A stretch of DNA of 64,000 nucleotides from Candidatus Uhrbacteria bacterium (lineage in GTDB: Bacteria; Patescibacteriota; Patescibacteriia; 2-12-FULL-60-25): assembly GCA_016222815.1 (NCBI GenBank), contig JACRQE010000006.1:1-64000 (forward strand). Reading direction: 5' to 3'. The translations under genes and the position numbers were made by a program. The notes below the pieces were generated by a model, which worked only from the letters and a program-made list of their open reading frames with translations, was not told where the DNA came from and ran no database searches. Positions 1-64,000 of this stretch are shown in pieces. Numbering within the stretch: the first letter of the stretch is position 1; each line of letters opens with the position of its first letter.

Positions 1-1
1 C

Positions 2-109
2 GGTTACTTCGTTTCAACCGTCGGGGCCAACGAAGAAGTCATCCAGAAATACATCGAACACCAGGGCGAGGAGGATAGAGGACGAGCGAAGCTCGTATTG
101 ACCAAATAG
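2..109 (+). CDS. tnpA: IS200/IS605-type transposase TnpA, C-terminal fragment (cut by window edge)
   Basis: The frame opening at base 2 encodes 35 residues beginning GYFVSTVGANEEVIQKYIEH before a TAG stop. This matches the C-terminal helix typical of Y1 (HUH) transposases of the IS200/IS605 family, which move single-stranded DNA through a catalytic tyrosine. The catalytic residues would lie upstream, outside the window. The end-of-element hairpin just downstream supports the call. Whether the full transposase is intact cannot be told from here. Confidence 0.75.
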   Translation, partial: GYFVSTVGANEEVIQKYIEHQGEEDRGRAKLVLTK

Positions 110-139
110 AAACCACGGCCGTGAGGCCGTGGTAGTTCA
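2..139 (+). mobile_element. Right end of an IS200/IS605-family insertion sequence
   Basis: The transposase C-terminus is followed three bases later by a perfect 8-bp hairpin, CCACGGCC (113-120), loop GTGA, GGCCGTGG (125-132), then TAGTTCA. A subterminal hairpin close to the 3' boundary is the recognition structure of this family. The boundary at about 139 is inferred from the TTCA that typically closes such ends. The left end lies outside the window. The element directly abuts the palindromic repeat at 139-237. Confidence 0.65.
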
Positions 140-237
140 TTGGTGACAGGGCTCTTCCCTCGCTGCGGAACTCGTCTTGCGTCGGGATATGCAAGAACTC
201 AGACAGTCCTCGCTTCGTCCAGAGCCCTATCACCAAT
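139..237. repeat. Palindromic element, copy 1 (unique arms, shared core)
   Basis: Arms at 139-155 and 221-237 are inverted repeats matching at 16 of 17 positions (ATTGGTGACAGGGCTCT and its complement). The 65-nt core contains CTGCGGAACTCG, an inner 6-bp hairpin (TCTTGC 175-180 / GCAAGA 191-196) around CGGGATAT, then CTCAGACAGTCCTCGC. The core half-sites recur at 17624-17665 and 41887-41932, while the arm sequences do not. The IS200 end overlaps the outer edge of the left arm, so the IS probably inserted at the foot of this palindrome. Confidence 0.75.
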
Positions 238-365
238 GGGAGTGAGAAGGATATTGACTAAATCGACATAAAATGGTGGTCTAATGGACGTACTTTGGGT
301 ATCGTAAGAACGCACATTCACAGTGAGAACAAGAGAAAACGCGCCAAACCGGAGGTTTGATAATC

Positions 366-2459
366 ATGGATTCATGCGTCAGGAGACTCTTCCCGGGCGC
401 GGTCGGCGCGCTCATCGTCTTCATCGTCCTGCTCATCGGAAGGACGGCGGCAGCCGGCAACGGCTGCGATTGCATCTGTGAACGCGGGAAGGCCACTAAC
501 GGCATCCGCGTGGTCATGAGCAATAAGCCTGGCTGCAGGATCTACCAAGCGGTCAAGCAGTATCCGCAGATTGACCCTTCTACCAAGTTGCCGTATCCGG
601 AACAGATCCAGTTCCGCAGTATCTTCGCGGCTAACCTGGAAAAGATGCCGGACGGTACTTACGAGCGCCGTGGTGTCCTGCGCGGTTGCACCAAGGACGG
701 CAAGCCTTCGCCGGATGCGGATACGGAGGAGAAGAAGTGCAAGCAGCTTTCTTTCTACTACGCGTTGGACGGAGTCGAGATCACGATTCCGACCAAGCGC
801 GTCTTCACCCCGTCCGAACAGGCGGAAATCGATGCCGCAGCCGCCGCAGCGAAGAAGATGGCTGATGAAGCGGCTGCGCAGAAGGCGGATGAAGACCGTC
901 GTGAACTGGCGGCCGAAAAGCACGCCCGCGAGCTGGAAAAACAGCTCAAGGTCGAGCAGGATAAGACTAAGGCCAGGGAAGACGAGCTGGCGGCGATCCA
1001 AGAGATCGCTTGGAGGGCCAGGTTCTTCACAACAGCCGTCATCGTCGTGGTTTCGGCATCGCTTTGGTCGCTCCTCACCATGTTGGCGGCCATGCGATAC
1101 CGCTTCAAGCTCCGTCCGATCACGGTCGACGGATACCGATATCCGGACCCGATATCGGCGGTCAAGGACGTGGCCCTCAAGATGAGCGGCGTGCGCACCG
1201 AAGCCCAAGAAGCCAAGGACAAGCTCTTGGAGGAACAGACCGAGTCCAGGGTCCGCATCGCGGCGTTGGAGCAAAAGGTCGCGGCACATCAGACGGATAG
1301 TTCGGCGACTGCGACAATGATGGCCAGCATCCGAAAGGAGCGCGACGGCTACAAGTCGACACTCGAAGCATTGCGTCTGGAACGCGGACAGGCGACGGAG
1401 GACCTCAAGGCCGAAATCGCCCAACTCAAGAAGCAGAACGAGGATTTGCTCGCGGCCTGGAATGACGTCGATGAAGCGCGGATCCAGCTCGAAGGGTTGC
1501 GGCGGCGGCAAGTCACGCTGCTCATGGAGGCGCAAGCCGAGAACGAAAAGCTGAGCGGCGAGCTCGCGACCGTGCGGCAGGAGAAGGCCGATATCGTGAA
1601 TGAACTCGAGATCATGCGGTTCGTACGCAAGCCTGAATCCATACCTCCGTCAATCCAAGTTGACGGCATGATGGACCTGGCTCTGGCCATGGATGACCAG
1701 CAAGAGGCGGTGACCAATGTTTTGGCACCAGCACTTCCACCCACTGAGACTCCCTATCGGCGCCACCAGACGGCGTCGTATCCCATCCGTGACCTCCATC
1801 AAGCCCTAGCCGGAAGCCAGAGCGGCGATCGGCCTTCATCCACTGAGACTCCATCAGCCGCCGGAAGCGATTCCGAGCTGGCCATTTACCGCCAAGGTTT
1901 TGAAGTCTTGGAGAATTCCATGTTCTGGGGGAGAGGCGACCGGCCGTCCGACATGAAATTGGAGGACCGCGTCAAGCGCATCGTGGAAACCGTGAACGAA
2001 GCCTGCAGTTGTATGGCTTCGGTCAAGTCGCAGACCAGCCGTCCGCCGGCATTTGCCGCTGATACTTTCGCGCCCCGCTCGAATTCCGACATCGTCAGGG
2101 TTGCGGCGCTCATGGGAACGACGGATGATTTCGACCTGCCGGGATTCCAGAGGAGCCTGTCCGGCGCGTCGAACGCGAACGCGGCCGATTGCCTCAAGAC
2201 CTGCGTCTACGAGTGGGCGCGGCGGGTTGAACGCCACGGCGACAGCCTGATCTATGCAATCGATATGCCGTACGAGCTTTACGACCTGCATGCCTTCCTG
2301 GACTCGCAGCTCCTGTACGGCGAGGGTATTGTCCCGCTCGTGCCGGATGAGTTTGTGGATAAGCTGTACCAGGTCAAACATGTCGGCGACCCGGCGTTCG
2401 CCAGACGCCCGCGCATGTCTTCGTTCCCACCTTCGGCCATGGCGCCTGTCCAGGCCTGA
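366..2459 (+). CDS. Hypothetical coiled-coil membrane protein
   Basis: The protein has 697 residues from an ATG preceded by GGAGG (351-355). I prefer this start to the TTG three codons upstream. It opens with a hydrophobic signal or anchor segment (GALIVFIVLLIG), then a Cys-containing domain (CDCICERG, later GCTKDG and KKCKQ) of about 130 residues, presumably outside the membrane. A charged coiled coil follows, then a second membrane segment near residues 218-242 and a long heptad-rich region to about residue 430. A Pro/Thr linker with a short internal repeat (TETP twice) leads to a C-terminal globular region of unknown type. I recognise no family. The layout suggests an envelope scaffold or sensor, which is inference. 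A strong terminator follows, and the next gene converges on it. Confidence 0.7.
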   Translation: MDSCVRRLFPGAVGALIVFIVLLIGRTAAAGNGCDCICERGKATNGIRVVMSNKPGCRIYQAVKQYPQIDPSTKLPYPEQIQFRSIFAANLEKMPDGTYERRGVLRGCTKDGKPSPDADTEEKKCKQLSFYYALDGVEITIPTKRVFTPSEQAEIDAAAAAAKKMADEAAAQKADEDRRELAAEKHARELEKQLKVEQDKTKAREDELAAIQEIAWRARFFTTAVIVVVSASLWSLLTMLAAMRYRFKLRPITVDGYRYPDPISAVKDVALKMSGVRTEAQEAKDKLLEEQTESRVRIAALEQKVAAHQTDSSATATMMASIRKERDGYKSTLEALRLERGQATEDLKAEIAQLKKQNEDLLAAWNDVDEARIQLEGLRRRQVTLLMEAQAENEKLSGELATVRQEKADIVNELEIMRFVRKPESIPPSIQVDGMMDLALAMDDQQEAVTNVLAPALPPTETPYRRHQTASYPIRDLHQALAGSQSGDRPSSTETPSAAGSDSELAIYRQGFEVLENSMFWGRGDRPSDMKLEDRVKRIVETVNEACSCMASVKSQTSRPPAFAADTFAPRSNSDIVRVAALMGTTDDFDLPGFQRSLSGASNANAADCLKTCVYEWARRVERHGDSLIYAIDMPYELYDLHAFLDSQLLYGEGIVPLVPDEFVDKLYQVKHVGDPAFARRPRMSSFPPSAMAPVQA

Positions 2460-2464
2460 AAACA

Positions 2465-2496
2465 CACCCCGCAATCTGTCGATTGCGGGGTGATTT
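2465..2496. terminator. Bidirectional Rho-independent terminator
   Basis: Perfect 12-bp stem CACCCCGCAATC / GATTGCGGGGTG (2465-2476, 2481-2492) with loop TGTC, then ATTTTATT on the + strand. It lies between the converging genes ending at 2459 and 2525 and can serve both. Confidence 0.85.
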
Positions 2497-2524
2497 TATT
2501 GTCAAAAGGTTTTTTTCGGTCGGT

Positions 2525-4642
2525 TTACGGCAAGGGGACCGAAATCAAACGGTTGCCATCAACAGCGACGATGCGTTTGGAGGCTTCGTCTACCGTGACG
2601 TCGCGCAGGTCGTGGAACTGTGTCGAAGTGAGCTGGGCTTTGAGCGAGCCGTTTTTTTCGTAGACCAGGATGCGTTTTTCGGCCGGGTCAGTGATGACGA
2701 AGATATTGCTGTCAGAAATTGTCCAAAGCGAAGATGCGGCACGGAGAGGCGGGTCGATATTGGACAGGCTGAAGCTGACCTGGGCTCCGGACAGGAATTG
2801 GAGAAGCGTACCGTCATTCTTCAGGACGTAGACGTTGCTGTCGATGGCCATGGCGACGGCGCCGGATATGGAGACATCGGCGGCTTTGATGTATTCGCCT
2901 TCGCCCCCGAACGAACCCCCGGAATTGGTGTAACGCCAGATTTGGTTGCCGGCAGGATCAAGGCTGTATATTTTTCCGCCGTAGAGCACTGCGTCCTGGG
3001 TGGAAGACGATTTCACATGGGACCAGGGCATGGGTTTGACCAAGTCCGTGGTCTTGCTGAGGGCCAGGAGTTTACCTTCTGAAGTGGAGAACAGGATGGA
3101 ATCCTTGCCTTCATCGGCAGCGACTACGGTTCCGGCTCCGGCCGGCAGCGGTATCCGTTTAGTCTCACGCGTCGCGACGGTAACCCGGATGATTTCACCC
3201 GAAGCATTATCGACCGTGTAGACGTAGTCTTTGGTCAGAAGTATGCCGCCCAGGCTGCCGGAAGCGGAGTTGGCGGCGGAATACAGTTCGGTCACAGCTT
3301 CGACCTTGACCACCTTCTTGAGCCGCTCGCGCAAATCCTTCAGATCTTGGGCGAGTTTCTGGAGCTTTGCTTGGCGGTCGGCTAGCGGGGACTGGATGCC
3401 ATTCGCGATTTTTTCGGCTTGTTCGATTTCGGAACGGGCCCGGAGCTCGTTGCCGTAGACCAGATCGGATTCGGCACGGTTGCGGTTGTCCATGGCGCTG
3501 TCGAAAGTCGTGTTCCAGGCTGCGATTTCAGCGGCGACTTTCTTGGAGTGGTTCCACCAGATCAGTCCAGAAACGGACGCGATCACGAGGATTAAGGCGA
3601 TGATGCCGATGGTCTTATGTTTTTTCGATAATCCGGCACGATAGCCGGCGTTCATGCTGCGTAAGCTGGCCAAGGCGACAGGATCATTGATTTGTTCTTT
3701 GCGGCCGCCGATGCGCACCTTCTTCATCATGCCCATCAGGCTGCCGCCGATTTTGGCCGCGGCGGATTTCAGTTGTTCGCCCGTGTCCTGGAGACGATTG
3801 ACTGGAGAGACGACGGGGGAAAGATGCTGGTTGGCTTCGGCTTCGGCTTCACGCAGTTTTTCGATCGAGGCCGTGGGTGCATCAGCAGCTTCCTCCTCTT
3901 CGGTTTCGAGATTGAGCGGCAGTTGGGAGGATGTCGATTTGATTTCGCAGCTGGCCACGACCACGGCCACGAAATCGTCCGGGACGCCGCGTTTTTCAAG
4001 GTCTTGGCGTATCTCCATAGCAGCCGTCACTGGCGGCAGGGAGGTCAAACGTTCGTTGATGCGCAGTTCGTTGCGCAGCCTTTCCAGGTTGGACGTGCCG
4101 GCGATTAAAATGTCGCCCACGCCGATGTCGCCGCAGATGATTGAAGAGAAGGGTTTTTCGGGAGCCGTCTGTTCTGGCTGTTCGAGCGAACCCAGCAGAT
4201 CGAATGGCCGGAATTCACCGCTGGGTTGTTTCTGCAAAAAAGTGTTCATCAGCCTGCCGGTGCCGGTGAAGCAAAGATGGCCTTCAGACATCTCGAGCAC
4301 GAAGATGTTGACCCGCGACCACTGGATGGGCGTGGTTTCGTCGCGGACGAAAGCGGCGACGGATTCGTTCAAACGCTGGACCAGCTTCTCGAAGCGGCCG
4401 AGTGGATCTTGGTCGACCTGCGACACCAGGTGCCGAGTCTGTTCTGCCGTGGAGTTGATGACATCGAGCAAGCGCTCGTAGGCATAGAGCGTGGAGTGGA
4501 TGTCGGCGATGACCAGAAGAGTCGGCCCAAGACGCGGACGTCCTGGGTTTTCGAAGCGGAAAATGCCTACGATGGTTTCGTCGCTCAAGCTTTTGGCGAC
4601 CTCAATCTCAGCTATACGGAATTGTTGCGTTTCGTCTGCCAT
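2525..4642 (-). CDS. PP2C-like domain / transmembrane / beta-propeller protein
   Basis: The 705-residue protein has three parts. Residues 20-235 look like a PPM/PP2C-type fold, with GVGDILIAGT (175-184) and PDDFVAVVV (221-229) resembling the metal-site motifs of that family. Residue matches at the metal sites are incomplete, so a pseudo-phosphatase is possible. A Glu/Ala-rich linker leads to one membrane helix (about 344-363). Next comes a coiled coil (about 365-455), and the last 250 residues are repeats of a beta-propeller kind (LLTKDYVYTVDNASGEIIRV, SKTTDLV, GKIYSLDPAGNQIW). The N-terminus is predicted cytoplasmic and the propeller extracellular. Function is unknown; signalling across the membrane is an inference. 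A TATACT -10 box lies at 4667-4672 on the minus strand, about 25 bp before the ATG. Confidence 0.75.
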   Translation of the reverse strand: MADETQQFRIAEIEVAKSLSDETIVGIFRFENPGRPRLGPTLLVIADIHSTLYAYERLLDVINSTAEQTRHLVSQVDQDPLGRFEKLVQRLNESVAAFVRDETTPIQWSRVNIFVLEMSEGHLCFTGTGRLMNTFLQKQPSGEFRPFDLLGSLEQPEQTAPEKPFSSIICGDIGVGDILIAGTSNLERLRNELRINERLTSLPPVTAAMEIRQDLEKRGVPDDFVAVVVASCEIKSTSSQLPLNLETEEEEAADAPTASIEKLREAEAEANQHLSPVVSPVNRLQDTGEQLKSAAAKIGGSLMGMMKKVRIGGRKEQINDPVALASLRSMNAGYRAGLSKKHKTIGIIALILVIASVSGLIWWNHSKKVAAEIAAWNTTFDSAMDNRNRAESDLVYGNELRARSEIEQAEKIANGIQSPLADRQAKLQKLAQDLKDLRERLKKVVKVEAVTELYSAANSASGSLGGILLTKDYVYTVDNASGEIIRVTVATRETKRIPLPAGAGTVVAADEGKDSILFSTSEGKLLALSKTTDLVKPMPWSHVKSSSTQDAVLYGGKIYSLDPAGNQIWRYTNSGGSFGGEGEYIKAADVSISGAVAMAIDSNVYVLKNDGTLLQFLSGAQVSFSLSNIDPPLRAASSLWTISDSNIFVITDPAEKRILVYEKNGSLKAQLTSTQFHDLRDVTVDEASKRIVAVDGNRLISVPLP

Positions 4643-4770
4643 TTTTGCTGATTTGTTCTTTAGCGGAGTATACTTGAAATGCCCCGAACTAGTCCATCCT
4701 AGACCTTCCGGGCCGTAAAGAGCACCCCCTTGTCAAGGGGCGTAAAGGCAGGCAGGATAGAGGAGGGTTT

Positions 4771-5370
4771 ATGCTTGAACACTTATTTGGCTCACGAACT
4801 AGACTAAAGTTGCTCATGATCTTCCTGCAGCGGCCGGATGACGTGTTTTATGTCCGTGAATTGACCCGGCTGATCGATACGCAGATCAATGCCGTCAGGC
4901 GCGAATTGAAGAATCTGGTGGATATCGGACTGCTGATCGAAGGCGCGGCCAAGGAGGAGGAACCGGGGCTCAAGCGTCCGGGGCTCAAGCGGCGCTACTA
5001 CGTGGCCAACAATGATTTTCCGCTCATGCAAGAAGTGCGCGCTTTGTTGCTCAAGGCGTATACGCTGATGGAATGGAAGCTGGACGAGCAAGTGAGGAAA
5101 CTCGGCGACGTGCGTTATCTGGCCTTCATGGGGATATTCATCGGTCAGCGCAACCAGCCGTTGGATGTGTTCGTCATCGGCGACATGGACAAGGACGGAC
5201 TCAAGAGCCTGATGCAGACCGCGGAAAGCAGGATGGGTGCGGAAATCAACTACACGGTCATGTCGTACCAAGAATACATCTATCGGCGCGACATGGCGGA
5301 TCGGTTTTTGGAAGGGATCTTGAAGGCGCCGAAGTCAATTTTGATCAACCGTCTTGATGAAAAGAAGTAA
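4771..5370 (+). CDS. Winged-helix regulator with nucleotidyltransferase-like C-terminal domain
   Basis: The 199-residue protein starts with a winged helix (MLEHLFGSRTRLKLLMIF, then VRELTRLIDTQINAVRRELKNLVDIGLL), the pattern of ArsR/MarR-like DNA-binding domains. The rest (about 95-199) resembles the MNT nucleotidyltransferase-like fold (PLDVFVIGDMDKDGLKSLM, EINYTVMSYQEY), but I do not see a complete catalytic GSxxxxxxxDxD motif, so it is probably a non-catalytic sensor. The start has a strong AGGAGGG site. The gene overlaps the next one (tsaB) by 17 nt, so they are probably co-transcribed. Confidence 0.8.
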   Translation: MLEHLFGSRTRLKLLMIFLQRPDDVFYVRELTRLIDTQINAVRRELKNLVDIGLLIEGAAKEEEPGLKRPGLKRRYYVANNDFPLMQEVRALLLKAYTLMEWKLDEQVRKLGDVRYLAFMGIFIGQRNQPLDVFVIGDMDKDGLKSLMQTAESRMGAEINYTVMSYQEYIYRRDMADRFLEGILKAPKSILINRLDEKK

Positions 5371-5785
5371 ATCCAAATGTTTTTTGTTTTTAGACACTGC
5401 GCGGTCGGGCGAGTTCCGGTTCGGATATCTGCGCGAGGACGGAGTGGAGCTTGTGGACGGTATCGGACGGTCGAATAAAATTTTATCGGCATTGGCCAGT
5501 CATCTCAAGGCTCAGGACGTCCAAGACATGGCCGGAGTGTGTGTCGTGGCCGGACCCGGTTCTTTCACATCAGTCAGGACCGGCGTATTGGTGGCGAACC
5601 TGTTGGCGCGGTATTGGGGCAAGCCCCTGTACGGCGTGAGCGTGGAGCAGGCGCAGGACGTCGAACGTCTTTACCGGGAACTCAATGACGGCAAGCATCC
5701 TTCTAACGGTTATGTGGCGCCGGTTTATGATACGGAGCCTAACATCACGCTGAAAGCTAGCGTCGGACCGAAGTGCTATGTCTAA
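5354..5785 (+). CDS. tsaB: Short TsaB-type protein (t6A tRNA modification)
   Basis: The 143-residue protein has the ASKHA-type N-terminal half of TsaB: an FLFLDTA start and the signature VAGPGSFTSVRTGVLVAN (family consensus GPGSFTGLRIG). TsaB is the dimerisation partner of TsaD in making N6-threonylcarbamoyladenosine on ANN-decoding tRNAs. Typical TsaB has about 220 residues. This one stops at about the end of the first lobe, a short form I associate with reduced CPR proteins. It overlaps the upstream regulator by 17 nt and the downstream GT2 by 8 nt. ATG at 5354 and 5357 are both possible. Confidence 0.8.
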   Translation: MMKRSKSKCFLFLDTARSGEFRFGYLREDGVELVDGIGRSNKILSALASHLKAQDVQDMAGVCVVAGPGSFTSVRTGVLVANLLARYWGKPLYGVSVEQAQDVERLYRELNDGKHPSNGYVAPVYDTEPNITLKASVGPKCYV

Positions 5786-7268
5786 GGAAAGATTAATGCG
5801 TCGCTTCTTCGAGATCCTGCCTGGCGCTTTGGTCTGGATAACTTTGATATTATCGGTCGCGCTGTCATTCGTGAGGCCGTTATGGGTCATCTATTTCGTG
5901 ATCGTCTTCGATTTGTACTGGCTCTTCAGGGTAAGTTACTACATGCCGTTCGTCCTGATTTCGTGGTGGCGGTATCGGCGCGATATCAAGAAGGATTGGC
6001 AGAAGTACGCGGAAGCGCGGCCGGGTTATGACCGTGTCCGCCATCTGGTGTTCCTGCCGACCGTCAAAGAGGACGTCGGCGTGGTGCGGGAGACGCTCAA
6101 AACAATCGCGTCGGGCACATATCCGGCGGATCGGATGATGATAGTCCTGGCTGGCGAGGAACGGGCAAAGGACCATTTTTTGTCAGTCGCGGATGAGATC
6201 ACAAAGGAGTTCGACGGCGTTTTCCAAAAATTTTTTGTGACTGTCCATCCGAAGGGCCTGCCGGAAGAGCTTCCAGGGAAGGGTTCTAACTTGAATTGGG
6301 CCGGGCATCAGGTGGCGCCGCAGATTTCGGAAATGGGGCTGGATCCGGAAGACGTGATCGTCTCGTCGTTCGATGTGGATACGATCGTGAATCCGCGGTA
6401 TTTCTCGAATCTGACATATCTCTACCTGACCGTCCCCGAACCGACCAGGAGTTCGTACCAACCTATAGCCCTGTATAACAACAACCTGTGGGAATCGCCG
6501 GCAGCCGTGCGGGTTGCCATGTTCGGCACCACGTTCTGGCTCATGACCGAGTTGTCGCGTCCCGAGGGTATGATGACTTTTTCCTCGCACTCCATGAGCC
6601 TGCGGATGCTGATCGACGTGGATTTCTGGCAGAAAGACATGGTGAGCGAGGATTCACGCATCTTTCTGCAGGCGCTGGTCAAATATCACGGGGACTACCG
6701 GGTCACGCCGATTTATGTGCCGGTTTCCATGGACACGGTGATGACCGGAGATTATTGGAAAGCGTTGATCGCCTTATATAAACAGCTGCGGCGTTGGGCG
6801 TGGGGTGTGGAGAATTTTCCCTACATGGTGGAGAAGTTTTCGGCAGACAAGGAGATGCCTTTCTGGACCAAAGCGTCTTTCCTGTTCAAGCAGATCGAGG
6901 GCATGTACACCTGGGCTACGGCTCCTCTCCTGATATTCATCCTGGGTCGGTTGCCTTTTTGGGTGGCGCCGGAAATTTTTCGGGAATTCGCGATTTTTCA
7001 GAATACGCCGTTCGTCCTGGAAACCCTCATGCAATTCGCCATGGTCGGCGTGTTCGTGTCTGCCGGCATGTCGTTCGCCCTGTTGCCGCCTCGACCTTCG
7101 CATATCCCGCGGCGCCAGACCTTGGTGGTGACGATCCTGCAATGGGTTCTCCTGCCAGTCACGTTCGTAATATTCGGCGCCATCCCGGCCATCGATGCCC
7201 AGACGCGCCACATGCTTGGCGGACGCTTCCGTTTGGGGTTTAATGTCAGTCCGAAGCGGAAAGGGTAG
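5778..7268 (+). CDS. Multi-pass membrane glycosyltransferase family 2
   Basis: The 496-residue protein has two N-terminal membrane helices (about 14-60) and then a GT-A domain with FDVD (198-201) as the DxD metal/nucleotide site. ED at 291-292 is the likely catalytic acid/base, and QLRRW (336-340) is the QxxRW motif seen in processive or lipid-linked GT2 enzymes. Four to five further helices close the protein. It probably makes or extends a surface polysaccharide at the membrane; the sugar cannot be predicted. The start overlaps the tsaB stop. An alternative ATG lies at 5796. Confidence 0.85.
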   Translation: MSKERLMRRFFEILPGALVWITLILSVALSFVRPLWVIYFVIVFDLYWLFRVSYYMPFVLISWWRYRRDIKKDWQKYAEARPGYDRVRHLVFLPTVKEDVGVVRETLKTIASGTYPADRMMIVLAGEERAKDHFLSVADEITKEFDGVFQKFFVTVHPKGLPEELPGKGSNLNWAGHQVAPQISEMGLDPEDVIVSSFDVDTIVNPRYFSNLTYLYLTVPEPTRSSYQPIALYNNNLWESPAAVRVAMFGTTFWLMTELSRPEGMMTFSSHSMSLRMLIDVDFWQKDMVSEDSRIFLQALVKYHGDYRVTPIYVPVSMDTVMTGDYWKALIALYKQLRRWAWGVENFPYMVEKFSADKEMPFWTKASFLFKQIEGMYTWATAPLLIFILGRLPFWVAPEIFREFAIFQNTPFVLETLMQFAMVGVFVSAGMSFALLPPRPSHIPRRQTLVVTILQWVLLPVTFVIFGAIPAIDAQTRHMLGGRFRLGFNVSPKRKG

Positions 7269-7282
7269 GTCGGGAAAACCAA

Positions 7283-8335
7283 ATGCACGAAGCAAAACGG
7301 ACAATCATCAACGTCGCGACCTGGAACGGGCTGGCTTACCTGCCGAATTTTTTCGCGTCGCTCGACCAGCAGACGGATAAGGAGTTCACGGTCACGGTGG
7401 TGGATAACGCTTCGGATGACGGGACGCTCAAGTGGCTGGAGCAGGAGCGTCCGGATACGGCGCTTCTGCGGAATTTCAAGAACCAGGGATTTTGCCGGGC
7501 GAACAACCAGGCAATCACGTTGGCTTTGTCGCGGTGGCCGGAAGAGATTTGGCATGACCGGTATATCCTGGTAGCCAACCAGGATTTGGAGCTGGCGCCT
7601 GACTGTCTGGGCCTTCTCGTTGCGGCATTGGAGGCGGACCAGGAGCTGGCCGGAGTCCAGCCCAAACTGCTCGCGGCCAGCGTCAAATCGGATATCGACG
7701 GCCGGCGCGAAACAGAGCGGAGCAATGTCATCGACTCGACCGGCATCCAGATGAGCAAGGCGCGACGAGCGTTCGAACGCGGTGCGGGGGAAGTTGACCG
7801 TGGACAGTATGACGGCGCGCGGGACGTGTTCGCCCTGACTGGGGCTCTGGCTTTGTTCCGGGCATCGGCCATTTCTCAAGCGAAGTTGGCCGGGGAATTT
7901 TATGATGAGGATTTCGTTTCGTACAAAGAGGATATTGATTTGGGCTGGCGGATGCGGAGGCTGGGTTTGAGGGTCAAGTTCGTGCCTGAAGCTGTGGCCT
8001 GGCACCACCGCAGCGCGGCCTCGGCCAAACAGGGGTTCATGTGGTTCAAGGCGTTCATCCGGAGATTCAGGAAGCCCGCCCGGATAAACTTCAATTCCAC
8101 TCGCAACCATGTCTGGATGGTGTGGAAAAACGACGAATGCGGGAACCGCATCATCCATGCGCTTTGGATTTATCCGTATGAATTAGGCAAGTTCCTCGTG
8201 GCGCCATTATCAAAATCGTCTTTGAGCGGCTATGTGGCGGCCCTTGCGGGATTCGGTAAAATGTGGAAAAAGAGACGTGAGCTGGCCAAGCGAGCCAAGG
8301 TCTCGGGCAAGGAGATGAGGAAGTGGTACGTGTGA
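7283..8335 (+). CDS. Glycosyltransferase family 2 (rhamnosyltransferase-like)
   Basis: The 350-residue protein opens with the GT2 nucleotide-binding pattern: INVATWNGLAYLPNFFASL, VVDNASDDGT (40-48), a GFCRANNQAI stretch, and NQDLEL (99-104) at the DxD position. Later EDIDLGWRMRRLG matches the acceptor-side motif of WbbL-type enzymes. These transfer a deoxyhexose from a nucleotide sugar onto a growing glycan on the cytoplasmic face. Specificity is not predictable. It starts 14 nt after the preceding GT2 and forms part of a run of three GT2 genes. Confidence 0.85.
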   Translation: MHEAKRTIINVATWNGLAYLPNFFASLDQQTDKEFTVTVVDNASDDGTLKWLEQERPDTALLRNFKNQGFCRANNQAITLALSRWPEEIWHDRYILVANQDLELAPDCLGLLVAALEADQELAGVQPKLLAASVKSDIDGRRETERSNVIDSTGIQMSKARRAFERGAGEVDRGQYDGARDVFALTGALALFRASAISQAKLAGEFYDEDFVSYKEDIDLGWRMRRLGLRVKFVPEAVAWHHRSAASAKQGFMWFKAFIRRFRKPARINFNSTRNHVWMVWKNDECGNRIIHALWIYPYELGKFLVAPLSKSSLSGYVAALAGFGKMWKKRRELAKRAKVSGKEMRKWYV

Positions 8336-8370
8336 GCGGTGGGGCGCGTCACCTGCGCCCATACGGAAGC

Positions 8371-9174
8371 ATGCCTAAAGTCACATTCATCACCGTTTGT
8401 TTCCGGACGAAAGACATGGTCCGGATGCTATTGCGCGGCTTCGAAAAAGCCGGGCTGGCTTTTCCGTATGAGTATATCTTGGTCAACAATGCACCGGGCG
8501 ACGAGACGAGCCAAATGGTGCGTGAGCTCTTTCCGTGGGTGAAGCTAATCGAAGCCCCGGGCAATATCGGTTATGGGGCAGGGAATAATTTGGCGCTTGC
8601 CCAAGCGAAAGGCGATTATGTCATGACCGTCAATCCGGATATCGTGGTTTTTCCGGGTCAACTCGAGAAACTCATCGCCGAGGCCGATAAACGTCCCGAA
8701 GTCGGCGTTTTCGGTCCGCGCCTCCTGAATCCTGACCGGACGATGCAGCGTTCGTTCTATCGTTTTCCGACGACGCTCATACCGGTCTATCGCCGGACGC
8801 CGCTAGGCAGGACATCGCGGGGCAAAAAGATGATAGCGTGGTACCTCATGCTGGAACACGATCCGACAGACGTCATGGAGGCCGATTGGGTTTTAGGCGG
8901 CGCCCAACTCATCCGGAAACGGATGTTGGATGAGGTTGGCGCTTTTGACGACCGTTTTTTCATGTATTTCGAAGAGGTCGACCTGTGCCGTCGCGCCTGG
9001 ATCAAGGGGTGGCGCGTGGCGTACGTGCCGCAGGCAGAACTTATCCATTTCCATACACGTGAAAGCGACACGGGGAGCGTGTTCGGGGCGCTGTTCAACC
9101 GGACCACTCGCGTTCATATCGCAAGCGCGGTAAAATACTTTTTGAAGTACCGAGGCAAGGTTTTGCCGAGGTAG
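8371..9174 (+). CDS. Glycosyltransferase family 2
   Basis: The protein has 267 residues from the ATG at 8371. The frame is open from 8323, but the extra 16 residues overlap the upstream gene and do not look like protein. Motifs are KVTFITVCFRTKDMVRMLL at the N-terminus, VNNAPGDETS, GNIGYGAGNNLAL, VNPDIVV at the DxD site, and YFEEVDLCRRAWIKGW near the C-terminus. It is related to the preceding gene and probably acts in the same glycan pathway. No clear ribosome binding site precedes the start; a small hairpin (GGGCGC / GCGCCC) lies just upstream. Confidence 0.82.
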   Translation: MPKVTFITVCFRTKDMVRMLLRGFEKAGLAFPYEYILVNNAPGDETSQMVRELFPWVKLIEAPGNIGYGAGNNLALAQAKGDYVMTVNPDIVVFPGQLEKLIAEADKRPEVGVFGPRLLNPDRTMQRSFYRFPTTLIPVYRRTPLGRTSRGKKMIAWYLMLEHDPTDVMEADWVLGGAQLIRKRMLDEVGAFDDRFFMYFEEVDLCRRAWIKGWRVAYVPQAELIHFHTRESDTGSVFGALFNRTTRVHIASAVKYFLKYRGKVLPR

Positions 9175-9218
9175 TGAGATTAGATGTCGGGAGAAAGATC
9201 GGTACGAACATTTACCGC

Positions 9219-11363
9219 ATGAAGCCAGAAAAACAATCACCGAACTTTTTGACTTGTCCGGCGTTTCCGGACAATAAGCTGCCTAAGGAAAAAACGGCGG
9301 CCAGGGTTGAGGCGCGCCCGGCGGTTCGGGAGTCTTATGGTTTGAAACCGGTTCAAGAAAATACTCCACAACATTTGCCGCCGACCGCTGGGAAAGCTAA
9401 AGCGATTTTTTGGAGATTCGCCAAATGGGGAGCCGTGTTGGCATTCAGTGCAGTGATTGTCGCCACGGCGCCGGCGGTCTATTCCATGGTCCAGGCGGGC
9501 ATGGCGGCCGAACGGGCAAAGGAGGCGCTGAACCAGGCGAAAGATAAGCTGCAGAGGATGGATGTGGCCGGGGCGCTAGTTGAGGTGGATGAAGCGGATC
9601 TTCAACTTGGCATTGCCCACGATTCACTTCGGAATGTCGGTTTTTGGCGCGATATGCCGGGGATTGGCGTGCAGCTGCGAGGCATGGAGGATGCGGCTAT
9701 TGTCGGGCAACAGACGTTGGATGGCGCACGGGATCTGCTCTCGATTGCGCAGACGCTGATTGAAGCCATGCAAGGCGGGGTCACGGCGTCGGGCGAATTG
9801 GCTATCGGCATAACGCCTACACGGAGGTTCAAAGACCTGTCGAAAGAAGAGAAGCGCGATCTGCTCCAGAAGTTTTCGGCTGCGCTGCCCAAGCTGCGGA
9901 TAGCCCGCGACAAGATCGGGCTGGCCATGGATCTGTGGTCGCGGGTGCCGCAGGAGGAATTGTATGCGCCGCTGCGGACGGCACTCAAGCCGCTGGCTGA
10001 CAACCTGCCTTCATTGAAACAGGCATTGGATGAATCAGTGCCGCTGGTCGAGGCCATCGTCCCGTTGGCCGGATATCCGGAAAAAGCGGATTATCTTTTC
10101 CTGCTATTGAACTCGGACGAGATGCGTCCGGGTGGTGGGTTCGTGGGGAATATCGGCAGGGTATCGATCGACGCGGGCGACATCTCGGAGATGAAGTTCA
10201 CAGACGTCTATAATATCGACAAACCAGCCGAGGATAAGGGCTGGAAAGAGACGCCGCCGCAGCCGATCATCGACAGGCTGGCCATGAAGAATTGGTTCTT
10301 GCGCGACGCCAACTGGTCGCCGGATTTCCCGACGTCAGCCGAGAAGATGCTGGATTTCTACATCCGCGAAAGCAGTCTGGCCCTGGGCAAACCTTTGCCG
10401 GATGCGCCGAACGCGGTATTGGCTTTGGAACAGGGTCTGTTCAAATCCCTGCTGCACCTGACCGGACCGATCACAGTGGAAGGCAAAACTTTCAATGAAA
10501 ACGATTTTTGGGACAAGATCCAGTACGACGTGGAAATAGGTTACTTCAAGGAAGGCGTCCCAGAAGCACAACGCAAGGATATCGTTGGCAAGATAGGCGA
10601 GGTGATGTTGGCCAAACTTCAGCAGATGCCCTCGTCGCGTTGGCCAGAAATTTTGGACTTGTTGACGAAGTCTTTGGAGCGAAAGCAAATCATGGCGTAT
10701 TCGCGTTCGCCGGCGGTGATGTCCGTGCTGGATCAGCGCGGTTGGACGGCACGGGCCAAACCCACAGACGGTGATTTCCTGTGGGTGATTGATGCCAACT
10801 TGGCGGCTTATAAAACCGATGGCGTGATGGACAAGGATATTTCGTACCAGGTCGACATGGCAGATCCGCAAGGGCCGGTAGCTACGGTGACGTTGACGTA
10901 TACGAACACGAATAAAGTGATTGATTGGCGATATACGCGTTACCGAAGCTATACGAGGGTCTATGTCCCTGAAGGCAGTTCGCTCATATCTTCGTCCGGA
11001 GCGTTAAAAGATGACCGTTATCGGACCGGTGGAGTGGCAGTCCCAGGCCGCGTTGACGTGATGAAAGAGCTGGGTAAGACGGTATTCGGCGCATTTTGGT
11101 CCATAGAGCCAGGCAAGACCGGTACGCTCATGTTCAAATATCGCTTACCGCAAACAACAGTCGATAAGCTGGCCAACGGCCAATACCGGCTTGATTGGCA
11201 AAAACAGCCGGGAGCGGATAAAACACAATTGACTTTAGACCTCAAATTAGGTAAGAACATTAAGTCAGCCGTACCGGCCGAGCCCCAGGATAAGTGGGGT
11301 GACGACCGATATGAATACGAGACGGATACATTGGTCGACCGGGCGTTCGAGATAAAATTCTGA
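9219..11363 (+). CDS. DUF4012 domain-containing membrane protein
   Basis: About 714 residues from the ATG at 9219; a GTG at 9174 directly overlapping the previous stop is the alternative. A cytoplasmic N-terminus is followed by one membrane helix (WGAVLAFSAVIVATAPAVYS) and a long extracytoplasmic part. LLLNSDEMRPGGGFVGNIG is the hallmark of DUF4012 proteins, which occur in actinobacteria and CPR beside polysaccharide genes. The biochemical role of the family is unknown. Position after three GT2 genes suggests a part in export or attachment of their product. Confidence 0.85.
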   Translation: MKPEKQSPNFLTCPAFPDNKLPKEKTAARVEARPAVRESYGLKPVQENTPQHLPPTAGKAKAIFWRFAKWGAVLAFSAVIVATAPAVYSMVQAGMAAERAKEALNQAKDKLQRMDVAGALVEVDEADLQLGIAHDSLRNVGFWRDMPGIGVQLRGMEDAAIVGQQTLDGARDLLSIAQTLIEAMQGGVTASGELAIGITPTRRFKDLSKEEKRDLLQKFSAALPKLRIARDKIGLAMDLWSRVPQEELYAPLRTALKPLADNLPSLKQALDESVPLVEAIVPLAGYPEKADYLFLLLNSDEMRPGGGFVGNIGRVSIDAGDISEMKFTDVYNIDKPAEDKGWKETPPQPIIDRLAMKNWFLRDANWSPDFPTSAEKMLDFYIRESSLALGKPLPDAPNAVLALEQGLFKSLLHLTGPITVEGKTFNENDFWDKIQYDVEIGYFKEGVPEAQRKDIVGKIGEVMLAKLQQMPSSRWPEILDLLTKSLERKQIMAYSRSPAVMSVLDQRGWTARAKPTDGDFLWVIDANLAAYKTDGVMDKDISYQVDMADPQGPVATVTLTYTNTNKVIDWRYTRYRSYTRVYVPEGSSLISSSGALKDDRYRTGGVAVPGRVDVMKELGKTVFGAFWSIEPGKTGTLMFKYRLPQTTVDKLANGQYRLDWQKQPGADKTQLTLDLKLGKNIKSAVPAEPQDKWGDDRYEYETDTLVDRAFEIKF

Positions 11364-11367
11364 CAGG

Positions 11368-11416
11368 GTAGGGGCAAGGCACGCCTTGCCCAGGGCGACG
11401 CATGCGTCGCCCCTAC
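11368..11416. repeat. REPIN-like double palindrome (GATHASP-type repeat)
   Basis: GTAGGGG and CCCCTAC enclose two hairpins: GGGCAAGGC / GCCTTGCCC (11372-11391) and the perfect 20-bp palindrome centred on CATG (11393-11412). Read on the minus strand it encodes the fragment GATHASP that appears in spurious ORFs of many genomes. It sits between the DUF4012 gene and mreB and may also act as a terminator or mRNA stabiliser. Confidence 0.7.
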
Positions 11417-11429
11417 ATTTTTGATTTCT

Positions 11430-12434
11430 ATGTTCGCAAAAAAAATCGGCATCGACTTGGGGACCACGACGGTCTTGGTTTATATCCCCAAGAAGGGCAT
11501 CGTTTTGAACGAGCCTTCGGTCGTGGCCGTGTCGTTGGCTGACAAGCGCGTTTTGGCCGTAGGCAAGGAAGCTAAAGAGATGTTGGGCAGGACGCCGGAC
11601 ACGATCGTGGCGCGGCGACCGCTCAAGGACGGTGTCATCGCCGACTACCGTACGACCGAGGCGATGTTGCGTTACTTCATCAACAAGGCGGTGGGCGGAA
11701 TGCGGTTGTTCAGGCCGGAGGTCATGGTCGCTGTCCCCGGAGGCATCACTTCGACCGAACGGCGCGCGGTCATCGACGCCACCATCTCGGCCGGCGCCCG
11801 CGCCGCATACATCATCAAAGAACCGGTCGTGGCTGCCATCGGAGCGGATATCCCGATCGGGTCGCCGTCCGGGCACATGATCATCGACATCGGCGGCGGC
11901 ACATCGGAAATCGCGGTCATCTCGCTCGGCGGTATCGTGTCTTCCGCGTCGGTCCGCATCGGCGGCAACAAGATTGACATGGCTATCCAGGAACACGTGC
12001 GGCGCAAGTACGGCCTGGCCGTGGGCGAACGGACGTCCGAAGACATCAAGATTCGAATCGGCTCCGCGCTCTATCTCGAAGAAAAGCTGGAGATGCAGGC
12101 CAAGGGACGCGACATGATCACCGGCTTGCCGCGCATCATCAGCATCACAAGCGACGATGTGACCGACGCCATCCAGCACGAATTGCAGGGCATCATCGAC
12201 GCGGTCAAAGACGTTCTGCATAACACACCGCCGGAACTCTCGGCTGACGTGATGGAAAAGGGGATGGTCTTGTCCGGTGGTACCTCGCAATTACGAAACC
12301 TCGACAAACTTCTCGCCGAAGCCACAGGCGTGCCGGCTTTCACGGCCGACAATCCGCAATTGTGCGTGGCCAAAGGCACGGGTATCGCGCTTGAGAATTT
12401 GGATTCGTACAAGAAGAGCATCTTTTCGTCATAA
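11430..12434 (+). CDS. mreB: Rod-shape-determining actin homologue MreB
   Basis: The 334-residue protein carries all actin-fold signatures: phosphate loop 1 (KKIGIDLGTTTVLVY), phosphate loop 2 (IDIGGGTSEIAVISLGG) and the adenosine motif (GMVLSGGTSQLRNL). Length is normal for MreB. It polymerises on the inner membrane face and directs lateral wall synthesis. I chose ATG 11430 over TTG 11421 because the protein then starts at MFAKKIGIDLG as in other MreB proteins. No mreC or mreD follows, unlike the usual mreBCD order, so partners must be elsewhere or absent. Confidence 0.93.
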   Translation: MFAKKIGIDLGTTTVLVYIPKKGIVLNEPSVVAVSLADKRVLAVGKEAKEMLGRTPDTIVARRPLKDGVIADYRTTEAMLRYFINKAVGGMRLFRPEVMVAVPGGITSTERRAVIDATISAGARAAYIIKEPVVAAIGADIPIGSPSGHMIIDIGGGTSEIAVISLGGIVSSASVRIGGNKIDMAIQEHVRRKYGLAVGERTSEDIKIRIGSALYLEEKLEMQAKGRDMITGLPRIISITSDDVTDAIQHELQGIIDAVKDVLHNTPPELSADVMEKGMVLSGGTSQLRNLDKLLAEATGVPAFTADNPQLCVAKGTGIALENLDSYKKSIFSS

Positions 12435-12514
12435 AGATGGGGGAAAGCCCGTTGAGTGGGGTATCATGGGCGCTCATTTACGAGCGGCTTATACCATGTA
12501 ACTATTCAGGGCAT

Positions 12515-13108
12515 ATGATTCCCAATAAATTGATACCGGCTATCGCCATGCTTGTGCTGTGCGGTGCCGGTTGTTTTTCAAAAGGTCCGGAAACAGCGGT
12601 GAATCCGTCGGGTGCAGGGACGGGAACCGAGAAAATGACATCGATCGCGAACGTCGGTGTCGAAGCGGAGCCATCCGGCAATGCGTCGTCGACGCTGGTC
12701 GCGATTGACGATACCTGGAAGACTTTCCACAGCAATTCTGGTTTTTCTTTCCGCCATCCTACCAAGGGTGCGTCGACGCCGGAGTGGGAGATCGTGCGTT
12801 TTAAGGCTGATGATGTAACGATCAAAGACGGTTGCGTCAATCTTGGCAGTGGAGCGCAGTCAAAATCCGAGTTTGACGAGTTCTGCCATACCCATAGCAT
12901 CATTGAGATGCCGGATATTTACAGCCTCGATTATTACACGATGAAAATGGGGGATGGTTATCTGGCGATTAAGTTCATCAAGAAGTTGGCCAGCATCGAG
13001 GGCTGCAGTTCCTACTCCGTGAACAGGAATTCATGCGTCCCATTCAACGAGAAGGATTATAAAGTGGTTCTGGATACCAGTATGTCGACATTCAAGTTCG
13101 ATAAATGA
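12515..13108 (+). CDS. Predicted lipoprotein of unknown function
   Basis: The 197-residue protein starts at the ATG at 12515. Its hydrophobic leader ends in LVLCGAGC, a plausible though non-canonical lipobox, with Cys19 as the lipidated residue. A Ser/Gly/Thr-rich tether follows. The folded part, from [13 protein letters not shown] onward, holds four Cys that could form two disulfides. I do not recognise the family. The methionine sulfoxide reductase genes start 4 nt after its stop, so it may belong to the same envelope or stress operon. Confidence 0.75.
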
Positions 13109-13112
13109 TTTT

Positions 13113-13475
13113 ATGGAATTGAAACCACTGACTCCCGAGGAAGAGGCGGTAATCGTGAAAAAAGGCACGGAGCCGCCAGGTTCAGGTGAGTACGATAATT
13201 TTTTCCAACCGGGAATTTTCACCTGTCGCCATTGCGGTGCGGAGCTTTACCGATCCGAGGATAAATTCGACGCGCATTGCGGTTGGCCGAGTTTTGACCA
13301 GGAAATCGCGGGTGCGGTCATCAGGACGCCGGACTCTGACGGCATGCGGACCGAAATAACCTGCGCCAAGTGCGGGGCGCATTTAGGGCATGTCTTCGTC
13401 GGAGAAAAGATTACGCCCAAAGATACGCGGCACTGCGTGAATTCCATTTCGCTCAAGTTCGTACCTAAGGTTTGA
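13113..13475 (+). CDS. msrB: Peptide-methionine (R)-S-oxide reductase MsrB
   Basis: The 120-residue protein shows the complete MsrB pattern: [10 protein letters not shown], zinc pairs CRHC (C38, C41) and CAKC (C84, C87), CGWPSFD, and the catalytic Cys108 in RHCVNSISL. It reduces the R epimer of methionine sulfoxide in proteins using thioredoxin-type electrons. The stop lies 5 nt before the msrA ATG, so the two are translated from one transcript. Confidence 0.95.
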
Positions 13476-13480
13476 AACTT

Positions 13481-14014
13481 ATGTCGACAAAATCGGCAGT
13501 GTTTGGCGGGGGATGCTTTTGGTGTACGGAGGCGATTTTCAAGAACCTGAATGGTGTCAGCGCCGTCTCTTCGGGTTATGCGGGAGGTGATGTCCCGAAC
13601 CCGACTTACGAGCAGGTTTCGACGGGGGAGACCGGACACGCTGAAGTCATCAAAATAGATTACAATCCGGATGTCCTGCCTTATGAAAAGTTATTGGATG
13701 TGTTTTTCCATACGCATGACCCGACGCAGTTGAACCGCCAGGGGCACGATGTGGGGACGCAATACCGGTCGTTAGTGTTGTTCATGGACGACGATCAGAG
13801 GGAAGCTGTGGAAAAGTATATTGCGGAGCTTAATTCGGCTAAGGAATTCGACAAACCCATCGTGACAGAGGTCAAACGATTCGAGAAATTCTATTCAGCT
13901 GAGGATTACCACAAGGATTATTACGAGAACCACAAAGAGAATCCGTATTGCGAGCTGGTGATTTCGCCTAAGCTCGCGGAATTCTGGAAGAGGTATAAAG
14001 ATTTGGCCAAGTAG
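13481..14014 (+). CDS. msrA: Peptide-methionine (S)-S-oxide reductase MsrA
   Basis: The 177-residue protein has the active-site motif GCFWC with catalytic Cys12, then GVSAVSSGYAGG, NPTYEQVSTGETGHAEV and FFHTHDPTQLNRQGHDVGTQYRS, all standard for MsrA. It reduces the S epimer and so complements the adjacent MsrB. In many bacteria the two are fused; here they are separate and adjacent. The ATG at 13481 is preferred to the TTG at 13472, which overlaps the msrB stop. Confidence 0.95.
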   Translation: MSTKSAVFGGGCFWCTEAIFKNLNGVSAVSSGYAGGDVPNPTYEQVSTGETGHAEVIKIDYNPDVLPYEKLLDVFFHTHDPTQLNRQGHDVGTQYRSLVLFMDDDQREAVEKYIAELNSAKEFDKPIVTEVKRFEKFYSAEDYHKDYYENHKENPYCELVISPKLAEFWKRYKDLAK

Positions 14015-14089
14015 CCCGAATTTTGGCTACCCTTGACCCTGTTTTGGATATAGATGAAGATGGCCGCCTAACAGCTAAAGAAATGGATT

Positions 14090-14428
14090 ATGGCCATATT
14101 TTTCAGGCGTCACGAAACGCATGACAGGGTTGTGTTTACTCCGATCGGACGAAGAGCCGGAATTCTGGGTTTGGCGTCTTATACGATGACTGCGGGACTG
14201 TGGGTGGTTTTCACGGTCTTTCCGCAAAGCACATGGTTTTTGGCTGGAGCCGCTTTGGCTACGCTTTGGATTGTGTGTTTACCCCAAATAATAACCAAAA
14301 TAGATGGTTTCCCCAGGTTTTTCCCTTGGCATTGGCTGGCGCAGCATAGCGGTTATTTGATGTACCGAAGTTCATTGGAGGGGAAGGCGATAAGCACAAC
14401 GAGAAGTGAAAACGACTGTAGCCATTGA
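14090..14428 (+). CDS. Small hypothetical membrane protein
   Basis: The 112-residue ORF encodes two hydrophobic segments (ILGLASYTMTAGLWVVFTVF and WFLAGAALATLWIVCLPQII) flanked by basic residues, the shape of a two-helix inner membrane protein. No ribosome binding site is clear. It could be real or a chance ORF: codon use resembles its neighbours, and its stop falls at the -35 element of the next promoter. No family recognised. Confidence 0.5.
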   Translation: MAIFFRRHETHDRVVFTPIGRRAGILGLASYTMTAGLWVVFTVFPQSTWFLAGAALATLWIVCLPQIITKIDGFPRFFPWHWLAQHSGYLMYRSSLEGKAISTTRSENDCSH

Positions 14429-14453
14429 CAAAAACCTGCAAACATGATACAAA
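14425..14453 (+). promoter_or_regulatory. Sigma-70-type promoter for the RRM gene
   Basis: Consensus TTGACA (14425-14430), a 17-bp spacer and TACAAA (14448-14453). Transcription would start near 14460, giving a leader of about 175 nt before the RRM start codon. The leader contains several hairpins (for example TCTTCGGA and TTCCGCCACAAGCGGA regions). Confidence 0.7.
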
Positions 14454-14633
14454 ATAGGCCTTGTAATGCTAGGAGCGCAGTTTCCGCCACAAGCGGACCA
14501 GCGGCCGTCATACAGGACGGGCAAATGCCACGGCTAGTCGGCCGCAGGTCAGTAGTCCGGAATAATCATCAAGGTATTCCCGCTTAGCGTCTTCGGACGT
14601 GAAAGCGCGGAAACCAACATTTTTACTCCCAGT

Positions 14634-14933
14634 ATGGGTAAGAAATTGTACGTCGGTAACTTGTCGTGGAACACGACTGAAGAGTCGCTCCGCGATGCTT
14701 TCTCACAGTGTGGCGAGGTCACCTCGGCACAGGTAATCACGGACCGCATGAGCGGCCGCTCCAAGGGCTTCGGCTTCGTGGAGATGGGCACTCAGGAAGA
14801 AGCGGATGCCGCGATTGCTAAGTTCAATGGTGCTGAGCTCGATGGCCGTGCCCTCACGGTCAACGAAGCCCGCCCCATGGAAGAGCGCCCGCCCCGGCAG
14901 GATCGCGGTGGCAACGGTGGTGGCCGCTGGTAA
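14634..14933 (+). CDS. RNA-binding protein with a single RRM domain
   Basis: The 99-residue protein is almost entirely an RNA recognition motif. RNP2 is KLYVGNLSW and RNP1 is KGFGFVEM, followed by [21 protein letters not shown] and a short Gly/Arg tail (RGGNGGGRW). Such cyanobacterial-style glycine-tailed RRM proteins bind single-stranded RNA and are often cold- or stress-responsive. There is no Shine-Dalgarno before the ATG, and the leader is long, so leader-mediated control is likely (inference). A textbook terminator follows. Confidence 0.92.
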
Positions 14934-14952
14934 TCCAACACGAAAGTTCAAC

Positions 14953-14977
14953 AGACAGCGCGAAAGCGCTGTCTTTT
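14953..14977 (+). terminator. Rho-independent terminator after the RRM gene
   Basis: Perfect 9-bp stem AGACAGCGC / GCGCTGTCT with GAAA tetraloop (14953-14974), continuing into TTTTGAT. Confidence 0.9.
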
Positions 14978-15032
14978 GATGTCGTCATTCTATTGATGAA
15001 CAAGCGGTGTGCAGCTGATGTATACTGCCGGT

Positions 15033-15917
15033 ATGGGATTATGTTTCAAAAAAACGACCAGAGGCATGGCGCTGGCATTTATTTTGCTGTCTTTGCCGGC
15101 CGCGGCTTTCGCGCATGATCCGCGGTTTGTTCGCGAGGAGAAAGTCGTGGAGGTGAGTAATCCGGAAATCTCGCAAGCATTTTATGGTTGGTTGGACGGC
15201 CAAGCCGTGCTGTACAAGATCAAGACCGATGTCCCGCAAGAGCTGTATTTTCAGTTGTTGGTGCCTGATGTGCCAGGAGTGATGACTGATTTGAAGGCCG
15301 AACTGAAGGCGCATGGGCCAGAAGGAGTGCAAACTTTTGTTTTGGACGGCGATAAAGCGAATTGGCAAAGGTGGTACGAAGAGTATGGCGGCGAATGGTA
15401 CCTGAAGGGTCCGGAGATGAGGCAATCCGTAGGTACCGGTACGCAAACGGTCTTTATCTCCAATGCGGATTTGTATGGGTCGTACGTTTTCGTGGTGGGC
15501 GAAAAGGAGGCTTTTCCGCTGGATAGGATGATTGCGACAGTAAAGCTGCTGCCTAAACTCCATCAGGAATTTTTCCTCAAACCATGGTACAGCTCGTTTT
15601 TCAACCGGATCGGCCTATTCCTGGCAGTACCGTTGATTATTCTCGCAGTCTTGGCCGTGGGTGCGTTCCTGCTGTATCGACACAGCCAGCAGCTGTTACG
15701 AAGAGCCATTTTGGTCTGCTTCGGTGGCGTGTTGGCGATTTTGGCGATTCTTGCTGTCCGTGACATGATTGGCGGCAACTGGTTAGGACGCGTCTCGGAT
15801 TTGGCTGTATTGTTCGCGTGCTTAGCAGGATTTACGGGTTTGGTTTGGGCTTGGGCAAGGACAAAACATCCGATACGACCGATTGAAGAGGAGATGACCA
15901 AGAACGACCAACCGTAA
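15033..15917 (+). CDS. Hypothetical membrane protein with N-terminal extracellular domain
   Basis: The 294-residue protein has a signal peptide (MALAFILLSLPAAAFA, cleavage near AFA-HD), an extracytoplasmic beta-rich domain of about 150 residues (DVPQELYFQLLVPD, FVLDGDKANW, GTQTVFISNADLYGSYVFVVGE), and three membrane helices at the C-terminus. No family recognised. A TATACT box at 15021-15026 places the transcript start at or next to the ATG, so the mRNA is probably leaderless, and no ribosome binding site is seen. Confidence 0.75.
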   Translation: MGLCFKKTTRGMALAFILLSLPAAAFAHDPRFVREEKVVEVSNPEISQAFYGWLDGQAVLYKIKTDVPQELYFQLLVPDVPGVMTDLKAELKAHGPEGVQTFVLDGDKANWQRWYEEYGGEWYLKGPEMRQSVGTGTQTVFISNADLYGSYVFVVGEKEAFPLDRMIATVKLLPKLHQEFFLKPWYSSFFNRIGLFLAVPLIILAVLAVGAFLLYRHSQQLLRRAILVCFGGVLAILAILAVRDMIGGNWLGRVSDLAVLFACLAGFTGLVWAWARTKHPIRPIEEEMTKNDQP

Positions 15918-15982
15918 CCATAGGGAGTGGACGGGGTTGATGAAAATACCGGTCTATGCTTAAGTCCTGACCGGAGGATTTC

Positions 15983-16726
15983 ATGTCCCTTTACACACCC
16001 AATCCCAAGAAACCGTTCCCGTTCAGCCGGAGCAAGATCGCGCTCTTCATGGAGTGTCCGCGCTGCCTGTACCTAGAGCTGCGTTTGGGGGTGAGGCGTC
16101 CGGATGGACCGGGCTTCGCCATCAACGCCGGAGTCGACACCCTGCTCAAGCGGGAATTCGACCGATACCGTGAAGCCGGCAAGCCGCATCCGTATATGGT
16201 CAAGCACGGCATCAAGGCCGTGCCGGCCAAGCACGACATGTTGGACGAGTGGCGCAACACGCGCAAAGGGGTCTACTTCGTCCATCTGCCGACAAACTTC
16301 CGCGTTTACGGCGCCATCGACGACCTGTGGCTGGACGAGCAGGACCTGCTGTTGGTCACGGATTACAAGGCCACGGCCAAACGCGAACCGGTCACGGTCC
16401 TCGACCAACCGTGGCATGAAGGGTACAAGCGACAGCTGGAAGTCTATCAATGGCTGTTGCGCCAGAACGGCGAATCGGTTTCGGATATGGCGTACTTCCT
16501 GTATTGTCGGGGCAGGACGGAGGCGGCTAGCTTCAACGGCCGCGTAGAGTTCGAGGTCACCCTGATTCCGCACCACGGAAGCGACGGATGGGTGGAACCG
16601 ACGCTTTTTGCAGCGCGGGCGTGCCTGGATGCGAATCGGTTGCCGAAGGCAGGCGCGGATTGCAAGTTTTGCAAATACCGGGAAACTGCAAGGAAGGCCA
16701 TGAGCGGTAAGTTCGCCCAAACCTAG
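15983..16726 (+). CDS. PD-(D/E)XK nuclease, Cas4/RecB-like with four-cysteine cluster
   Basis: The 247-residue protein has the RecB-family nuclease core: GAIDDLWL (D113/D114), the catalytic D-x-K in TDYKAT (D127, K129) and QLEVY (Q151, Y155). Two Cys pairs, C25/C28 in ECPRCLYL and C227/C230 in CKFCKYRE, bracket the core as in the Fe-S clusters of Cas4, AddB and Dna2. The likely activity is single-stranded DNA exonuclease or DNA end processing. No CRISPR array or other cas gene is nearby, so it is an orphan, perhaps for repair or DNA uptake. The start has an excellent GGAGG site. Confidence 0.85.
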   Translation: MSLYTPNPKKPFPFSRSKIALFMECPRCLYLELRLGVRRPDGPGFAINAGVDTLLKREFDRYREAGKPHPYMVKHGIKAVPAKHDMLDEWRNTRKGVYFVHLPTNFRVYGAIDDLWLDEQDLLLVTDYKATAKREPVTVLDQPWHEGYKRQLEVYQWLLRQNGESVSDMAYFLYCRGRTEAASFNGRVEFEVTLIPHHGSDGWVEPTLFAARACLDANRLPKAGADCKFCKYRETARKAMSGKFAQT

Positions 16727-16744
16727 GGGTGCGCAATAAACTCA

Positions 16745-16770
16745 AACCCCCCGATGTGAATCGGGGGGTT
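16745..16770 (+). terminator. Rho-independent terminator after the nuclease gene
   Basis: Perfect 11-bp stem AACCCCCCGAT / ATCGGGGGGTT with loop GTGA. The trailing sequence is only moderately U-rich (ATGTTGT). Confidence 0.75.
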
Positions 16771-16999
16771 ATGTTGTCCGCGACAAGCGGCGGATGTGTG
16801 CGGGGCGAAATTCGGTTCAGGCTGTGACAATGTTGTTTTATCCTTATGAACTTCGAGACTGTGCTGCTTTTTCCGTTCGGAAGCCCCGCGACAGTATCGC
16901 GATTACTAGCACATGAGTACCAGGCTACCACGGACTGGCTATTCCGTCAATGGTAAGACGTGAAAAAATTATAAAATTTGTCTTATTTAAGCCAAATTA
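16771..16999. other. Intergenic stretch with a possible 36-residue ORF
   Basis: No clear gene lies here. A short + strand ORF at 16846-16956 encodes MNFETVLLFPFGSPATVSRL and 16 more residues, ending in FRQW. It has no ribosome binding site and no known match. The 3' part (16957-16999) is strongly A+T-rich and serves as the tail of the terminator for the minus-strand gene beyond it. Confidence 0.3.
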
Positions 17000-17022
17000 A
17001 GAACGGACAGATTGTCCGTTCT
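17000..17022 (-). terminator. Rho-independent terminator for the minus-strand gene
   Basis: Stem AGAACGGACA / TGTCCGTTCT with a 3-nt loop, directly downstream of the stop at 17031 on the minus strand and followed there by TTAATTTGG and further T-rich sequence. Confidence 0.8.
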
Positions 17023-17030
17023 CGGGTAGG

Positions 17031-17504
17031 TCAGGCGACGATGAGGTCGTCGAGGAGCGAAAGGTCGAAGATGGCCACGGCCAAGCGTTCATCGGCTTGG
17101 AGCGGGAAGTAGAGGTCTACGTTCCGCTTGTCCCTCCGCGCTAGGGCGAAGCTCACGTCGAGCCGTTCCAGCAGGGCTTTCGCGATGTCCCGGTATTTCT
17201 CTTCGTGGACACGGCAATTTTGCGGGTGGATGAGGAGATCGTCCTTATCGCCGAACTTTTCGCAGACCTGTTCGGGGACAAGGTCGTCCCCAAGCTCTGC
17301 GTAGCTGTAGGCGCTGACGATCGTGTGGCGTCTCGCGTCGGGACGATGGCATCCGGGGATGCCTTTGGATGCCAAGGCTTCAGCATCGCTTTTTTCCAGA
17401 AGGATGCTGAAGAGCGTTGAGTCACCTGCGGGCTCGCTGAAATACAGGGTTAGGGTTGGGGATGCAGGAAATGAATCGTGGCGCAGGACAGACAGTCTCT
17501 CCAT
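17031..17504 (-). CDS. Hypothetical protein
   Basis: The 157-residue soluble protein has no signal peptide or membrane helix. It is rich in acidic and basic residues, with a possible structural site in PGCHRPDARRH and HPQNCRVHEEKYRD (His/Cys-containing stretches that could bind metal). I do not recognise it. A GGAGG site lies 8 nt before the ATG, and its own terminator supports a real gene. Upstream is a palindromic element and a divergent gene. Confidence 0.7.
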   Translation of the reverse strand: MERLSVLRHDSFPASPTLTLYFSEPAGDSTLFSILLEKSDAEALASKGIPGCHRPDARRHTIVSAYSYAELGDDLVPEQVCEKFGDKDDLLIHPQNCRVHEEKYRDIAKALLERLDVSFALARRDKRNVDLYFPLQADERLAVAIFDLSLLDDLIVA

Positions 17505-17598
17505 GTTCAGGCCTCCGAATGGGACCTATCGGGTCGAAAGAACGGGAATGGAGGGTAATGTATGTCCGATGTGGGCAGGCGGTCAAGAGGATGGGGCG

Positions 17599-17690
17599 GG
17601 TCGAGAACCGGCAGGAAATCATGGCTGCGGGTCTCGTTCAGGGATATCTCGAACACATCCTCGCTCATGATTTCCTGCCGGTTCCCGACC
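17599..17690. repeat. Palindromic element, copy 3 (unique arms, shared core)
   Basis: Arms at 17599-17623 and 17666-17690 match as inverted repeats at 24 of 25 positions (central part AACCGGCAGGAAATCATG). The 42-nt core, 17624-17665, starts GCTGCGGGTCTCGTT, contains AGGGATATC and ends CATCCTCGCT, echoing CTGCGG, GGGATAT and TCCTCGC of copy 1. It lies in the intergenic region between divergent genes starting at 17504 (minus) and 17786 (plus). Confidence 0.75.
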
Positions 17691-17785
17691 TTAGAAGGGG
17701 GGGGAGAAAAGATATCGGGTCGGTTATTGATTGATATGGCGGATTGGTGTAAAAGTTGGATGCCCTTTCAACCGGAGATGATGAG

Positions 17786-18457
17786 ATGAATGATGATGGC
17801 AGCCAGCCCAAAGGAGCAGAAACGGAAACAGGCGATGCGGATCCTTCTTTCAGCACGGCGCTGATTTTTTTCCTGGTGTTCATTTTTGCCGTTTGGGACC
17901 TGAACATCCTCAATTCCAGGTGGCGCGTCGACTTGCCGATCGGCTGGCTGAACAAGTGGCTGTTCTTGGCGCTCATCCCGTATCTGCTCGCTACAGCCAC
18001 GGCATACCACAGGATATTCCCGAAATATTCGGATCACGCCTTCGTCTGGTTCAGTTGGGCCATGTTGGCCTTGCATCTGTCCAGTATCGTGGGTTTCCCG
18101 GCGTACCATGTCCGGAACTTCGGGTGGACCCACTACGACTGTTTCAGGGATCCGGAAATCTGGTCATCCCGCCATGGCGAAATGACCGGACGGATCAGCG
18201 GTCATCTGTGTGGCGATAAGCTTCTGAGGTGCGACGATTCGACTGCGGGTCACGTGAGCTTCGTGGTCATCGAGACGGATCCTCTGCTTTGGTACGAACC
18301 GCATTTCGCGGTCGATGAGGCGGAAAGCAGGGTCAGGGTAGCGAAAGTGGAGATGGGGCAGAATCCTCCCGCCATCGGCACCAGGGTCATCGTCGAAAGA
18401 CATGATTTTCCCGTCGGTCAGACGTTACCTCCCAGGGCATTCCGCGTTTTGCCGTGA
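17786..18457 (+). CDS. Hypothetical membrane protein
   Basis: About 223 residues from ATG 17786; the frame is open from 17756. After an acidic N-terminus come three membrane helices (ALIFFLVFIFAVWDL, WLFLALIPYLLATATAY, FVWFSWAMLALHLSSIVGF) and then a soluble C-terminal half of about 110 residues with an OB-like or beta-rich pattern (GHVSFVVIETDPLLW, ESRVRVAKVEM, GTRVIVERHDF). No family recognised. A terminator follows immediately. Confidence 0.7.
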   Translation: MNDDGSQPKGAETETGDADPSFSTALIFFLVFIFAVWDLNILNSRWRVDLPIGWLNKWLFLALIPYLLATATAYHRIFPKYSDHAFVWFSWAMLALHLSSIVGFPAYHVRNFGWTHYDCFRDPEIWSSRHGEMTGRISGHLCGDKLLRCDDSTAGHVSFVVIETDPLLWYEPHFAVDEAESRVRVAKVEMGQNPPAIGTRVIVERHDFPVGQTLPPRAFRVLP

Positions 18458-18473
18458 AGCATACCCGGTACTC

Positions 18474-18508
18474 GCCGTTCCGTAACTCCACGGAGCGGCG
18501 TTTTCTTT
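18474..18508 (+). terminator. Rho-independent terminator
   Basis: Stem GCCGTTCCGT / ACGGAGCGGC (one G-T wobble) with a 6-nt loop AACTCC, followed by GTTTTCTTT. It ends just before the -10 box of the next gene. Confidence 0.8.
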
Positions 18509-18515
18509 ATCATGC

Positions 18516-18521
18516 TATACT
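18516..18521 (+). promoter_or_regulatory. Extended -10 promoter (TGCTATACT) for a near-leaderless GT4 gene
   Basis: TG-C-TATACT ends 11 bp before the ATG at 18533, so the predicted mRNA leader is about 5 nt. No -35 consensus is present because the preceding terminator occupies that position. Confidence 0.6.
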
Positions 18522-18532
18522 TTTTGCCGAAT

Positions 18533-19660
18533 ATGCTTATCGGAATCGAGGCGACGCGAGCCAACAAAACCGCGAAAACGGGGGTGGAGTGGTATGCCTG
18601 GCACGTCATCCAAGAACTAAAAAGCTTGACCTTGAACGACGGGAATTCCTGGATCCTGTACTCCAATGCGCCGCTGGCCGGAGGGCTTGAGAAGCTGCCG
18701 GAGAATTGGTTCGAGGAACGGCTCAAATGGCCTCTGCCGTACGGCTGGACGCAGTTCAGGCTGTCTTGGGATTTGCGCAAACATCCGGTGGATGTGCTGT
18801 GGATGCCGGGCAGTACTTTGCCGCGCATCTTCCCGAAGAAGACCGTGGTCACGGTGCACGACGTGGGTTTCCACCACCTGCCAAAGCTCTACAAACCACG
18901 TCAGGTGCATATCCACGAGCAAGCCATGCGGGAGATCAAGAAGAAGGCGGCGCGCATCATCGCGGTCTCGGAATTCTCGGGACGGGACATCGCGGAATCA
19001 TACGGCATAGACCCCAAGAACATCGCCATCACTTATCCTGGAGTGGATTTCGAGACATACCATCCGATTACCGATGCGGCGGAGATTGAAGAGAGATTGC
19101 GCCGCTACCGCCTGTCGCAGCCTTTCTATATCTATGTCGGTAGGTTGGAAGCCAAGAAAAATATCGTGACGCTCATCAAGGCGTTCAGCCGGTTCAAAAC
19201 GCAACGCGGCGTGGGCGATCCGTTCAAGCTGGCTTTGGTCGGTGCACCGGGGTTCGGGTACGAAAACATTAAACGTGAAATAAATAATTCACCGGTAAAA
19301 TCCGATATCCTTGAACTCGGTTACGTGCCGGAAGCGGACAAACCATATCTATTGGCTGCGGCCGAGGCGTTAGTCCATCCATCGTTTTATGAAGGTTTCG
19401 GTATACCTCCAGTCGAAGCAATGGCATGCGGTTGTCCGGTGGTCTCCTCCAATGCTGCTTCTTTGCCCGAGATCCTGGGGGGCGCGGCGCTGTATTTTTC
19501 ACCTGAAGAACCTGAGCAACTGACGACCCTGCTCGATAAACTGGCGCAGGATTGGGAGACTAAAAATAAAATGAAGGAGATGGGCATCGAAAGGGCAAAA
19601 CGGTATTCCTGGAAATCCACAGCCCAGAGAACCCTTCCGGTCCTGACATCTTGGGGGTAG
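18533..19660 (+). CDS. Glycosyltransferase family 4
   Basis: 375 residues from ATG 18533 (MLIGIEATRANKTAKTGVEW, the usual start of this CPR GT4 group); an upstream ATG at 18512 lies inside the promoter. The GT-B C-terminal lobe shows FYIYVGRLEAKKNI and the catalytic/nucleotide-binding stretch HPSFYEGFGIPPVEAMACG. It transfers a sugar from an NDP or GDP donor to a glycan at the cytoplasmic face. The acceptor is unknown. The next gene, a TrmB regulator, starts 11 nt after its stop and may be co-transcribed. Confidence 0.9.
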   Translation: MLIGIEATRANKTAKTGVEWYAWHVIQELKSLTLNDGNSWILYSNAPLAGGLEKLPENWFEERLKWPLPYGWTQFRLSWDLRKHPVDVLWMPGSTLPRIFPKKTVVTVHDVGFHHLPKLYKPRQVHIHEQAMREIKKKAARIIAVSEFSGRDIAESYGIDPKNIAITYPGVDFETYHPITDAAEIEERLRRYRLSQPFYIYVGRLEAKKNIVTLIKAFSRFKTQRGVGDPFKLALVGAPGFGYENIKREINNSPVKSDILELGYVPEADKPYLLAAAEALVHPSFYEGFGIPPVEAMACGCPVVSSNAASLPEILGGAALYFSPEEPEQLTTLLDKLAQDWETKNKMKEMGIERAKRYSWKSTAQRTLPVLTSWG

Positions 19661-19671
19661 GATGAAAATAT

Positions 19672-20427
19672 ATGTACGAAGCCACGGCGAGATTGTTGGA
19701 ACTTGGGTTGAGTGACAAAGAGGCTTGCGTCTATTTGGCAATGTTGGAGTTGGGGCCGGCGAGCGTCCAAGACATCGCGAAGAAATCCAAAGTTAATCGT
19801 TCGACGACTTACCTAACGCTCGAGGATCTGAAGAAGAGGGGATTGGCGTCGAGTTCGATGAAAGGCAAGAAGACTTTGTTCACGGCAGAATCACCGAGCA
19901 GGTTGGCGGCAGTTTTGAACCGCGAGAAGCAGGAACTGGATGAGAAAAAGAAAAAGCTGGAAGATTCCATCCCGTATTTCATGGCACTGTACAATGCGGT
20001 TGAAGATAAACCGCAGGTCAGGTTTTTTGAAGGTGATGAGGGAATAATGGCTGTGCGTGAAATCATGCAGCAGTCGCGTGGGGAATATTTGAGTTTCGCG
20101 GCCATAGACGAAGGGACGCTTCGCATCTCGAAGATAAATGAGGGGCAACGGGTGAAGATGGCGCGACGTATGCATGGACGATACATTTTTTCGCTCAAGG
20201 CCGGCATGCAGAGGCCTAAGACGGATTTGACGAATTGGGAGGTGAGGGAAATCCCTTATGGGACCTCCCCGTTCACCGGAGAGATCAATATCGTGGATAA
20301 TAAAGTCGCGGCTTTTGTGGTCAAAACGCGGCCGGTCGCGTTTTTGGTGGAAAACAAGGAAATGGCGGAATTGTTCAAGGCGCTATTCAATGCGGCCTGG
20401 CGGATGGCGAAGGAAGTCAGTCGATAG
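19672..20427 (+). CDS. TrmB-family transcriptional regulator
   Basis: The 251-residue protein begins with a winged helix (LLELGLSDKEACVYLAMLELGPASVQDIAKKSKVNRSTTY, recognition helix VNRSTTYLTLEDLKKRGL), then a coiled linker rich in Lys/Glu (REKQELDEKKKKLED). The C-terminal effector-like domain of about 140 residues includes VRFFEGDEGIMAVREIM, typical of short TrmB proteins. Archaeal TrmB members sense sugars; here the ligand is unknown. It lies directly behind a glycosyltransferase, so control of surface sugar genes is a reasonable inference. Confidence 0.85.
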   Translation: MYEATARLLELGLSDKEACVYLAMLELGPASVQDIAKKSKVNRSTTYLTLEDLKKRGLASSSMKGKKTLFTAESPSRLAAVLNREKQELDEKKKKLEDSIPYFMALYNAVEDKPQVRFFEGDEGIMAVREIMQQSRGEYLSFAAIDEGTLRISKINEGQRVKMARRMHGRYIFSLKAGMQRPKTDLTNWEVREIPYGTSPFTGEINIVDNKVAAFVVKTRPVAFLVENKEMAELFKALFNAAWRMAKEVSR

Positions 20428-20507
20428 ATCAAACCAGCTAATTAAGCGAAAATAGGAGCATAATGCGTAATTTAAGGCAATAATTTACAGTTTTTGTTTA
20501 AGTTTAG

Positions 20508-20540
20508 AATATGGCTCATTTAAGCCATATTTTTGTTATT
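20508..20540 (+). terminator. Rho-independent terminator after the TrmB gene
   Basis: 9-bp stem AATATGGCT / AGCCATATT with loop CATTTA, then TTTGTTATTTT. The stem is AT-rich but the U-run is strong. Confidence 0.7.
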
Positions 20541-20558
20541 TTGGTTGACGTTAGAGAC

Positions 20559-20587
20559 TTGACAAAATCATAGAATAGTGCTATATT
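20559..20587 (+). promoter_or_regulatory. Strong sigma-70-type promoter for the Cys/Gly-rich lipoprotein
   Basis: TTGACA (20559-20564), exactly 17 bp, TATATT (20582-20587). Start of transcription near 20594, leaving a leader of about 130 nt that holds a large palindrome (20610-20682) and a hairpin next to the ribosome binding site (TTCCGAC / GTCGGAA, 20696-20712). Confidence 0.8.
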
Positions 20588-20609
20588 TATTCGTTCTTTG
20601 GACAAGTGT

Positions 20610-20682
20610 GCCTGTGTTGCCTTGAATGTAGGGAAGAATCTTGGAGAGAGATCCTTCGTTACATTCAGGGTGACAAACAGGC
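20610..20682. repeat. Long imperfect palindrome in leader, GAAGGATCT-type repeat
   Basis: Left arm 20610-20641 and right arm 20648-20682 are imperfect inverted repeats of about 30 nt (TTGAATGTA / TACATTCAG within GCCTGT...ACAGGC). The right arm, AGATCCTTC...TTCAGGGTGACA, resembles the very common bacterial palindromic repeat with TGTCATTCTGA...GAAGGATCT. It would fold as a long hairpin in the 5' leader of the following gene. Confidence 0.65.
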
Positions 20683-20723
20683 GGAAACCATTTTTTTCCG
20701 ACGTGGTCGGAAAGGAGAGTCTC

Positions 20724-22334
20724 ATGTATAAGTCAGTTCTCGGTTACATCGCGATTGCGGCAACTCTCGTGGCGTGTGCTGACATCAGCGAGGAGCCGGT
20801 TGCGGCTGCTGGTGCGGCGGGCGAGGCGGGAGCGGCTGGAACGGCAGGTTCGGCGGGTGGATCCAACGTGGTCCCGCCCGGAACCGGCGGTTCGGCTGGA
20901 GCGTCGAGTCCTTCGACCGGCGGCAGTGCCGGCGAAGCGGGCAGCTCCAATCCGGTGCTGCCTGATGCGGGCACGGCCGGCGAGGCTGGTTCTGCTCCCA
21001 CTGGGGACGCCGGAACGGTCTGCGCAGGCGAGTCGTGCAATTACGGCAGCGCAGCCGCGTGCGTCCAGGGCGATAACGTCTACCTGTGTTCGTGCCTGGG
21101 TATTTACCTGCCCGCAGGCGTGAACATCACGTGCGACGGCGACGCGGGCGGCAGCGGTGGTTCGACCGGAGGCTCGGGCGGTTCTGGCGGCAACTCGAAT
21201 CCGGTCCTACCGGATGCGGGAGCAGCGGGTACTGGCGGAACGACCTCGACGGGCGGCAGCAGCGGTTCGACCGGAACGGTTTGCGCTGGCGCTACGTGCG
21301 TCTATGGCTCGACCGCGACGTGCGTCCAAAACGGCGTGACGTACACCTGCAGCTGTCTGGGGATTTACCTCCCGCAGGGCAGCGGCGTGGTGTGCAGCGA
21401 TGCTGGCACGGGCGGAAGCAGTGGTTCGGGCGGAAGCTCGGGCAGCGGCGGAACGGCGGGGACTGGCGGGTCGGGTGGCAACACCGCGACGGCCGGGACC
21501 ATGGTCGTGACCGTTGTCGTGCCGACGAGCGGTACGCACGCGTACACGGTGTACGCACAGACCCTATCGTTCATGCCCGGAGAACCGGATTGGAATTCGC
21601 CGAAGACGGTGAACGGGACGCGTGCAACGGTGTCGTACACGGCGTACGCGGGCTCGCAATTCAAGCTCGGGGGTTACTACGATCCGGAAGCCGGACAAGA
21701 CCCCTGGAAGCATCAGTACTGCGACCCAAGTTCTCTGAAGTTGACCGCGACGGTGTTCGCCACGCTCGACGGCAAGGCGTTGCCTGCGCCCACCGTGAAG
21801 AGCAATGGCCAGAACGGGTGCGACCTGTGGATCACGGCTACGCCGCTGGTCGCGGGGACCGATGATGCGGATGGCGACGGGTACAAGGCCCACGCCAGCG
21901 ACACCTCGATCAAGGATTGCAACGACAACAATGCCGCAGTCCACCCCGGACAGGTCGAGACGCCGGATGACACGATGGACATGGACTGCGACAGCCTGCC
22001 GAACGCGGCGCGCGTCGGGTACCGGCTCATCGTGGGACAGTCGTCGTACACCCCGGTGCTCTACGACTGGGGCCACGGCGGCACGCAGTACCCGATGGCG
22101 TGGAATGGCTCGGGATACGAAACGTTCATCCCCAAGCCGATCGCGGCCGCGGACTTCGTGGTCCAGTACGGTTCGAGCCAGTGGAACGTGGGCTGGAACT
22201 ACAACAGCCCAGGCTCGTGCATCACGTTTGCGACCGTCCAGGTTTTCCTGGAGGGTTCGAACACGCTGTTGCAGACGTCCCAGGTGGCAATCCCGCAGTA
22301 CACGACCTGCCACACGGTCGTGTCTGGGCTCTAG
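20724..22334 (+). CDS. Large secreted lipoprotein with Cys-rich repeats and MopE-like metal-binding motif
   Basis: 536 residues from ATG 20724 (site AAAGGAG); earlier in-frame codons lie in the leader. The signal peptide ends in TLVAC, so Cys18 is lipidated. Gly/Ala/Ser-rich linkers separate two homologous Cys-rich modules (about 97-137 and 185-224; GTVCAG.SC.YG...CSCLGIYLP). A beta-rich domain follows. Near residues 375-420 is DADGDGYKAHASDTSIKDCN, which with NDNNAAVHPG resembles the putative metal-binding motif of MopE-type proteins. The last domain has aromatic-rich strands and may bind carbohydrate. Composition (long Gly/Ser runs, C-ending codons) is unlike the neighbours and resembles Myxococcota-type surface proteins, suggesting horizontal transfer. 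Confidence 0.8.
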   Translation: MYKSVLGYIAIAATLVACADISEEPVAAAGAAGEAGAAGTAGSAGGSNVVPPGTGGSAGASSPSTGGSAGEAGSSNPVLPDAGTAGEAGSAPTGDAGTVCAGESCNYGSAAACVQGDNVYLCSCLGIYLPAGVNITCDGDAGGSGGSTGGSGGSGGNSNPVLPDAGAAGTGGTTSTGGSSGSTGTVCAGATCVYGSTATCVQNGVTYTCSCLGIYLPQGSGVVCSDAGTGGSSGSGGSSGSGGTAGTGGSGGNTATAGTMVVTVVVPTSGTHAYTVYAQTLSFMPGEPDWNSPKTVNGTRATVSYTAYAGSQFKLGGYYDPEAGQDPWKHQYCDPSSLKLTATVFATLDGKALPAPTVKSNGQNGCDLWITATPLVAGTDDADGDGYKAHASDTSIKDCNDNNAAVHPGQVETPDDTMDMDCDSLPNAARVGYRLIVGQSSYTPVLYDWGHGGTQYPMAWNGSGYETFIPKPIAAADFVVQYGSSQWNVGWNYNSPGSCITFATVQVFLEGSNTLLQTSQVAIPQYTTCHTVVSGL

Positions 22335-22378
22335 CAAGCACATTCCCACATCGCACCCTGCGATGTGGTCTCTCAAGG

Positions 22379-22425
22379 CCGGGCAGCTCTTCCGATGTTC
22401 ATCGGAATCGAGCTCCCGGTCTTTT
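22379..22425 (+). terminator. Rho-independent terminator after the Cys/Gly-rich lipoprotein gene
   Basis: A long interrupted stem (CCGGG...AGCTC...TTCCGAT pairing with ATCGGAA...GAGCT...CCCGG) is followed by TCTTTTC. A second hairpin (CCACATCGCA / TGCGATGTGG) lies just upstream. Confidence 0.8.
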
Positions 22426-22479
22426 CATTTTGCTCAATCTAGCCAAATCCGCATATTTTAGCCTTTTATGCGTAACCTA

Positions 22480-22508
22480 TTGACATAAACACCGTATTTT
22501 GTTAGGGT
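22480..22508 (+). promoter_or_regulatory. Promoter for the TSP3 lipoprotein
   Basis: TTGACA (22480-22485), 17-bp spacer, TAGGGT (22503-22508), in an A+T-rich stretch. The leader of about 135 nt contains a hairpin CCGACCA / TGGTCGG (22559-22574) and the 11-mer TCTTTGGACAA (22579-22589), which also occurs in the leader of the preceding lipoprotein gene (20595-20605). The interval 22335-22648 otherwise holds no gene. Confidence 0.6.
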
Positions 22509-22648
22509 CACATATTCCCTCAATGTGTGATTCTTAAGCTTTTTGAGGCGAGGGGATTCCGACCATCTGGTCGGATGATCTTTGGACAACTTGAGAGAAG
22601 CGAGGCTCCGAAATAACTCGGGGTCTGGATTCAGGAGGACGACCAGTC

Positions 22649-25039
22649 ATGCACAACAGATGGAAGAATTTCAGTCTCTTCTTGGCCCTCATGGCCGCTT
22701 TCTTCGTCGCGTGTTCGGCGAACGTGCCGACGGACGAGAATGCGGGCCAGGCGGTCCAACGTATCGACCAGGACAACGACGGGATTCCGGACTGCACGGA
22801 TCCGCTCATCGCGGCCGTGGACAGCTACGGGAACCCGTTGCCCGAATGCGTTCGGGTCGACAACTGCCCCACTCGCGCGAACCACGACCAGGCCAACGTC
22901 GACGGCGACGCCAGCGGCAACGCGTGCGACACGGATATCGACGGCGACTTGGTGGACAACTGCGCGGACCACGGTGTGGTCCCGTGCAACGACACCACGG
23001 CCGGCAGCGGACGAACAGTCGCGAGCACGCAGCTCGATTCGTGCCTGTACGTCGTGAACCCCAAGCCTGCCTGCGAGGTCGACGGCGACTGCGCGCTGGC
23101 CGGCGGGACGTGCGTCACGGGTTTCTGTTCGGGACAGCTCGACACGGACGCCGATGGAATCGGCGACCAGTGCGACGGCGACAACGACAACGACGGCATC
23201 CTGAACGACGCCGACAATTGCGAGAAGGTCGCCAACCCGGACCAGGCCGACAAGGACATGGACGGCGCCGGCAACGCCTGCGACTTCGACTTGGACAACG
23301 ATCACTATTGTGATCCGGCTGCGCCGAAGGTCGATTGTGTCGGAACCGACAACTGCCCGTCTGTGGCGAACTACAACCAGACGGACAACGACATCGACGG
23401 CTTGGGCGACGCGTGCGATCCGGATGACGACAACGACGGCATCCCGGACTCGTCGGACAACTGCCAGTTGGTCGCGAACGCCAGCCAGCTCGACACGGAC
23501 AAGAACGGGGTCGGCGACGCATGCGGCAACGACTTCGACGGCGACGGCGTGGTCAACGGCAACGACAACTGCATCTACGTGAAGAACGTGGACCAGGCTG
23601 ACGATGACCATGACGGCACGGGCAACAAGTGCGAAGGTGACACGGACGGAGACGGGGTCTCCGACTGCGTCAACGCCAAGCTCCAGTACCTGGACCCGGC
23701 GTGCGTGGCCAAGGACAACTGCCCGGTGACCCCGAACTGGAACCAGCAGGATCTGGACGCCGACAAGATCGGCGACCTGTGCGACCCGGATGCGGACGGC
23801 GACACGGTCCCGAACGTCACGGACAACTGCCCGATGATTCCCAACCCGGACCAGGCGGACATGGACGGCGACGGCACGGGCAACGTGTGCGACGACGATA
23901 CGGACGGCGACAAGATCCTGAACGGATTGGACAACTGCCCGCTCATCGTGAATCCGAACCAGGCCAACGCGGACGGCGACCAGTACGGCGACCTCTGCGA
24001 CTTGGATGGAGACAACGACGGGTACTGCGACAGCGTCCAGCTGGCCAACAGCCAGTGCACGGGCGTGGACAACTGCGTCGCGGTGTACAATCCGTCCCAG
24101 AGCGACATGGACAAGGACGGCATCGGCGACGGTTGCGATACGGATGCGGACGGTGACGGCGTTACGGTGGCGGCAGGCGACTGCTGCGACACGGGCCTGG
24201 AAGTCAGCGGCATCCGCGTGTGCAACTCGCTCACGGCCGCACTCATCACCCCGGCGACCCAGGAAGTCTGCGACCGGCAGGACAACAACTGCAACGGCGT
24301 CGTGGACGACGGCGTGGACGACGATTTGGACGGGTGGAGCGACATGAGCTACCCGGACAGCGCGGCGTGCCCGACGAGCCTGGGCGGCAAGGGCGACTGC
24401 GACGACACCAACAAGAACGTGCATCCCGGTGACGGGACGTGCGGAGGAGCTGGCGGTTCGGGAGGCAGCGCAGGAGCCGGCGGTACGGCTGGTGCAGGCG
24501 GAACGGGCGGCTCGGGCGGAACCGGAGGAACCGGTGGCACGGGCGGCAGCGGCGGAACGGGCGGAACGGGCGGCTCGGGCGGAACCGGAGGAACCGGTGG
24601 CACGGGCGGCAGCGGCGGCTCGGGTGTCATGCACACCCTGGTCTTCACCTGGACTCCGGCCGATGGGTATACGCCCACGGCGCCGGTCGCGGTCGTGGTC
24701 GAGGGCTGGTATAAAGATCCGAACCAGGTCATGCACCCCTGGGGCACGCTCTGCGCCCAGAACCTGGTGACTGGATCGTACGTGTGCTCGGTGGACATCC
24801 CGTCGGGTTCGAACCTGGTCTTCAACGACAAGTACACGAACTCGGCCGCACTCGGCGGCTTCTGCTGGGTGTTCGACAAGTCCAACGACTTCCCGTGCGG
24901 CGGCAAGGGCGCGGTAGTCGGGAGCACGGTCGTGACCTACAACGGCAACACGGTTCCGTACACCCTGATCTGGAACGGCCTGGGCGCTGCGCCGCCCAAC
25001 GCCGTGTACTTCAACGCGCAGATTGCCTCGACGCCGTAA
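22649..25039 (+). CDS. Thrombospondin type-3 repeat lipoprotein with MopE-like region
   Basis: The 796-residue protein starts at an ATG behind AGGAGG. Its signal peptide ends FFVAC (lipidated Cys22). Residues of about 35-490 hold nine copies of the calcium-binding TSP3 pattern DNCP..xNxxQxDxDxDGxGDxCD. A MopE-like segment follows (VCDRQDNNCNGVVDDGVDDDLDG...GDCDDTNKNVHPG), then a Gly/Ser/Thr linker of about 60 residues. The C-terminal beta-domain (about 667-796) has four Cys. It is expected on the outer cell face with Ca2+-dependent rigidity, perhaps for adhesion. It shares leader motifs and architecture with the previous gene, so the two look like a paralogous or co-acquired pair of foreign origin. 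Confidence 0.88.
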   Translation: MHNRWKNFSLFLALMAAFFVACSANVPTDENAGQAVQRIDQDNDGIPDCTDPLIAAVDSYGNPLPECVRVDNCPTRANHDQANVDGDASGNACDTDIDGDLVDNCADHGVVPCNDTTAGSGRTVASTQLDSCLYVVNPKPACEVDGDCALAGGTCVTGFCSGQLDTDADGIGDQCDGDNDNDGILNDADNCEKVANPDQADKDMDGAGNACDFDLDNDHYCDPAAPKVDCVGTDNCPSVANYNQTDNDIDGLGDACDPDDDNDGIPDSSDNCQLVANASQLDTDKNGVGDACGNDFDGDGVVNGNDNCIYVKNVDQADDDHDGTGNKCEGDTDGDGVSDCVNAKLQYLDPACVAKDNCPVTPNWNQQDLDADKIGDLCDPDADGDTVPNVTDNCPMIPNPDQADMDGDGTGNVCDDDTDGDKILNGLDNCPLIVNPNQANADGDQYGDLCDLDGDNDGYCDSVQLANSQCTGVDNCVAVYNPSQSDMDKDGIGDGCDTDADGDGVTVAAGDCCDTGLEVSGIRVCNSLTAALITPATQEVCDRQDNNCNGVVDDGVDDDLDGWSDMSYPDSAACPTSLGGKGDCDDTNKNVHPGDGTCGGAGGSGGSAGAGGTAGAGGTGGSGGTGGTGGTGGSGGTGGTGGSGGTGGTGGTGGSGGSGVMHTLVFTWTPADGYTPTAPVAVVVEGWYKDPNQVMHPWGTLCAQNLVTGSYVCSVDIPSGSNLVFNDKYTNSAALGGFCWVFDKSNDFPCGGKGAVVGSTVVTYNGNTVPYTLIWNGLGAAPPNAVYFNAQIASTP
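24445..24625. repeat. In-gene GGAACGGGCGGC-type triplet repeats
   Basis: Tandem 6- and 9-nt units coding for GGTGG and GGSGG within the TSP3 lipoprotein gene, including a near-exact duplication of about 60 nt (around 24504-24556 and 24558-24610). Such tracts are prone to length change by slippage. Confidence 0.75.
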
Positions 25040-25073
25040 GCGCCAAGGCGAAGCTTCTCTCCCACCTCAACTC

Positions 25074-25112
25074 AAGGCCGACCTGACTCACGCGAGCAGG
25101 CCGGCCTTTTCC
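25074..25112 (+). terminator. Rho-independent terminator after the TSP3 gene
   Basis: AAGGCCG...CCTG pairs with CAGG-CCGGCCTT and is followed by TTTTCC. It lies 35 nt after the stop. Confidence 0.75.
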
Positions 25113-25163
25113 ATATCTTAAGGTTTTTTGATTGGCGTGAACCAGGCTGATGACAAAATAATC

Positions 25164-25769
25164 TCAAAGAGACCAAGACTCGAGCCAGGAACGCATCTGC
25201 TCGATTTCTGTTTCTTGAGCTTTGATAATATCTTGAGCCAGCTGTTTCATTTCAGGGCGATTCGTTCCCTGGGCAAGCATCTGGGCCATCATAACCGCCA
25301 TCTGGTGATGGGGGATCATCTCTTGCAGGAAAGCTTCATCAAAGTTAGTTGCGTCTTTAAGTGATTGAATGTCGGAAACAACGGTTCCCATAATCCCTCC
25401 ATGCATCATGCCGCGTCCCATGCCTATTCCAGCGTCGGGGTTGACCGGGATGGTGTTGCCGTACCACTTTTTGTACCACGATTGCATCTTGGATATTTCT
25501 TGGGATTGGCTCTGAATGATCGTCTCAGCAAGAGCCAGGATTTCCGGACGCTTGGAGCGTTCTTGAGCGAGTTTCGCCATCTCGATTGCGCCTTCGTGGT
25601 GCGGGATCATCTGTTCAATGAAGTGCCTATCCAGATTATCCGAACCGAAACCCATCATCCGCATCATGCCAAAATTGTTATCGTTGGACACGCTGGCCGA
25701 GAGCAAAAGGGTCAGAAAAATACCGACCAGCAAGCCCATTACGCCATAAAGAAATGATATATTTTTCAT
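25164..25769 (-). CDS. DUF305 family protein (ferritin-like, membrane-anchored)
   Basis: 201 residues from ATG 25769; a longer frame to 25838 adds residues without support. An N-terminal membrane anchor (FLYGVMGLLVGIFLTLLLSA) is followed by two DUF305 units, each with the hallmark MIPHH: HFIEQMIPHHEGAIEMAKLA and AFLQEMIPHHQMAVMMAQML. The family forms a four-helix bundle rich in His and Met and is often linked to copper or other metal handling; a role here is inference. Met-rich segments (GMGRGMMHGGIMG) fit metal binding. An extended -10 (TGTTATCAT, 25778-25783 on the minus strand) predicts a leader of only about 2 nt. Confidence 0.9.
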   Translation of the reverse strand: MKNISFLYGVMGLLVGIFLTLLLSASVSNDNNFGMMRMMGFGSDNLDRHFIEQMIPHHEGAIEMAKLAQERSKRPEILALAETIIQSQSQEISKMQSWYKKWYGNTIPVNPDAGIGMGRGMMHGGIMGTVVSDIQSLKDATNFDEAFLQEMIPHHQMAVMMAQMLAQGTNRPEMKQLAQDIIKAQETEIEQMRSWLESWSL

Positions 25770-25924
25770 ATACCACGATGATAACAGCCAAGCAGTGCGT
25801 GCTGCAATTATTTTTTCGGTCACGAATGGATGATCCATCAGATTTTACTGAAGATCCCGGCTCTAGGGCCGGGATGACAGAAGAGGTGGGGCCGCGACGA
25901 CGGTGGACATGCTACACTATGGTT

Positions 25925-27451
25925 ATGGAGCATGCGCCCAAACAGGGCCGGGAACTGGCCACTCTGACCTGGGGAGTGTTTTTGTTGCTGGTGCTTGGCG
26001 TGGTCGGGATTTCCGTAAGTCCGCCGCTGCCTTTCATGCTTATCGCCGGGTTCATCTTCGCTTTGCTGTTTGCGTTCCGTTACATCTATTTTTCCTTCTA
26101 CCTGGCGATTGCGCTCGTGCCTTTCTTGGGCATGATGGTTTCTGTCCCCACGGGCGGTTTGCTCATCGGCCAACCGGCCTTCGGCGGTTCGGTGGACGTC
26201 TTCCTGGTGGAGATCGCTATGTTCGTGGTGATCGCGGCCTGGGCATTACGTCTGATTTTCTATTGGCTCGGTCGACGCGACGTGAATTGGCAGCCTCAAT
26301 TGCCGTTGTTCAAGCAATATCTGGGATTATTTTTCGCCCATGTGTTTTCCATGTTTTCCGGAGCGTTGCCGGATAAAATCTTCACCCTCCAATACAGCCT
26401 GCGTCCCGTGCTGTTCGATTACGTGGCGTTCGTGGCGTTGCCGGTGAATCTCATCCGCTCGCGCCGCCGCTTGTGGGGTGCGCTCGGTGTCACGGTGACG
26501 GTCGGGATGCTGGCGGCCCTGAGCGGATTCGCGGCCGTGATAATGCCCGCCGACTCATCCCAGATTTTCGGTCGGGCGCATCCATTCCCGATTTTCGGCG
26601 TCAACGTATTGGGCGAGAACCATAACGAGCTGGCCGAAGTCATGGTGTATTCTGCGCTGTTCGCTTGGGCCATGGTGCTGTTGGCAAAAGGGACGCGCCT
26701 CAAGCGCATCCTGGCTGCGATTGCGATTTTCCAGTTTGTCATCGGCATCCTGACTTTCACGCGGACTTTTTGGATCGTGACATTCCTCCAATTCGCTTTC
26801 CTGTGGTTCACTGACTGGCGGAAAGTCTTCAAACGCCATGTGCCCAAGTTCATGCTGGCCGGCATCCTGCTATTGCCGTTCGTGGTCGGCATGATCTATT
26901 ACACAGGGTCGTACACGGCTTTGAGCTCGAATGAGACCCGGTTGATGCTTTCGGAGATATCCTGGCTTTATTTCTGGGATAATCCGATTTTCGGTACGGG
27001 CGCCGGGAGTTTCATCAGCCGCATCGGAGCCACGCAGATTTTCGCATTCGAATTCGGCGCGCCGCTGGATTCGCATGGCTGGCTGCAGAAAATCATATTT
27101 GAAACCGGATTGTTGGGGCTTGCGGCGTTAACTATCCTGGCCGCCGGTTTCGTGTCAAAGTTCAGGATGTTGGTTTCGAAAATGGAGAAGAACGGCGTGG
27201 CCAAAGCATACTTTCTGATTTTGGCCGGAGCAGGCGGTGCAGTCATCTATCAGCTTTTCAATACTGATTACTGGACCGGCAAGATGTGGCTGCCGCTAGG
27301 TCTGGCTTTAGCGGCGGGTTTTGTATTGAGCCAGGAAAGCGAAACACAGGCCGTTGCGGAAAGCGATTCAGGCACGGCGGGAGGCTTGATGGCCCAGGGC
27401 ACGGAGACGCGCTCGTCCGACAAGGGCGCGCATGATATTCTTGAGGCGTGA
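25925..27451 (+). CDS. O-antigen ligase / polymerase-like membrane protein
   Basis: 508 residues from ATG 25925 (an ATG two codons upstream at 25919 is also possible; the frame is open from 25754). About twelve hydrophobic segments are visible, with a long loop containing YFWDNPIFGTGAGSF and FGAPLDSHGWLQKIIFETGLLG. That resembles the Wzy_C signature of O-antigen ligases (GxGxGxF...HNxxL), although His replaces HN. It is expected to act on lipid-linked glycans outside the membrane. The promoter TGCTACACT ends at 25918, so transcription would begin at the A of ATG 25925. The stop overlaps the next start (GTGA). Confidence 0.75.
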   Translation: MEHAPKQGRELATLTWGVFLLLVLGVVGISVSPPLPFMLIAGFIFALLFAFRYIYFSFYLAIALVPFLGMMVSVPTGGLLIGQPAFGGSVDVFLVEIAMFVVIAAWALRLIFYWLGRRDVNWQPQLPLFKQYLGLFFAHVFSMFSGALPDKIFTLQYSLRPVLFDYVAFVALPVNLIRSRRRLWGALGVTVTVGMLAALSGFAAVIMPADSSQIFGRAHPFPIFGVNVLGENHNELAEVMVYSALFAWAMVLLAKGTRLKRILAAIAIFQFVIGILTFTRTFWIVTFLQFAFLWFTDWRKVFKRHVPKFMLAGILLLPFVVGMIYYTGSYTALSSNETRLMLSEISWLYFWDNPIFGTGAGSFISRIGATQIFAFEFGAPLDSHGWLQKIIFETGLLGLAALTILAAGFVSKFRMLVSKMEKNGVAKAYFLILAGAGGAVIYQLFNTDYWTGKMWLPLGLALAAGFVLSQESETQAVAESDSGTAGGLMAQGTETRSSDKGAHDILEA

Positions 27452-30267
27452 AACCGACTAAGGCGTACCAAAAATCCACGGCTTTGCACCGCGAGCCAGG
27501 AGGCTTGAGGGCTTTGGATTTTTTCGTGAAGCGTATCGAGCTGTCGAACACGGGGCGGAAGCCTCATCAGGTCAGGATTTTAGTCGCTAATTGCGGCGCA
27601 GGAAATTTAGCAATGCCGCTAGCCCAGCTCGGTTATGACGTGATGGGCGCGGATACGGATGAGGCGGCAATTGGACGCGCTCGGGAAACGGCAAGGGATT
27701 TTTCGTTGAAAGCCTCTTTCTTCGTAGGCCCGGCGTCAATGGTCCAAGGGAAATTCGATGTAGTCATCCTGGATAATCTGCAGGATGAAACCGACCCAGC
27801 CTCGTTTCTCGAAGCTTTGAAAGAAAAGACCGCGCCCGATGGAATTCTGCTTGTCGCCGCAGAGAGGGTGAATGGGTTCTCTCGACGTTCTTTGCCGCGG
27901 CTTTTGATGGCTACGGGATGGAGACCTAGATATACAGCCGTAGCCTCTTCCTGGTTCAGGCAGTTCTTCGGATCAGTCGGCAGACATTTCATGAAACGGG
28001 GCAGTAAAGCGTTCCATGCCTGTGATGCGATGGATAATTGGATGGCGCATAGCACGCCAAATGCTCTGGCCGACGGTTGGCTCATCGAAGCCAAGCCGTT
28101 TGATCCAGGAAAATCATCGGTAGTGCATATCGTGGATTCGTTGAACGCGGGTGGGGCTGAACGTCTGGTGTTGGAATTAGCCAAGCGTCTACCGTCACAT
28201 GATTTCGAAATCCAAGTCTTGTCGCTTTTGCGCGGCGGTCCGTTGGAACCGGAATACCGCAAATCCGGCATCAAGCTGACGGTCATGGGCTATGCTTGGC
28301 CGTATGGTCTGGATACGTTGTGGAAAACTTATGCATTCTTGCGGAGAGAGCGGCCGCAAATAGTCCACACCCATCTGTTCGCCGCAGATGTGTGGGGCCG
28401 GACGGCGGCAAGGCTGGCGCGCGTACCGATTATCGTCTCGACCGAGCATAATTCGAACCAGGATTTCGGTTGGATCCGGAGGGTATGCAAAAAGCTGACC
28501 AACCGATTCGCGGCGCGGCTCATCGCCATCTCGCAGACGGTCAAAAAGGAGATGGAAGATCGCGAAGGGGCAGACCCGAAAAAAATCGAAACCGTTCCCA
28601 ACGGCATCGACATCAGCAGGGTGATCGAACGACCGGCGCGTCATTTCCGCGATGTGCCGAGGCTGTTGACGTTGAGCCGCCTGACCAAGCAGAAGGATTT
28701 AGCTACGCTCCTCAAAGCTTTGGCTTTAGTCAAAGGCCAATGGATCCTGCAAGTCGCGGGTACGGGCGAGGAGGAGAATGAACTCAAGAATCTGGCAAGA
28801 CGGCTCGGTTTGGAATCGCGCATCGAGTTCTTGGGATATTGCGAAGATGCGCCGGTGCTTTTGGCCCAATCCGATATCTTCTGCCTGCCGTCGCGTTGGG
28901 AGGGACAAGGCTTGGCTGTGTTGGAAGCGGCGGCTGCCGGGGTCCCGATGATCGTTTCGGATTTGCCCGTGTTGCATGAAACCGTGGACAAGGGCGAGGC
29001 CGTGTTCGTCGAATCGGGTGACGTACCGTCTTGGGCCCATGCGATCGAACAGATGCTGGCCGAGCAAGAGGACTTTGTGGCGCGCGCGCAGTCCGCTAAA
29101 GCGCGGATACGCGGGAAATATCCGATAGAGAAAATGGTGGGCGCCTATGCCCGGGTCTATCGCGGGCTGGTCCCGTCCAAGTCGGGAGACGAAAAACCTT
29201 TGGTTTATCAGGTAGTCACGTCGTTTTATCCGGCGGGTGCGGAACGGCTGGTGTTCGAGATCGCGAAACGTCTGCCGGAACACGGATATCGGACCAAGGT
29301 CGCATCCATAAACGGCGGCGGGTTGATGGAAGAGGAATTCAAGAAAGCCGGGGTGGAATACAGGATTTGGGAGAAAAAAGGGCCTGCGAATTCAGCTGCG
29401 TTGTTTAGGCTGTACCGCGAGTTCCGGGAAACGAAGCCGCTTATCGTGCATACGAACCTGTTCGGCGCCGACGTTTGGGGAAGACTGGCCGCATATTTCG
29501 CCCGAGTGCCGCTCATCATCACGACCGAGCACAATGCCTATCTGGACCATGGTGCGATCAAGCGCTGCGTGAAACGAGGTCTGGTCATGATCAGCGATGG
29601 CTGTGTGGCCGTTTCAGACATGGTCAAGGAATATATGCTCGCCAAAGAGCATATGCCGGCACACAAAATCACGGTCATCAAGAACGCGGTCGATATGCAG
29701 GGCTTCGGCCGGCGTGTCGGAGGTTTGCATGATCCGGCGCGGCTCATCAACATCGGCCGTCTGACTCGGCAAAAAGACCAGGTCACTTTGCTCAAAGCGC
29801 TGGCGGAAACCACCCTTCCTTGGCGTTTGCAGTTGGTGGGGACGGGTGAGATGAAAGTCGAGCTTGAGGATTTGACCAGAGAGTTGGGCATAGCCGACAA
29901 GGTGGATTTCCTCGGACATAGGCATGACATCGGACGCCTGCTCGCGGAATCTGATCTGTTCGTCTCGACCTCGCGTTGGGAGGGTTTGGCACTGACCGTG
30001 ATAGAAGCCGCGGCGACTGGCGTGCCCATGGTATTGCCGGATATCCGCGCATCACACGAAGTGGCGGGCGAAAACGAGGCGAAGTTCGCACGACCGGGGG
30101 ATGTGCGGGCTTTCCGTGTCGCCATCGAAGAATCGTTGGCCGACTACCCGGCGACAGCGGAACGAGCGATAGATACGGCGGTTCGGGTGCGCCGGGATTT
30201 CGCCATTGAACGGTTGGTTAACGATTATGCAAAGTATTACCGCAACTTGAGATTGTTGAGGGATTAG
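27448..30267 (+). CDS. Fusion: SAM methyltransferase + two tandem GT4 glycosyltransferases
   Basis: 939 residues. Residues 1-220 form a class I methyltransferase (VRILVANCGAGNLAMPLAQLGYDVMGADTD, FDVVILDNLQDE). From 225 to 590 and again from 600 to 939 lie two complete GT4 enzymes that resemble each other: VVHIVDSLNAGGAERLVLEL and LVYQVVTSFYPAGAERLVFE at their starts, both with VHTxLFxADVWGR, ITTEHN-like motifs and SRWEGxALxVxEAAAxGVPM. The pair looks like an internal duplication. A single chain could add two sugars in sequence and methylate one, for example as an end cap (inference). GTG start at 27448, overlapping the ligase-like gene. Confidence 0.88.
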   Translation: MKPTKAYQKSTALHREPGGLRALDFFVKRIELSNTGRKPHQVRILVANCGAGNLAMPLAQLGYDVMGADTDEAAIGRARETARDFSLKASFFVGPASMVQGKFDVVILDNLQDETDPASFLEALKEKTAPDGILLVAAERVNGFSRRSLPRLLMATGWRPRYTAVASSWFRQFFGSVGRHFMKRGSKAFHACDAMDNWMAHSTPNALADGWLIEAKPFDPGKSSVVHIVDSLNAGGAERLVLELAKRLPSHDFEIQVLSLLRGGPLEPEYRKSGIKLTVMGYAWPYGLDTLWKTYAFLRRERPQIVHTHLFAADVWGRTAARLARVPIIVSTEHNSNQDFGWIRRVCKKLTNRFAARLIAISQTVKKEMEDREGADPKKIETVPNGIDISRVIERPARHFRDVPRLLTLSRLTKQKDLATLLKALALVKGQWILQVAGTGEEENELKNLARRLGLESRIEFLGYCEDAPVLLAQSDIFCLPSRWEGQGLAVLEAAAAGVPMIVSDLPVLHETVDKGEAVFVESGDVPSWAHAIEQMLAEQEDFVARAQSAKARIRGKYPIEKMVGAYARVYRGLVPSKSGDEKPLVYQVVTSFYPAGAERLVFEIAKRLPEHGYRTKVASINGGGLMEEEFKKAGVEYRIWEKKGPANSAALFRLYREFRETKPLIVHTNLFGADVWGRLAAYFARVPLIITTEHNAYLDHGAIKRCVKRGLVMISDGCVAVSDMVKEYMLAKEHMPAHKITVIKNAVDMQGFGRRVGGLHDPARLINIGRLTRQKDQVTLLKALAETTLPWRLQLVGTGEMKVELEDLTRELGIADKVDFLGHRHDIGRLLAESDLFVSTSRWEGLALTVIEAAATGVPMVLPDIRASHEVAGENEAKFARPGDVRAFRVAIEESLADYPATAERAIDTAVRVRRDFAIERLVNDYAKYYRNLRLLRD

Positions 30268-30278
30268 GAGATTTTTTT

Positions 30279-31508
30279 ATGCGCATCCTGCACGTCAATA
30301 AATTTTTCGACCAGAGAGACGGCGTGGACATCTATGTCCATGAATTGATGCGGCGGCAAACGCTGGCCGGACACGAGACGCATATCCTGGCTACGCGTTC
30401 GCCGTGGAATGCGGCAACTCCGGATGCGCGGATATTCATTCGCCGGTACGACCTTTCGAAAAGCGAAGGGATCCTGAAGGATGCGCACAAAGCGATGAAT
30501 TTCCTCTGGAACCGCGAAGCGCGACGGGCCATGCGCCAGGCGATCGCGGAATTCAAACCAGACCTGGTCCATCTGCACAATGTCTACCATCACTTGTCGA
30601 CTTCGATATTGGCTGAGATCAGGTCGGCGCGCTTGCCCTGCGTACAGACGCTGCATGACTACAAGCTGGCTTGTCCGAATTACCGGATGTTCACGGAAAA
30701 CGCGACATGCGAACGCTGCAAGGGAGGGCACTACCACGAAGCGATCAGGCACCACTGCCTGTGGCCAACTTTTTCGGCCAATGCGTTGGGGGCGCTGGAG
30801 ATGGGTTGGGCCAAGGCTACGCAAGCATATGAGCGGACGGTCAAGATATTCGTCTGCCCTTCGCATTTCATGGCCGATAAGATGACGGAGTGGGGCGAAC
30901 CGCAGTCCAAGATGACGGTCATACCGAACGCGACGGAAATCACCGGAAAACAGGCTACACGCGATGGAGGTTATGTGCTATTCGCTGGGCGACTGGCTGT
31001 GGAGAAGGGTGCGGAAGTGCTGATCAGGGCGGCCGCGCGATTGCCCGAGATGAAAATCAAAATCGCGGGTACGGGATCGGATGAAACGCGATTGCGGCGG
31101 TTGGCCGAGGAACTCAATGCAAAGAATGTTTTGTTTTTGGGGTTCGTCAAGCGGGCGGAAAATCTTGAACTTTGGGAGCGCGCCCAAGCCCTGATTGTCC
31201 CTTCAATCTGGTATGAGAACGCGTCCATCGCGGTCTTGGAAGCCATGGGGCAGGGTTTGCCGATTTTGGCTTCACGCATCGGAGGTTTACCTGAACAGGT
31301 GGTCGATGGTGAAAACGGATTGTTGATCGAGCCTCGTAGCGTCGATGCCTGGGAGCAGGGACTTAGGAAGTTCATGTCGCTGGCCGAGTCCGATCGGGAA
31401 GCGATGGCCTCGGCTGCACGGCGGCGGGCCGAGGAGCTATTTGCCTGGAGCGGACATTTAGATAGACTGGAGGAAGCGTATCAATCGGCAATGGGGATTC
31501 GGGATTGA
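30279..31508 (+). CDS. Glycosyltransferase family 4
   Basis: The 409-residue GT-B enzyme has N-terminal MRILHVNKFFDQRDGVDIYV, an acceptor-lobe stretch with a Cys cluster (TLHDYKLACPNYRMF, CERCKGGHYHEAIRHHC), the nucleotide-lobe VLFAGRLAVEKGAEVL and the conserved PSIWYENASIAVLEAMGQGLP. The Cys-containing insertion is common to a WcaL/exopolysaccharide subgroup. It lies 11 nt behind the fusion gene and is probably in the same operon. Confidence 0.88.
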   Translation: MRILHVNKFFDQRDGVDIYVHELMRRQTLAGHETHILATRSPWNAATPDARIFIRRYDLSKSEGILKDAHKAMNFLWNREARRAMRQAIAEFKPDLVHLHNVYHHLSTSILAEIRSARLPCVQTLHDYKLACPNYRMFTENATCERCKGGHYHEAIRHHCLWPTFSANALGALEMGWAKATQAYERTVKIFVCPSHFMADKMTEWGEPQSKMTVIPNATEITGKQATRDGGYVLFAGRLAVEKGAEVLIRAAARLPEMKIKIAGTGSDETRLRRLAEELNAKNVLFLGFVKRAENLELWERAQALIVPSIWYENASIAVLEAMGQGLPILASRIGGLPEQVVDGENGLLIEPRSVDAWEQGLRKFMSLAESDREAMASAARRRAEELFAWSGHLDRLEEAYQSAMGIRD

Positions 31509-31533
31509 CTTTTCGGCGATTTTCTGCTAGTTT
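31505..31533 (+). promoter_or_regulatory. Promoter giving a near-leaderless mRNA
   Basis: TTGACT (31505-31510), 17-bp spacer, extended -10 TGC-TAGTTT (31528-31533). The ATG at 31543 lies about 3 nt after the predicted start site, and no ribosome binding site is present. Confidence 0.7.
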
Positions 31534-31542
31534 CAGCTAAAT

Positions 31543-33552
31543 ATGCCGCGGCGTTACCAGTATTGGGCGGCGCTTGCCTTGGCGCTTAGCTTGATCCGGC
31601 CCGAAACCACCTGGGCTGCCAAAGGGATTCCCGGATCCCCGGCTATTATCAACCTTTATCTTAACTGGCAGATCAAAGAAGAAGACCTGCCGGCGTTGGC
31701 GCGATGGGACATGCTGGTCCTTGATGCGAACCAACAGGCCAGATATCCGGACCGTTTGCGCAAACTGCGCCAGTTGAATCCGTCCATAAAGATTTTGGCC
31801 TACATCCCGTCCGAGGAATATGCGACCGTGCATCTGACCGAACCGCCGGAATATCCGTTCGCCAAACTCGGGGCTAGGATCCGCGAAGATTGGTGGTTGC
31901 GCGACCCGCAGGGCAACCGTGTTTATTTTTGGCCCGGACAACCCATGCTTGATGTCAGCGGCGCCAGCCGTGGAGGCGAAGCGTGGAATGCCTTTTTGCC
32001 GCGCTTCGTACGCGACGAAATTCTGTCCAGCGGTTTGTGGGACGGCGTCTTTTTGGATAACACTTTCGAAAAACTATCAGACCATGTGAAAGCACCAGTG
32101 GATATCGACCGTGACGGGCGGGCGGACGCTAAGGACCAGACGGACAGGATTTGGCGCTTGGGCATGCAGGACATGTTGAGGAAGATGCGTGACATGAATC
32201 CGGGCGCCATCATCATGGGCAACGGCGGAGGTATTTACGCGAACCAGTTGAACGGGGTGCTGTATGAGAGCTTCCCGAGCTGGAGTTGGGCGCCGAACTG
32301 GAAAGATCTACGTGATGCGATATCCAAGAACCAAGCGCCGTCCGTGACCAGCATCAACGTCAACACGAACGACGCCGACCGTCCCGGAGATTATCGGTTG
32401 ATGCGTTATGGATTAGGCAGCGCCTTGACGGCCGGAGCCATGTTCTCGTTCGACAAAGGCGCGTGGAGCCATGACGAATTGTGGTGGTACGAGGAATACG
32501 AAATGGCGTTGGGCGCGCCGACCGGAGCGGCTAAAATCATGGCCGGGGCAAGCGGGCAGAGCGTGGTCCCGGCGGTCTGGGGACGGTCTTTCCAGAAAGG
32601 CCTGGCGCTCGTGAACAGTACGGGCGCGACCCAGCGCGTGCAGCTCCCGGGGGTTTTCGAGAAATTACGCGGCAGCCAGGACCAAAAAACAAACGACGGA
32701 GCACTGGTCACGGCGGTGGATATCCCAGCCAAGGACGGTTTGGTTTTGCTGCGGCGTTCGGGTCCGACCGAGATCCGCGATGCGGCATTCGTGAACGGGA
32801 GTTTCTTGCGGGTTTATGATGCGACCGGGCGGCAGAAGCAGAACGGTTTTTTCGCGCAACGCACCGATGCGCCGAGCGGAGCCATGATCCTGGCTACGGA
32901 TATCGACGCGGACGGCGCTGACGATCTTTTGGTCGGGGATAAGGGGAAAATCGAGATCAAGTGGGGGACGGGCAAGACGTCGTCTTTCCAGCCTTTCGGA
33001 AAGGCATATTCTGGCAGATTGTTTTTGGCCGCAGGGCAAGCGAATCGCGATAGGCCGAAAGAGATTATCGTGGGACGCGAAAACAAACCGCCGGAAGTGA
33101 AGGTTTTTTCCGCGACCGGAAAAGAGCTGGCAAGATGGTTCGCTTATAACGCATCCTTCGGCGGCGGTGTGCGGGTGGCGATCGGCGATCTTGAAGACAG
33201 CGGCTTGCGTCAGATAGTGACCGGCGCCGGAGCGGGCGGTGGCCCACATGTGAAAATTTGGAAAACCGACGGCCGGCCTTGGGGCGGAGGATTCTTCGCC
33301 TTTGACGCCAGCGAAAGCGGCGGCATCAGTTTGGCTTCGGGCGACGTGGACGGCGACGGCAAAAGCGAAATCGTGGTCGGCTCGGGACGGGGAGCGGTGC
33401 CGCGCGTGCGGATTTACGACGGAAAAGGTAGACTTGAGAGTGAGTTCGCGGTTTCGGACAAGCCGCTTATCGGAGGTATCGAAGTCGGGATATCGGACGT
33501 AGACGAGGACGGAAAGCCGGAAATTTTGGTCGGCGGTCTGCCGGCCATCTGA
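31543..33552 (+). CDS. Secreted putative glycoside hydrolase (GHL15-like) with FG-GAP repeats
   Basis: The 669-residue protein has a signal peptide (WAALALALSLIRPETTWAA). A TIM-barrel-like domain of about 400 residues follows (NLYLNWQIKEEDLPALARWDMLVLD, MLDVSGAS, LWDGVFLDNTF, IIMGNGGG), resembling the hypothetical glycosyl hydrolase 15 family; the acidic residues in MLDVS and FLDN are candidate active-site residues. The C-terminal 250 residues hold FG-GAP/VCBS-like propeller repeats (DIDADGADDLLVGDKG, GDVDGDGKSEIVVGSGRG, DVDEDGKPEILVGG). It may trim or remodel surface glycan. Substrate unknown. Confidence 0.8.
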   Translation: MPRRYQYWAALALALSLIRPETTWAAKGIPGSPAIINLYLNWQIKEEDLPALARWDMLVLDANQQARYPDRLRKLRQLNPSIKILAYIPSEEYATVHLTEPPEYPFAKLGARIREDWWLRDPQGNRVYFWPGQPMLDVSGASRGGEAWNAFLPRFVRDEILSSGLWDGVFLDNTFEKLSDHVKAPVDIDRDGRADAKDQTDRIWRLGMQDMLRKMRDMNPGAIIMGNGGGIYANQLNGVLYESFPSWSWAPNWKDLRDAISKNQAPSVTSINVNTNDADRPGDYRLMRYGLGSALTAGAMFSFDKGAWSHDELWWYEEYEMALGAPTGAAKIMAGASGQSVVPAVWGRSFQKGLALVNSTGATQRVQLPGVFEKLRGSQDQKTNDGALVTAVDIPAKDGLVLLRRSGPTEIRDAAFVNGSFLRVYDATGRQKQNGFFAQRTDAPSGAMILATDIDADGADDLLVGDKGKIEIKWGTGKTSSFQPFGKAYSGRLFLAAGQANRDRPKEIIVGRENKPPEVKVFSATGKELARWFAYNASFGGGVRVAIGDLEDSGLRQIVTGAGAGGGPHVKIWKTDGRPWGGGFFAFDASESGGISLASGDVDGDGKSEIVVGSGRGAVPRVRIYDGKGRLESEFAVSDKPLIGGIEVGISDVDEDGKPEILVGGLPAI

Positions 33553-33556
33553 TGAT

Positions 33557-35209
33557 ATGGGACGAATCGAAGACACACTGCGCAAGAAAGGTTTGACAGG
33601 TTTGGTGAAACACGGAAGCGTGGTGTCTTTGGCGCCGGCACGGGCATTATCATCGCATGCGCGCCGCGTCTATCGTGAAAAATACCAGAACGCCTATAAA
33701 TATCCGAGATGGATTTTCGCATTCGATACGTTATTGGTCGGGATCGCCGCCATCTTGCTGGCTTTCAACTTGAGCGTATTCCTCGAGTCGTACAAGAGAG
33801 CGGAATCAGGATTGGATCTGGAGCTGAAGGCGCCGCCCTTGATTGCGGCTGACGAAACGCCGCTTGAACTGGATGTGAGGTCCACGGATGGAAAACGGCA
33901 TGACGGCGTCAGTCTTAAGTGGGAGTTGCCACCGTGGGTCGAGATTATCGAGGCGGTGCCAAAAATGGATGCTGACGGTTTCGTGGATTTGGGCAGTATC
34001 CGGCCAGGAGAAACCAAGTCGTCCAGGCTGTTGGTGCGTATCAGGGCGCGCGCCGGCACAAAGGCCCAGATAGGATTCGTCTTGAGCCAATATGATCCGT
34101 TATTCTTCGCCTTGGATTATCCGGGGAGCGAGACGCGTTTGGTGGAGCGGAGCGCACTGAATTCGTCGGCCGTGTTGAGCCAAGCGAATTATCCGTCCGA
34201 GGCATCAGTTCCGGTTGTCGTGCGCAACGATGGGCGATTGATCGCACGAGCCGTTTCTTTGCGGCTCACTAAGCACGAGGGCGCGCCGGATGCAGGGTTC
34301 GGGACCACGGATTCGTTTTCCATCGGTGATATGGCACCGGGTGAAAGACGGCTGATATATATAAAGTTGGGGCAGGAGATCGGACGATCTATTGCTTTGG
34401 GTTGGGACCTGCAAGATGGGGCGCAGACGGTCGAAAGTACGGAATTGAAGATCAAGACGTCAGCTAGCGATGGCGTCAGGATCGAAAACGCAGTATTTGG
34501 CGTAGACGGAAAATTGAAGATTGACTACACATCCGCTTTAGCGGCCGAGGTATGGGTGAGTTGCGCGGCGACATCGAGCGTGTCGTCGCCATGGCGTACG
34601 TTCGACATCGCACAGGGAAGCGGGACCGTGGTTATCAACGAAACCGCGAGACAGGAAGGTTCGGCCTGCGAGATCATCCCTATCGATCTCCAGACGAATA
34701 CGCTCGGCAGGCAGGTCACGGCGATGAAAGGAAATACGATCCCATTCAGCGCCTCGGCGAGATATTACGGGATGAGCGGTGATCAGCTCGGGGTCGGATC
34801 TTTGCCGCCGCGGGTGGGCGAGAAGACCACGTATTGGGTTATCTGGTCCGTTGGTCCGTCAGAAAGCGATTTGCAGAATGCCGAAATGCAGACGGTCTTG
34901 CCGAGCGGTGTCGCACCAACCGGCAAATTCGCTTCGGCTACGCCCGGAACATTCAGGATCGAAGGCCAGACCGTAATTTGGGATGTGCCATTGTTGCCGT
35001 TGGGAGGAGGCGAAAAATTGACGTTCGCTTTTGAGATTGGAATCCAACCGACAGAAACGGACGCAGGAAGGATTTTGGAACTCGTGGGAACGAGTTCGTT
35101 CACGGCGAAAACGAAAAACGGTCTCGAGCTGAAAGCCGAAACCGTCGGTGACGACACGAACATCCATTCGGATGATTTGGGAAGAGGTCGCGGTATGATC
35201 GTGGAATAG
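33557..35209 (+). CDS. Membrane protein with extracellular beta-sandwich repeats
   Basis: The 550-residue protein has a basic N-terminus of about 50 residues, one membrane helix (FAFDTLLVGIAAILLAFNLSV) and then about 470 extracytoplasmic residues arranged as repeated beta-rich units. SIRPGETKSSRLLVRIRA, DMAPGERRLIYIKLG and PRVGEKTTYWVIWSV resemble Ig/DUF11-like domains. No enzyme motif seen. It follows the hydrolase gene by 4 nt and is likely co-expressed; an envelope assembly or anchoring role is inference. Confidence 0.75.
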   Translation: MGRIEDTLRKKGLTGLVKHGSVVSLAPARALSSHARRVYREKYQNAYKYPRWIFAFDTLLVGIAAILLAFNLSVFLESYKRAESGLDLELKAPPLIAADETPLELDVRSTDGKRHDGVSLKWELPPWVEIIEAVPKMDADGFVDLGSIRPGETKSSRLLVRIRARAGTKAQIGFVLSQYDPLFFALDYPGSETRLVERSALNSSAVLSQANYPSEASVPVVVRNDGRLIARAVSLRLTKHEGAPDAGFGTTDSFSIGDMAPGERRLIYIKLGQEIGRSIALGWDLQDGAQTVESTELKIKTSASDGVRIENAVFGVDGKLKIDYTSALAAEVWVSCAATSSVSSPWRTFDIAQGSGTVVINETARQEGSACEIIPIDLQTNTLGRQVTAMKGNTIPFSASARYYGMSGDQLGVGSLPPRVGEKTTYWVIWSVGPSESDLQNAEMQTVLPSGVAPTGKFASATPGTFRIEGQTVIWDVPLLPLGGGEKLTFAFEIGIQPTETDAGRILELVGTSSFTAKTKNGLELKAETVGDDTNIHSDDLGRGRGMIVE

Positions 35210-35217
35210 ACGGGCGA

Positions 35218-35526
35218 TCAGATTTTTCCACCTTCAGGCGGACGCGGGGAAAATTTTACGTTTTTGATTTTCCATTGGTCGACCCATTGGCCGATGCCGC
35301 GACCGTCACGTTTGTTCCTGACCGTAGTGGTGCGCTGCGACCAGGTCACAAGCGATCCGAAGTGGATTTTATACCTGCCTCTGACGACTATGTATCGGAT
35401 TTCCCCGGCAGTGATGGCACGGCGGATTGTCCGTTGATGGATGCCGAATAAATTGGCGGCTTCAGATATTGAAACCCGGAGAGCTTTCTCATCCGAGTCT
35501 GAAGACGCTTTTTGGTCAAAAGCCAT
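35218..35526 (-). CDS. Small helix-turn-helix (excisionase/MerR-like) DNA-binding protein
   Basis: The 102-residue protein has a clear helix-turn-helix in VSISEAANLFGIHQRTIRRA followed by a small wing (GEIRYIVVRGRYKIHFGSLVTW), the arrangement of excisionase-like domains. The remaining C-terminus is basic and may help bind DNA. A consensus promoter and a 20-bp dyad overlapping its -35 box lie just upstream, which suggests autoregulation. It ends 8 nt from the converging gene's stop. It could also control the sigma factor gene that diverges from it. Confidence 0.82.
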   Translation of the reverse strand: MAFDQKASSDSDEKALRVSISEAANLFGIHQRTIRRAITAGEIRYIVVRGRYKIHFGSLVTWSQRTTTVRNKRDGRGIGQWVDQWKIKNVKFSPRPPEGGKI

Positions 35527-35535
35527 ATCTTCTTG

Positions 35536-35564
35536 AGTGTATTAAAGGATTTGGTTTTTGTCAA
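35536..35564 (-). promoter_or_regulatory. Promoter of the HTH gene
   Basis: On the minus strand TTGACA (35559-35564), 17 bp, TACACT (35536-35541). The ATG at 35526 is 9 bp from the -10, giving a leader of about 3 nt. Confidence 0.8.
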
Positions 35565-35578
35565 CACAGGTGTAGACA
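35559..35578. promoter_or_regulatory. 20-bp dyad operator overlapping the -35 box
   Basis: TGTCAACACAGGTGTAGACA has the symmetric form TGTC-n-ACAC-nn-GTGT-n-GACA, with all 16 defined positions paired. It includes the TTGACA of the minus-strand HTH promoter, so a bound protein would block RNA polymerase. Confidence 0.7.
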
Positions 35579-35648
35579 AAATAGCGCAAAAATATCAATT
35601 TATGTAATAAAGTCCCGATAAGTGTTGGCTGGTAACAGCCATAAACCC

Positions 35649-35677
35649 TTGAAACAAAACGATTATTAAGCTAATGT
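35649..35677 (+). promoter_or_regulatory. Promoter of the ECF sigma factor gene
   Basis: TTGAAA (35649-35654), 17-bp spacer, TAATGT (35672-35677). Start of transcription near 35684, with a leader of about 56 nt. Confidence 0.6.
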
Positions 35678-35739
35678 TCCCAGCGCATTTAAGCCTGTCG
35701 GTACGTACTCGTTTGCACGACGATCCGTAGGTACCAGCG

Positions 35740-36312
35740 ATGGCTAACCTCATAGACAGATATCATTTGTTCCGTCTGCGGACCAGACGGGATCCAGAAG
35801 CGTTCGCTCGCATTTATGACCGCTATGTTGAGGCTATTTATCGTTTTTCAATACTGAAATTACCCAGCAAAGAGGATGCCCAAGATGTGACGGCTGAAAC
35901 CTTCACGCGCGCGTGGCAATACGTCTACGAACATAAGGAAATCACCAACATAAGGGCTTTGCTTTATCGAATCGCCAGGAACCTGATTGCAGATAAATAC
36001 CGCCAGTCCGAACCGGTCGTATCATTGGAGACTGTAACGTTTACTGCTGAAGGAACGTCTTATCTTGCACGAGGGCAAGAACCGGGCGATGGACAGAAGG
36101 GCAAAGAGCTGATTGAGGCCAGGGCAGATATGGCGCTAATCATCCAAAAGCTAGGCACCCTGAAAGAAGACTATCGGGATGTCCTGACCCTGCGTTTGAT
36201 AGACGGATTGTCGTTCGGCGTCATAGCCGAGATCCTGGAAAAGAAACCGGGAAATGTGAGAGTCATGTACCATCGGGCGTTAAAAGCAATCAAACAAAAC
36301 GACGAGCGGTAA
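35740..36312 (+). CDS. ECF-type RNA polymerase sigma factor
   Basis: The 190-residue protein has sigma region 2 (FARIYDRYVEAIYRFSILKL, DAQDVTAETFTRAWQYV) that binds core polymerase and the -10, a short linker, and region 4 (LKEDYRDVLTLRLIDGLSFGVIAEILEKKPGNVRVMYHRALKAI) with the helix-turn-helix for the -35. There is no region 1 or 3, as in group 4 (ECF) factors. The DUF5667 gene begins 20 nt downstream and is the likely partner. The target may be the surface-layer operon that follows (inference). Confidence 0.92.
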   Translation: MANLIDRYHLFRLRTRRDPEAFARIYDRYVEAIYRFSILKLPSKEDAQDVTAETFTRAWQYVYEHKEITNIRALLYRIARNLIADKYRQSEPVVSLETVTFTAEGTSYLARGQEPGDGQKGKELIEARADMALIIQKLGTLKEDYRDVLTLRLIDGLSFGVIAEILEKKPGNVRVMYHRALKAIKQNDER

Positions 36313-36331
36313 GGACGACGGGCGAAATAAG

Positions 36332-37456
36332 ATGAGCAAAGAACTACGCATAAGGTTGCGCGAACTGCGGACCACGAATAAAAACATCACTCCCGATAAG
36401 GCGTGGGTTCGGGCTACGCGAGAAACCTTGATGATGCAGGTGCGCAACACTTTACCGGCTGAAGGCAAGGCTTCCTTTTCCGACAGGTTCAAATTCAGCG
36501 TGCGCTACATTTTGCCGCAGAATGCCATCCGCTGGGTGACCCGTCCGATGATGGCCGCGATGTCCGTCGTCATCGTCCTAACGGGCGGATCGATCATGTC
36601 GGTTTCAGCTGCGGAACAGTCGTTGCCGGGCGACATGCTGTACGGCCTGAAGCTTGCGACCGAACAGGCGCGATTGGCCATGACGCCTGCCAAGGAAGAC
36701 AAGCTGAAGCTCAAGACGGAATTTACGGGCCGCCGCGTCGAAGAATTGAAGAAGGTCGCGGTGTCGGACCAAAAGACGGAAAAGGTGGCGCAGGTCGCTG
36801 AAATACTCAAACGGGATTTGAACACCATGAAGGAACAACTGGCGGACGTGGCCAGCGAGTCTTCGGCGGATAAAGCGGTTGAAGCGGCTAAGATGGTGGA
36901 CCAGAAGTCCAATGAAGTCATAACAGCATTGCAAGGAGCGAAGGACCAGTTGTCGCCGGAAACCAAAGAAAAGGTGACGGAAGCCCAATCCGCAGCTGCG
37001 GATACCGGTGTCAGCGCCCTGCAGGTCTTGGTAGAAAACCATCAGAAGGATAGCGGATCGGTGACTGCTATAGATGTGGCGCAGGCTTTGCAGGACCATG
37101 CTAAGGTCGTGACCGACGCAACCACTGCGCCCGCGAGTTTGAATATCCTTGTCAGCGCATCTTCGACCGCAACTACGACGACGGTCCTGGTCGATTTGAT
37201 GGCGACTACCACGGCTTCGACCACTTCGGAGTCGCTGCCCGGTTTGGTCACCCAAGTCAAGGATGCGACGACCCAGGCTTTTGTCCTGCAGAAAGCGTTA
37301 GACCAACTTGAGATCACGGAATCGAATGTTTCCGGCACCGAAGATGTCGCGACTACGACCGATCAAACCCAAACGGTGTCGACCGGAACCGCTGCGGATT
37401 TGATTACCGGCAGTAAAACAACCACCACCAGCTCAACGCTGAAGCAAGATAAGTGA
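36332..37456 (+). CDS. DUF5667 membrane protein, probable anti-sigma-like partner
   Basis: The 374-residue protein has a cytoplasmic N-terminus of about 70 residues (SKELRIRLRELRTTNKNITPDKAWV), one membrane helix (MMAAMSVVIVLTGGSIMSVS) and then AEQSLPGDMLYGLKLATEQARLAMT, the DUF5667 hallmark. A long helical region and a Thr/Ser-rich tail follow outside. The pairing with an ECF gene and the single-helix layout fit an anti-sigma or sensor role, as suggested for DUF5667 neighbours in CPR and actinobacteria. No HCC zinc motif is seen in the N-terminus. Confidence 0.82.
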   Translation: MSKELRIRLRELRTTNKNITPDKAWVRATRETLMMQVRNTLPAEGKASFSDRFKFSVRYILPQNAIRWVTRPMMAAMSVVIVLTGGSIMSVSAAEQSLPGDMLYGLKLATEQARLAMTPAKEDKLKLKTEFTGRRVEELKKVAVSDQKTEKVAQVAEILKRDLNTMKEQLADVASESSADKAVEAAKMVDQKSNEVITALQGAKDQLSPETKEKVTEAQSAAADTGVSALQVLVENHQKDSGSVTAIDVAQALQDHAKVVTDATTAPASLNILVSASSTATTTTVLVDLMATTTASTTSESLPGLVTQVKDATTQAFVLQKALDQLEITESNVSGTEDVATTTDQTQTVSTGTAADLITGSKTTTTSSTLKQDK

Positions 37457-37761
37457 CGAAAAACTTATCTTTCGTCTTGCAGGGTGGCTGTCCTCCTCGG
37501 GAGAGCCTCCCTGACGGGCGGGGGATGCACCACGGACCGTTCGTACGCCTTACGGTGTTCCGACGGGACGGGGTAAGCAGTGATCGCCAAAAGCGATTGC
37601 CGACCCACACGTCCGCTCGTTTGCACAAAATATGCCTGGCCAGAAAAGTCGACTCCCGGCAACAAACCGGGTTGGGTCACGGCGAATTATTCAGTAAATT
37701 TCGGTGCAGCGGATTCGTCATGGATCCGCTCACAAGTCAGAAACAACCCGCAAGGGTTCTT
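37457..37761 (+). promoter_or_regulatory. Long structured leader upstream of the surface-layer gene
   Basis: This 305-nt interval has no convincing gene, although the frame of the next CDS stays open through it. It contains several hairpins: GACGAAA/TTTCGTC at the start, CTCC-TCG-GGAG, TCGC/GCGA, CCCGG/CCGGG near 37661-37673 and CGGAT/ATCCG near 37719. The stretch around 37516 (GGGCGGGGGATGCACC) recalls the conserved GCGGGGGA block of c-di-AMP (ydaO/yuaA) riboswitches, but the rest of that consensus is not obvious. I treat it as a candidate cis-regulatory RNA only. Confidence 0.35.
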
Positions 37762-40700
37762 ATGAACAACACACTTAAAAAGGTCTTCTCGACGTTCGTG
37801 TCCCTGACCACGATCGCCTGGTCCGTCGGTATCGGTACGTTAGTCATGCCCAGCATGGCTTCCGCCGCCAGCATCACGGCCGGTGATTTGATCAAGGCTT
37901 CGGGCCCGTCGGTGTACTACTACGCCGCGGACGGAAAGCGCTACGTTTTCCCGAACGAAAAGACGTATTTCTCCTGGTATAACGATTTCTCGGGTGTCAA
38001 GACGATCACCGACAGCGAGCTCGCCGCAATCTCCATGGGCAGCATCAACGTCACGATCCGCCCGGGAACCAAGCTCGTAAAGATCACGACCGATCCTAAG
38101 ACGTATGCGGTCACCCTCGGTGGCCAATTGCATTGGATCGAATCTGAAGCTGTAGCTAAGGCCCTCTACGGAGATGCCTGGGCGACACGCGTCGTTGACG
38201 TACCGGATGGTTTCTTCGGAAACTACACCATCGGTTCGTCGGTTTCCACCAACGTCCATCCGGACGGCACGGTCATCATGTACGCCGGCGACACCGCCAA
38301 GTACGTCATGGCTAGCGGCGTGAAACGCAAATTCAACCCGGATTCGGCTTACGCAGCCAACGGTTTCAACCCGCTGAACGCCATCACCACGACCATCACG
38401 TATGGTAATGGTACGGATGTCTCGGGTCGCGAAGGTGCATTGGCTGATGTGATTTATGTAGCTGGTGGTCCGGTCGTGGGCGGCAACCTGACGGTTGCTT
38501 TGGCCTCCGACACGCCGGCTGGGATGAATGTCCCGCGGAACGCTTCTTCCGTGCCTCTCGTGAAGGTCAACTTCATGGCTGGCTCGGCGGATGCCACGAT
38601 CAACGGTCTGCGCTTCCATCGCGTGGGCGTTGGTTCGACTTCCGACTTCTCGAACATCTACCTGTATGACCAGGACGGCAATCGCTTGACGACCGGTCGC
38701 AGCATCAACACCACGACCAACATCGTGGAGTTCAATGCTTTGACGATCACGGTCCCGGCAGGCGGCATGAAGTCCGTTTATGTCTACGGTGATTTTGCTG
38801 GGGCTGCGGCTCAGGTCGGCGGCCAGCATTCCTTCGAGGTCATGGATGCTGCTTCAGTCATCATGTCCGGAACAGGCACCATCTCCGGTTCCTTCCCGGT
38901 CCGCGGCAACGTGTTCACCGTCGGTACGACATCGGCTGCCCAGGTCGATTTGCAGAAGGGATCACAGCCTTCCAATCCGACCATCGGCTCCAAGGAAATC
39001 GAAGTCTCGAACTTCAAGGTCACTGCTAACACCAATGACATCAGTTTGAGCCAGGTCACCTTGTACCAGGCCGGTTCGGTCACCAATTCGGACTTGACCA
39101 ACTTCAAGCTGTTCCAGGGCTCCACGCTCGTAGCTACGGCTGCCGGCGTCTCGTCCAATGGCCACATCGTCTTGAAGTTCAGCCCGGCGTTCACCATCAC
39201 GAACGGCACGACCAAGGTCTTCTCTTTGAAGGCTGACGTCGCCGGTCGCGCTGGCCGCACCATCCGCACGTACGTCGAATACTCGACGGATGTGTCAGCG
39301 ATGGACTTGAAGTACAGCTCGGGTGCCTCGATCAACATCGCCACGGCACCGGCCAACTTCGACGGCACAGGCACGAACTACATCGAGGTCACGACCCAGG
39401 GCGGTCAGTTGACCAACTCCTTCAACGGTCCGGCTACGTCCAACGTCGCCAAGGGCCAGCTCGGAGTTGCGCTCTACAAATTCGCCTTGACGTCACCGGA
39501 TAACACGCTCGAGATCCGCAACTTGCGCTTCTCGATCGACAACATCACGGGCGCTCCTTGCCGCTTGTACGGCACGGGCGGAACCCCGACGGCTTACTTC
39601 CGCAACGTCAAGATCAAGAACATGGACAACGGGCAGACCTGGATGGGCCCCAAGGAATTGAGCACATCCGGTTCGAACGCCTCGCAGTCCTTCGTCTTCA
39701 CGGATTCCCAGAACATCACGGCCGGCCAGACCATCAACTTGGCCCTGGTCGCTGACCTGGCGAGCTCTGAAGATGCGGCTGGCGAATTCTTCGGCAATGG
39801 CACCTGCCAATACCGCGGTTCGTTCGCTGCCTTCCAAACCAACGATGTCCGCGTAGTGGATACGGGCGAATTCTTGGATGTCGCCAAGATCGTCCCGAAC
39901 CAGGCGGTCAACGGCAATCCTCTGACCATCAAGAGCTCGCGGCTCAACGTGTCGCTGGCTTCGAACCCGGTCTCGGGAACGCTGGTCAAGAAGCAACAGA
40001 ATGTCCCGGTCGCCGGCTTGAACCTCTCATCCTCGGCTGAATCGGACATCACCATCACCAACCTGACGCTCGCTGGCCAGGCGGCTCTCGCCACCTCGGG
40101 CTGCGCGTTCGGCGCTGGTGCTTGCGCGGTTGCGAACTTCTCGCAACGCGTGACCTCGCTCGCCCTGTTCGACGGCGCGACGCAGGTCGGTCTGGCCAAA
40201 GCCCCGGACACCACGACCGGCAAGGCCCAGATCTCGAACATGAACTTGGTCATCCCCAAGGGCACGACCAAGAACCTGACGATCCATGCCTCGTTCTCGT
40301 CAACAGCTTCAACGACGTCGCCTTACGACAAGATTGCCGTCGGTATCGCTTTGACAACGGATATCCAGGCTCAGGATCAGGACTCCAACACGGTCACGCC
40401 TAACCTGGACACGGCTGTCAGCAACCAGTCCACGAATGCCGCCCCGTCGGTTGTCCAGACAATCCTCAACAGCGGTTCGCTCACCATCCAGGCTGACGCT
40501 CACCCGGTGTCCAACATCGTGGTGGCAGGCAAGGATGCTTGGGTCCCGATGGCCCAGTACAAGGCTACGGCCCAGTACGAAGTCGTCAACATCGATCGCT
40601 TAGCGGTATTGGCCAGCTCCACGTCCGGATTGGTCGCCGATAACGCCGACTACGCCATGGTGGCAGTCGCGTCCAACGGTGCAGTCAAGGGCATGGACAG

Positions 40701-41685
40701 CTTGTCCGCTGGCGCCACAGGAACCAAGGATATCGACCTTACGACCAACAACATCGTTGTGCCGAAGGACGGTTCCGTGCAGTTCCAATTGTGGGCCAAA
40801 TTGTCGGCCGTCCAGGCTTCCGGTTCAGTTGGTGGCGCCACGACTGGCGTCTCCCGCTCCGGTCACGCCCCGGCCCTCGGTCTGATGAGCTCATCGACCG
40901 GTTCCGAATGGAACATCGCCGATTACGGCTATGGTTCGAAGCTCAATGTCCGCTCCACTGGCGCGGCTTCGGGCGAACGCATCTACGCCGCCACTGGCGC
41001 TGCCCATGGCAACATCATGGTGCTCCGCAAGACACAGCCGATCGTGACCAAGCAGTCGCTCTCCTCGACGACCCTCGCCAACATCGACCAGGATCTGGTC
41101 AAGTGGCAGGTGGCCGCCGACAGCGCCGGTTCGGTCGCTTGGAAGCAGGTCATCTTCAGCTTCTCCAAGTCGGCAGCGGTCGCACTCTCCAACTTCCGCT
41201 TGCGCCGCGGCGCCACGGATCTTGACACCGCCGTGTACTCGATCAACAACGGCACCACGACTATCGACCTCTTGACCGGCAGCCTCGGGGCTGGCGTGAA
41301 CAGGGGTTACATCGTGGTCTCCATGAAGCCCGGCCAGGAAGAATCCATCTCGGGTTCGGGCAATGTGTACACCCTGCATGCCACGGTTTCCGGTGCGGCT
41401 TCGGGCCAGAACGTCACCTTGTCGTTCTTGCGCGATTCGACCAACCCGGTCGTGACAGGCTACCTGGCGAACGGCGCCTTCGGCGTGTTCGTCAACAACA
41501 CCAGCATCTTCCACATCGACACAGGCGTCTCGCCGACAGCAGCCGCTGCCACGGGCACCTTCGTGTGGGCTGATAACTCCGAAGTGCCGCATTCCTCGGC
41601 CCTCGGAACCGCCGGTGGTTCGCGCGATTGGACCAACGACCTGTACGTACAGGATCTGTCCCAGTCGCAGACCCTCAGCCTGTAA
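37762..41685 (+). CDS. Giant surface-layer-like protein
   Basis: 1307 residues from ATG 37762, with an AAGGG site. The signal peptide is MNNTLKKVFSTFVSLTTIAW continuing to PSMASA. The N-terminal 230 residues (YYYAADGKRYVFPNEKTYFS, TVIMYAGDTAKYVMASGVKR) match the conserved start of large CPR surface proteins as I know them. The rest is a run of beta-sandwich repeats rich in Thr, Ser, Asn and Ala with very few Cys. No membrane helix or sorting signal ends the protein. Codon use is strongly C-ending (AAC, ATC, GAC), as expected for a highly expressed gene. A structural S-layer role is inference. The next gene, a ligase-like protein, may glycosylate it. Confidence 0.85.
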   Translation: MNNTLKKVFSTFVSLTTIAWSVGIGTLVMPSMASAASITAGDLIKASGPSVYYYAADGKRYVFPNEKTYFSWYNDFSGVKTITDSELAAISMGSINVTIRPGTKLVKITTDPKTYAVTLGGQLHWIESEAVAKALYGDAWATRVVDVPDGFFGNYTIGSSVSTNVHPDGTVIMYAGDTAKYVMASGVKRKFNPDSAYAANGFNPLNAITTTITYGNGTDVSGREGALADVIYVAGGPVVGGNLTVALASDTPAGMNVPRNASSVPLVKVNFMAGSADATINGLRFHRVGVGSTSDFSNIYLYDQDGNRLTTGRSINTTTNIVEFNALTITVPAGGMKSVYVYGDFAGAAAQVGGQHSFEVMDAASVIMSGTGTISGSFPVRGNVFTVGTTSAAQVDLQKGSQPSNPTIGSKEIEVSNFKVTANTNDISLSQVTLYQAGSVTNSDLTNFKLFQGSTLVATAAGVSSNGHIVLKFSPAFTITNGTTKVFSLKADVAGRAGRTIRTYVEYSTDVSAMDLKYSSGASINIATAPANFDGTGTNYIEVTTQGGQLTNSFNGPATSNVAKGQLGVALYKFALTSPDNTLEIRNLRFSIDNITGAPCRLYGTGGTPTAYFRNVKIKNMDNGQTWMGPKELSTSGSNASQSFVFTDSQNITAGQTINLALVADLASSEDAAGEFFGNGTCQYRGSFAAFQTNDVRVVDTGEFLDVAKIVPNQAVNGNPLTIKSSRLNVSLASNPVSGTLVKKQQNVPVAGLNLSSSAESDITITNLTLAGQAALATSGCAFGAGACAVANFSQRVTSLALFDGATQVGLAKAPDTTTGKAQISNMNLVIPKGTTKNLTIHASFSSTASTTSPYDKIAVGIALTTDIQAQDQDSNTVTPNLDTAVSNQSTNAAPSVVQTILNSGSLTIQADAHPVSNIVVAGKDAWVPMAQYKATAQYEVVNIDRLAVLASSTSGLVADNADYAMVAVASNGAVKGMDSLSAGATGTKDIDLTTNNIVVPKDGSVQFQLWAKLSAVQASGSVGGATTGVSRSGHAPALGLMSSSTGSEWNIADYGYGSKLNVRSTGAASGERIYAATGAAHGNIMVLRKTQPIVTKQSLSSTTLANIDQDLVKWQVAADSAGSVAWKQVIFSFSKSAAVALSNFRLRRGATDLDTAVYSINNGTTTIDLLTGSLGAGVNRGYIVVSMKPGQEESISGSGNVYTLHATVSGAASGQNVTLSFLRDSTNPVVTGYLANGAFGVFVNNTSIFHIDTGVSPTAAAATGTFVWADNSEVPHSSALGTAGGSRDWTNDLYVQDLSQSQTLSL

Positions 41686-41723
41686 TCCGGATTGGGCCTA
41701 GCCCGATTCGCCTAACGGCAAAT

Positions 41724-41755
41724 GGCAAGGGGTCCGCCTCGTGCGGACCCCTGCC
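41724..41755 (+). terminator. Probable terminator after the surface-layer gene
   Basis: GGCAAGGGGTCCGC pairs with GCGGACCCCTGCC (one bulged base, loop CTCGT). No U-run follows, but another hairpin ACCAAGACCC / GGGTCTTTGGT (41821-41851) ends in TTTG and may finish termination. Confidence 0.55.
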
Positions 41756-41862
41756 GAGGGATGTAGTCGATCAAAAATCGTATCTACAAAAATGGCTCCC
41801 CGAATTCGTTCGGGATAGCTACCAAGACCCGGCTTTGGCTGGGTCTTTGGTTTGTGGGGGGT

Positions 41863-41956
41863 GATGCAAGACGGTATGCAATCGCCTTGCTGCGGAACTC
41901 GCTCGTCTCCTCGCTCAGACAGTCCTCGCGGCGGCAATCGCATACCGTCTTGCATC
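41863..41956. repeat. Palindromic element, copy 2 (unique arms, shared core)
   Basis: Arms 41863-41886 and 41933-41956 match as inverted repeats at 22 of 24 positions (GATGCAAGACGGTATGC and complement). The 46-nt core, 41887-41932, has CTGCGGAACTCG and CTCAGACAGTCCTCGC, identical to the half-sites of copy 1, but lacks the GGGATAT inner hairpin. It lies between the S-layer-like gene and the ligase gene. Confidence 0.78.
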
Positions 41957-42027
41957 TTGATGGAGGATGGGTTCGGTAGGTTGGGATGTTGATTTATTGG
42001 GTTCTGGTGTCCGAGTATGACCCGTGC

Positions 42028-42033
42028 TATGCT
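42028..42033 (+). promoter_or_regulatory. Extended -10 promoter for the ligase/TPR gene
   Basis: TG-C-TATGCT ends 11 bp before the ATG at 42045, with the same spacing as the GT4 promoter at 18516-18521 and a nearly identical following sequence (TTTTGCC). No ribosome binding site is present. Confidence 0.6.
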
Positions 42034-42044
42034 TTTTGCCATCT

Positions 42045-44381
42045 ATGAACCGAACAGATGCCATCAAATGGCTCAAAGCCATCGTTTATGCCGGGATTTA
42101 TGGGGGATTGCTCGTGCCCCTGATGTTCGTGCCGGTGGTCATTTTCCCGTTTGTTTTCTCGAAGCTGATTTTCTTCCAGATCCTGATAGGACTGACGTTT
42201 CCGGCATATTTGATATTGGCCTGGGTCGAACCGAAACATCGGCCGCGTTGGGTGCCGCTGTACAGCGCCATCACGGCTTACTTCGTGGCAGTGATACTTT
42301 CCGTGATTTTCGCAGTGGATCCTTTAAGGGCTTGGTGGGGGAACCAGGAACGCATGAACGGATTGTTCACGCTGCTGCATTTTTTTGTCTGGTTCACGAT
42401 GGCGACGGGACTCATAAAAACATGGAGCCAGTGGAGGAAGCTGTTGATATACGAAGTCGCTTTATCAGGGATTATGGCCAGCGTGGCGTTGTTGCAGAAG
42501 CCATTCCCCAAACTCTTGTTGTTCCCGGCCAGCGATCGCGTCGGCGGATTGTTGGACAACCCGATCTACATGGCGGCTTACCAGATCTTCAACCTATTTT
42601 TCATCGTGCTTTTGTGGCTTAAGAGCAAGCATTGGGGTTTCAGGTCTTTCCTGATCGCCATGGCGGTCTTGGATATCGGCGCTTTCATCGCCGCCCAATC
42701 GCGCGGTGCGCTAGTCGGTCTGTTTGCGGCGATCGGCGTCTTTGCCATCACATACGCTATCTTGACGCCGAACAAGAAGGCGAAGCTCGGCGTGGTCGGT
42801 TTGGCGTTGGCGGCTGTGGCGGTTTACGGAACGATTTTCGCTTTCCGCAATACGGACTTCATCAAGCATTCTCCGGTCGCGCGCCTGACCGACTTCCAGG
42901 TCACGACCGCGACGCGGTTCATCGCCTGGAAAATCGGCTGGCAGGGATTTCTGGAAAGGCCATTGACCGGATGGGGCATGGACGACTTCCACATCATCTT
43001 CAACCAAAAATACAATCCGCAATCGTTGGAGTACGGGTATTACGAGACCTGGTTCGACCGGGCGCATAATACCGTCGTGGACATGTTGTCCATGACCGGA
43101 ATCTTCGGGTTCCTGACGTATTTCGCTATTTTCGGGGCGTTGTTCTACAGCGTTATCCGGGCATACCGCAAGGGCTGGATCGATATCCCGACGACCAGCG
43201 TTTTCATCGCTCTGCCCATCGGGTACTTCGTCCAGAACCTGTTCGTTTTCGACCAACCAGCCGGTTTCAGCATGAGTTATTTCATGTATGCGCTCATCGC
43301 TACGGCCACGGCGGCGCAATTCAGCGGCGCCAAAGAAGAAGCGACAGGCAAGGAACCGAGCAAGACCAGGGCCATACCCTGGATTGCGTTCGGCATCATC
43401 CAAATCGTCGCCATAATCATAGTCTGGCGTTATTCGTACCTGCCGGCCAAGGCTTCGTACATCACAATCAAATCCAATAATTATTTTTCGGCTGGAGTTT
43501 TGCCTGAAGCTTTCGCTCTGGCTAAACAAGCGGCGACCATACCTACGCCGTACTTGGATGAACAGACGTTCCTGCAATCGCGCAACCTGATTTCCCTGAT
43601 CGAAAGCGGAACGATCCAGAAATTCACGGACTGGAAAGCCTGGCATGATCTGGTCGTGGATATCACCAACCAGCACCTTCAGGACCATCCGAACAATACG
43701 CATCCGCACTTCATATTCGCGCGCTTCCTCCACGCTTTTTCGCCGTTGGTGCCCGGAGACGCGGCGCAGGCCGAGGTTCAGTATAAAGAGGCGATCAGGA
43801 CCAGCCCGAAACGACAACAGCTGCATTACAGCATAGCGCGGTTATACCTTGAACAAGGCAGGAAAGAGGAAGGACTGGACAGCTTCAAGCAGGCGTTGGC
43901 GGATAACCCGGACGTGGGCGAGAGCCGCTGGTACGTAGGATTGTCGGAAATGTTTGATTTCAACCGACTTGAAGAGGGCGCTAAAGAGATGGCCGCGGCC
44001 ATGAACGCCAAAGCCCCGTATCGGCTGAAAGACACCAAAGAGGCGGTGGCGCTGGGTATGGCATATTCCGTGCTGAACGACAAAGAAGGTTTCAAAGCGA
44101 TGCTTGACATGCTCTCCGGTTTGACCGGCGCCAGCACGCAGTTGTATCTCGAGATTGCGAGGTCGGCAGAGAAGCTGGGTATGCTCCAGGAACGCAACCT
44201 GTTGTTGGGGGCGGTCGTCCAAGCTGATCCGAGTTTGGCCGCGAATTTGGCTCCTCTGCAGAACGGGAGCGCGAGTTCGATAGAAGACAGCTTCCGCATG
44301 ACGGCTTCGACTACGCCGGAAGTGACCCAGTCGGTGGCGACGAATACGCAATCGACTGCAACCGGCGGACCGAGGAAATAG
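42045..44381 (+). CDS. O-antigen ligase-like / oligosaccharyltransferase with TPR domain
   Basis: 778 residues from ATG 42045. Twelve or so membrane helices cover residues 1-480. The large loop holds GWGMDDFHIIFNQKY and WFDRAHNTVVDMLSMTGIFG, the Wzy_C/PglL signature. The C-terminal 300 residues form tetratricopeptide repeats (YKEAIRTSPKRQQLHYSIARLYLEQGRKEEGLDSFKQAL) and a Thr/Ser tail. Such proteins transfer lipid-linked glycans to lipid or protein acceptors outside the membrane. Placement right after the giant surface protein suggests O-glycosylation of that protein (inference). Confidence 0.85.
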   Translation: MNRTDAIKWLKAIVYAGIYGGLLVPLMFVPVVIFPFVFSKLIFFQILIGLTFPAYLILAWVEPKHRPRWVPLYSAITAYFVAVILSVIFAVDPLRAWWGNQERMNGLFTLLHFFVWFTMATGLIKTWSQWRKLLIYEVALSGIMASVALLQKPFPKLLLFPASDRVGGLLDNPIYMAAYQIFNLFFIVLLWLKSKHWGFRSFLIAMAVLDIGAFIAAQSRGALVGLFAAIGVFAITYAILTPNKKAKLGVVGLALAAVAVYGTIFAFRNTDFIKHSPVARLTDFQVTTATRFIAWKIGWQGFLERPLTGWGMDDFHIIFNQKYNPQSLEYGYYETWFDRAHNTVVDMLSMTGIFGFLTYFAIFGALFYSVIRAYRKGWIDIPTTSVFIALPIGYFVQNLFVFDQPAGFSMSYFMYALIATATAAQFSGAKEEATGKEPSKTRAIPWIAFGIIQIVAIIIVWRYSYLPAKASYITIKSNNYFSAGVLPEAFALAKQAATIPTPYLDEQTFLQSRNLISLIESGTIQKFTDWKAWHDLVVDITNQHLQDHPNNTHPHFIFARFLHAFSPLVPGDAAQAEVQYKEAIRTSPKRQQLHYSIARLYLEQGRKEEGLDSFKQALADNPDVGESRWYVGLSEMFDFNRLEEGAKEMAAAMNAKAPYRLKDTKEAVALGMAYSVLNDKEGFKAMLDMLSGLTGASTQLYLEIARSAEKLGMLQERNLLLGAVVQADPSLAANLAPLQNGSASSIEDSFRMTASTTPEVTQSVATNTQSTATGGPRK

Positions 44382-44447
44382 CGACAATCGGTTTCCCCGG
44401 CCGCGCCACGTTCAACGTGGCATAACCGTGGAATGACAGATTTTCTG

Positions 44448-44474
44448 AAGGGGCGCGGATCAACGCGCCCTTTT
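44448..44474. terminator. Shared terminator between convergent genes
   Basis: Stem AAGGGGCGCG / CGCGCCCTTT with loop GATCAA, followed by T on the + strand. It overlaps the last codons of the minus-strand GT4 gene and terminates the + strand ligase gene. Confidence 0.65.
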
Positions 44475-45653
44475 CAGTAAAGTATCGCGGTTGCCTTTGT
44501 AGGTATTCGGCCAGGTAAAATTCTGCCTGACGATATCGGATCCAGAGGCGCCTAATCGTCCGCGCAGGTCAGGGTCCTGATAAAGGGAACGCAGGGAATG
44601 CCTAAGCGTTTCGGGATCGTTAGGCGGCACGACCAGGCCAGCCGGCCGGTCGGCGTCGGCGTTGAGCATCCAGCGGCAGGCGCCGACATCGCTGGCCACG
44701 ACCGGAATACCGGATGCCATGGCCTCGAGCACGGTCCAGGGCATGCCTTCTTTGCGCGACGGCAGGACGAAAATATCGAAAGCACGATATAGCCTGTCGG
44801 CGTCATCGCGGTGGCCGGTGAGGATGAGGCGATCCAGTCCGAGGCTGTCACATTTGTGTTTGAGGCCGCCGAATTCCGGACCGTCGCCCAGGATGACGAA
44901 CCAGACATCGGGATTTTCGTCCATAATCTTTTTAGCTACGTCGAGATAGGGAATGAGGCCTTTGGTGGCATAAGCATTCGCCACGGTGCCATAGACGAAA
45001 GCGGATGGCGGCAGGCCGAGGGCGGAGCGGGCGTCGGATTGAGATAAAAGCTGGTCGGTGAATCTCGGATAATCCAAACCGTTCGGCACCGTCAGGATTC
45101 TCTCCCGAGGTTTGATGCCAATGGTTTCGGCCAACAGTTCATCCCCTGGATGGACGGTGATGATGACGTCTTTGAAACGCGCCGTGGTTTTCTCTGCCGT
45201 CCTGTACAGCCATTTTTTCCAGGATGAGATGGGCTCAAGGAACACCCAGCCGCCGATGCGGTAGATGACGCGCGGCTTGGTCCGCGAGAAACGGGCGGCC
45301 AGACTGCCGAGAACGCCCATCTTGGAGCTGTTTAAGTGGATAGCGTCTGGCTTAAAGCTGTCTATCAAGCGGCGGATTTCACGAAAAGCCTGGATGTCTT
45401 TGATCAGAGAGATATCGCGGACCAGATTCCGCAATTGGTGCATACAGACGCCTGCTGTCGAGGCATTGCGCCAAAGTTCTCCATCGCCACCGGCAGCCAA
45501 TAAGACCTCATGTCCATCTGATTTGAGATTCGAGGCGAAGCGCGACAAAAAAGACTGGACACCGCCCCAGTCGGCTTGGGTCACTAGCAGGAGGATACGG
45601 GCAGGTTCTGCCGCCGTTGTCCGATTCGGGTCTGAATACTTGGCGTCTGGCAT
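44460..45653 (-). CDS. Glycosyltransferase family 4
   Basis: 397 residues from the ATG at 45653 (MPDAKYSDPNRTTAAEPARI; ATG 45668 is the alternative). The frame is open to 45995 but that part runs into the divergent asnB gene and is rejected. Motifs: LLLVTQADWGGVQSFLSRFA, AIHLNSSKMGVLGSLAARF, VYGTVANAYATKGLIPYL, PSRKEGMPWTVLEAMASGIPVVAS. It transfers sugar from a nucleotide donor in the cytoplasm. A TTGTTT-17-TATGTT promoter on the minus strand gives a leader of only about 4 nt. Confidence 0.88.
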   Translation of the reverse strand: MPDAKYSDPNRTTAAEPARILLLVTQADWGGVQSFLSRFASNLKSDGHEVLLAAGGDGELWRNASTAGVCMHQLRNLVRDISLIKDIQAFREIRRLIDSFKPDAIHLNSSKMGVLGSLAARFSRTKPRVIYRIGGWVFLEPISSWKKWLYRTAEKTTARFKDVIITVHPGDELLAETIGIKPRERILTVPNGLDYPRFTDQLLSQSDARSALGLPPSAFVYGTVANAYATKGLIPYLDVAKKIMDENPDVWFVILGDGPEFGGLKHKCDSLGLDRLILTGHRDDADRLYRAFDIFVLPSRKEGMPWTVLEAMASGIPVVASDVGACRWMLNADADRPAGLVVPPNDPETLRHSLRSLYQDPDLRGRLGASGSDIVRQNFTWPNTYKGNRDTLLKRAR

Positions 45654-45771
45654 ATTTAGGGATAACATAGCTAAATCTCGCGTTAAAAACAAATGAACCT
45701 GGGCGCGAAGTAAGCGAAGGGCTTTACAGGAGTTGGTTTTTATCTTCAAATGGCTAAGTTCGCCTAACATT

Positions 45772-47649
45772 ATGTGCGGCATCGCAGGAATCGTGAAACC
45801 AGACAAGAGCCTTCCGGAAGAAGGGTTGCTTAGGAAAATGTCGCAGGCGATCGCGAGCCGCGGTCCGGATGGGGAAGGGTTGTGGTTGCATCCGGGAATC
45901 GGTTTAGCCCATCGGCGTTTGGCTATCATCGATTTGTCGCCAGAAGCAGCGCAGCCTATGCGTTCTTCGGACGGGGAATTGACCATCGTGTTCAACGGAG
46001 AGATCTATAACTACAAGGAGTTGCGTGCCGGGCTTGAAGCGCGCGGAGCGAAATTCCGGACGCAGTCAGACACAGAGGTGATCCTCGAAAGCTATCGCGC
46101 TTACGGTGAAGGCTGTCTCAAAAAATTCCGCGGCATGTTCGCGCTGGCCATCTGGGATGCGCCGCGCAGCAGGTTGTTCGTCGCCCGCGACAGGATCGGT
46201 AAGAAGCCGTTTTTTTATGCCGTCACGCCGGATGGATCCTTCCTGTTCGCGTCGGAGATTAAGGCGCTGGCCCAAGCCATGGAATTGAAACCTGACTGGC
46301 AAGCGGTCAGGTTATTTTTAGGGTTGCAGTACGTACCCGCGCCCCGGACGGGTTTTGAGGGCGTGAAACAGCTGTTACCAGGGACATACGGAATTTTTGA
46401 CAGCCGTGGATGGCATACCGAAGTCTATAACGATTGGTCAAGCGTCAAGCCGCTTGATATGGCAGGTCTGGACGATAAACAGCTGGCCGAAGAATTACGC
46501 GCCAAACTGGATGAAGCGGTGAAGATCCGCCAACTTACGGCCGACGTTTCAGTCGGGGCTTTCCTTTCGGGCGGAGTAGACTCGGCGGCCATGGTGGCCT
46601 TGGCATCCAAATATACGGCGCGGCCGCTCCAAACGTTCACCATGGGGTTTCCGGTGCTGAAGATGGACGAGCGCCGTGAAGCGCGGACCGTGGCCGAGCT
46701 TTTCAAGACCGACCATTTCGAATTCGAAGCCAAAGCCGAAGACTTGCTGCTGATCGCGGATGAACTGGTCGGCCACTATGATGCGCCGTACGCGGATTCT
46801 TCCGCATTGCCTTTGTGGCTTTTGTCGCGGGCAACGGCCAGGGAAATCAAGGTCGTTTTGACCGGCGACGGAGGCGATGAGCTGTTCGGCGGATATCGGA
46901 GGTATACGGCGTACGAGCAAGCGATGAACATCTGCAGGACGCCCATGATGGGTAAAATTTCGGCGCCAGTCTCGAGCTATATCGGTTCTTTGCTGCATGA
47001 CGTGCGTTTCCAGCGCATGGGAGAGACTCTTAAAAGCTTCCAAGCCTGCCGCGCATCGGCATACGGGGAACTTTTTTGCGGTTCGTATTTTTCGACCCAG
47101 CGGTTGCGGAAGACATTCAGTCGGGATTTCCTGGAAAGGACCGAAGACGCGGATGCGGTGGAGTTCGTGGCCGCCAGGATGGGGGATGAGTCGAGCTTGG
47201 ATGCGGCCATGCGATTCGACCTGACTTCATATTTGCCCGACGACCTGAACGTGAAGATGGATCGGGCTACCATGCGTTTCGGTTTGGAAGCGCGGTCGCC
47301 GATGCTTGACCAGGAGATCGTGGCTTGGGCTTTGGCGCTACCGATTGCCCAGAAGGTCCATAAAGGCAACAAAAAAATCATTTTACGCAAAGCGCTGCAA
47401 GGCATCGTGCCGGATGAAGTACTGAACCGGCCGAAACGCGGTTTCCAGGTGCCGCTGGCTGAATGGTTCCGCGGACCGCTACGTGAGTCCTTCCGGGAAC
47501 GCTGCTTGGGAAAGGATAGTCGGTTGTCCGGTATAGCGGATTTAGCGGCCATCGAAAGACTAATTCAGAAGAATGATAGGGGATTTGACCATGGCAATAG
47601 GCTTTGGATGCTGTTCAGCTTGGCGACTTGGTTGGGAAAATACGCTTAG
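45772..47649 (+). CDS. asnB: Asparagine synthase (glutamine-hydrolysing)
   Basis: 625 residues from ATG 45772, which exposes Cys2 as the glutaminase nucleophile (MCGIAGIV). The N-terminal Ntn domain has RGPDGEG, LAHRRLAIIDLS and FNGEIYNYKELR. The C-terminal synthetase has the PP-loop SGGVDSA and later GDGGDELFGGY. Besides asparagine synthesis, members in polysaccharide loci amidate uronic acids or wall components. The neighbouring UDP-glucuronate enzyme makes that plausible here (inference). Upstream is a short region divergent with the GT4 gene. Confidence 0.93.
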   Translation: MCGIAGIVKPDKSLPEEGLLRKMSQAIASRGPDGEGLWLHPGIGLAHRRLAIIDLSPEAAQPMRSSDGELTIVFNGEIYNYKELRAGLEARGAKFRTQSDTEVILESYRAYGEGCLKKFRGMFALAIWDAPRSRLFVARDRIGKKPFFYAVTPDGSFLFASEIKALAQAMELKPDWQAVRLFLGLQYVPAPRTGFEGVKQLLPGTYGIFDSRGWHTEVYNDWSSVKPLDMAGLDDKQLAEELRAKLDEAVKIRQLTADVSVGAFLSGGVDSAAMVALASKYTARPLQTFTMGFPVLKMDERREARTVAELFKTDHFEFEAKAEDLLLIADELVGHYDAPYADSSALPLWLLSRATAREIKVVLTGDGGDELFGGYRRYTAYEQAMNICRTPMMGKISAPVSSYIGSLLHDVRFQRMGETLKSFQACRASAYGELFCGSYFSTQRLRKTFSRDFLERTEDADAVEFVAARMGDESSLDAAMRFDLTSYLPDDLNVKMDRATMRFGLEARSPMLDQEIVAWALALPIAQKVHKGNKKIILRKALQGIVPDEVLNRPKRGFQVPLAEWFRGPLRESFRERCLGKDSRLSGIADLAAIERLIQKNDRGFDHGNRLWMLFSLATWLGKYA

Positions 47650-47744
47650 TTGAGCTATTTTAATGTTTATCTGGCCAGAGTCACAGAGATTGCGTTTTCG
47701 CTGGAAAACCTATAAAGTTCAGGTCATATAGCCTGTATTTACCT

Positions 47745-48671
<927 letters not shown>

Positions 48672-48675
48672 AGCC

Positions 48676-49821
48676 ATGCCTAAGACCATAATTTTTTCCA
48701 CCACGTATTTCCCGCTGGTCGGCGGGGCCGAAGTGGCGATGAAGGAAGTCACGGACCGCCTGACGGGACGCGAGCTGCATTTGGTCTGCGCCAAGATCCA
48801 GCCCGGGCTGAAGCGGACGGAAAAGATCGGCAACATCACGGTCCACCGCTGTGGTTTCGGCAAACCTTTGGATAAGTATCTGCTGCCCGTGCTTGGCGTC
48901 ATGCGGGCGATGAGCATCGCCAGAGCCAAAGACGTTGACTGCATCTGGTCGCTCATGGCGAGTTATGGAGGCTTTACCGCACTGGTCTACACCTGGGTGC
49001 GACCCAAAACGAAATTGCTTTTGACCCTGCAGGAAGGCGATCCGCTCGAGCATTACGCCAAACGCGCCGGCCGACTCCAGTTTTTGCACGAAAAAATATT
49101 CAAGCGCGCCGATGCGGTGCAGGCTATCAGTAATTTTTTGGCCGAGTGGGCGACGAAGATGGGATTCAAAAGCAAGCCGGAAGTGGTGCCGAACGGCGTA
49201 GACATCGCCAAGTTCACCAAACGCATAACCCCGGAAAGACGTTCGGAAATGCGCCGTGGATTCGGTTTCGGAGATGAAGACGTCGTGCTGGTCACGGCCT
49301 CGCGACTGTCGCTCAAAAACGGAATTGATGACTTGATCCGTTCGTTGTCGCATTTGCCGCCGAAATTCAAAGCCCTTATCGCAGGGGATGGAGAAGACCG
49401 GGACAAATTGCGCGTGTTGGCCGAACAGAAGGGATTGATCGAACGCGTCGTATTCCTGGGCAGCAGGTCGCACGATGAATTGCCGGCCATCCTGCAGTCA
49501 GCCGATATCTTCGTGCGCGCTTCTTTGTCTGAAGGCCTCGGCAATTCTTTCCTTGAAGCGATGGCTGCAGGTCTTCCCATAATCGGCACACTGGTCGGCG
49601 GCATTCCGGATTTCCTGAATGACGGAGAAACCGGCGTATTCTGTAAACCCCGCGATCCGGAATCGATTGCAGCGGCGGCTAAACGTATACAAGAGGAGTC
49701 GGGATTGAGGGAAAAGCTCGTGAGACAGGGTGAAGCGCTGGTCAAAGAGAAGTATGGATGGGAAGAGATAGCGGAAAAAATCAGCGCAATCTTAAGAAGC
49801 ATATCGCGAACCACGAACTGA
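48676..49821 (+). CDS. Glycosyltransferase family 4
   Basis: The 381-residue GT-B enzyme has TTYFPLVGGAEVAMKEV at the N-terminus, VPNGVDIAKFTKR in the linker, LVTASRLSLKNGIDDL at the nucleotide lobe, and RASLSEGLGNSFLEAMAAGLP as the conserved E-x7-E stretch. It starts 4 nt after the SDR gene, and the methyltransferase starts 1 nt after its stop, so translation is tightly linked. Confidence 0.9.
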   Translation: MPKTIIFSTTYFPLVGGAEVAMKEVTDRLTGRELHLVCAKIQPGLKRTEKIGNITVHRCGFGKPLDKYLLPVLGVMRAMSIARAKDVDCIWSLMASYGGFTALVYTWVRPKTKLLLTLQEGDPLEHYAKRAGRLQFLHEKIFKRADAVQAISNFLAEWATKMGFKSKPEVVPNGVDIAKFTKRITPERRSEMRRGFGFGDEDVVLVTASRLSLKNGIDDLIRSLSHLPPKFKALIAGDGEDRDKLRVLAEQKGLIERVVFLGSRSHDELPAILQSADIFVRASLSEGLGNSFLEAMAAGLPIIGTLVGGIPDFLNDGETGVFCKPRDPESIAAAAKRIQEESGLREKLVRQGEALVKEKYGWEEIAEKISAILRSISRTTN

Positions 49822-49822
49822 T

Positions 49823-50536
49823 ATGAACATCTATTCCGGAAATAACCCCGCAAAACAATGGATGCTGGGAGAAATCGAACGACTGTCCCAAGGACGAAAG
49901 ATACGCGTTTGCGATTTGGGTTGCGGAGCGGGCTCGGTCTGGCCAGCTTTCCTGAAGGACCATCCGGAAATTGAATACGTGGGGTTGGATACGGATGCGA
50001 AAGAGATCGACAAAGCCAAACGGGCTTTTGCCGACTGCCCTAACGCCAAAGTGATGGTGGCTGATGCGCAGACCTTTCGCCAAGGCGAAGGGACTTTCGA
50101 CGTGGTCACGGCTTTTTCGGCGCTCGAACACGTGGTGGATGTGGCTCGATTCATGAAGACCGTGATGTCAATGCTGAAGACGGGAGGGAGAGCGTTGTTG
50201 AACCATGATGCCGGTCATTTCCGGTCGCACGACATCAAGGAACGGCTGATGGTGCCGGTGAGTCAGCTGTTGGCCAAAGTCGGTATCGAAGGGCCGTACA
50301 TGAAGGAGCTCAAGGATGCGGATATCCGGAGATTCGCGGAAGCCGCCGGCGGAAAAGTCGTGTCCATGAGGAAACATAATGCCTACTGCTTAAAGAAGCA
50401 TCTGCGTGGCGGGATCCTGACGGACGAGGTGGCGCGGACATGGCATGGTTTCGAAGACAGGATGAACGAACTGGCCTCACCCGAAAAACTCGATCCGGTA
50501 TTTTGGGCGACCATCGCCGTGGTGGATAAGTTATGA
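49823..50536 (+). CDS. Class I SAM-dependent methyltransferase
   Basis: The 237-residue protein has motif I VCDLGCGAGSVWPAF, the acidic end of beta-2 in YVGLDTDAKEI, VADAQTF, and FDVVTAFSALEHV. Length and composition fit small-molecule or sugar methyltransferases in glycan loci. The acceptor is unknown. It overlaps the next GT4 gene by 4 nt (ATGA). Confidence 0.88.
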   Translation: MNIYSGNNPAKQWMLGEIERLSQGRKIRVCDLGCGAGSVWPAFLKDHPEIEYVGLDTDAKEIDKAKRAFADCPNAKVMVADAQTFRQGEGTFDVVTAFSALEHVVDVARFMKTVMSMLKTGGRALLNHDAGHFRSHDIKERLMVPVSQLLAKVGIEGPYMKELKDADIRRFAEAAGGKVVSMRKHNAYCLKKHLRGGILTDEVARTWHGFEDRMNELASPEKLDPVFWATIAVVDKL

Positions 50537-51621
50537 AGATCCTGATTGCCACAGGAATTTATCCGCCGGAGATAGGCGGACCGGCGACCGTCATCAAGAA
50601 ATTAGCGGATGATTTGATGTCGGCCGGTCACGATGTCCAAGTCGTGACGTACGGGGAACCGCGGCCGGAAAAATTCGTACATGCGGTTTCCAGGAACGGA
50701 GGAAAAATACAACGTTATTTCAGGATGGCTTCGGCCATCAGGAAAAACATCAGCAGCGAAACCATGGTTTTGGCGACTGATGTTTTTTCCGTCGGCATAC
50801 CGGCGCGTCTGGCGTTGATCGGTAAGAAGAATCGTTTCAGATTAAGGCTGGGCGGTGAGTGGTGGTGGGAGGATTCGGTGGAGAAAGGTAGGACGGATTT
50901 GCCGTTACGCGAATTTTGGAGATTACGGAAACGGGATTGGCGCGAGCGCATAGCAAGAGCCAATTACGGATGGATTTTGCATAGAACGGAGAGGATGGCC
51001 GTGACGTCCAATCTGTTAGGGGAGGTCTTGAGAAGGATTTGCCCAAAAATCGCAGCCAAGATTTCGGTCGTGACAAACGCGTCGATCGGCGGTCCGTTAG
51101 CCGGCGATTCGATGAAACCACATGAACCGCTTCGTTTGGCGTATGTGGGGCGCTTCGCGAAAGTGAAAAACGTTCCGTTCCTGGCCCAAACCCTAAAGCG
51201 GATAAACGCGCAAACCATGATAGTCGAATGCTCCTTCGCCGGAGACGGACCGACGCTGGATGAAACGAAAAGAATCCTGGAAGGCGTGCCGGGCATGGCT
51301 TTTTTGGGAAAAATCACACAGCCCGATGTCAGCGCTTTGCTTAGGGAATCGGATGTTTTGGTTCTGCCATCGTTGACGGATATATGCCCGAACATCGTAT
51401 TGGAGGCTTTAACTGCCGGGACGCCCGCAGTCATGACTTCAGAGAATGGTTTGCCGAAAGACTTGGGCGGAATCATCGAATTACCGCCGACGGATATGGA
51501 TGTTTGGGTTAAAACGTTGGAGTCATTGGTTGATAGAGAGAAGTACGGTCGACTGCAAACAAGCATCAGGTTGCCGAGTATGACTGGGTCGAGCCTGTTT
51601 GATTTCGTCACAACGATATGA
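50533..51621 (+). CDS. Glycosyltransferase family 4
   Basis: The 362-residue GT-B enzyme has ATGIYPPEIGGPATVIKKLA at the N-terminus, RLAYVGRFAKVKNVPFLAQ at the nucleotide lobe, and VLPSLTDICPNIVLEALTAGTPAV. The usual EGxP motif is replaced by TDICPN, a variation seen in some GT4 groups. It overlaps both neighbours by 4 nt, so this is a fully coupled operon segment. Confidence 0.88.
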   Translation: MKILIATGIYPPEIGGPATVIKKLADDLMSAGHDVQVVTYGEPRPEKFVHAVSRNGGKIQRYFRMASAIRKNISSETMVLATDVFSVGIPARLALIGKKNRFRLRLGGEWWWEDSVEKGRTDLPLREFWRLRKRDWRERIARANYGWILHRTERMAVTSNLLGEVLRRICPKIAAKISVVTNASIGGPLAGDSMKPHEPLRLAYVGRFAKVKNVPFLAQTLKRINAQTMIVECSFAGDGPTLDETKRILEGVPGMAFLGKITQPDVSALLRESDVLVLPSLTDICPNIVLEALTAGTPAVMTSENGLPKDLGGIIELPPTDMDVWVKTLESLVDREKYGRLQTSIRLPSMTGSSLFDFVTTI

Positions 51622-54470
51622 GATTACTCGCCATCGGCATGGACAAGAGCGTGGCGGATCCGGCTTCGGCTTCGGCCAAGCGGCAAGCTAATTATTACGC
51701 CGGGTGGGATACGGATATCTTGGTTTTGGCCACAGGCGCGCAAGAGACGATAAAGCTGAATCCGGATTTGCGGGTCCTTGTCTCGGGCGGAACGAATAAG
51801 ATCCAGGCATTTTTGAACGGTCGTAAGATCGCAAGGGAGTTGTGTTCGAAAAAAAGATATGACACGGTCACGGGACAGGATTTTTTGTGGTCAGGCATGT
51901 TGGCGCATTCAGCCGCGAAAAAACTCGGATGCGGTCTGCATCTGCAAGACCATAGCGGGTTGTTCGCACGTCCGCTGTTCGGATTTTGGGAACGGTTGCT
52001 GTTTCCGACGTCAAAGAAGTGGGCGCGCGAAGCAGACAGGATAAGGACCGTCAGTCGACGAGGAAAGGCAGGTTTGGGGAAGATTGGAATCAGCAGCGAT
52101 AAAATCGATGTAATTCCGATCGCCACGGATACGGCGCGATTCACAGGACTTCCATCACCTGTCGGAAAGGCGAATGTGGTTTGCGTGGCGCGATTGGAGA
52201 AAGAGAAAGGGATTGATGTGCTCCTTGAATCATGGAGTGAAGTCGTCAAGTCGGTTCCTGAAGCAAGACTTCGCATCGTGGGTGACGGATCTTTGCGTAA
52301 AGTGCTTGAGCAGCAGGCTGCTGATGCGGGTATCAATGACACGGTCGAATTCGCAGGCAAGCAGGCCGATGTCAGAGAACATTTGGAATGGGCGAACATC
52401 GCGGTCCAGCCGTCGTGGTTTGAGGGTTGGGGATTATCCGTGGTCGAAGCCGCTGCGGCGGGGAGGCCGGTGGTCATGACCGATGTGGGCTGCGCCGGAG
52501 AAGTCATCAAAGATGGGGAGTCGGGTATTGTGGTGCCGGTCGGAGATCCGAAACACTTGGCGACAGCGATTGTCGGATTACTGCAGGATGAGACATTGAG
52601 AGAGAGATTCGGACAACGAGCCAATGAGCTGGCCTGTGCTTTGCCTGACCCGGGAATGGTGATTAAGGCAAACAGGGCTTCGCTTGCGGCATCCGTCGGA
52701 TCCGGCATGCGTCCAAAGACTTTGATTTGTGCCCAAGCGGTTGATGAAAACGACCCGCTGTTCGGTTTTTTCGTCCCATGGCTCCGGAAGTTCGCGGAAC
52801 ATGGTGATGCCATAGTTTGCGCGTTGCGCGTGTCCGACCCGTTGCCGGATTTACCTTCGGGTATCGAAGTCCGATTGACCCGGAAGACAGGTTCAAAATC
52901 AAAGATTGGAGTCATATTGAACGTCGCAAAAACGTCCTGGACCGAGCGTGCGGATTATCAATCGGTCTTCATCCGCGGAGATGCGCAGTATCTGGCCTGC
53001 CTCGGTTGGTTGTGGCGGCTATTGGGAAAGAAAGTTGTGTTTTGGTATACCCACTACACGGCAAAAAATCCGTGGTTTTGGCTGGCTGTCCCTTGGGCCA
53101 ATGATGTCGTGACCGCAGTGCCGGAATCAAATCCGTTGAAATCAGCACTCCAGATCGGACATCACCTGGATACGGAGTCGTTCAAACCGAGAGGATCGGT
53201 CTCGACCACAAAGCCAAGGGTTTTATTGTTCGGGCGCGTCTCGCCGGTCAAACGCGTGGCTTGGATGGCCGAGGTTTTGAAGCCATTCGTGGAGTCCGGA
53301 AAAATTGGACTGACGGTCATCGGCAAAGCGACGGATGAAGCCAGCGCCGAAGAGCTGAAGGCCGTACTGCCGCCGTCGGCCAGATGGGAAGAGCGCGATG
53401 TGCCGAGCCGCGAAGCGCCGGTCATCTATCGTGATTTCGATATTTTCATAAATGCCACGCCGGGCTCCATGGATAAGACGATCCTGGAAGCGGCAGCCAG
53501 CGGGCTGACGGTCTTGGCCGCAACGCGAGGCATTCTGCGCGGTTTGCCTGATGACCTGCATTGGTTGAGGTTCGATGATGAGGAAAATCTCGCGGCGTCT
53601 TTGGAGAAAGCTATCGCCTTATCATCTGACGAGAGGGATGAAGTCGGCTCCAGATTGTGCGATTGGGTGATACGCCAGCACTCGATGGATGCGCACCTGG
53701 TCAAGTTATCCGCTTTACTGCATGAAATCCGTCCCCGGAGACCGCTGAAACAAACGGTGAAGATTTGGCTGCATAAGATTGGTTTACGCAGCTTCGGAAA
53801 TGGTTTACCGGTGGTCATGTTCCATTCGTTCGACGGGCAGGGAGCAGCGTGTTGGGATAGGGAAAGGCTGATTTCTTGGATAGTTCGGGCGAGCTCCGCG
53901 GGTTATACTTTCGACGACCTCAAGAACGCGCGATTGCACGCCGTCGAGAAAAATTCTAACCACGAGAAGATTTTGGTCACGGTGGACGATGCGACGATGG
54001 ACCTGTCTGATGTGTTGGGTGCGTTCCGGATGGCGAACGTAAAGCCTCTGGTATTCGTCCCAAGCAGGACCAAGGAGATAGTTACTTCGGACGGTTATAC
54101 CCGTGAAGTCATATCGTCGGAAATATTGTCAGAACTAGTTCGTGAGGGTTCGATTGATGTCGGAGGTCATGGCCAGACGCACAACAACCTGACCGGACTC
54201 AAACCGGGCGTGCTGCAACAAGAGATCGAAGGTTCTTATGCGGATATCCATGAAATGCAACACGGACGAGCGATATTAGCTTTCGCTTATCCTCGAGGAA
54301 AAAATGACCAGGAAGTCAGGGATGCGGTCAAGGCCGCAGGTTTCACGCAAGCCTTCACGGTAGAACCGGGAACCTGGACGGCGGAAACCGATCCATACGC
54401 AATCCCGCGGATCACGGTCATGGGATGGATGTCGTCCAAAGATCTTATGACGCTGATAAAATCCAGCTGA
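51618..54470 (+). CDS. Fusion: GT4 + second glycosyltransferase + NodB polysaccharide deacetylase
   Basis: 950 residues. Residues 1-355 are a GT4 (VVCVARLEKEKGIDVLL, PSWFEGWGLSVVEAAAAGRP). About 365-720 is a second, more divergent GT-B (VLLFGRVSPVKRVAWMAEVL, INATPGSMDKTILEAAASGL). From about 745 a NodB/CE4 domain carries the metal-binding motifs VTVDDATMD, GGHGQTHNNL (His-x3-His) and FAYPRGKND. One chain could thus attach sugars and deacetylate an amino sugar. NodB domains usually act outside the cell and GTs inside; with no membrane segment visible, a cytoplasmic deacetylase is implied, which is odd. Confidence 0.87.
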   Translation: MRLLAIGMDKSVADPASASAKRQANYYAGWDTDILVLATGAQETIKLNPDLRVLVSGGTNKIQAFLNGRKIARELCSKKRYDTVTGQDFLWSGMLAHSAAKKLGCGLHLQDHSGLFARPLFGFWERLLFPTSKKWAREADRIRTVSRRGKAGLGKIGISSDKIDVIPIATDTARFTGLPSPVGKANVVCVARLEKEKGIDVLLESWSEVVKSVPEARLRIVGDGSLRKVLEQQAADAGINDTVEFAGKQADVREHLEWANIAVQPSWFEGWGLSVVEAAAAGRPVVMTDVGCAGEVIKDGESGIVVPVGDPKHLATAIVGLLQDETLRERFGQRANELACALPDPGMVIKANRASLAASVGSGMRPKTLICAQAVDENDPLFGFFVPWLRKFAEHGDAIVCALRVSDPLPDLPSGIEVRLTRKTGSKSKIGVILNVAKTSWTERADYQSVFIRGDAQYLACLGWLWRLLGKKVVFWYTHYTAKNPWFWLAVPWANDVVTAVPESNPLKSALQIGHHLDTESFKPRGSVSTTKPRVLLFGRVSPVKRVAWMAEVLKPFVESGKIGLTVIGKATDEASAEELKAVLPPSARWEERDVPSREAPVIYRDFDIFINATPGSMDKTILEAAASGLTVLAATRGILRGLPDDLHWLRFDDEENLAASLEKAIALSSDERDEVGSRLCDWVIRQHSMDAHLVKLSALLHEIRPRRPLKQTVKIWLHKIGLRSFGNGLPVVMFHSFDGQGAACWDRERLISWIVRASSAGYTFDDLKNARLHAVEKNSNHEKILVTVDDATMDLSDVLGAFRMANVKPLVFVPSRTKEIVTSDGYTREVISSEILSELVREGSIDVGGHGQTHNNLTGLKPGVLQQEIEGSYADIHEMQHGRAILAFAYPRGKNDQEVRDAVKAAGFTQAFTVEPGTWTAETDPYAIPRITVMGWMSSKDLMTLIKSS

Positions 54471-54471
54471 T

Positions 54472-55065
54472 ATGAATTTCCAATCTTGGAGCAAATACGA
54501 GTCAGCAGGAAGATGGGCAAGCTATTTCACCCAGGTGGATGAGGTTTTGAAATTCGCTCCACAGACTTGCTTGGAGATCGGCGTAGGCAACGGAATCGTC
54601 ACGGAAGCATTGAGAAAAAACGGAGTAAAGGTCACGACTTTGGATCCGGATCAGACGCTCGAACCGGATATCGTGGGCTCGGTGGAAAGTCTACCGTGCG
54701 CTGACCGGGCATTCGATGTCGTATTATGCGCCGAGGTCTTGGAGCATCTGCCATACGAGAAACTTGAGGGATGCCTGAAAGAGATTGCGCGCGTCAGCAA
54801 AAGCGGTGCGGTGATTTCAATTCCGCATTGGGGACGCAATGTAAGGCTCATCCTCGATTTGCCGTTGTTGAAGGTGCGAAAAGTCTGGAGAATGCCTTTT
54901 TTCAGCTCCGTCTTGCCGCCGGGCGGCGAACATTTTTGGGAGCTGGGGCGAAAAGGAGTGGATACCAAAAAGGTAAGATCGGTCATGGCCAAGAATTTCA
55001 GGATCGAGAAAGATTGGCTGTCGGCGTGGATGCCGTATCATCGTTTTTTCCGTTTGCGGAAATGA
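54472..55065 (+). CDS. Class I SAM-dependent methyltransferase
   Basis: The 197-residue protein has motif I TCLEIGVGNGIVTEALR, VTTLDPDQ, and FDVVLCAEVLEHLPYEKLEG, a UbiE/Methyltransf_11 pattern. It starts 1 nt after the fusion gene and is followed by another methyltransferase 3 nt later. Substrate unknown; a sugar or lipid-linked glycan is likely from context. Confidence 0.87.
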   Translation: MNFQSWSKYESAGRWASYFTQVDEVLKFAPQTCLEIGVGNGIVTEALRKNGVKVTTLDPDQTLEPDIVGSVESLPCADRAFDVVLCAEVLEHLPYEKLEGCLKEIARVSKSGAVISIPHWGRNVRLILDLPLLKVRKVWRMPFFSSVLPPGGEHFWELGRKGVDTKKVRSVMAKNFRIEKDWLSAWMPYHRFFRLRK

Positions 55066-55068
55066 ACT

Positions 55069-55704
55069 ATGGGAATCATCCATGACATGAAGGAACTGTT
55101 GCGCGGCAAAAGCTTCGGCCGGATAGCCATGAACCGTCTTTTAGCCGTGGAACTTGCGGAGTGCCATGGACGCTGGTTGGACATCGGCGGAGGTTTGCCG
55201 AGCTACGTGAAATATCTGCCGGCTGATTGCTCAAGGGTGAATACGGACATTGAGCCTGGACCGGGAGCGACGGCGTTGGATGCGGATGGCGTTTTTCCTT
55301 TTAAAGATGATGATTTCGATGGGGTGTTGGCGCTTAACATGCTGTATATAGTCCGCGATCCGGTTGCGACTTTAAGAGAAGTGAAGCGGGTCATGAAAAT
55401 GGGCGCCAGTGTCGTCATGACGCTGCCCTTCTTTTTCCCCGAAAATCCGGAACCGCACGACTTCCATCGCTGGACGCGGGAAGGTGTGGAGAAGTTGTTG
55501 GTCGATGCCGGTTTCAGGGACATCGAGATTTCACCGGTTGGCGGTCCGGGTACGGCTTTCGCGATGTCGCTCATGCCGGGCAGGGGAGCACTTGTCATCC
55601 GCTTATGCGCCGCTCCCTGGATTTTCTTGTGGGACCACCTGGACAGAAAGGATCCGAAAAGGACTTGCTGTTTTTGGTTAGCCAGAGCGCGTAAAATAAT
55701 ATGA
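55069..55704 (+). CDS. Class I SAM-dependent methyltransferase
   Basis: The 211-residue protein has GRWLDIGGGLPSYVKYLP (a variant motif I), VNTDIEPGPGA and FDGVLALNMLYIVRDP, then a Phe/Pro-rich loop FFFPENPEPHDFHRWTREGV that resembles small methyltransferases of capsule loci. It is adjacent to another methyltransferase but the two are not close copies. It overlaps the next GT4 gene by 4 nt. Confidence 0.85.
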   Translation: MGIIHDMKELLRGKSFGRIAMNRLLAVELAECHGRWLDIGGGLPSYVKYLPADCSRVNTDIEPGPGATALDADGVFPFKDDDFDGVLALNMLYIVRDPVATLREVKRVMKMGASVVMTLPFFFPENPEPHDFHRWTREGVEKLLVDAGFRDIEISPVGGPGTAFAMSLMPGRGALVIRLCAAPWIFLWDHLDRKDPKRTCCFWLARARKII

Positions 55705-56870
55705 ACCCAGAAAGAACTAAAATTTTCTATATCGAGAATATCCGCTTGCCGACCGAGAAGGCTCACGGCTACCAGATCATGAAGACCTGCGAGGCTTTGG
55801 TCGGGCAGGGTGCGGATGTTACCTTGGTCTGCGCTGATAGGCGGAATCCTTTGGGAGATAAGGATCCGTTCGAGTATTACGGAATCGGAATACGTTATCC
55901 GATCGTCAGGCTGGCGGTCTGGGATTGGCTGAGTCGAGTCCCGTCTTGGCTTTGGAGACCGACTTTTTGGCTGGAAAGGCAGACGTTCTTCAGCAGCCTG
56001 AAAAAGTTCGCCAAATCCTTTCCGCCGCATTCGGTCTGCTACACGCGGGATGCGCATATCGCGGCATTCGTGAAGCGTTTGAGGGCCGACGTATGCGTTT
56101 TCGTCGAACCGCATGTCTTACCCAGACCGGCCGTACTGAAAAGGCTGTCAGACATCGACGGGATCGCGGCCCTCACATCATGGATAGGCGACAGATGCCG
56201 CGACGTGTTGCCGAAGATGAAGACCATAGTATTGCCGGATGCCGTCGATCTGGAGATATTCGACCCCGCAATTTCCAAACAAGAGGCACGGAGGGAATTG
56301 GATATCGCTGGGGACCAAAAGATCATCGTATACGGCGGACGATTCACGACCATGGAACAGGGCAAAGGCTTGGGTGCGTTGGATAACGTGGTCCAGGATT
56401 TGTCCAAGACCGATCCGCGCCTGCGCTTGATCCTTGTCGGAGGTACAGCGGCTGAATTCGAGAAGGTGGAGGGTCGGTCGCCGAGCGACACGACGATTTG
56501 CGCCGGTTCGGTAGACCGTATGGCTTTGGCCAAGTATTACCGCGCGGCCGACATCTTAGCCATGGTTTTCCCCAATACCCACCACTACGCCTACGAGATG
56601 TCGCCCATGAAGATGTTCGAATACATGGCGAGTGGTACGCCGATCATCACTTCGGATTTGCCGTCGGTCAGGGATGTATTGGACGAAAGCATGGCGATTT
56701 TTTATCCAGTTGAGGTTGAGGGTGGACTGCGGCAGGCTTTGACGCGTTATTTGGCCATGGATGCAGGCATCTTGGAACGCATGGCTGCAGCGGCAAAAGA
56801 AAAAGTCAAAAGAAAATACACGTGGGAAGCCAGGGCAAAGGATATCCTGGGATTCGTCCAGTGCACTTGA
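55701..56870 (+). CDS. Glycosyltransferase family 4
   Basis: The 389-residue GT-B enzyme has FYIENIRLPTEKAHGYQIMK at the N-terminus, VYGGRFTTMEQGKGLGAL at the nucleotide lobe, and PMKMFEYMASGTPIITSDLP in place of the usual EGF motif, a known subgroup pattern. It is the last gene of the + strand operon. Its stop is 1 nt from the stop of the converging gene, with no terminator between. Confidence 0.87.
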   Translation: MNPERTKIFYIENIRLPTEKAHGYQIMKTCEALVGQGADVTLVCADRRNPLGDKDPFEYYGIGIRYPIVRLAVWDWLSRVPSWLWRPTFWLERQTFFSSLKKFAKSFPPHSVCYTRDAHIAAFVKRLRADVCVFVEPHVLPRPAVLKRLSDIDGIAALTSWIGDRCRDVLPKMKTIVLPDAVDLEIFDPAISKQEARRELDIAGDQKIIVYGGRFTTMEQGKGLGALDNVVQDLSKTDPRLRLILVGGTAAEFEKVEGRSPSDTTICAGSVDRMALAKYYRAADILAMVFPNTHHYAYEMSPMKMFEYMASGTPIITSDLPSVRDVLDESMAIFYPVEVEGGLRQALTRYLAMDAGILERMAAAAKEKVKRKYTWEARAKDILGFVQCT

Positions 56871-56871
56871 A

Positions 56872-57576
56872 TCAGGCCATCAAATCGTACAGACGTTCGG
56901 TGGGTTGCGGGATGCCGGTCAGACCAAAAGGATTTGAAGCCCGATCGATTTTATCCGTGCAGACGATCAGGATGTGCTTATTCAGCCAGGGGATCTTGCA
57001 GGTCAGGAATTCGAGCCGGCTGATGAGCCAGGCGAGAAGGCGGAATGGTCTTGTGCCGGCGATCGGATGGGAGCCGAGGAAGCCGTTACGTTCGAATATT
57101 CTTTCGTATGCGCGGCTGAAGATGTTTTTGAAATAAGTGATTTCCACTTTCCGGAAATTCGTTTTGAAAATTCGCAGATTATCCGCCAGGTCAGCCCGCG
57201 GCATCTCGCAGATGAGAAGGCCGTCTGGTGCTGTCAGTCTGCAGAGATGGCTTATGGCCAAAACCAAATCTTCAGGCGAAAGGCAGTACAGCGTGTTGGT
57301 TGACGCGATTGCCGAAGCACTGCCGCTCGGGAGACGTTCGAGACGGCTCAAGTCGCAATGGATGCCGAAGGTATTTTGGTCGGGGAATTTGGCCAGGCCA
57401 GCGGTTAGAAGGTTTGGATTAAGGTCGAGCCCGTAATAGCGCTCGGTCCTGAACATGGGACGATTCTTGAAGCTCGCACTGGCGGCATCCAAACCTGCGC
57501 CGCTCGCAACGGTCGACAGTTTCCGGTCAAGGAACCCGTAAAGGAAGCATTTTGACGGTCGGATGTTGAAGTACAT
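56872..57576 (-). CDS. SAM-dependent methyltransferase-like protein
   Basis: The 234-residue protein has STVASGAGLDAASASF at the motif I place (a degenerate glycine loop), YYGLDLNPNLLTAG, and LYCLSPEDLVLAISHLCRLTAPDGLLICEMPRADLADN, which is the Methyltransf_11 core. It starts 1 nt after the wecB stop and is the last gene of the minus-strand operon. The N-terminus is short, so an upstream part may be missing or the family is compact. Substrate unknown. Confidence 0.75.
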   Translation of the reverse strand: MYFNIRPSKCFLYGFLDRKLSTVASGAGLDAASASFKNRPMFRTERYYGLDLNPNLLTAGLAKFPDQNTFGIHCDLSRLERLPSGSASAIASTNTLYCLSPEDLVLAISHLCRLTAPDGLLICEMPRADLADNLRIFKTNFRKVEITYFKNIFSRAYERIFERNGFLGSHPIAGTRPFRLLAWLISRLEFLTCKIPWLNKHILIVCTDKIDRASNPFGLTGIPQPTERLYDLMA

Positions 57577-57577
57577 A

Positions 57578-58669
57578 TCACGTGAGCTTCTCGACCATCA
57601 AACGGACGATCGTTTCACCCGCGCGGCCATCGCCAAAAGGCTTGCTCCAACGGATTTTTTTCTTGAGCATGAGTTCGGCGCCTTTGAGGATCTTTTTCGG
57701 ATCAGTGCCGACCAAGACATTCATGCCGGCCTTGGTGGTTTCGGGCCTCTCGGTGTTCTCGCGGATGGTCACACAAGGAACTTTGAGGATCGAGGCTTCT
57801 TCCTGGAGACCGCCCGAGTCGGTGATGATGAGTTTGGTGCTGGCTTCCAGCTGCAGGAAGTCTAGATAGCCCTGGGGCGCAATCAACTTGATCGACGACG
57901 GCACTTTCAACGAGAACTTCTTCAGGTTGTTTTTCGTACGCGGATGGATGGGGAAGATGACGGGCAGCTTCAGTTTTTTGCCGACAGCATCCAAACCGTC
58001 GAGGATACCTTTCAATTTGACGGGTGAGTCCACGTTTTCTGCGCGGTGGGAGGTGACGAGGACGTATTTTTTCGGCTTCAATTTGAGCTTGGAAAGGATA
58101 CGCGATTTCTTTTTCGCCAACTTGGCGTTCTGCATGACGGCGTCAACTACGGTATTGCCGGTCAACGAGATTTTTTTGCCTGATACGCCCTCTAGCTTGA
58201 GGTTCTGCAGTGCGGTTTTGGTAGGGACGAACAGAACGTCGGAAATGTGGTCCGTGAGGATCCGATTGACTTCTTCGGGCATGGACAGGTCGTGGCTGCG
58301 CAAACCGGCTTCGTGATGGACGACGGTGATGCCCAACTTGTTGCCAGCCAAAGCTCCGGCCAAGACGCTGTTCGTGTCGCCCTGGACGATGATAGCGGTG
58401 ACGCCTTCTGCCTTGAAGACCGAATCCATGCGGCGCAAGGTCAAGCCGATCTGTTGGGCATAAGGTTTACCGCCGACGCCAAGATTGTATTTCGGACGGG
58501 CAAGCTCCAAGTCGTCGAACATCTTGCCGTCCAATGCGTAATCGTAATGCTGGCCGGTGTGCAGGACGAAAAAGTCAACGCCATGTTTTTCGCAGGCGCG
58601 GATGACCGGCGACATCTTGATGATCTCCGGACGGGTGCCGAGGACGATGGCTAATTTCATATTCTTCAT
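57578..58669 (-). CDS. wecB: UDP-N-acetylglucosamine 2-epimerase (non-hydrolysing)
   Basis: The 363-residue protein has IVLGTRPEIIKMSPVI, FVLHTGQHYD, VQGDTNSVLAGALAG, HHEAGLRSHDLSMPEEVNR, TSHRAENVD and TDSGGLQEEA, all standard for WecB/MnaA. It interconverts UDP-GlcNAc and UDP-ManNAc, supplying ManNAc for surface glycans. Length is normal. The ATG at 58669 overlaps the upstream stop (ATGA); ATG 58660 is also possible. Confidence 0.95.
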   Translation of the reverse strand: MKNMKLAIVLGTRPEIIKMSPVIRACEKHGVDFFVLHTGQHYDYALDGKMFDDLELARPKYNLGVGGKPYAQQIGLTLRRMDSVFKAEGVTAIIVQGDTNSVLAGALAGNKLGITVVHHEAGLRSHDLSMPEEVNRILTDHISDVLFVPTKTALQNLKLEGVSGKKISLTGNTVVDAVMQNAKLAKKKSRILSKLKLKPKKYVLVTSHRAENVDSPVKLKGILDGLDAVGKKLKLPVIFPIHPRTKNNLKKFSLKVPSSIKLIAPQGYLDFLQLEASTKLIITDSGGLQEEASILKVPCVTIRENTERPETTKAGMNVLVGTDPKKILKGAELMLKKKIRWSKPFGDGRAGETIVRLMVEKLT

Positions 58670-61383
58670 TTTGTTTTAGGATGTTCGGCCGTTTGCCGCA
58701 AGACCGATATAAATTTGGCCGTGGTCTGCTTCACCTGGTACTGCTCCAGGAATCGGTCGTTGGGCCGCGGCAGATTGCGGCCGCCGATCATTCCGGCGAG
58801 ATGTTCGGTGAAGCCGTCGAGATGCGAATAATCGAAGGCTTTATATCCGAGGTTCCTCAAGAATATTGACGTCGGGCTGTCGAGTGGAGTGATGCCGACG
58901 ATCGGCGTTCCGCTGCCGGCGTAGTCGATGGGTTTGCAGGGGAGGAATGGGCTGCCGGGGATATCGGCATCGATGACGATCAGGCAGTCTGCGCTCCGCA
59001 TCATCTCGAGGCTCTTTGGATAACTCACGGAGGGCGTCACCTTGACCGTATTTTCCAGGCCGAATTTTTTCAGGTCCGCGGCCAGGCTTTCGGTCGAATA
59101 GCCGGAGTAGTCCAGGTCAGCCCCGACCAACTCCAGCAGGAAGCCGCGGTTTCGGACTTCGGGACGTTTCTGCAGATCGGCGATGGCGCGGAAGAGCGGT
59201 TCGGGATTCCGTTTCTTGTAGAAGGCGCCGATGTAACGGAGGGTGAAGACGTCGTTTTGCTTCTTGGGTTCCTGGGGATAATCGGCCGGGTCGTAGCAGT
59301 GGGGGATGATGGCAGTCTTTTCGCCCCACGCCTTCGGGTACTTCTTCATGACCAAATCGCGCAAGGTTTGGTTGACCAGGATGATGCGGTCGCTGTGTTC
59401 AACCACGTAGCGTTCCAGCCAGCGCACCCTGATCCGCTGAAAAAAGGTTTTCTTCTCAAGCGGGTTGTCATACCAAGGATCGCTGAAGTGCGAGACGTTA
59501 GGGATGCCGGTCATCCGCTGCAACATGGCGCCGACGACATTGCTGATTTGCGGGTTGGCGAAAGAGAATATCACATCCGGCCCGTATTCCTTGGTAAGAG
59601 GCAATAGGGAACGGCAGATTTTGCGGTAATGGAGATATTCCAGAAGTTCCCTCAAGACGGGCAGATGGCTGGTGATACGGCCGAGACGGAACGGCGGTAT
59701 GGTATGGACTGGCGCACCGATGTCCCATTTTCCGTTGTTGTCGTAAGAGACGATGATGGGTTTTATGCCCTGCCTGATCCACTCGGGCACCATCTTGCCG
59801 AGCAATATCGCTTGAGGGCGGACAGCCGGTGGGGTGCGGAAGGAGAGGCAGAGGACAGTAAGCGGTTTGCCCGTATTTTTCGGCCCAGACGCCGTCTGCT
59901 TCGTCGGCTTGGTTTTGCCCATCAGCAGGCTCCTCAATTTGGTCAGGCCATGGAAGAGCGAGAGGAACATGCCGGCCGGCATATGGACGATTGCGGTTTT
60001 CGTAATCTTGACGATCGGGCTGCCTTTCCCGAAACGCGCCTGGAGCTTGAGGAGCAGGGTCAGCATCTCTTTGTATTTCTGGAGCTCCTTCAGGCTCAAG
60101 TCGGAATAATTTATCAGGTAGCGCTTCTCGAAACTGCCGATCTTCTCCATCAGGATATCGAGCGAATCGAGATACGCATCTTCATCCTTGATTTTTCCGG
60201 AGCGTAGGGCGTGGGCATAAACGGTGGTGCCGGGCAGGGCGACGAGATAGAAGATGGAAACCAAATCGACCGGCAGATTTAGCGCCAAGAGCGTGTCGAT
60301 CGTCTCCAACAAGGTCTTTTTGTTTTCGCCCTGGTATCCCCAGATGATGTAGGCCATGGTCGCCATGCCGTGGGCGAGGGTTTTGCGGATGGTCTGGACG
60401 TTTTGTTCGACGGTCACCTGTTTCATCATGGTCTTCAGGGTCGTGTCCGAACAGGATTCGATGCCGTAGTTGATGGCGATGCAGCCGGCGTCTTTGAGCA
60501 TGTCCAGACGCTCGTCATCGACCGTATCAACGCGGAGCCCGGTGATGCGGAAGAGGAAGCCTTCTTTCGCTTCCTTGAATTTGGCGCACATGGCCCTGAC
60601 CCATTCCGGGTCATTCGTGAAGAGTTCGTCGTCGATGCGGAAGTACCTGATGCCGTATTTGCGGTACATGAGCATGACTTGTTCCCAGCTTGTTTCGACC
60701 GTCATCTGGCGGAAACCGGGATGATGGCGATAGCAGAATCCGCAATGGCCGATGCAGCCGCGCGAGAACATGATGACACCCAGCTTGTCGTCAGGTTTAG
60801 CCTGTTTCCGGTACGCGGCGGATCTTTTGAAGAATGCATCCTCATCCGGATGGAGGATGTACTGGTCCATGTCGATCAGGTCGAAGTCCGGGATGGTGAT
60901 TTCCTTTATTTGCGGACGATGGGCCGTTTTGGTCATGGTCCCGTCGGCGTTGCGGAACGCGAGGCCGGCCACGTCCTGGAGCGGAGTGTTTTGGTTCAAC
61001 GCTTGGATGAGCTCGGGCAGCATCTCTTCGCCTTCGCCGACGCAGACGTAGTCCACCGATGTGTTCTTGATCAGCAGTTCGCGGCAGATAGCGATGTGTC
61101 CGCCGATGACGATCGGCCTGTCCGGGAAGATCGTCTTCACACGTTTGGTGAAAACTTTCACCCAGTGGTAGTGCGGCGCCAAAGCGCTGATGCCAAGCAT
61201 CATGTTGGGGTTCTGGCGCAGGGTCTCTATGATGGATTCTTCCTGATCCGGGTCGACCTGAAGATCGACGATCTTCGCGCCGTAGCCTTTCTGCTTCAAG
61301 GCCGTGCCGACATAAATCAGACCGAGCGGATATTGTTTCTTTTCCGCGGCATAGGGCCGGACGAGCAGGACTGAATCGATCAT
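58666..61383 (-). CDS. Fusion: B12-binding/radical SAM + glycosyltransferase
   Basis: 905 residues. The N-terminal 150 residues resemble a cobalamin-binding Rossmann domain (PLGLIYVGTALKQKGYGAKI, VIGGHIAICRELL, YVCVGEGEEMLPEL). The radical SAM core has C210-x3-C214-x2-C217 in SRGCIGHCGFC and a barrel to about residue 430. From about 510 to the end is a GT-B enzyme (VLCLSFRTPPAVRPQAIL, VSHFSDPWYDNPLEKK, FTLRYIGAFYKKRNPEPLFRA, KPIDYAGSGTPIVG). B12 radical SAM enzymes methylate unactivated carbons or phosphorus, or rearrange carbon skeletons. A fused glycosyltransferase suggests making and attaching an unusual sugar, or altering the glycan just built (inference). It overlaps wecB by 4 nt. Confidence 0.88.
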   Translation of the reverse strand: MIDSVLLVRPYAAEKKQYPLGLIYVGTALKQKGYGAKIVDLQVDPDQEESIIETLRQNPNMMLGISALAPHYHWVKVFTKRVKTIFPDRPIVIGGHIAICRELLIKNTSVDYVCVGEGEEMLPELIQALNQNTPLQDVAGLAFRNADGTMTKTAHRPQIKEITIPDFDLIDMDQYILHPDEDAFFKRSAAYRKQAKPDDKLGVIMFSRGCIGHCGFCYRHHPGFRQMTVETSWEQVMLMYRKYGIRYFRIDDELFTNDPEWVRAMCAKFKEAKEGFLFRITGLRVDTVDDERLDMLKDAGCIAINYGIESCSDTTLKTMMKQVTVEQNVQTIRKTLAHGMATMAYIIWGYQGENKKTLLETIDTLLALNLPVDLVSIFYLVALPGTTVYAHALRSGKIKDEDAYLDSLDILMEKIGSFEKRYLINYSDLSLKELQKYKEMLTLLLKLQARFGKGSPIVKITKTAIVHMPAGMFLSLFHGLTKLRSLLMGKTKPTKQTASGPKNTGKPLTVLCLSFRTPPAVRPQAILLGKMVPEWIRQGIKPIIVSYDNNGKWDIGAPVHTIPPFRLGRITSHLPVLRELLEYLHYRKICRSLLPLTKEYGPDVIFSFANPQISNVVGAMLQRMTGIPNVSHFSDPWYDNPLEKKTFFQRIRVRWLERYVVEHSDRIILVNQTLRDLVMKKYPKAWGEKTAIIPHCYDPADYPQEPKKQNDVFTLRYIGAFYKKRNPEPLFRAIADLQKRPEVRNRGFLLELVGADLDYSGYSTESLAADLKKFGLENTVKVTPSVSYPKSLEMMRSADCLIVIDADIPGSPFLPCKPIDYAGSGTPIVGITPLDSPTSIFLRNLGYKAFDYSHLDGFTEHLAGMIGGRNLPRPNDRFLEQYQVKQTTAKFISVLRQTAEHPKTK

Positions 61384-62528
61384 ATGTTTTTGGCGTGAAG
61401 GAGGCCGGTGAGGCGTTCCAGGTTGCTCCGTACGAGGCTTGCGGCCTGGTCAAGAGGCAACGCATCCTTGAAAACCGCTGGATCTTTTTCGCATAGATTG
61501 TCTATGGCGCGGAGCGTGTCGGTGAGGTCGGTTTGGGCGTAATAATCCACGGCCAGTTCCTTCGGATAGCGGACCGAATCGCAGAAGTCTCGGTTCTTGC
61601 GCTGATAGCCGAGCGAGACGAAGGGTATGCCCATAAGATAGGCGAAAATGATGCCATGCAAGCGCATCGAGACGATTCGGCTGCAACGTTGCAGTTGGCG
61701 AACGGTTTCGAAGATGTCGCCGTCGAAATCGTGGATCTGGACGAGGTCGGGGCGTTTGGCGCGGCGCTTCAGTTCAAGATTCAATTCTTTGTCGGAATAT
61801 GCATCTCCGACATAAAGTGTGAGGAGCAGGACCCGCTTGCCTTTGTCGATGAGATGGTCGACGACCTTGAGATATTCATCGAAATGGTTTTTTTCACCTG
61901 TACCTTTCTTCTGGACGAACATAAGGCCGACGAGATTGTCTTCTTTTTGCCGGCTGACTGCCATACCCCATTCTTCAGGCGCTACCTCGGGTAGCAGAAG
62001 CGAAGTGTCGAGCGATGAGAAAAGGTTGTGTGGACCAGCGATGGATTCAGCGATTTTGGCCGAGTAGCCGTCGCGGACCACGATGAGATCGCTGGCTTGC
62101 AGGAATTTGCGGCAGGCTTTCTTAACTTCATCATCCTCCAGCGTGCCGAACGAGACGCCGACGGAAGCGGTAAAAGCTTCGGGATGTGCTGCTTTGATGC
62201 GGCGGACGACCTCCAGACGCCAGGCGATGCTGTGGTAGGAATGCAGGACCGTGCCGCCGCCGGTGATGGAGCCTGCGAATTTTTTCAGGTAGAGATGGTC
62301 GAACAGCCGTTTTTTCCAGCCGGGCGTGTCGAAGGAATAGAGCGATGAGAAGGGGAGGTCGTCTTTGCCTTGATAGCATGGGTATTTACCGAGATGGTAA
62401 TAGGTCAGGTTTTCCAAGCCGTTCTGTTTTAGGAATTTGCGGAGCACGAATGCCATGGCCTCGTCGCCGAAGTCACCCTGGCCGACCCAGCCCATGCATA
62501 ACACGTTGTTTCGGTTAGTATCAGGCAT
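61380..62528 (-). CDS. Polysaccharide pyruvyl transferase family protein
   Basis: 382 residues from ATG 62528 (MPDTNRNNVLCMGWVGQGDF); the frame open to 62678 overlaps the upstream gene and is rejected. Motifs of the CsaB/WcaK family are the N-terminal GWVGQGDFGDEAM, SITGGGTVLH, VVRDGYSAKIAES, and MRLHGIIFAYLMGIPFVSLGY near the C-terminus. It is expected to add pyruvate from phosphoenolpyruvate as a ketal on a glycan, a mark that anchors S-layer proteins in Firmicutes. That link to the surface protein at 37.8 kb is speculative. It overlaps the radical SAM gene by 4 nt. Confidence 0.88.
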   Translation of the reverse strand: MPDTNRNNVLCMGWVGQGDFGDEAMAFVLRKFLKQNGLENLTYYHLGKYPCYQGKDDLPFSSLYSFDTPGWKKRLFDHLYLKKFAGSITGGGTVLHSYHSIAWRLEVVRRIKAAHPEAFTASVGVSFGTLEDDEVKKACRKFLQASDLIVVRDGYSAKIAESIAGPHNLFSSLDTSLLLPEVAPEEWGMAVSRQKEDNLVGLMFVQKKGTGEKNHFDEYLKVVDHLIDKGKRVLLLTLYVGDAYSDKELNLELKRRAKRPDLVQIHDFDGDIFETVRQLQRCSRIVSMRLHGIIFAYLMGIPFVSLGYQRKNRDFCDSVRYPKELAVDYYAQTDLTDTLRAIDNLCEKDPAVFKDALPLDQAASLVRSNLERLTGLLHAKNI

Positions 62529-62529
62529 A

Positions 62530-63999
62530 TCAGTCGGCAAGGATTTCTTTTTTATATGTTTCCCACAACAAATCCATATCTTCTTTCGAGCCTTGGCCTT
62601 CCAGCCAGGCCTGGTAATAGTCGACGTTGAATCCGGTGTCGTAAACCGCGGCGACGAAATTTTCCAAGCGGCGTTCATACTCGTCGGTACGGAGATCGAC
62701 GGCCAAGATTTCCTTGATCTTTTCCGACAGTGTTGACATGTCGGTGTGCCTGAAGACGTTGGGCAGCAACAGCGTGGTGCCCAGACTGCCGAACTGGATC
62801 GCCGGTTTGTGGTAATAGGCGGCTTCGGACAGGGTGGTGCTGTTGATGCTCATGAGCAGGTCTGCTTTCTTGATGGCAGTTTCGCTCGTGATCCTGTAAT
62901 CGATCAGCTTCACGTTCGGCGTGCGCGAGATTTTTTCGTAGAAAGACGGAGTGCGCATGCCTACCATGGCGGGATGCTCCTTCACGATAAGCGTGTAGTC
63001 AGCCGGCAGAGCCATGGCGATGAGGCGGGCCATTTCGAGCTGGTTGCTGAAGAACGGAGCTATCACGTCGATGGAAGCTTCGGGCTGGAACTGGAGTGGG
63101 AAGAAAACACATTTGCCGACTTTGTCCAAAGGATAGTAGTCGAAACGCTGGGCGAACTTGCGGTATTTTTTTTCGGCATAGAAGTCGCGCAAGATGATGC
63201 GCGGAGGGCGATGGTCAGGGGTGATGCCTGTGCTCTTGAGGACATTGCGCCGCGGCTTGGTGTACCAGACCCAAATGTTACGGTACGGAGCAAGTTGGTG
63301 CCGCAATCTCCGATAAAGGGACTCCTTCTTCCCGGAATCGACCGCATAAGACGGTTTTTTGAATTCGCGGCGGAACTCTGCGATGTATGTCTTGGCTTTT
63401 TCTCGGTTGGGGCTGGCGGCGCCTTCGGCCAGCTCTTTGATGCGCTTGAACAGCGGACCTTCGTCATCGCGATAGCTGTAGCTGAACATGAAGTAATCCT
63501 TGACCTTGGTGTCGGTCACGCCGAGCATCCTGATGCCGCGGCTTTTGGCGAACAGGCCGAGCATGATCTGGGGGAGGGCAACGAAATTCGGACCGATGAT
63601 GACGTCAGGCCGGAATTTCTCGAACATGTCGTTGATATAAATGTAGACCGCCTTCACGAAATAGATGATTTCTTCGTCCGAGACGTTTTGCCGGTAAGCG
63701 TAATACCATTTTTCCCGGTAAGACCTGACGTGTTGGCGCAAGCTCATGACGATAGGCCAGACCGAATCGATGCCCAAGTCGTCGCAGACTTTCTTCAGGT
63801 CGACGTCGCGGCCGTCAAGGAATTTTTTCGGATCAGACATCACCTCGTCGTTGTTGAGGATGTATTCGTATTCCACGTCCTTCTGCGCCAGGACGAAATC
63901 ATGCGAGGTCCGCTTGAAAGTGATTGCGCCCAAAGCACAACCTTCGGCCGCAAGTTTTTTCGCCAGGAAGTGGCCGATGTTCATGCCCCAACTCCGTTG
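62530..63999 (-). CDS. Capsule polysaccharide biosynthesis-type protein, 5' end probably outside window
   Basis: At least 484 residues from the internal ATG at 63984 (MNIGHFLAKKLAAEG), but the frame stays open to the window edge and the product reads naturally from upstream (RSWGMNIGHF), so the true start is probably beyond. The C-terminal half has the pattern of Capsule_synth/KpsC-like proteins: FFPLQFQPEASIDVIAPFFS, LIVKEHPAMVGMR, NVKLIDYRITSETAIKKADL and SINSTTLSEAAYYHKPAIQFG. Those proteins transfer Kdo or similar acidic sugars to lipid. The exact activity is not predictable. It heads the minus-strand operon seen here and ends 1 nt before the pyruvyltransferase start. Confidence 0.78.
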   Translation of the reverse strand, partial: QRSWGMNIGHFLAKKLAAEGCALGAITFKRTSHDFVLAQKDVEYEYILNNDEVMSDPKKFLDGRDVDLKKVCDDLGIDSVWPIVMSLRQHVRSYREKWYYAYRQNVSDEEIIYFVKAVYIYINDMFEKFRPDVIIGPNFVALPQIMLGLFAKSRGIRMLGVTDTKVKDYFMFSYSYRDDEGPLFKRIKELAEGAASPNREKAKTYIAEFRREFKKPSYAVDSGKKESLYRRLRHQLAPYRNIWVWYTKPRRNVLKSTGITPDHRPPRIILRDFYAEKKYRKFAQRFDYYPLDKVGKCVFFPLQFQPEASIDVIAPFFSNQLEMARLIAMALPADYTLIVKEHPAMVGMRTPSFYEKISRTPNVKLIDYRITSETAIKKADLLMSINSTTLSEAAYYHKPAIQFGSLGTTLLLPNVFRHTDMSTLSEKIKEILAVDLRTDEYERRLENFVAAVYDTGFNVDYYQAWLEGQGSKEDMDLLWETYKKEILAD

Positions 64000-64000
64000 C

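What the first reader, a model, noticed from the sequence alone, without database searches (positions are those of the whole stretch)
18512..18535. Short-leader or leaderless genes driven by extended -10 promoters
Several genes lack any Shine-Dalgarno sequence and have a -10 box so close to the ATG that the predicted leader is 0-6 nt: 15033 (TATACT at 15021), 18533 (TGCTATACT), 25925 (TGCTACACT), 31543 (TTGACT-17-TGCTAGTTT), 42045 (TGCTATGCT), and on the minus strand 25769 (TGTTATCAT), 35526 (TTGACA-17-TACACT) and 45653 (TATGTT). In the same window other genes have strong GGAGG sites with longer leaders, so two initiation modes coexist.
Basis: partly seen in the sequence, partly recalled or inferred. 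Interest (0 to 1): 0.62.

Follow-up and report, generated by a model that had tools for sequence, protein, structure and literature searches.

The report
Leaderless genes in an Uhrbacteria genome
In this tiny bacterium and its relatives, many genes have their promoter pressed right up against the start codon, so the message begins at or within a few letters of the gene and the usual ribosome-landing site is absent; short-leader genes and genes inside operons instead carry a distinctive U just before the AUG, pointing to several coexisting ways of starting translation.

Summary
The window is from a 1.3 Mb Patescibacteria genome near Ca. Uhrbacteria. All eight named sites have a -10 box ending 6-11 nt before the ATG (inferred leader 0-5 nt). 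With no positional hint, motif discovery on 299 non-operon genes finds TGCTATACT as the best motif (19%), concentrated with a hard edge 6 nt before the ATG, as leaderless transcription requires. TGNTANNNT sits there in 29 genes against 2.2 in shuffles; E. coli gives 0 of 90. Relatives keep the box at this position while the rest of the upstream DNA diverges (18533: 21 of 29 orthologs; 42045: 15 of 18). Other Patescibacteria show the same.

Beyond the finding, the base before ATG sorts the modes: T in 22/24 short-leader genes, in 80% of SD-less operon-internal genes, in 1/43 strong-SD genes, while strictly leaderless genes prefer C. Two sister genomes repeat this. I read it as three start-selection modes: 5'-terminal AUG, UAUG (perhaps U-1:A37 pairing with initiator tRNA), and SD. 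Leaderless bacterial genes are known; I could not find their spread in Patescibacteria or the -1 rule described.

The parts
15021..15026 (+). -10 box TATACT, 6 nt before ATG 15033 (predicted leader 0)
   Evidence: relative G002 has TATACT-6 nt-ATG at the same start
18513..18521 (+). extended -10 TGCTATACT, 11 nt before ATG 18533 of a family-4 glycosyltransferase (predicted leader about 5 nt)
   Evidence: TGNTANNNT with gap 5-14 in 21 of 29 aligned orthologs, gap exactly 6 in 13; glycosyltransferase by Pfam
25910..25918 (+). extended -10 TGCTACACT, 6 nt before ATG 25925 of an O-antigen ligase-like gene (predicted leader 0)
   Evidence: near-start TG-type -10 boxes in L139, L140, L145
31505..31533 (+). 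-35 TTGACT, 17 nt spacer, extended -10 TGCTAGTTT, 9 nt before ATG 31543 of a GHL15 family gene (predicted leader about 3 nt)
   Evidence: TTGAC and TGCTA/TGTTA elements kept near the start in L201, L207; TGCTAAGTT in L202, L203
42025..42033 (+). extended -10 TGCTATGCT, 11 nt before ATG 42045 of an O-antigen ligase/TPR gene (predicted leader about 5 nt)
   Evidence: 15 of 18 aligned orthologs keep TGNTANNNT at gap 9-14, all 15 with T at -1
25778..25786 (-). extended -10 TGTTATCAT, 8 nt before ATG 25769 of a DUF305 gene
   Evidence: no ortholog in 22 other relatives searched, so the start is not independently confirmed
35536..35564 (-). -35 TTGACA (35559-35564), 17 nt spacer, -10 TACACT (35536-35541), 9 nt before ATG 35526 of an HTH_17 gene
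   Evidence: TTGACA-like -35 kept in most close orthologs
35556..35581 (-). palindrome TTTTGTCTACACCTGTGTTGACAAAA over the -35 of 35526; probable operator
   Evidence: core TTGTC-N-GACAA found upstream of the window gene and of at least 12 of its relatives; operator role inferred
45664..45669 (-). -10 TATGTT, 10 nt before ATG 45653 of a glycosyltransferase
   Evidence: block TATGTTAACnnTAAATATG, same 10 nt gap, in three relatives L335-L337

Best explanation
These are housekeeping sigma-70 promoters of the extended -10 type (TGNTATAMT, usually weak or no -35) placed so that transcription starts at the A of the ATG or up to about 8 nt before it. The mRNAs are leaderless or nearly so, and ribosomes must find the AUG without SD pairing. 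Truly leaderless messages (gap 6-7) are probably bound by initiator-tRNA-loaded ribosomes at the 5'-terminal AUG. Messages with a few leader bases, and SD-less genes inside operons, carry U at -1, which may add one base pair to A37 of the initiator tRNA. A separate minority of genes uses SD. Shown here: the motif, its position, its conservation, the exclusion of SD, and the -1 base rule. Inferred: the actual 5' ends, the ribosome route, and the U-1:A37 pairing.
For: EM without position prior finds TGCTATACT in 19% of 299 non-operon genes, concentrated at -23..-15 with a sharp edge at 6 nt gap. PWM hits per position: 0.33 at gap 0-5, 3.9 at gap 6-14, 0.76 beyond; E. coli with the same caller, 0 of 90 near the start. 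TGNTANNNT near the start 29 versus 2.2 in shuffles. Orthologs. SD in 1/35 near-ext-10 genes versus 56/264 others, p=0.006. Sampled genomes across the phylum: gap 6, 20 hits; gap 7, 14; gap 8, 9; gaps 0-5 at most 3 per position. -1 base: T in 22/24 at gap 8-14, 4/11 at gap 5-7, 1/43 with strong SD, 80% of SD-less operon genes; same order in two sister genomes. Within the 18533 family gap 5-7 gives C 14/T 3, gap 8-14 gives T 3/G 1. 16S tail keeps CCTCC; initiator tRNA candidate has A37.
Against: No transcript 5' ends or translation data for this organism. Gene starts are from a home-made caller and orthologs, not proteomics. A near-start -10 does not exclude a second, upstream promoter with a longer leader. 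Extended -10 genes are a minority (35 of 299 at the score used). The U-1 preference could serve another step than tRNA pairing. Numbers in each -1 class are small (11, 24, 43).
Confidence: 0.88

Rival explanations
1. The TA-rich boxes are not promoters but AT-rich translation signals (for example ribosomal protein bS1 binding or relief of structure near the start).
For: Such a role has been proposed for AT-rich bias at -20..-10 in other phyla (PMC5397173); the genome encodes a 371-residue open frame with four S1 domains.
Against: The motif found is TGNTATAMT, the sigma-70 extended -10, with near-invariant G, TA and final T; it has a hard edge exactly 6 nt before the ATG; it is nearly absent from operon-internal genes (2 of 98), which also need translation signals; some sites have a -35 at 17 nt, and -35 matches are modestly above shuffles in the set.
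Confidence: 0.05
2. The boxes are real promoters but the start codons are misplaced: translation begins at a downstream ATG, so the leaders are ordinary.
For: For 15033 and 25769 the caller preferred ATGs 33 and 30 nt downstream.
Against: For 18533, 42045, 45653 and 31543 orthologs align at or close to the named start, with a similar short gap; the genome-wide edge at gap 6 would not arise from misplaced starts.
Confidence: 0.05
3. Chance: in a 64 kb window with many genes some TANNNT boxes fall close to ATGs.
For: TANNNT alone is common: 35 expected among 299 genes in shuffles.
Against: 88 observed; TGNTANNNT 29 versus 2.2; ortholog conservation.
Confidence: 0.02

Closest known systems
TA-led (leaderless) bacterial genes, Zheng et al. 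2011 (PMC3160421); leaderless mRNAs of Deinococcus and Mycobacterium (PMC9031893, PMC4633059)
   Same: TANNNT/-10 box about 10 bp before the start codon, no SD, first genes of transcription units
   Different: Not reported there for Patescibacteria (the 2011 survey text does not mention TM7); here the box is of the extended TGN type and short-leader genes carry T at -1
Sigma-70 extended -10 promoters
   Same: TGN directly before a TATAAT-like hexamer, weak or absent -35
   Different: Placed so that the TSS falls on or next to the start codon; the hexamer often has C at position 5
Extended codon-anticodon interaction, U-1 with A37 of initiator tRNA (Esposito et al. 2003, cited in PMC9841429; the paper itself is not held, content from memory)
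   Same: UAUG start context
   Different: Here a genome-wide rule confined to SD-less leadered genes; pairing not tested
SD-independent initiation of Bacteroidetes (PMC3155529, abstract)
   Same: Many genes without SD
   Different: Here a clear SD minority coexists and the signal is T at -1 rather than a general absence of SD

Membership tests
Leaderless (TA-led) bacterial genes | -10 promoter at a distance that puts the TSS on or next to the start codon | tested here: met
   gap histogram with edge at 6 nt; ortholog conservation
Leaderless (TA-led) bacterial genes | no SD upstream | tested here: met
   SD in 1/35 near-ext-10 genes versus 56/264; 0 of 47 orthologs of 18533 and 42045
Leaderless (TA-led) bacterial genes | mRNA 5' end at or within 8 nt of the start codon | not testable with these tools
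   no RNA data; 'shorter than 8 nucleotides' is the definition quoted for archaea in PMC10783764
Extended -10 sigma-70 promoter | TGN directly before TANNNT | tested here: met
   de novo motif TGCTATACT; G 96%, T 97%, A 96%, final T 96%; of the eight flagged sites five have the TG, three (15033, 35526, 45653) do not
Extended -10 sigma-70 promoter | housekeeping sigma factor present | tested here: met
   one protein with sigma-70 region 3 in the genome; a small extra sigma factor at window 35740-36312
U-1:A37 extended start recognition | T at -1 in the genes concerned, beyond background | tested here: met
   22/24 short-leader, 80% SD-less operon-internal, 1/43 strong SD; E. coli control 29% T in non-operon genes
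U-1:A37 extended start recognition | initiator tRNA with A37 | tested here: met
   L007:4330-4405, C1:A72 mismatch, loop CCCATAA
U-1:A37 extended start recognition | base pair needed for initiation | not testable with these tools
   needs compensatory mutants
Bacteroidetes-type SD loss | SD absent genome-wide | tested here: not met
   SD 0.21 versus background 0.06 in first genes of this genome; in the wider set of 80 related loci SD is at background, 0.06 versus 0.07

The most novel reading that the evidence does not exclude
In this lineage start codons are chosen by three mutually exclusive devices: a 5'-terminal AUG made by a promoter abutting the gene, a UAUG tetranucleotide read by four-base-pair contact with the initiator tRNA, and SD pairing; U at -1 is the main signal wherever SD is missing, including translational re-initiation inside operons.
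Probability: 0.45. Interest if true: 0.78.

Novelty: new variant of a known kind. Interest (0 to 1): 0.6.

Why it matters
Patescibacteria are a very large part of bacterial diversity with almost no transcript maps. If promoters abut start codons across the phylum, gene finders that rely on SD will misplace starts, and expression tools for these organisms should use leaderless or UAUG designs. The -1 rule gives a clean, cheap test of an old idea, that a U before AUG helps the initiator tRNA choose the start when SD is missing.

Tried and rejected
TANNNT alone in operon genes is inflated by stop codons (TAA) and was not used as promoter evidence there. A G at +4 to match C33 of the initiator tRNA was looked for and not found. 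Rfam found nothing in the window. No paper in the held library reports leaderless genes in Patescibacteria as a result; the GeneMarkS-2 paper and Esposito 2003 were not held, so prior reports there cannot be excluded. Chance and misplaced starts were considered and rejected for the set.

Full report
What the window is. The genome is 1.30 Mb in 8 contigs and 98% complete. The MreB of the window (11430-12434) is 93% identical to an unnamed Patescibacteria bin and 87% to Ca. Uhrbacteria UCB1, and the best 80 matches are mostly Uhrbacteria, Magasanikbacteria, Falkowbacteria and other Patescibacteria. The window is rich in glycosyltransferases and surface-polysaccharide genes.

The observation. All eight sites are in the sequence as described, with gaps of 6-11 nt between the -10 hexamer and the ATG and no SD. 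Five have the TG of an extended -10; 15033, 35526 and 45653 do not. Genes with clear GGAG/GGAGG sites are also there. Shuffles show that the window has more such sites than chance gives (4 versus 0.26 for TGNTANNNT).

Genome scale. I took 400 kb of further stretches, called genes by coding potential alone, without any upstream signal, and set aside operon-internal genes (less than 20 nt behind a same-strand gene). TANNNT is enriched at 11-20 nt before the start and TGNTANNNT just where it should be. An EM search given no position prior and started from 400 random 9-mers of the data returns TGCTATACT as its best motif, with near-invariant G, T, A and final T; sites pile up from 23 to 15 nt before the ATG and stop there (4.9 sites at -15, 0.3 at -14; log-likelihood 68 versus at most 22.5 in shuffles). 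That edge means a 6 nt gap, the closest at which transcription still includes the whole ATG. E. coli, run through the same caller, has none near the start among 90 genes, and SD in 46-62%. Of 22 other Patescibacteria genomes sampled at 40-60 kb each, many show it too, with 20 hits at gap 6, 14 at 7 and 9 at 8 in the pooled non-operon set.

Orthologs. For the flagged gene itself (18533), 29 relatives align from residue 1; 21 have TGNTANNNT at gap 5-14, 13 sites at gap exactly 6, while DNA further upstream is unrelated and in-frame stops lie close upstream in many. 42045 keeps the box at gap 9-14 in 15 of 18, all with T at -1. 25925, 31543 and 35526 keep theirs in several relatives. 45653 keeps the block TATGTTAACnnTAAATATG in three. 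15033 has one close relative with TATACT-6-ATG. 25769 has none.

Exclusion of SD, and the base before the start. Genes with a near extended -10 have SD in 1 of 35, others in 56 of 264 (p=0.006). The base at -1 then separates classes: short leader (gap 8-14) T 22/24; leaderless (gap 5-7) C 6, T 4, G 1; strong SD T 1/43 (C 63%); operon-internal without SD T 80%. Short leader versus strong SD: p=2e-14. In two sister genomes pooled the same classes give T 11/14, 1/11, 5/58 and 62%. In 80 loci of relatives T at -1 is 67% of 990 genes and SD is at background. Within the 18533 orthologs the -1 base follows the gap (C 14/T 3 at gap 5-7; T 3/G 1 at gap 8-14). Fisher p values treat genes as independent, and orthologs are related, so they are guides only.

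How it most likely works. Sigma-70 RNA polymerase reads the extended -10; there is one sigma-70 protein with region 3, and -35 matches are only modestly above shuffles. With the usual 6-7 nt from -10 to TSS (established knowledge) transcripts start 0-8 nt from the ATG. C-1/A+1 at leaderless genes fits a transcription initiator preference; there the -1 base is not in the mRNA. Where a few leader bases or an upstream gene precede the AUG and no SD exists, U-1 is strongly favoured; the initiator tRNA candidate has A37, so a fourth base pair is possible. The pairing is inference. The 16S tail has an intact anti-SD, in line with the SD minority.

Comparison and novelty. TA-led genes were described across bacteria in 2011 (PMC3160421) and leaderless mRNAs are common in Deinococcus and mycobacteria (PMC9031893). 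I found no paper in the held library that reports them for Patescibacteria, nor the -1 rule; the library is partial. I therefore file the promoter-start arrangement as a known kind and the three-way division of start signals as a new variant, to be tested.

Noticed in passing
L007:4330-4405 (own genome): The only tRNA found with an initiator-like C1:A72 mismatch has anticodon loop CCCATAA, i.e. C33 in place of the usual U33, and A29:U41 in place of a G:C pair. Unusual for a bacterial initiator tRNA.
   Followed up: partly
window 35556-35581 (-): Palindrome TTTTGTCTACACCTGTGTTGACAAAA over the -35 of the HTH_17 gene 35526; its core is kept in at least 12 relatives, so it is probably an autoregulatory operator.
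   Followed up: partly
own genome sample and two sister genomes: Genes with strong SD avoid T at -1 (1/43 and 5/58) and prefer C; why SD genes should avoid it is not explained.
   Followed up: partly
own genome sample, operon-internal genes: Genes within 20 nt of the preceding gene have SD only at background level, but TATG/CATG starts, often one to six nt after the stop codon, as in TGATATG or TAATATG.
   Followed up: partly
window 25164-25838 (-): DUF305 gene has no ortholog in 22 relatives searched; possibly acquired.
   Followed up: no
L011:18267-18342 and 18363-18436: ARAGORN reports two neighbouring tRNAs with four-base anticodons (ggct, ggtc); may be enlarged anticodon loops or a calling artefact.
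   Followed up: no
window 37453-41685 (+): A 1410 aa open frame behind a small sigma factor (35740) and a DUF5667 gene has no Pfam match.
   Followed up: no
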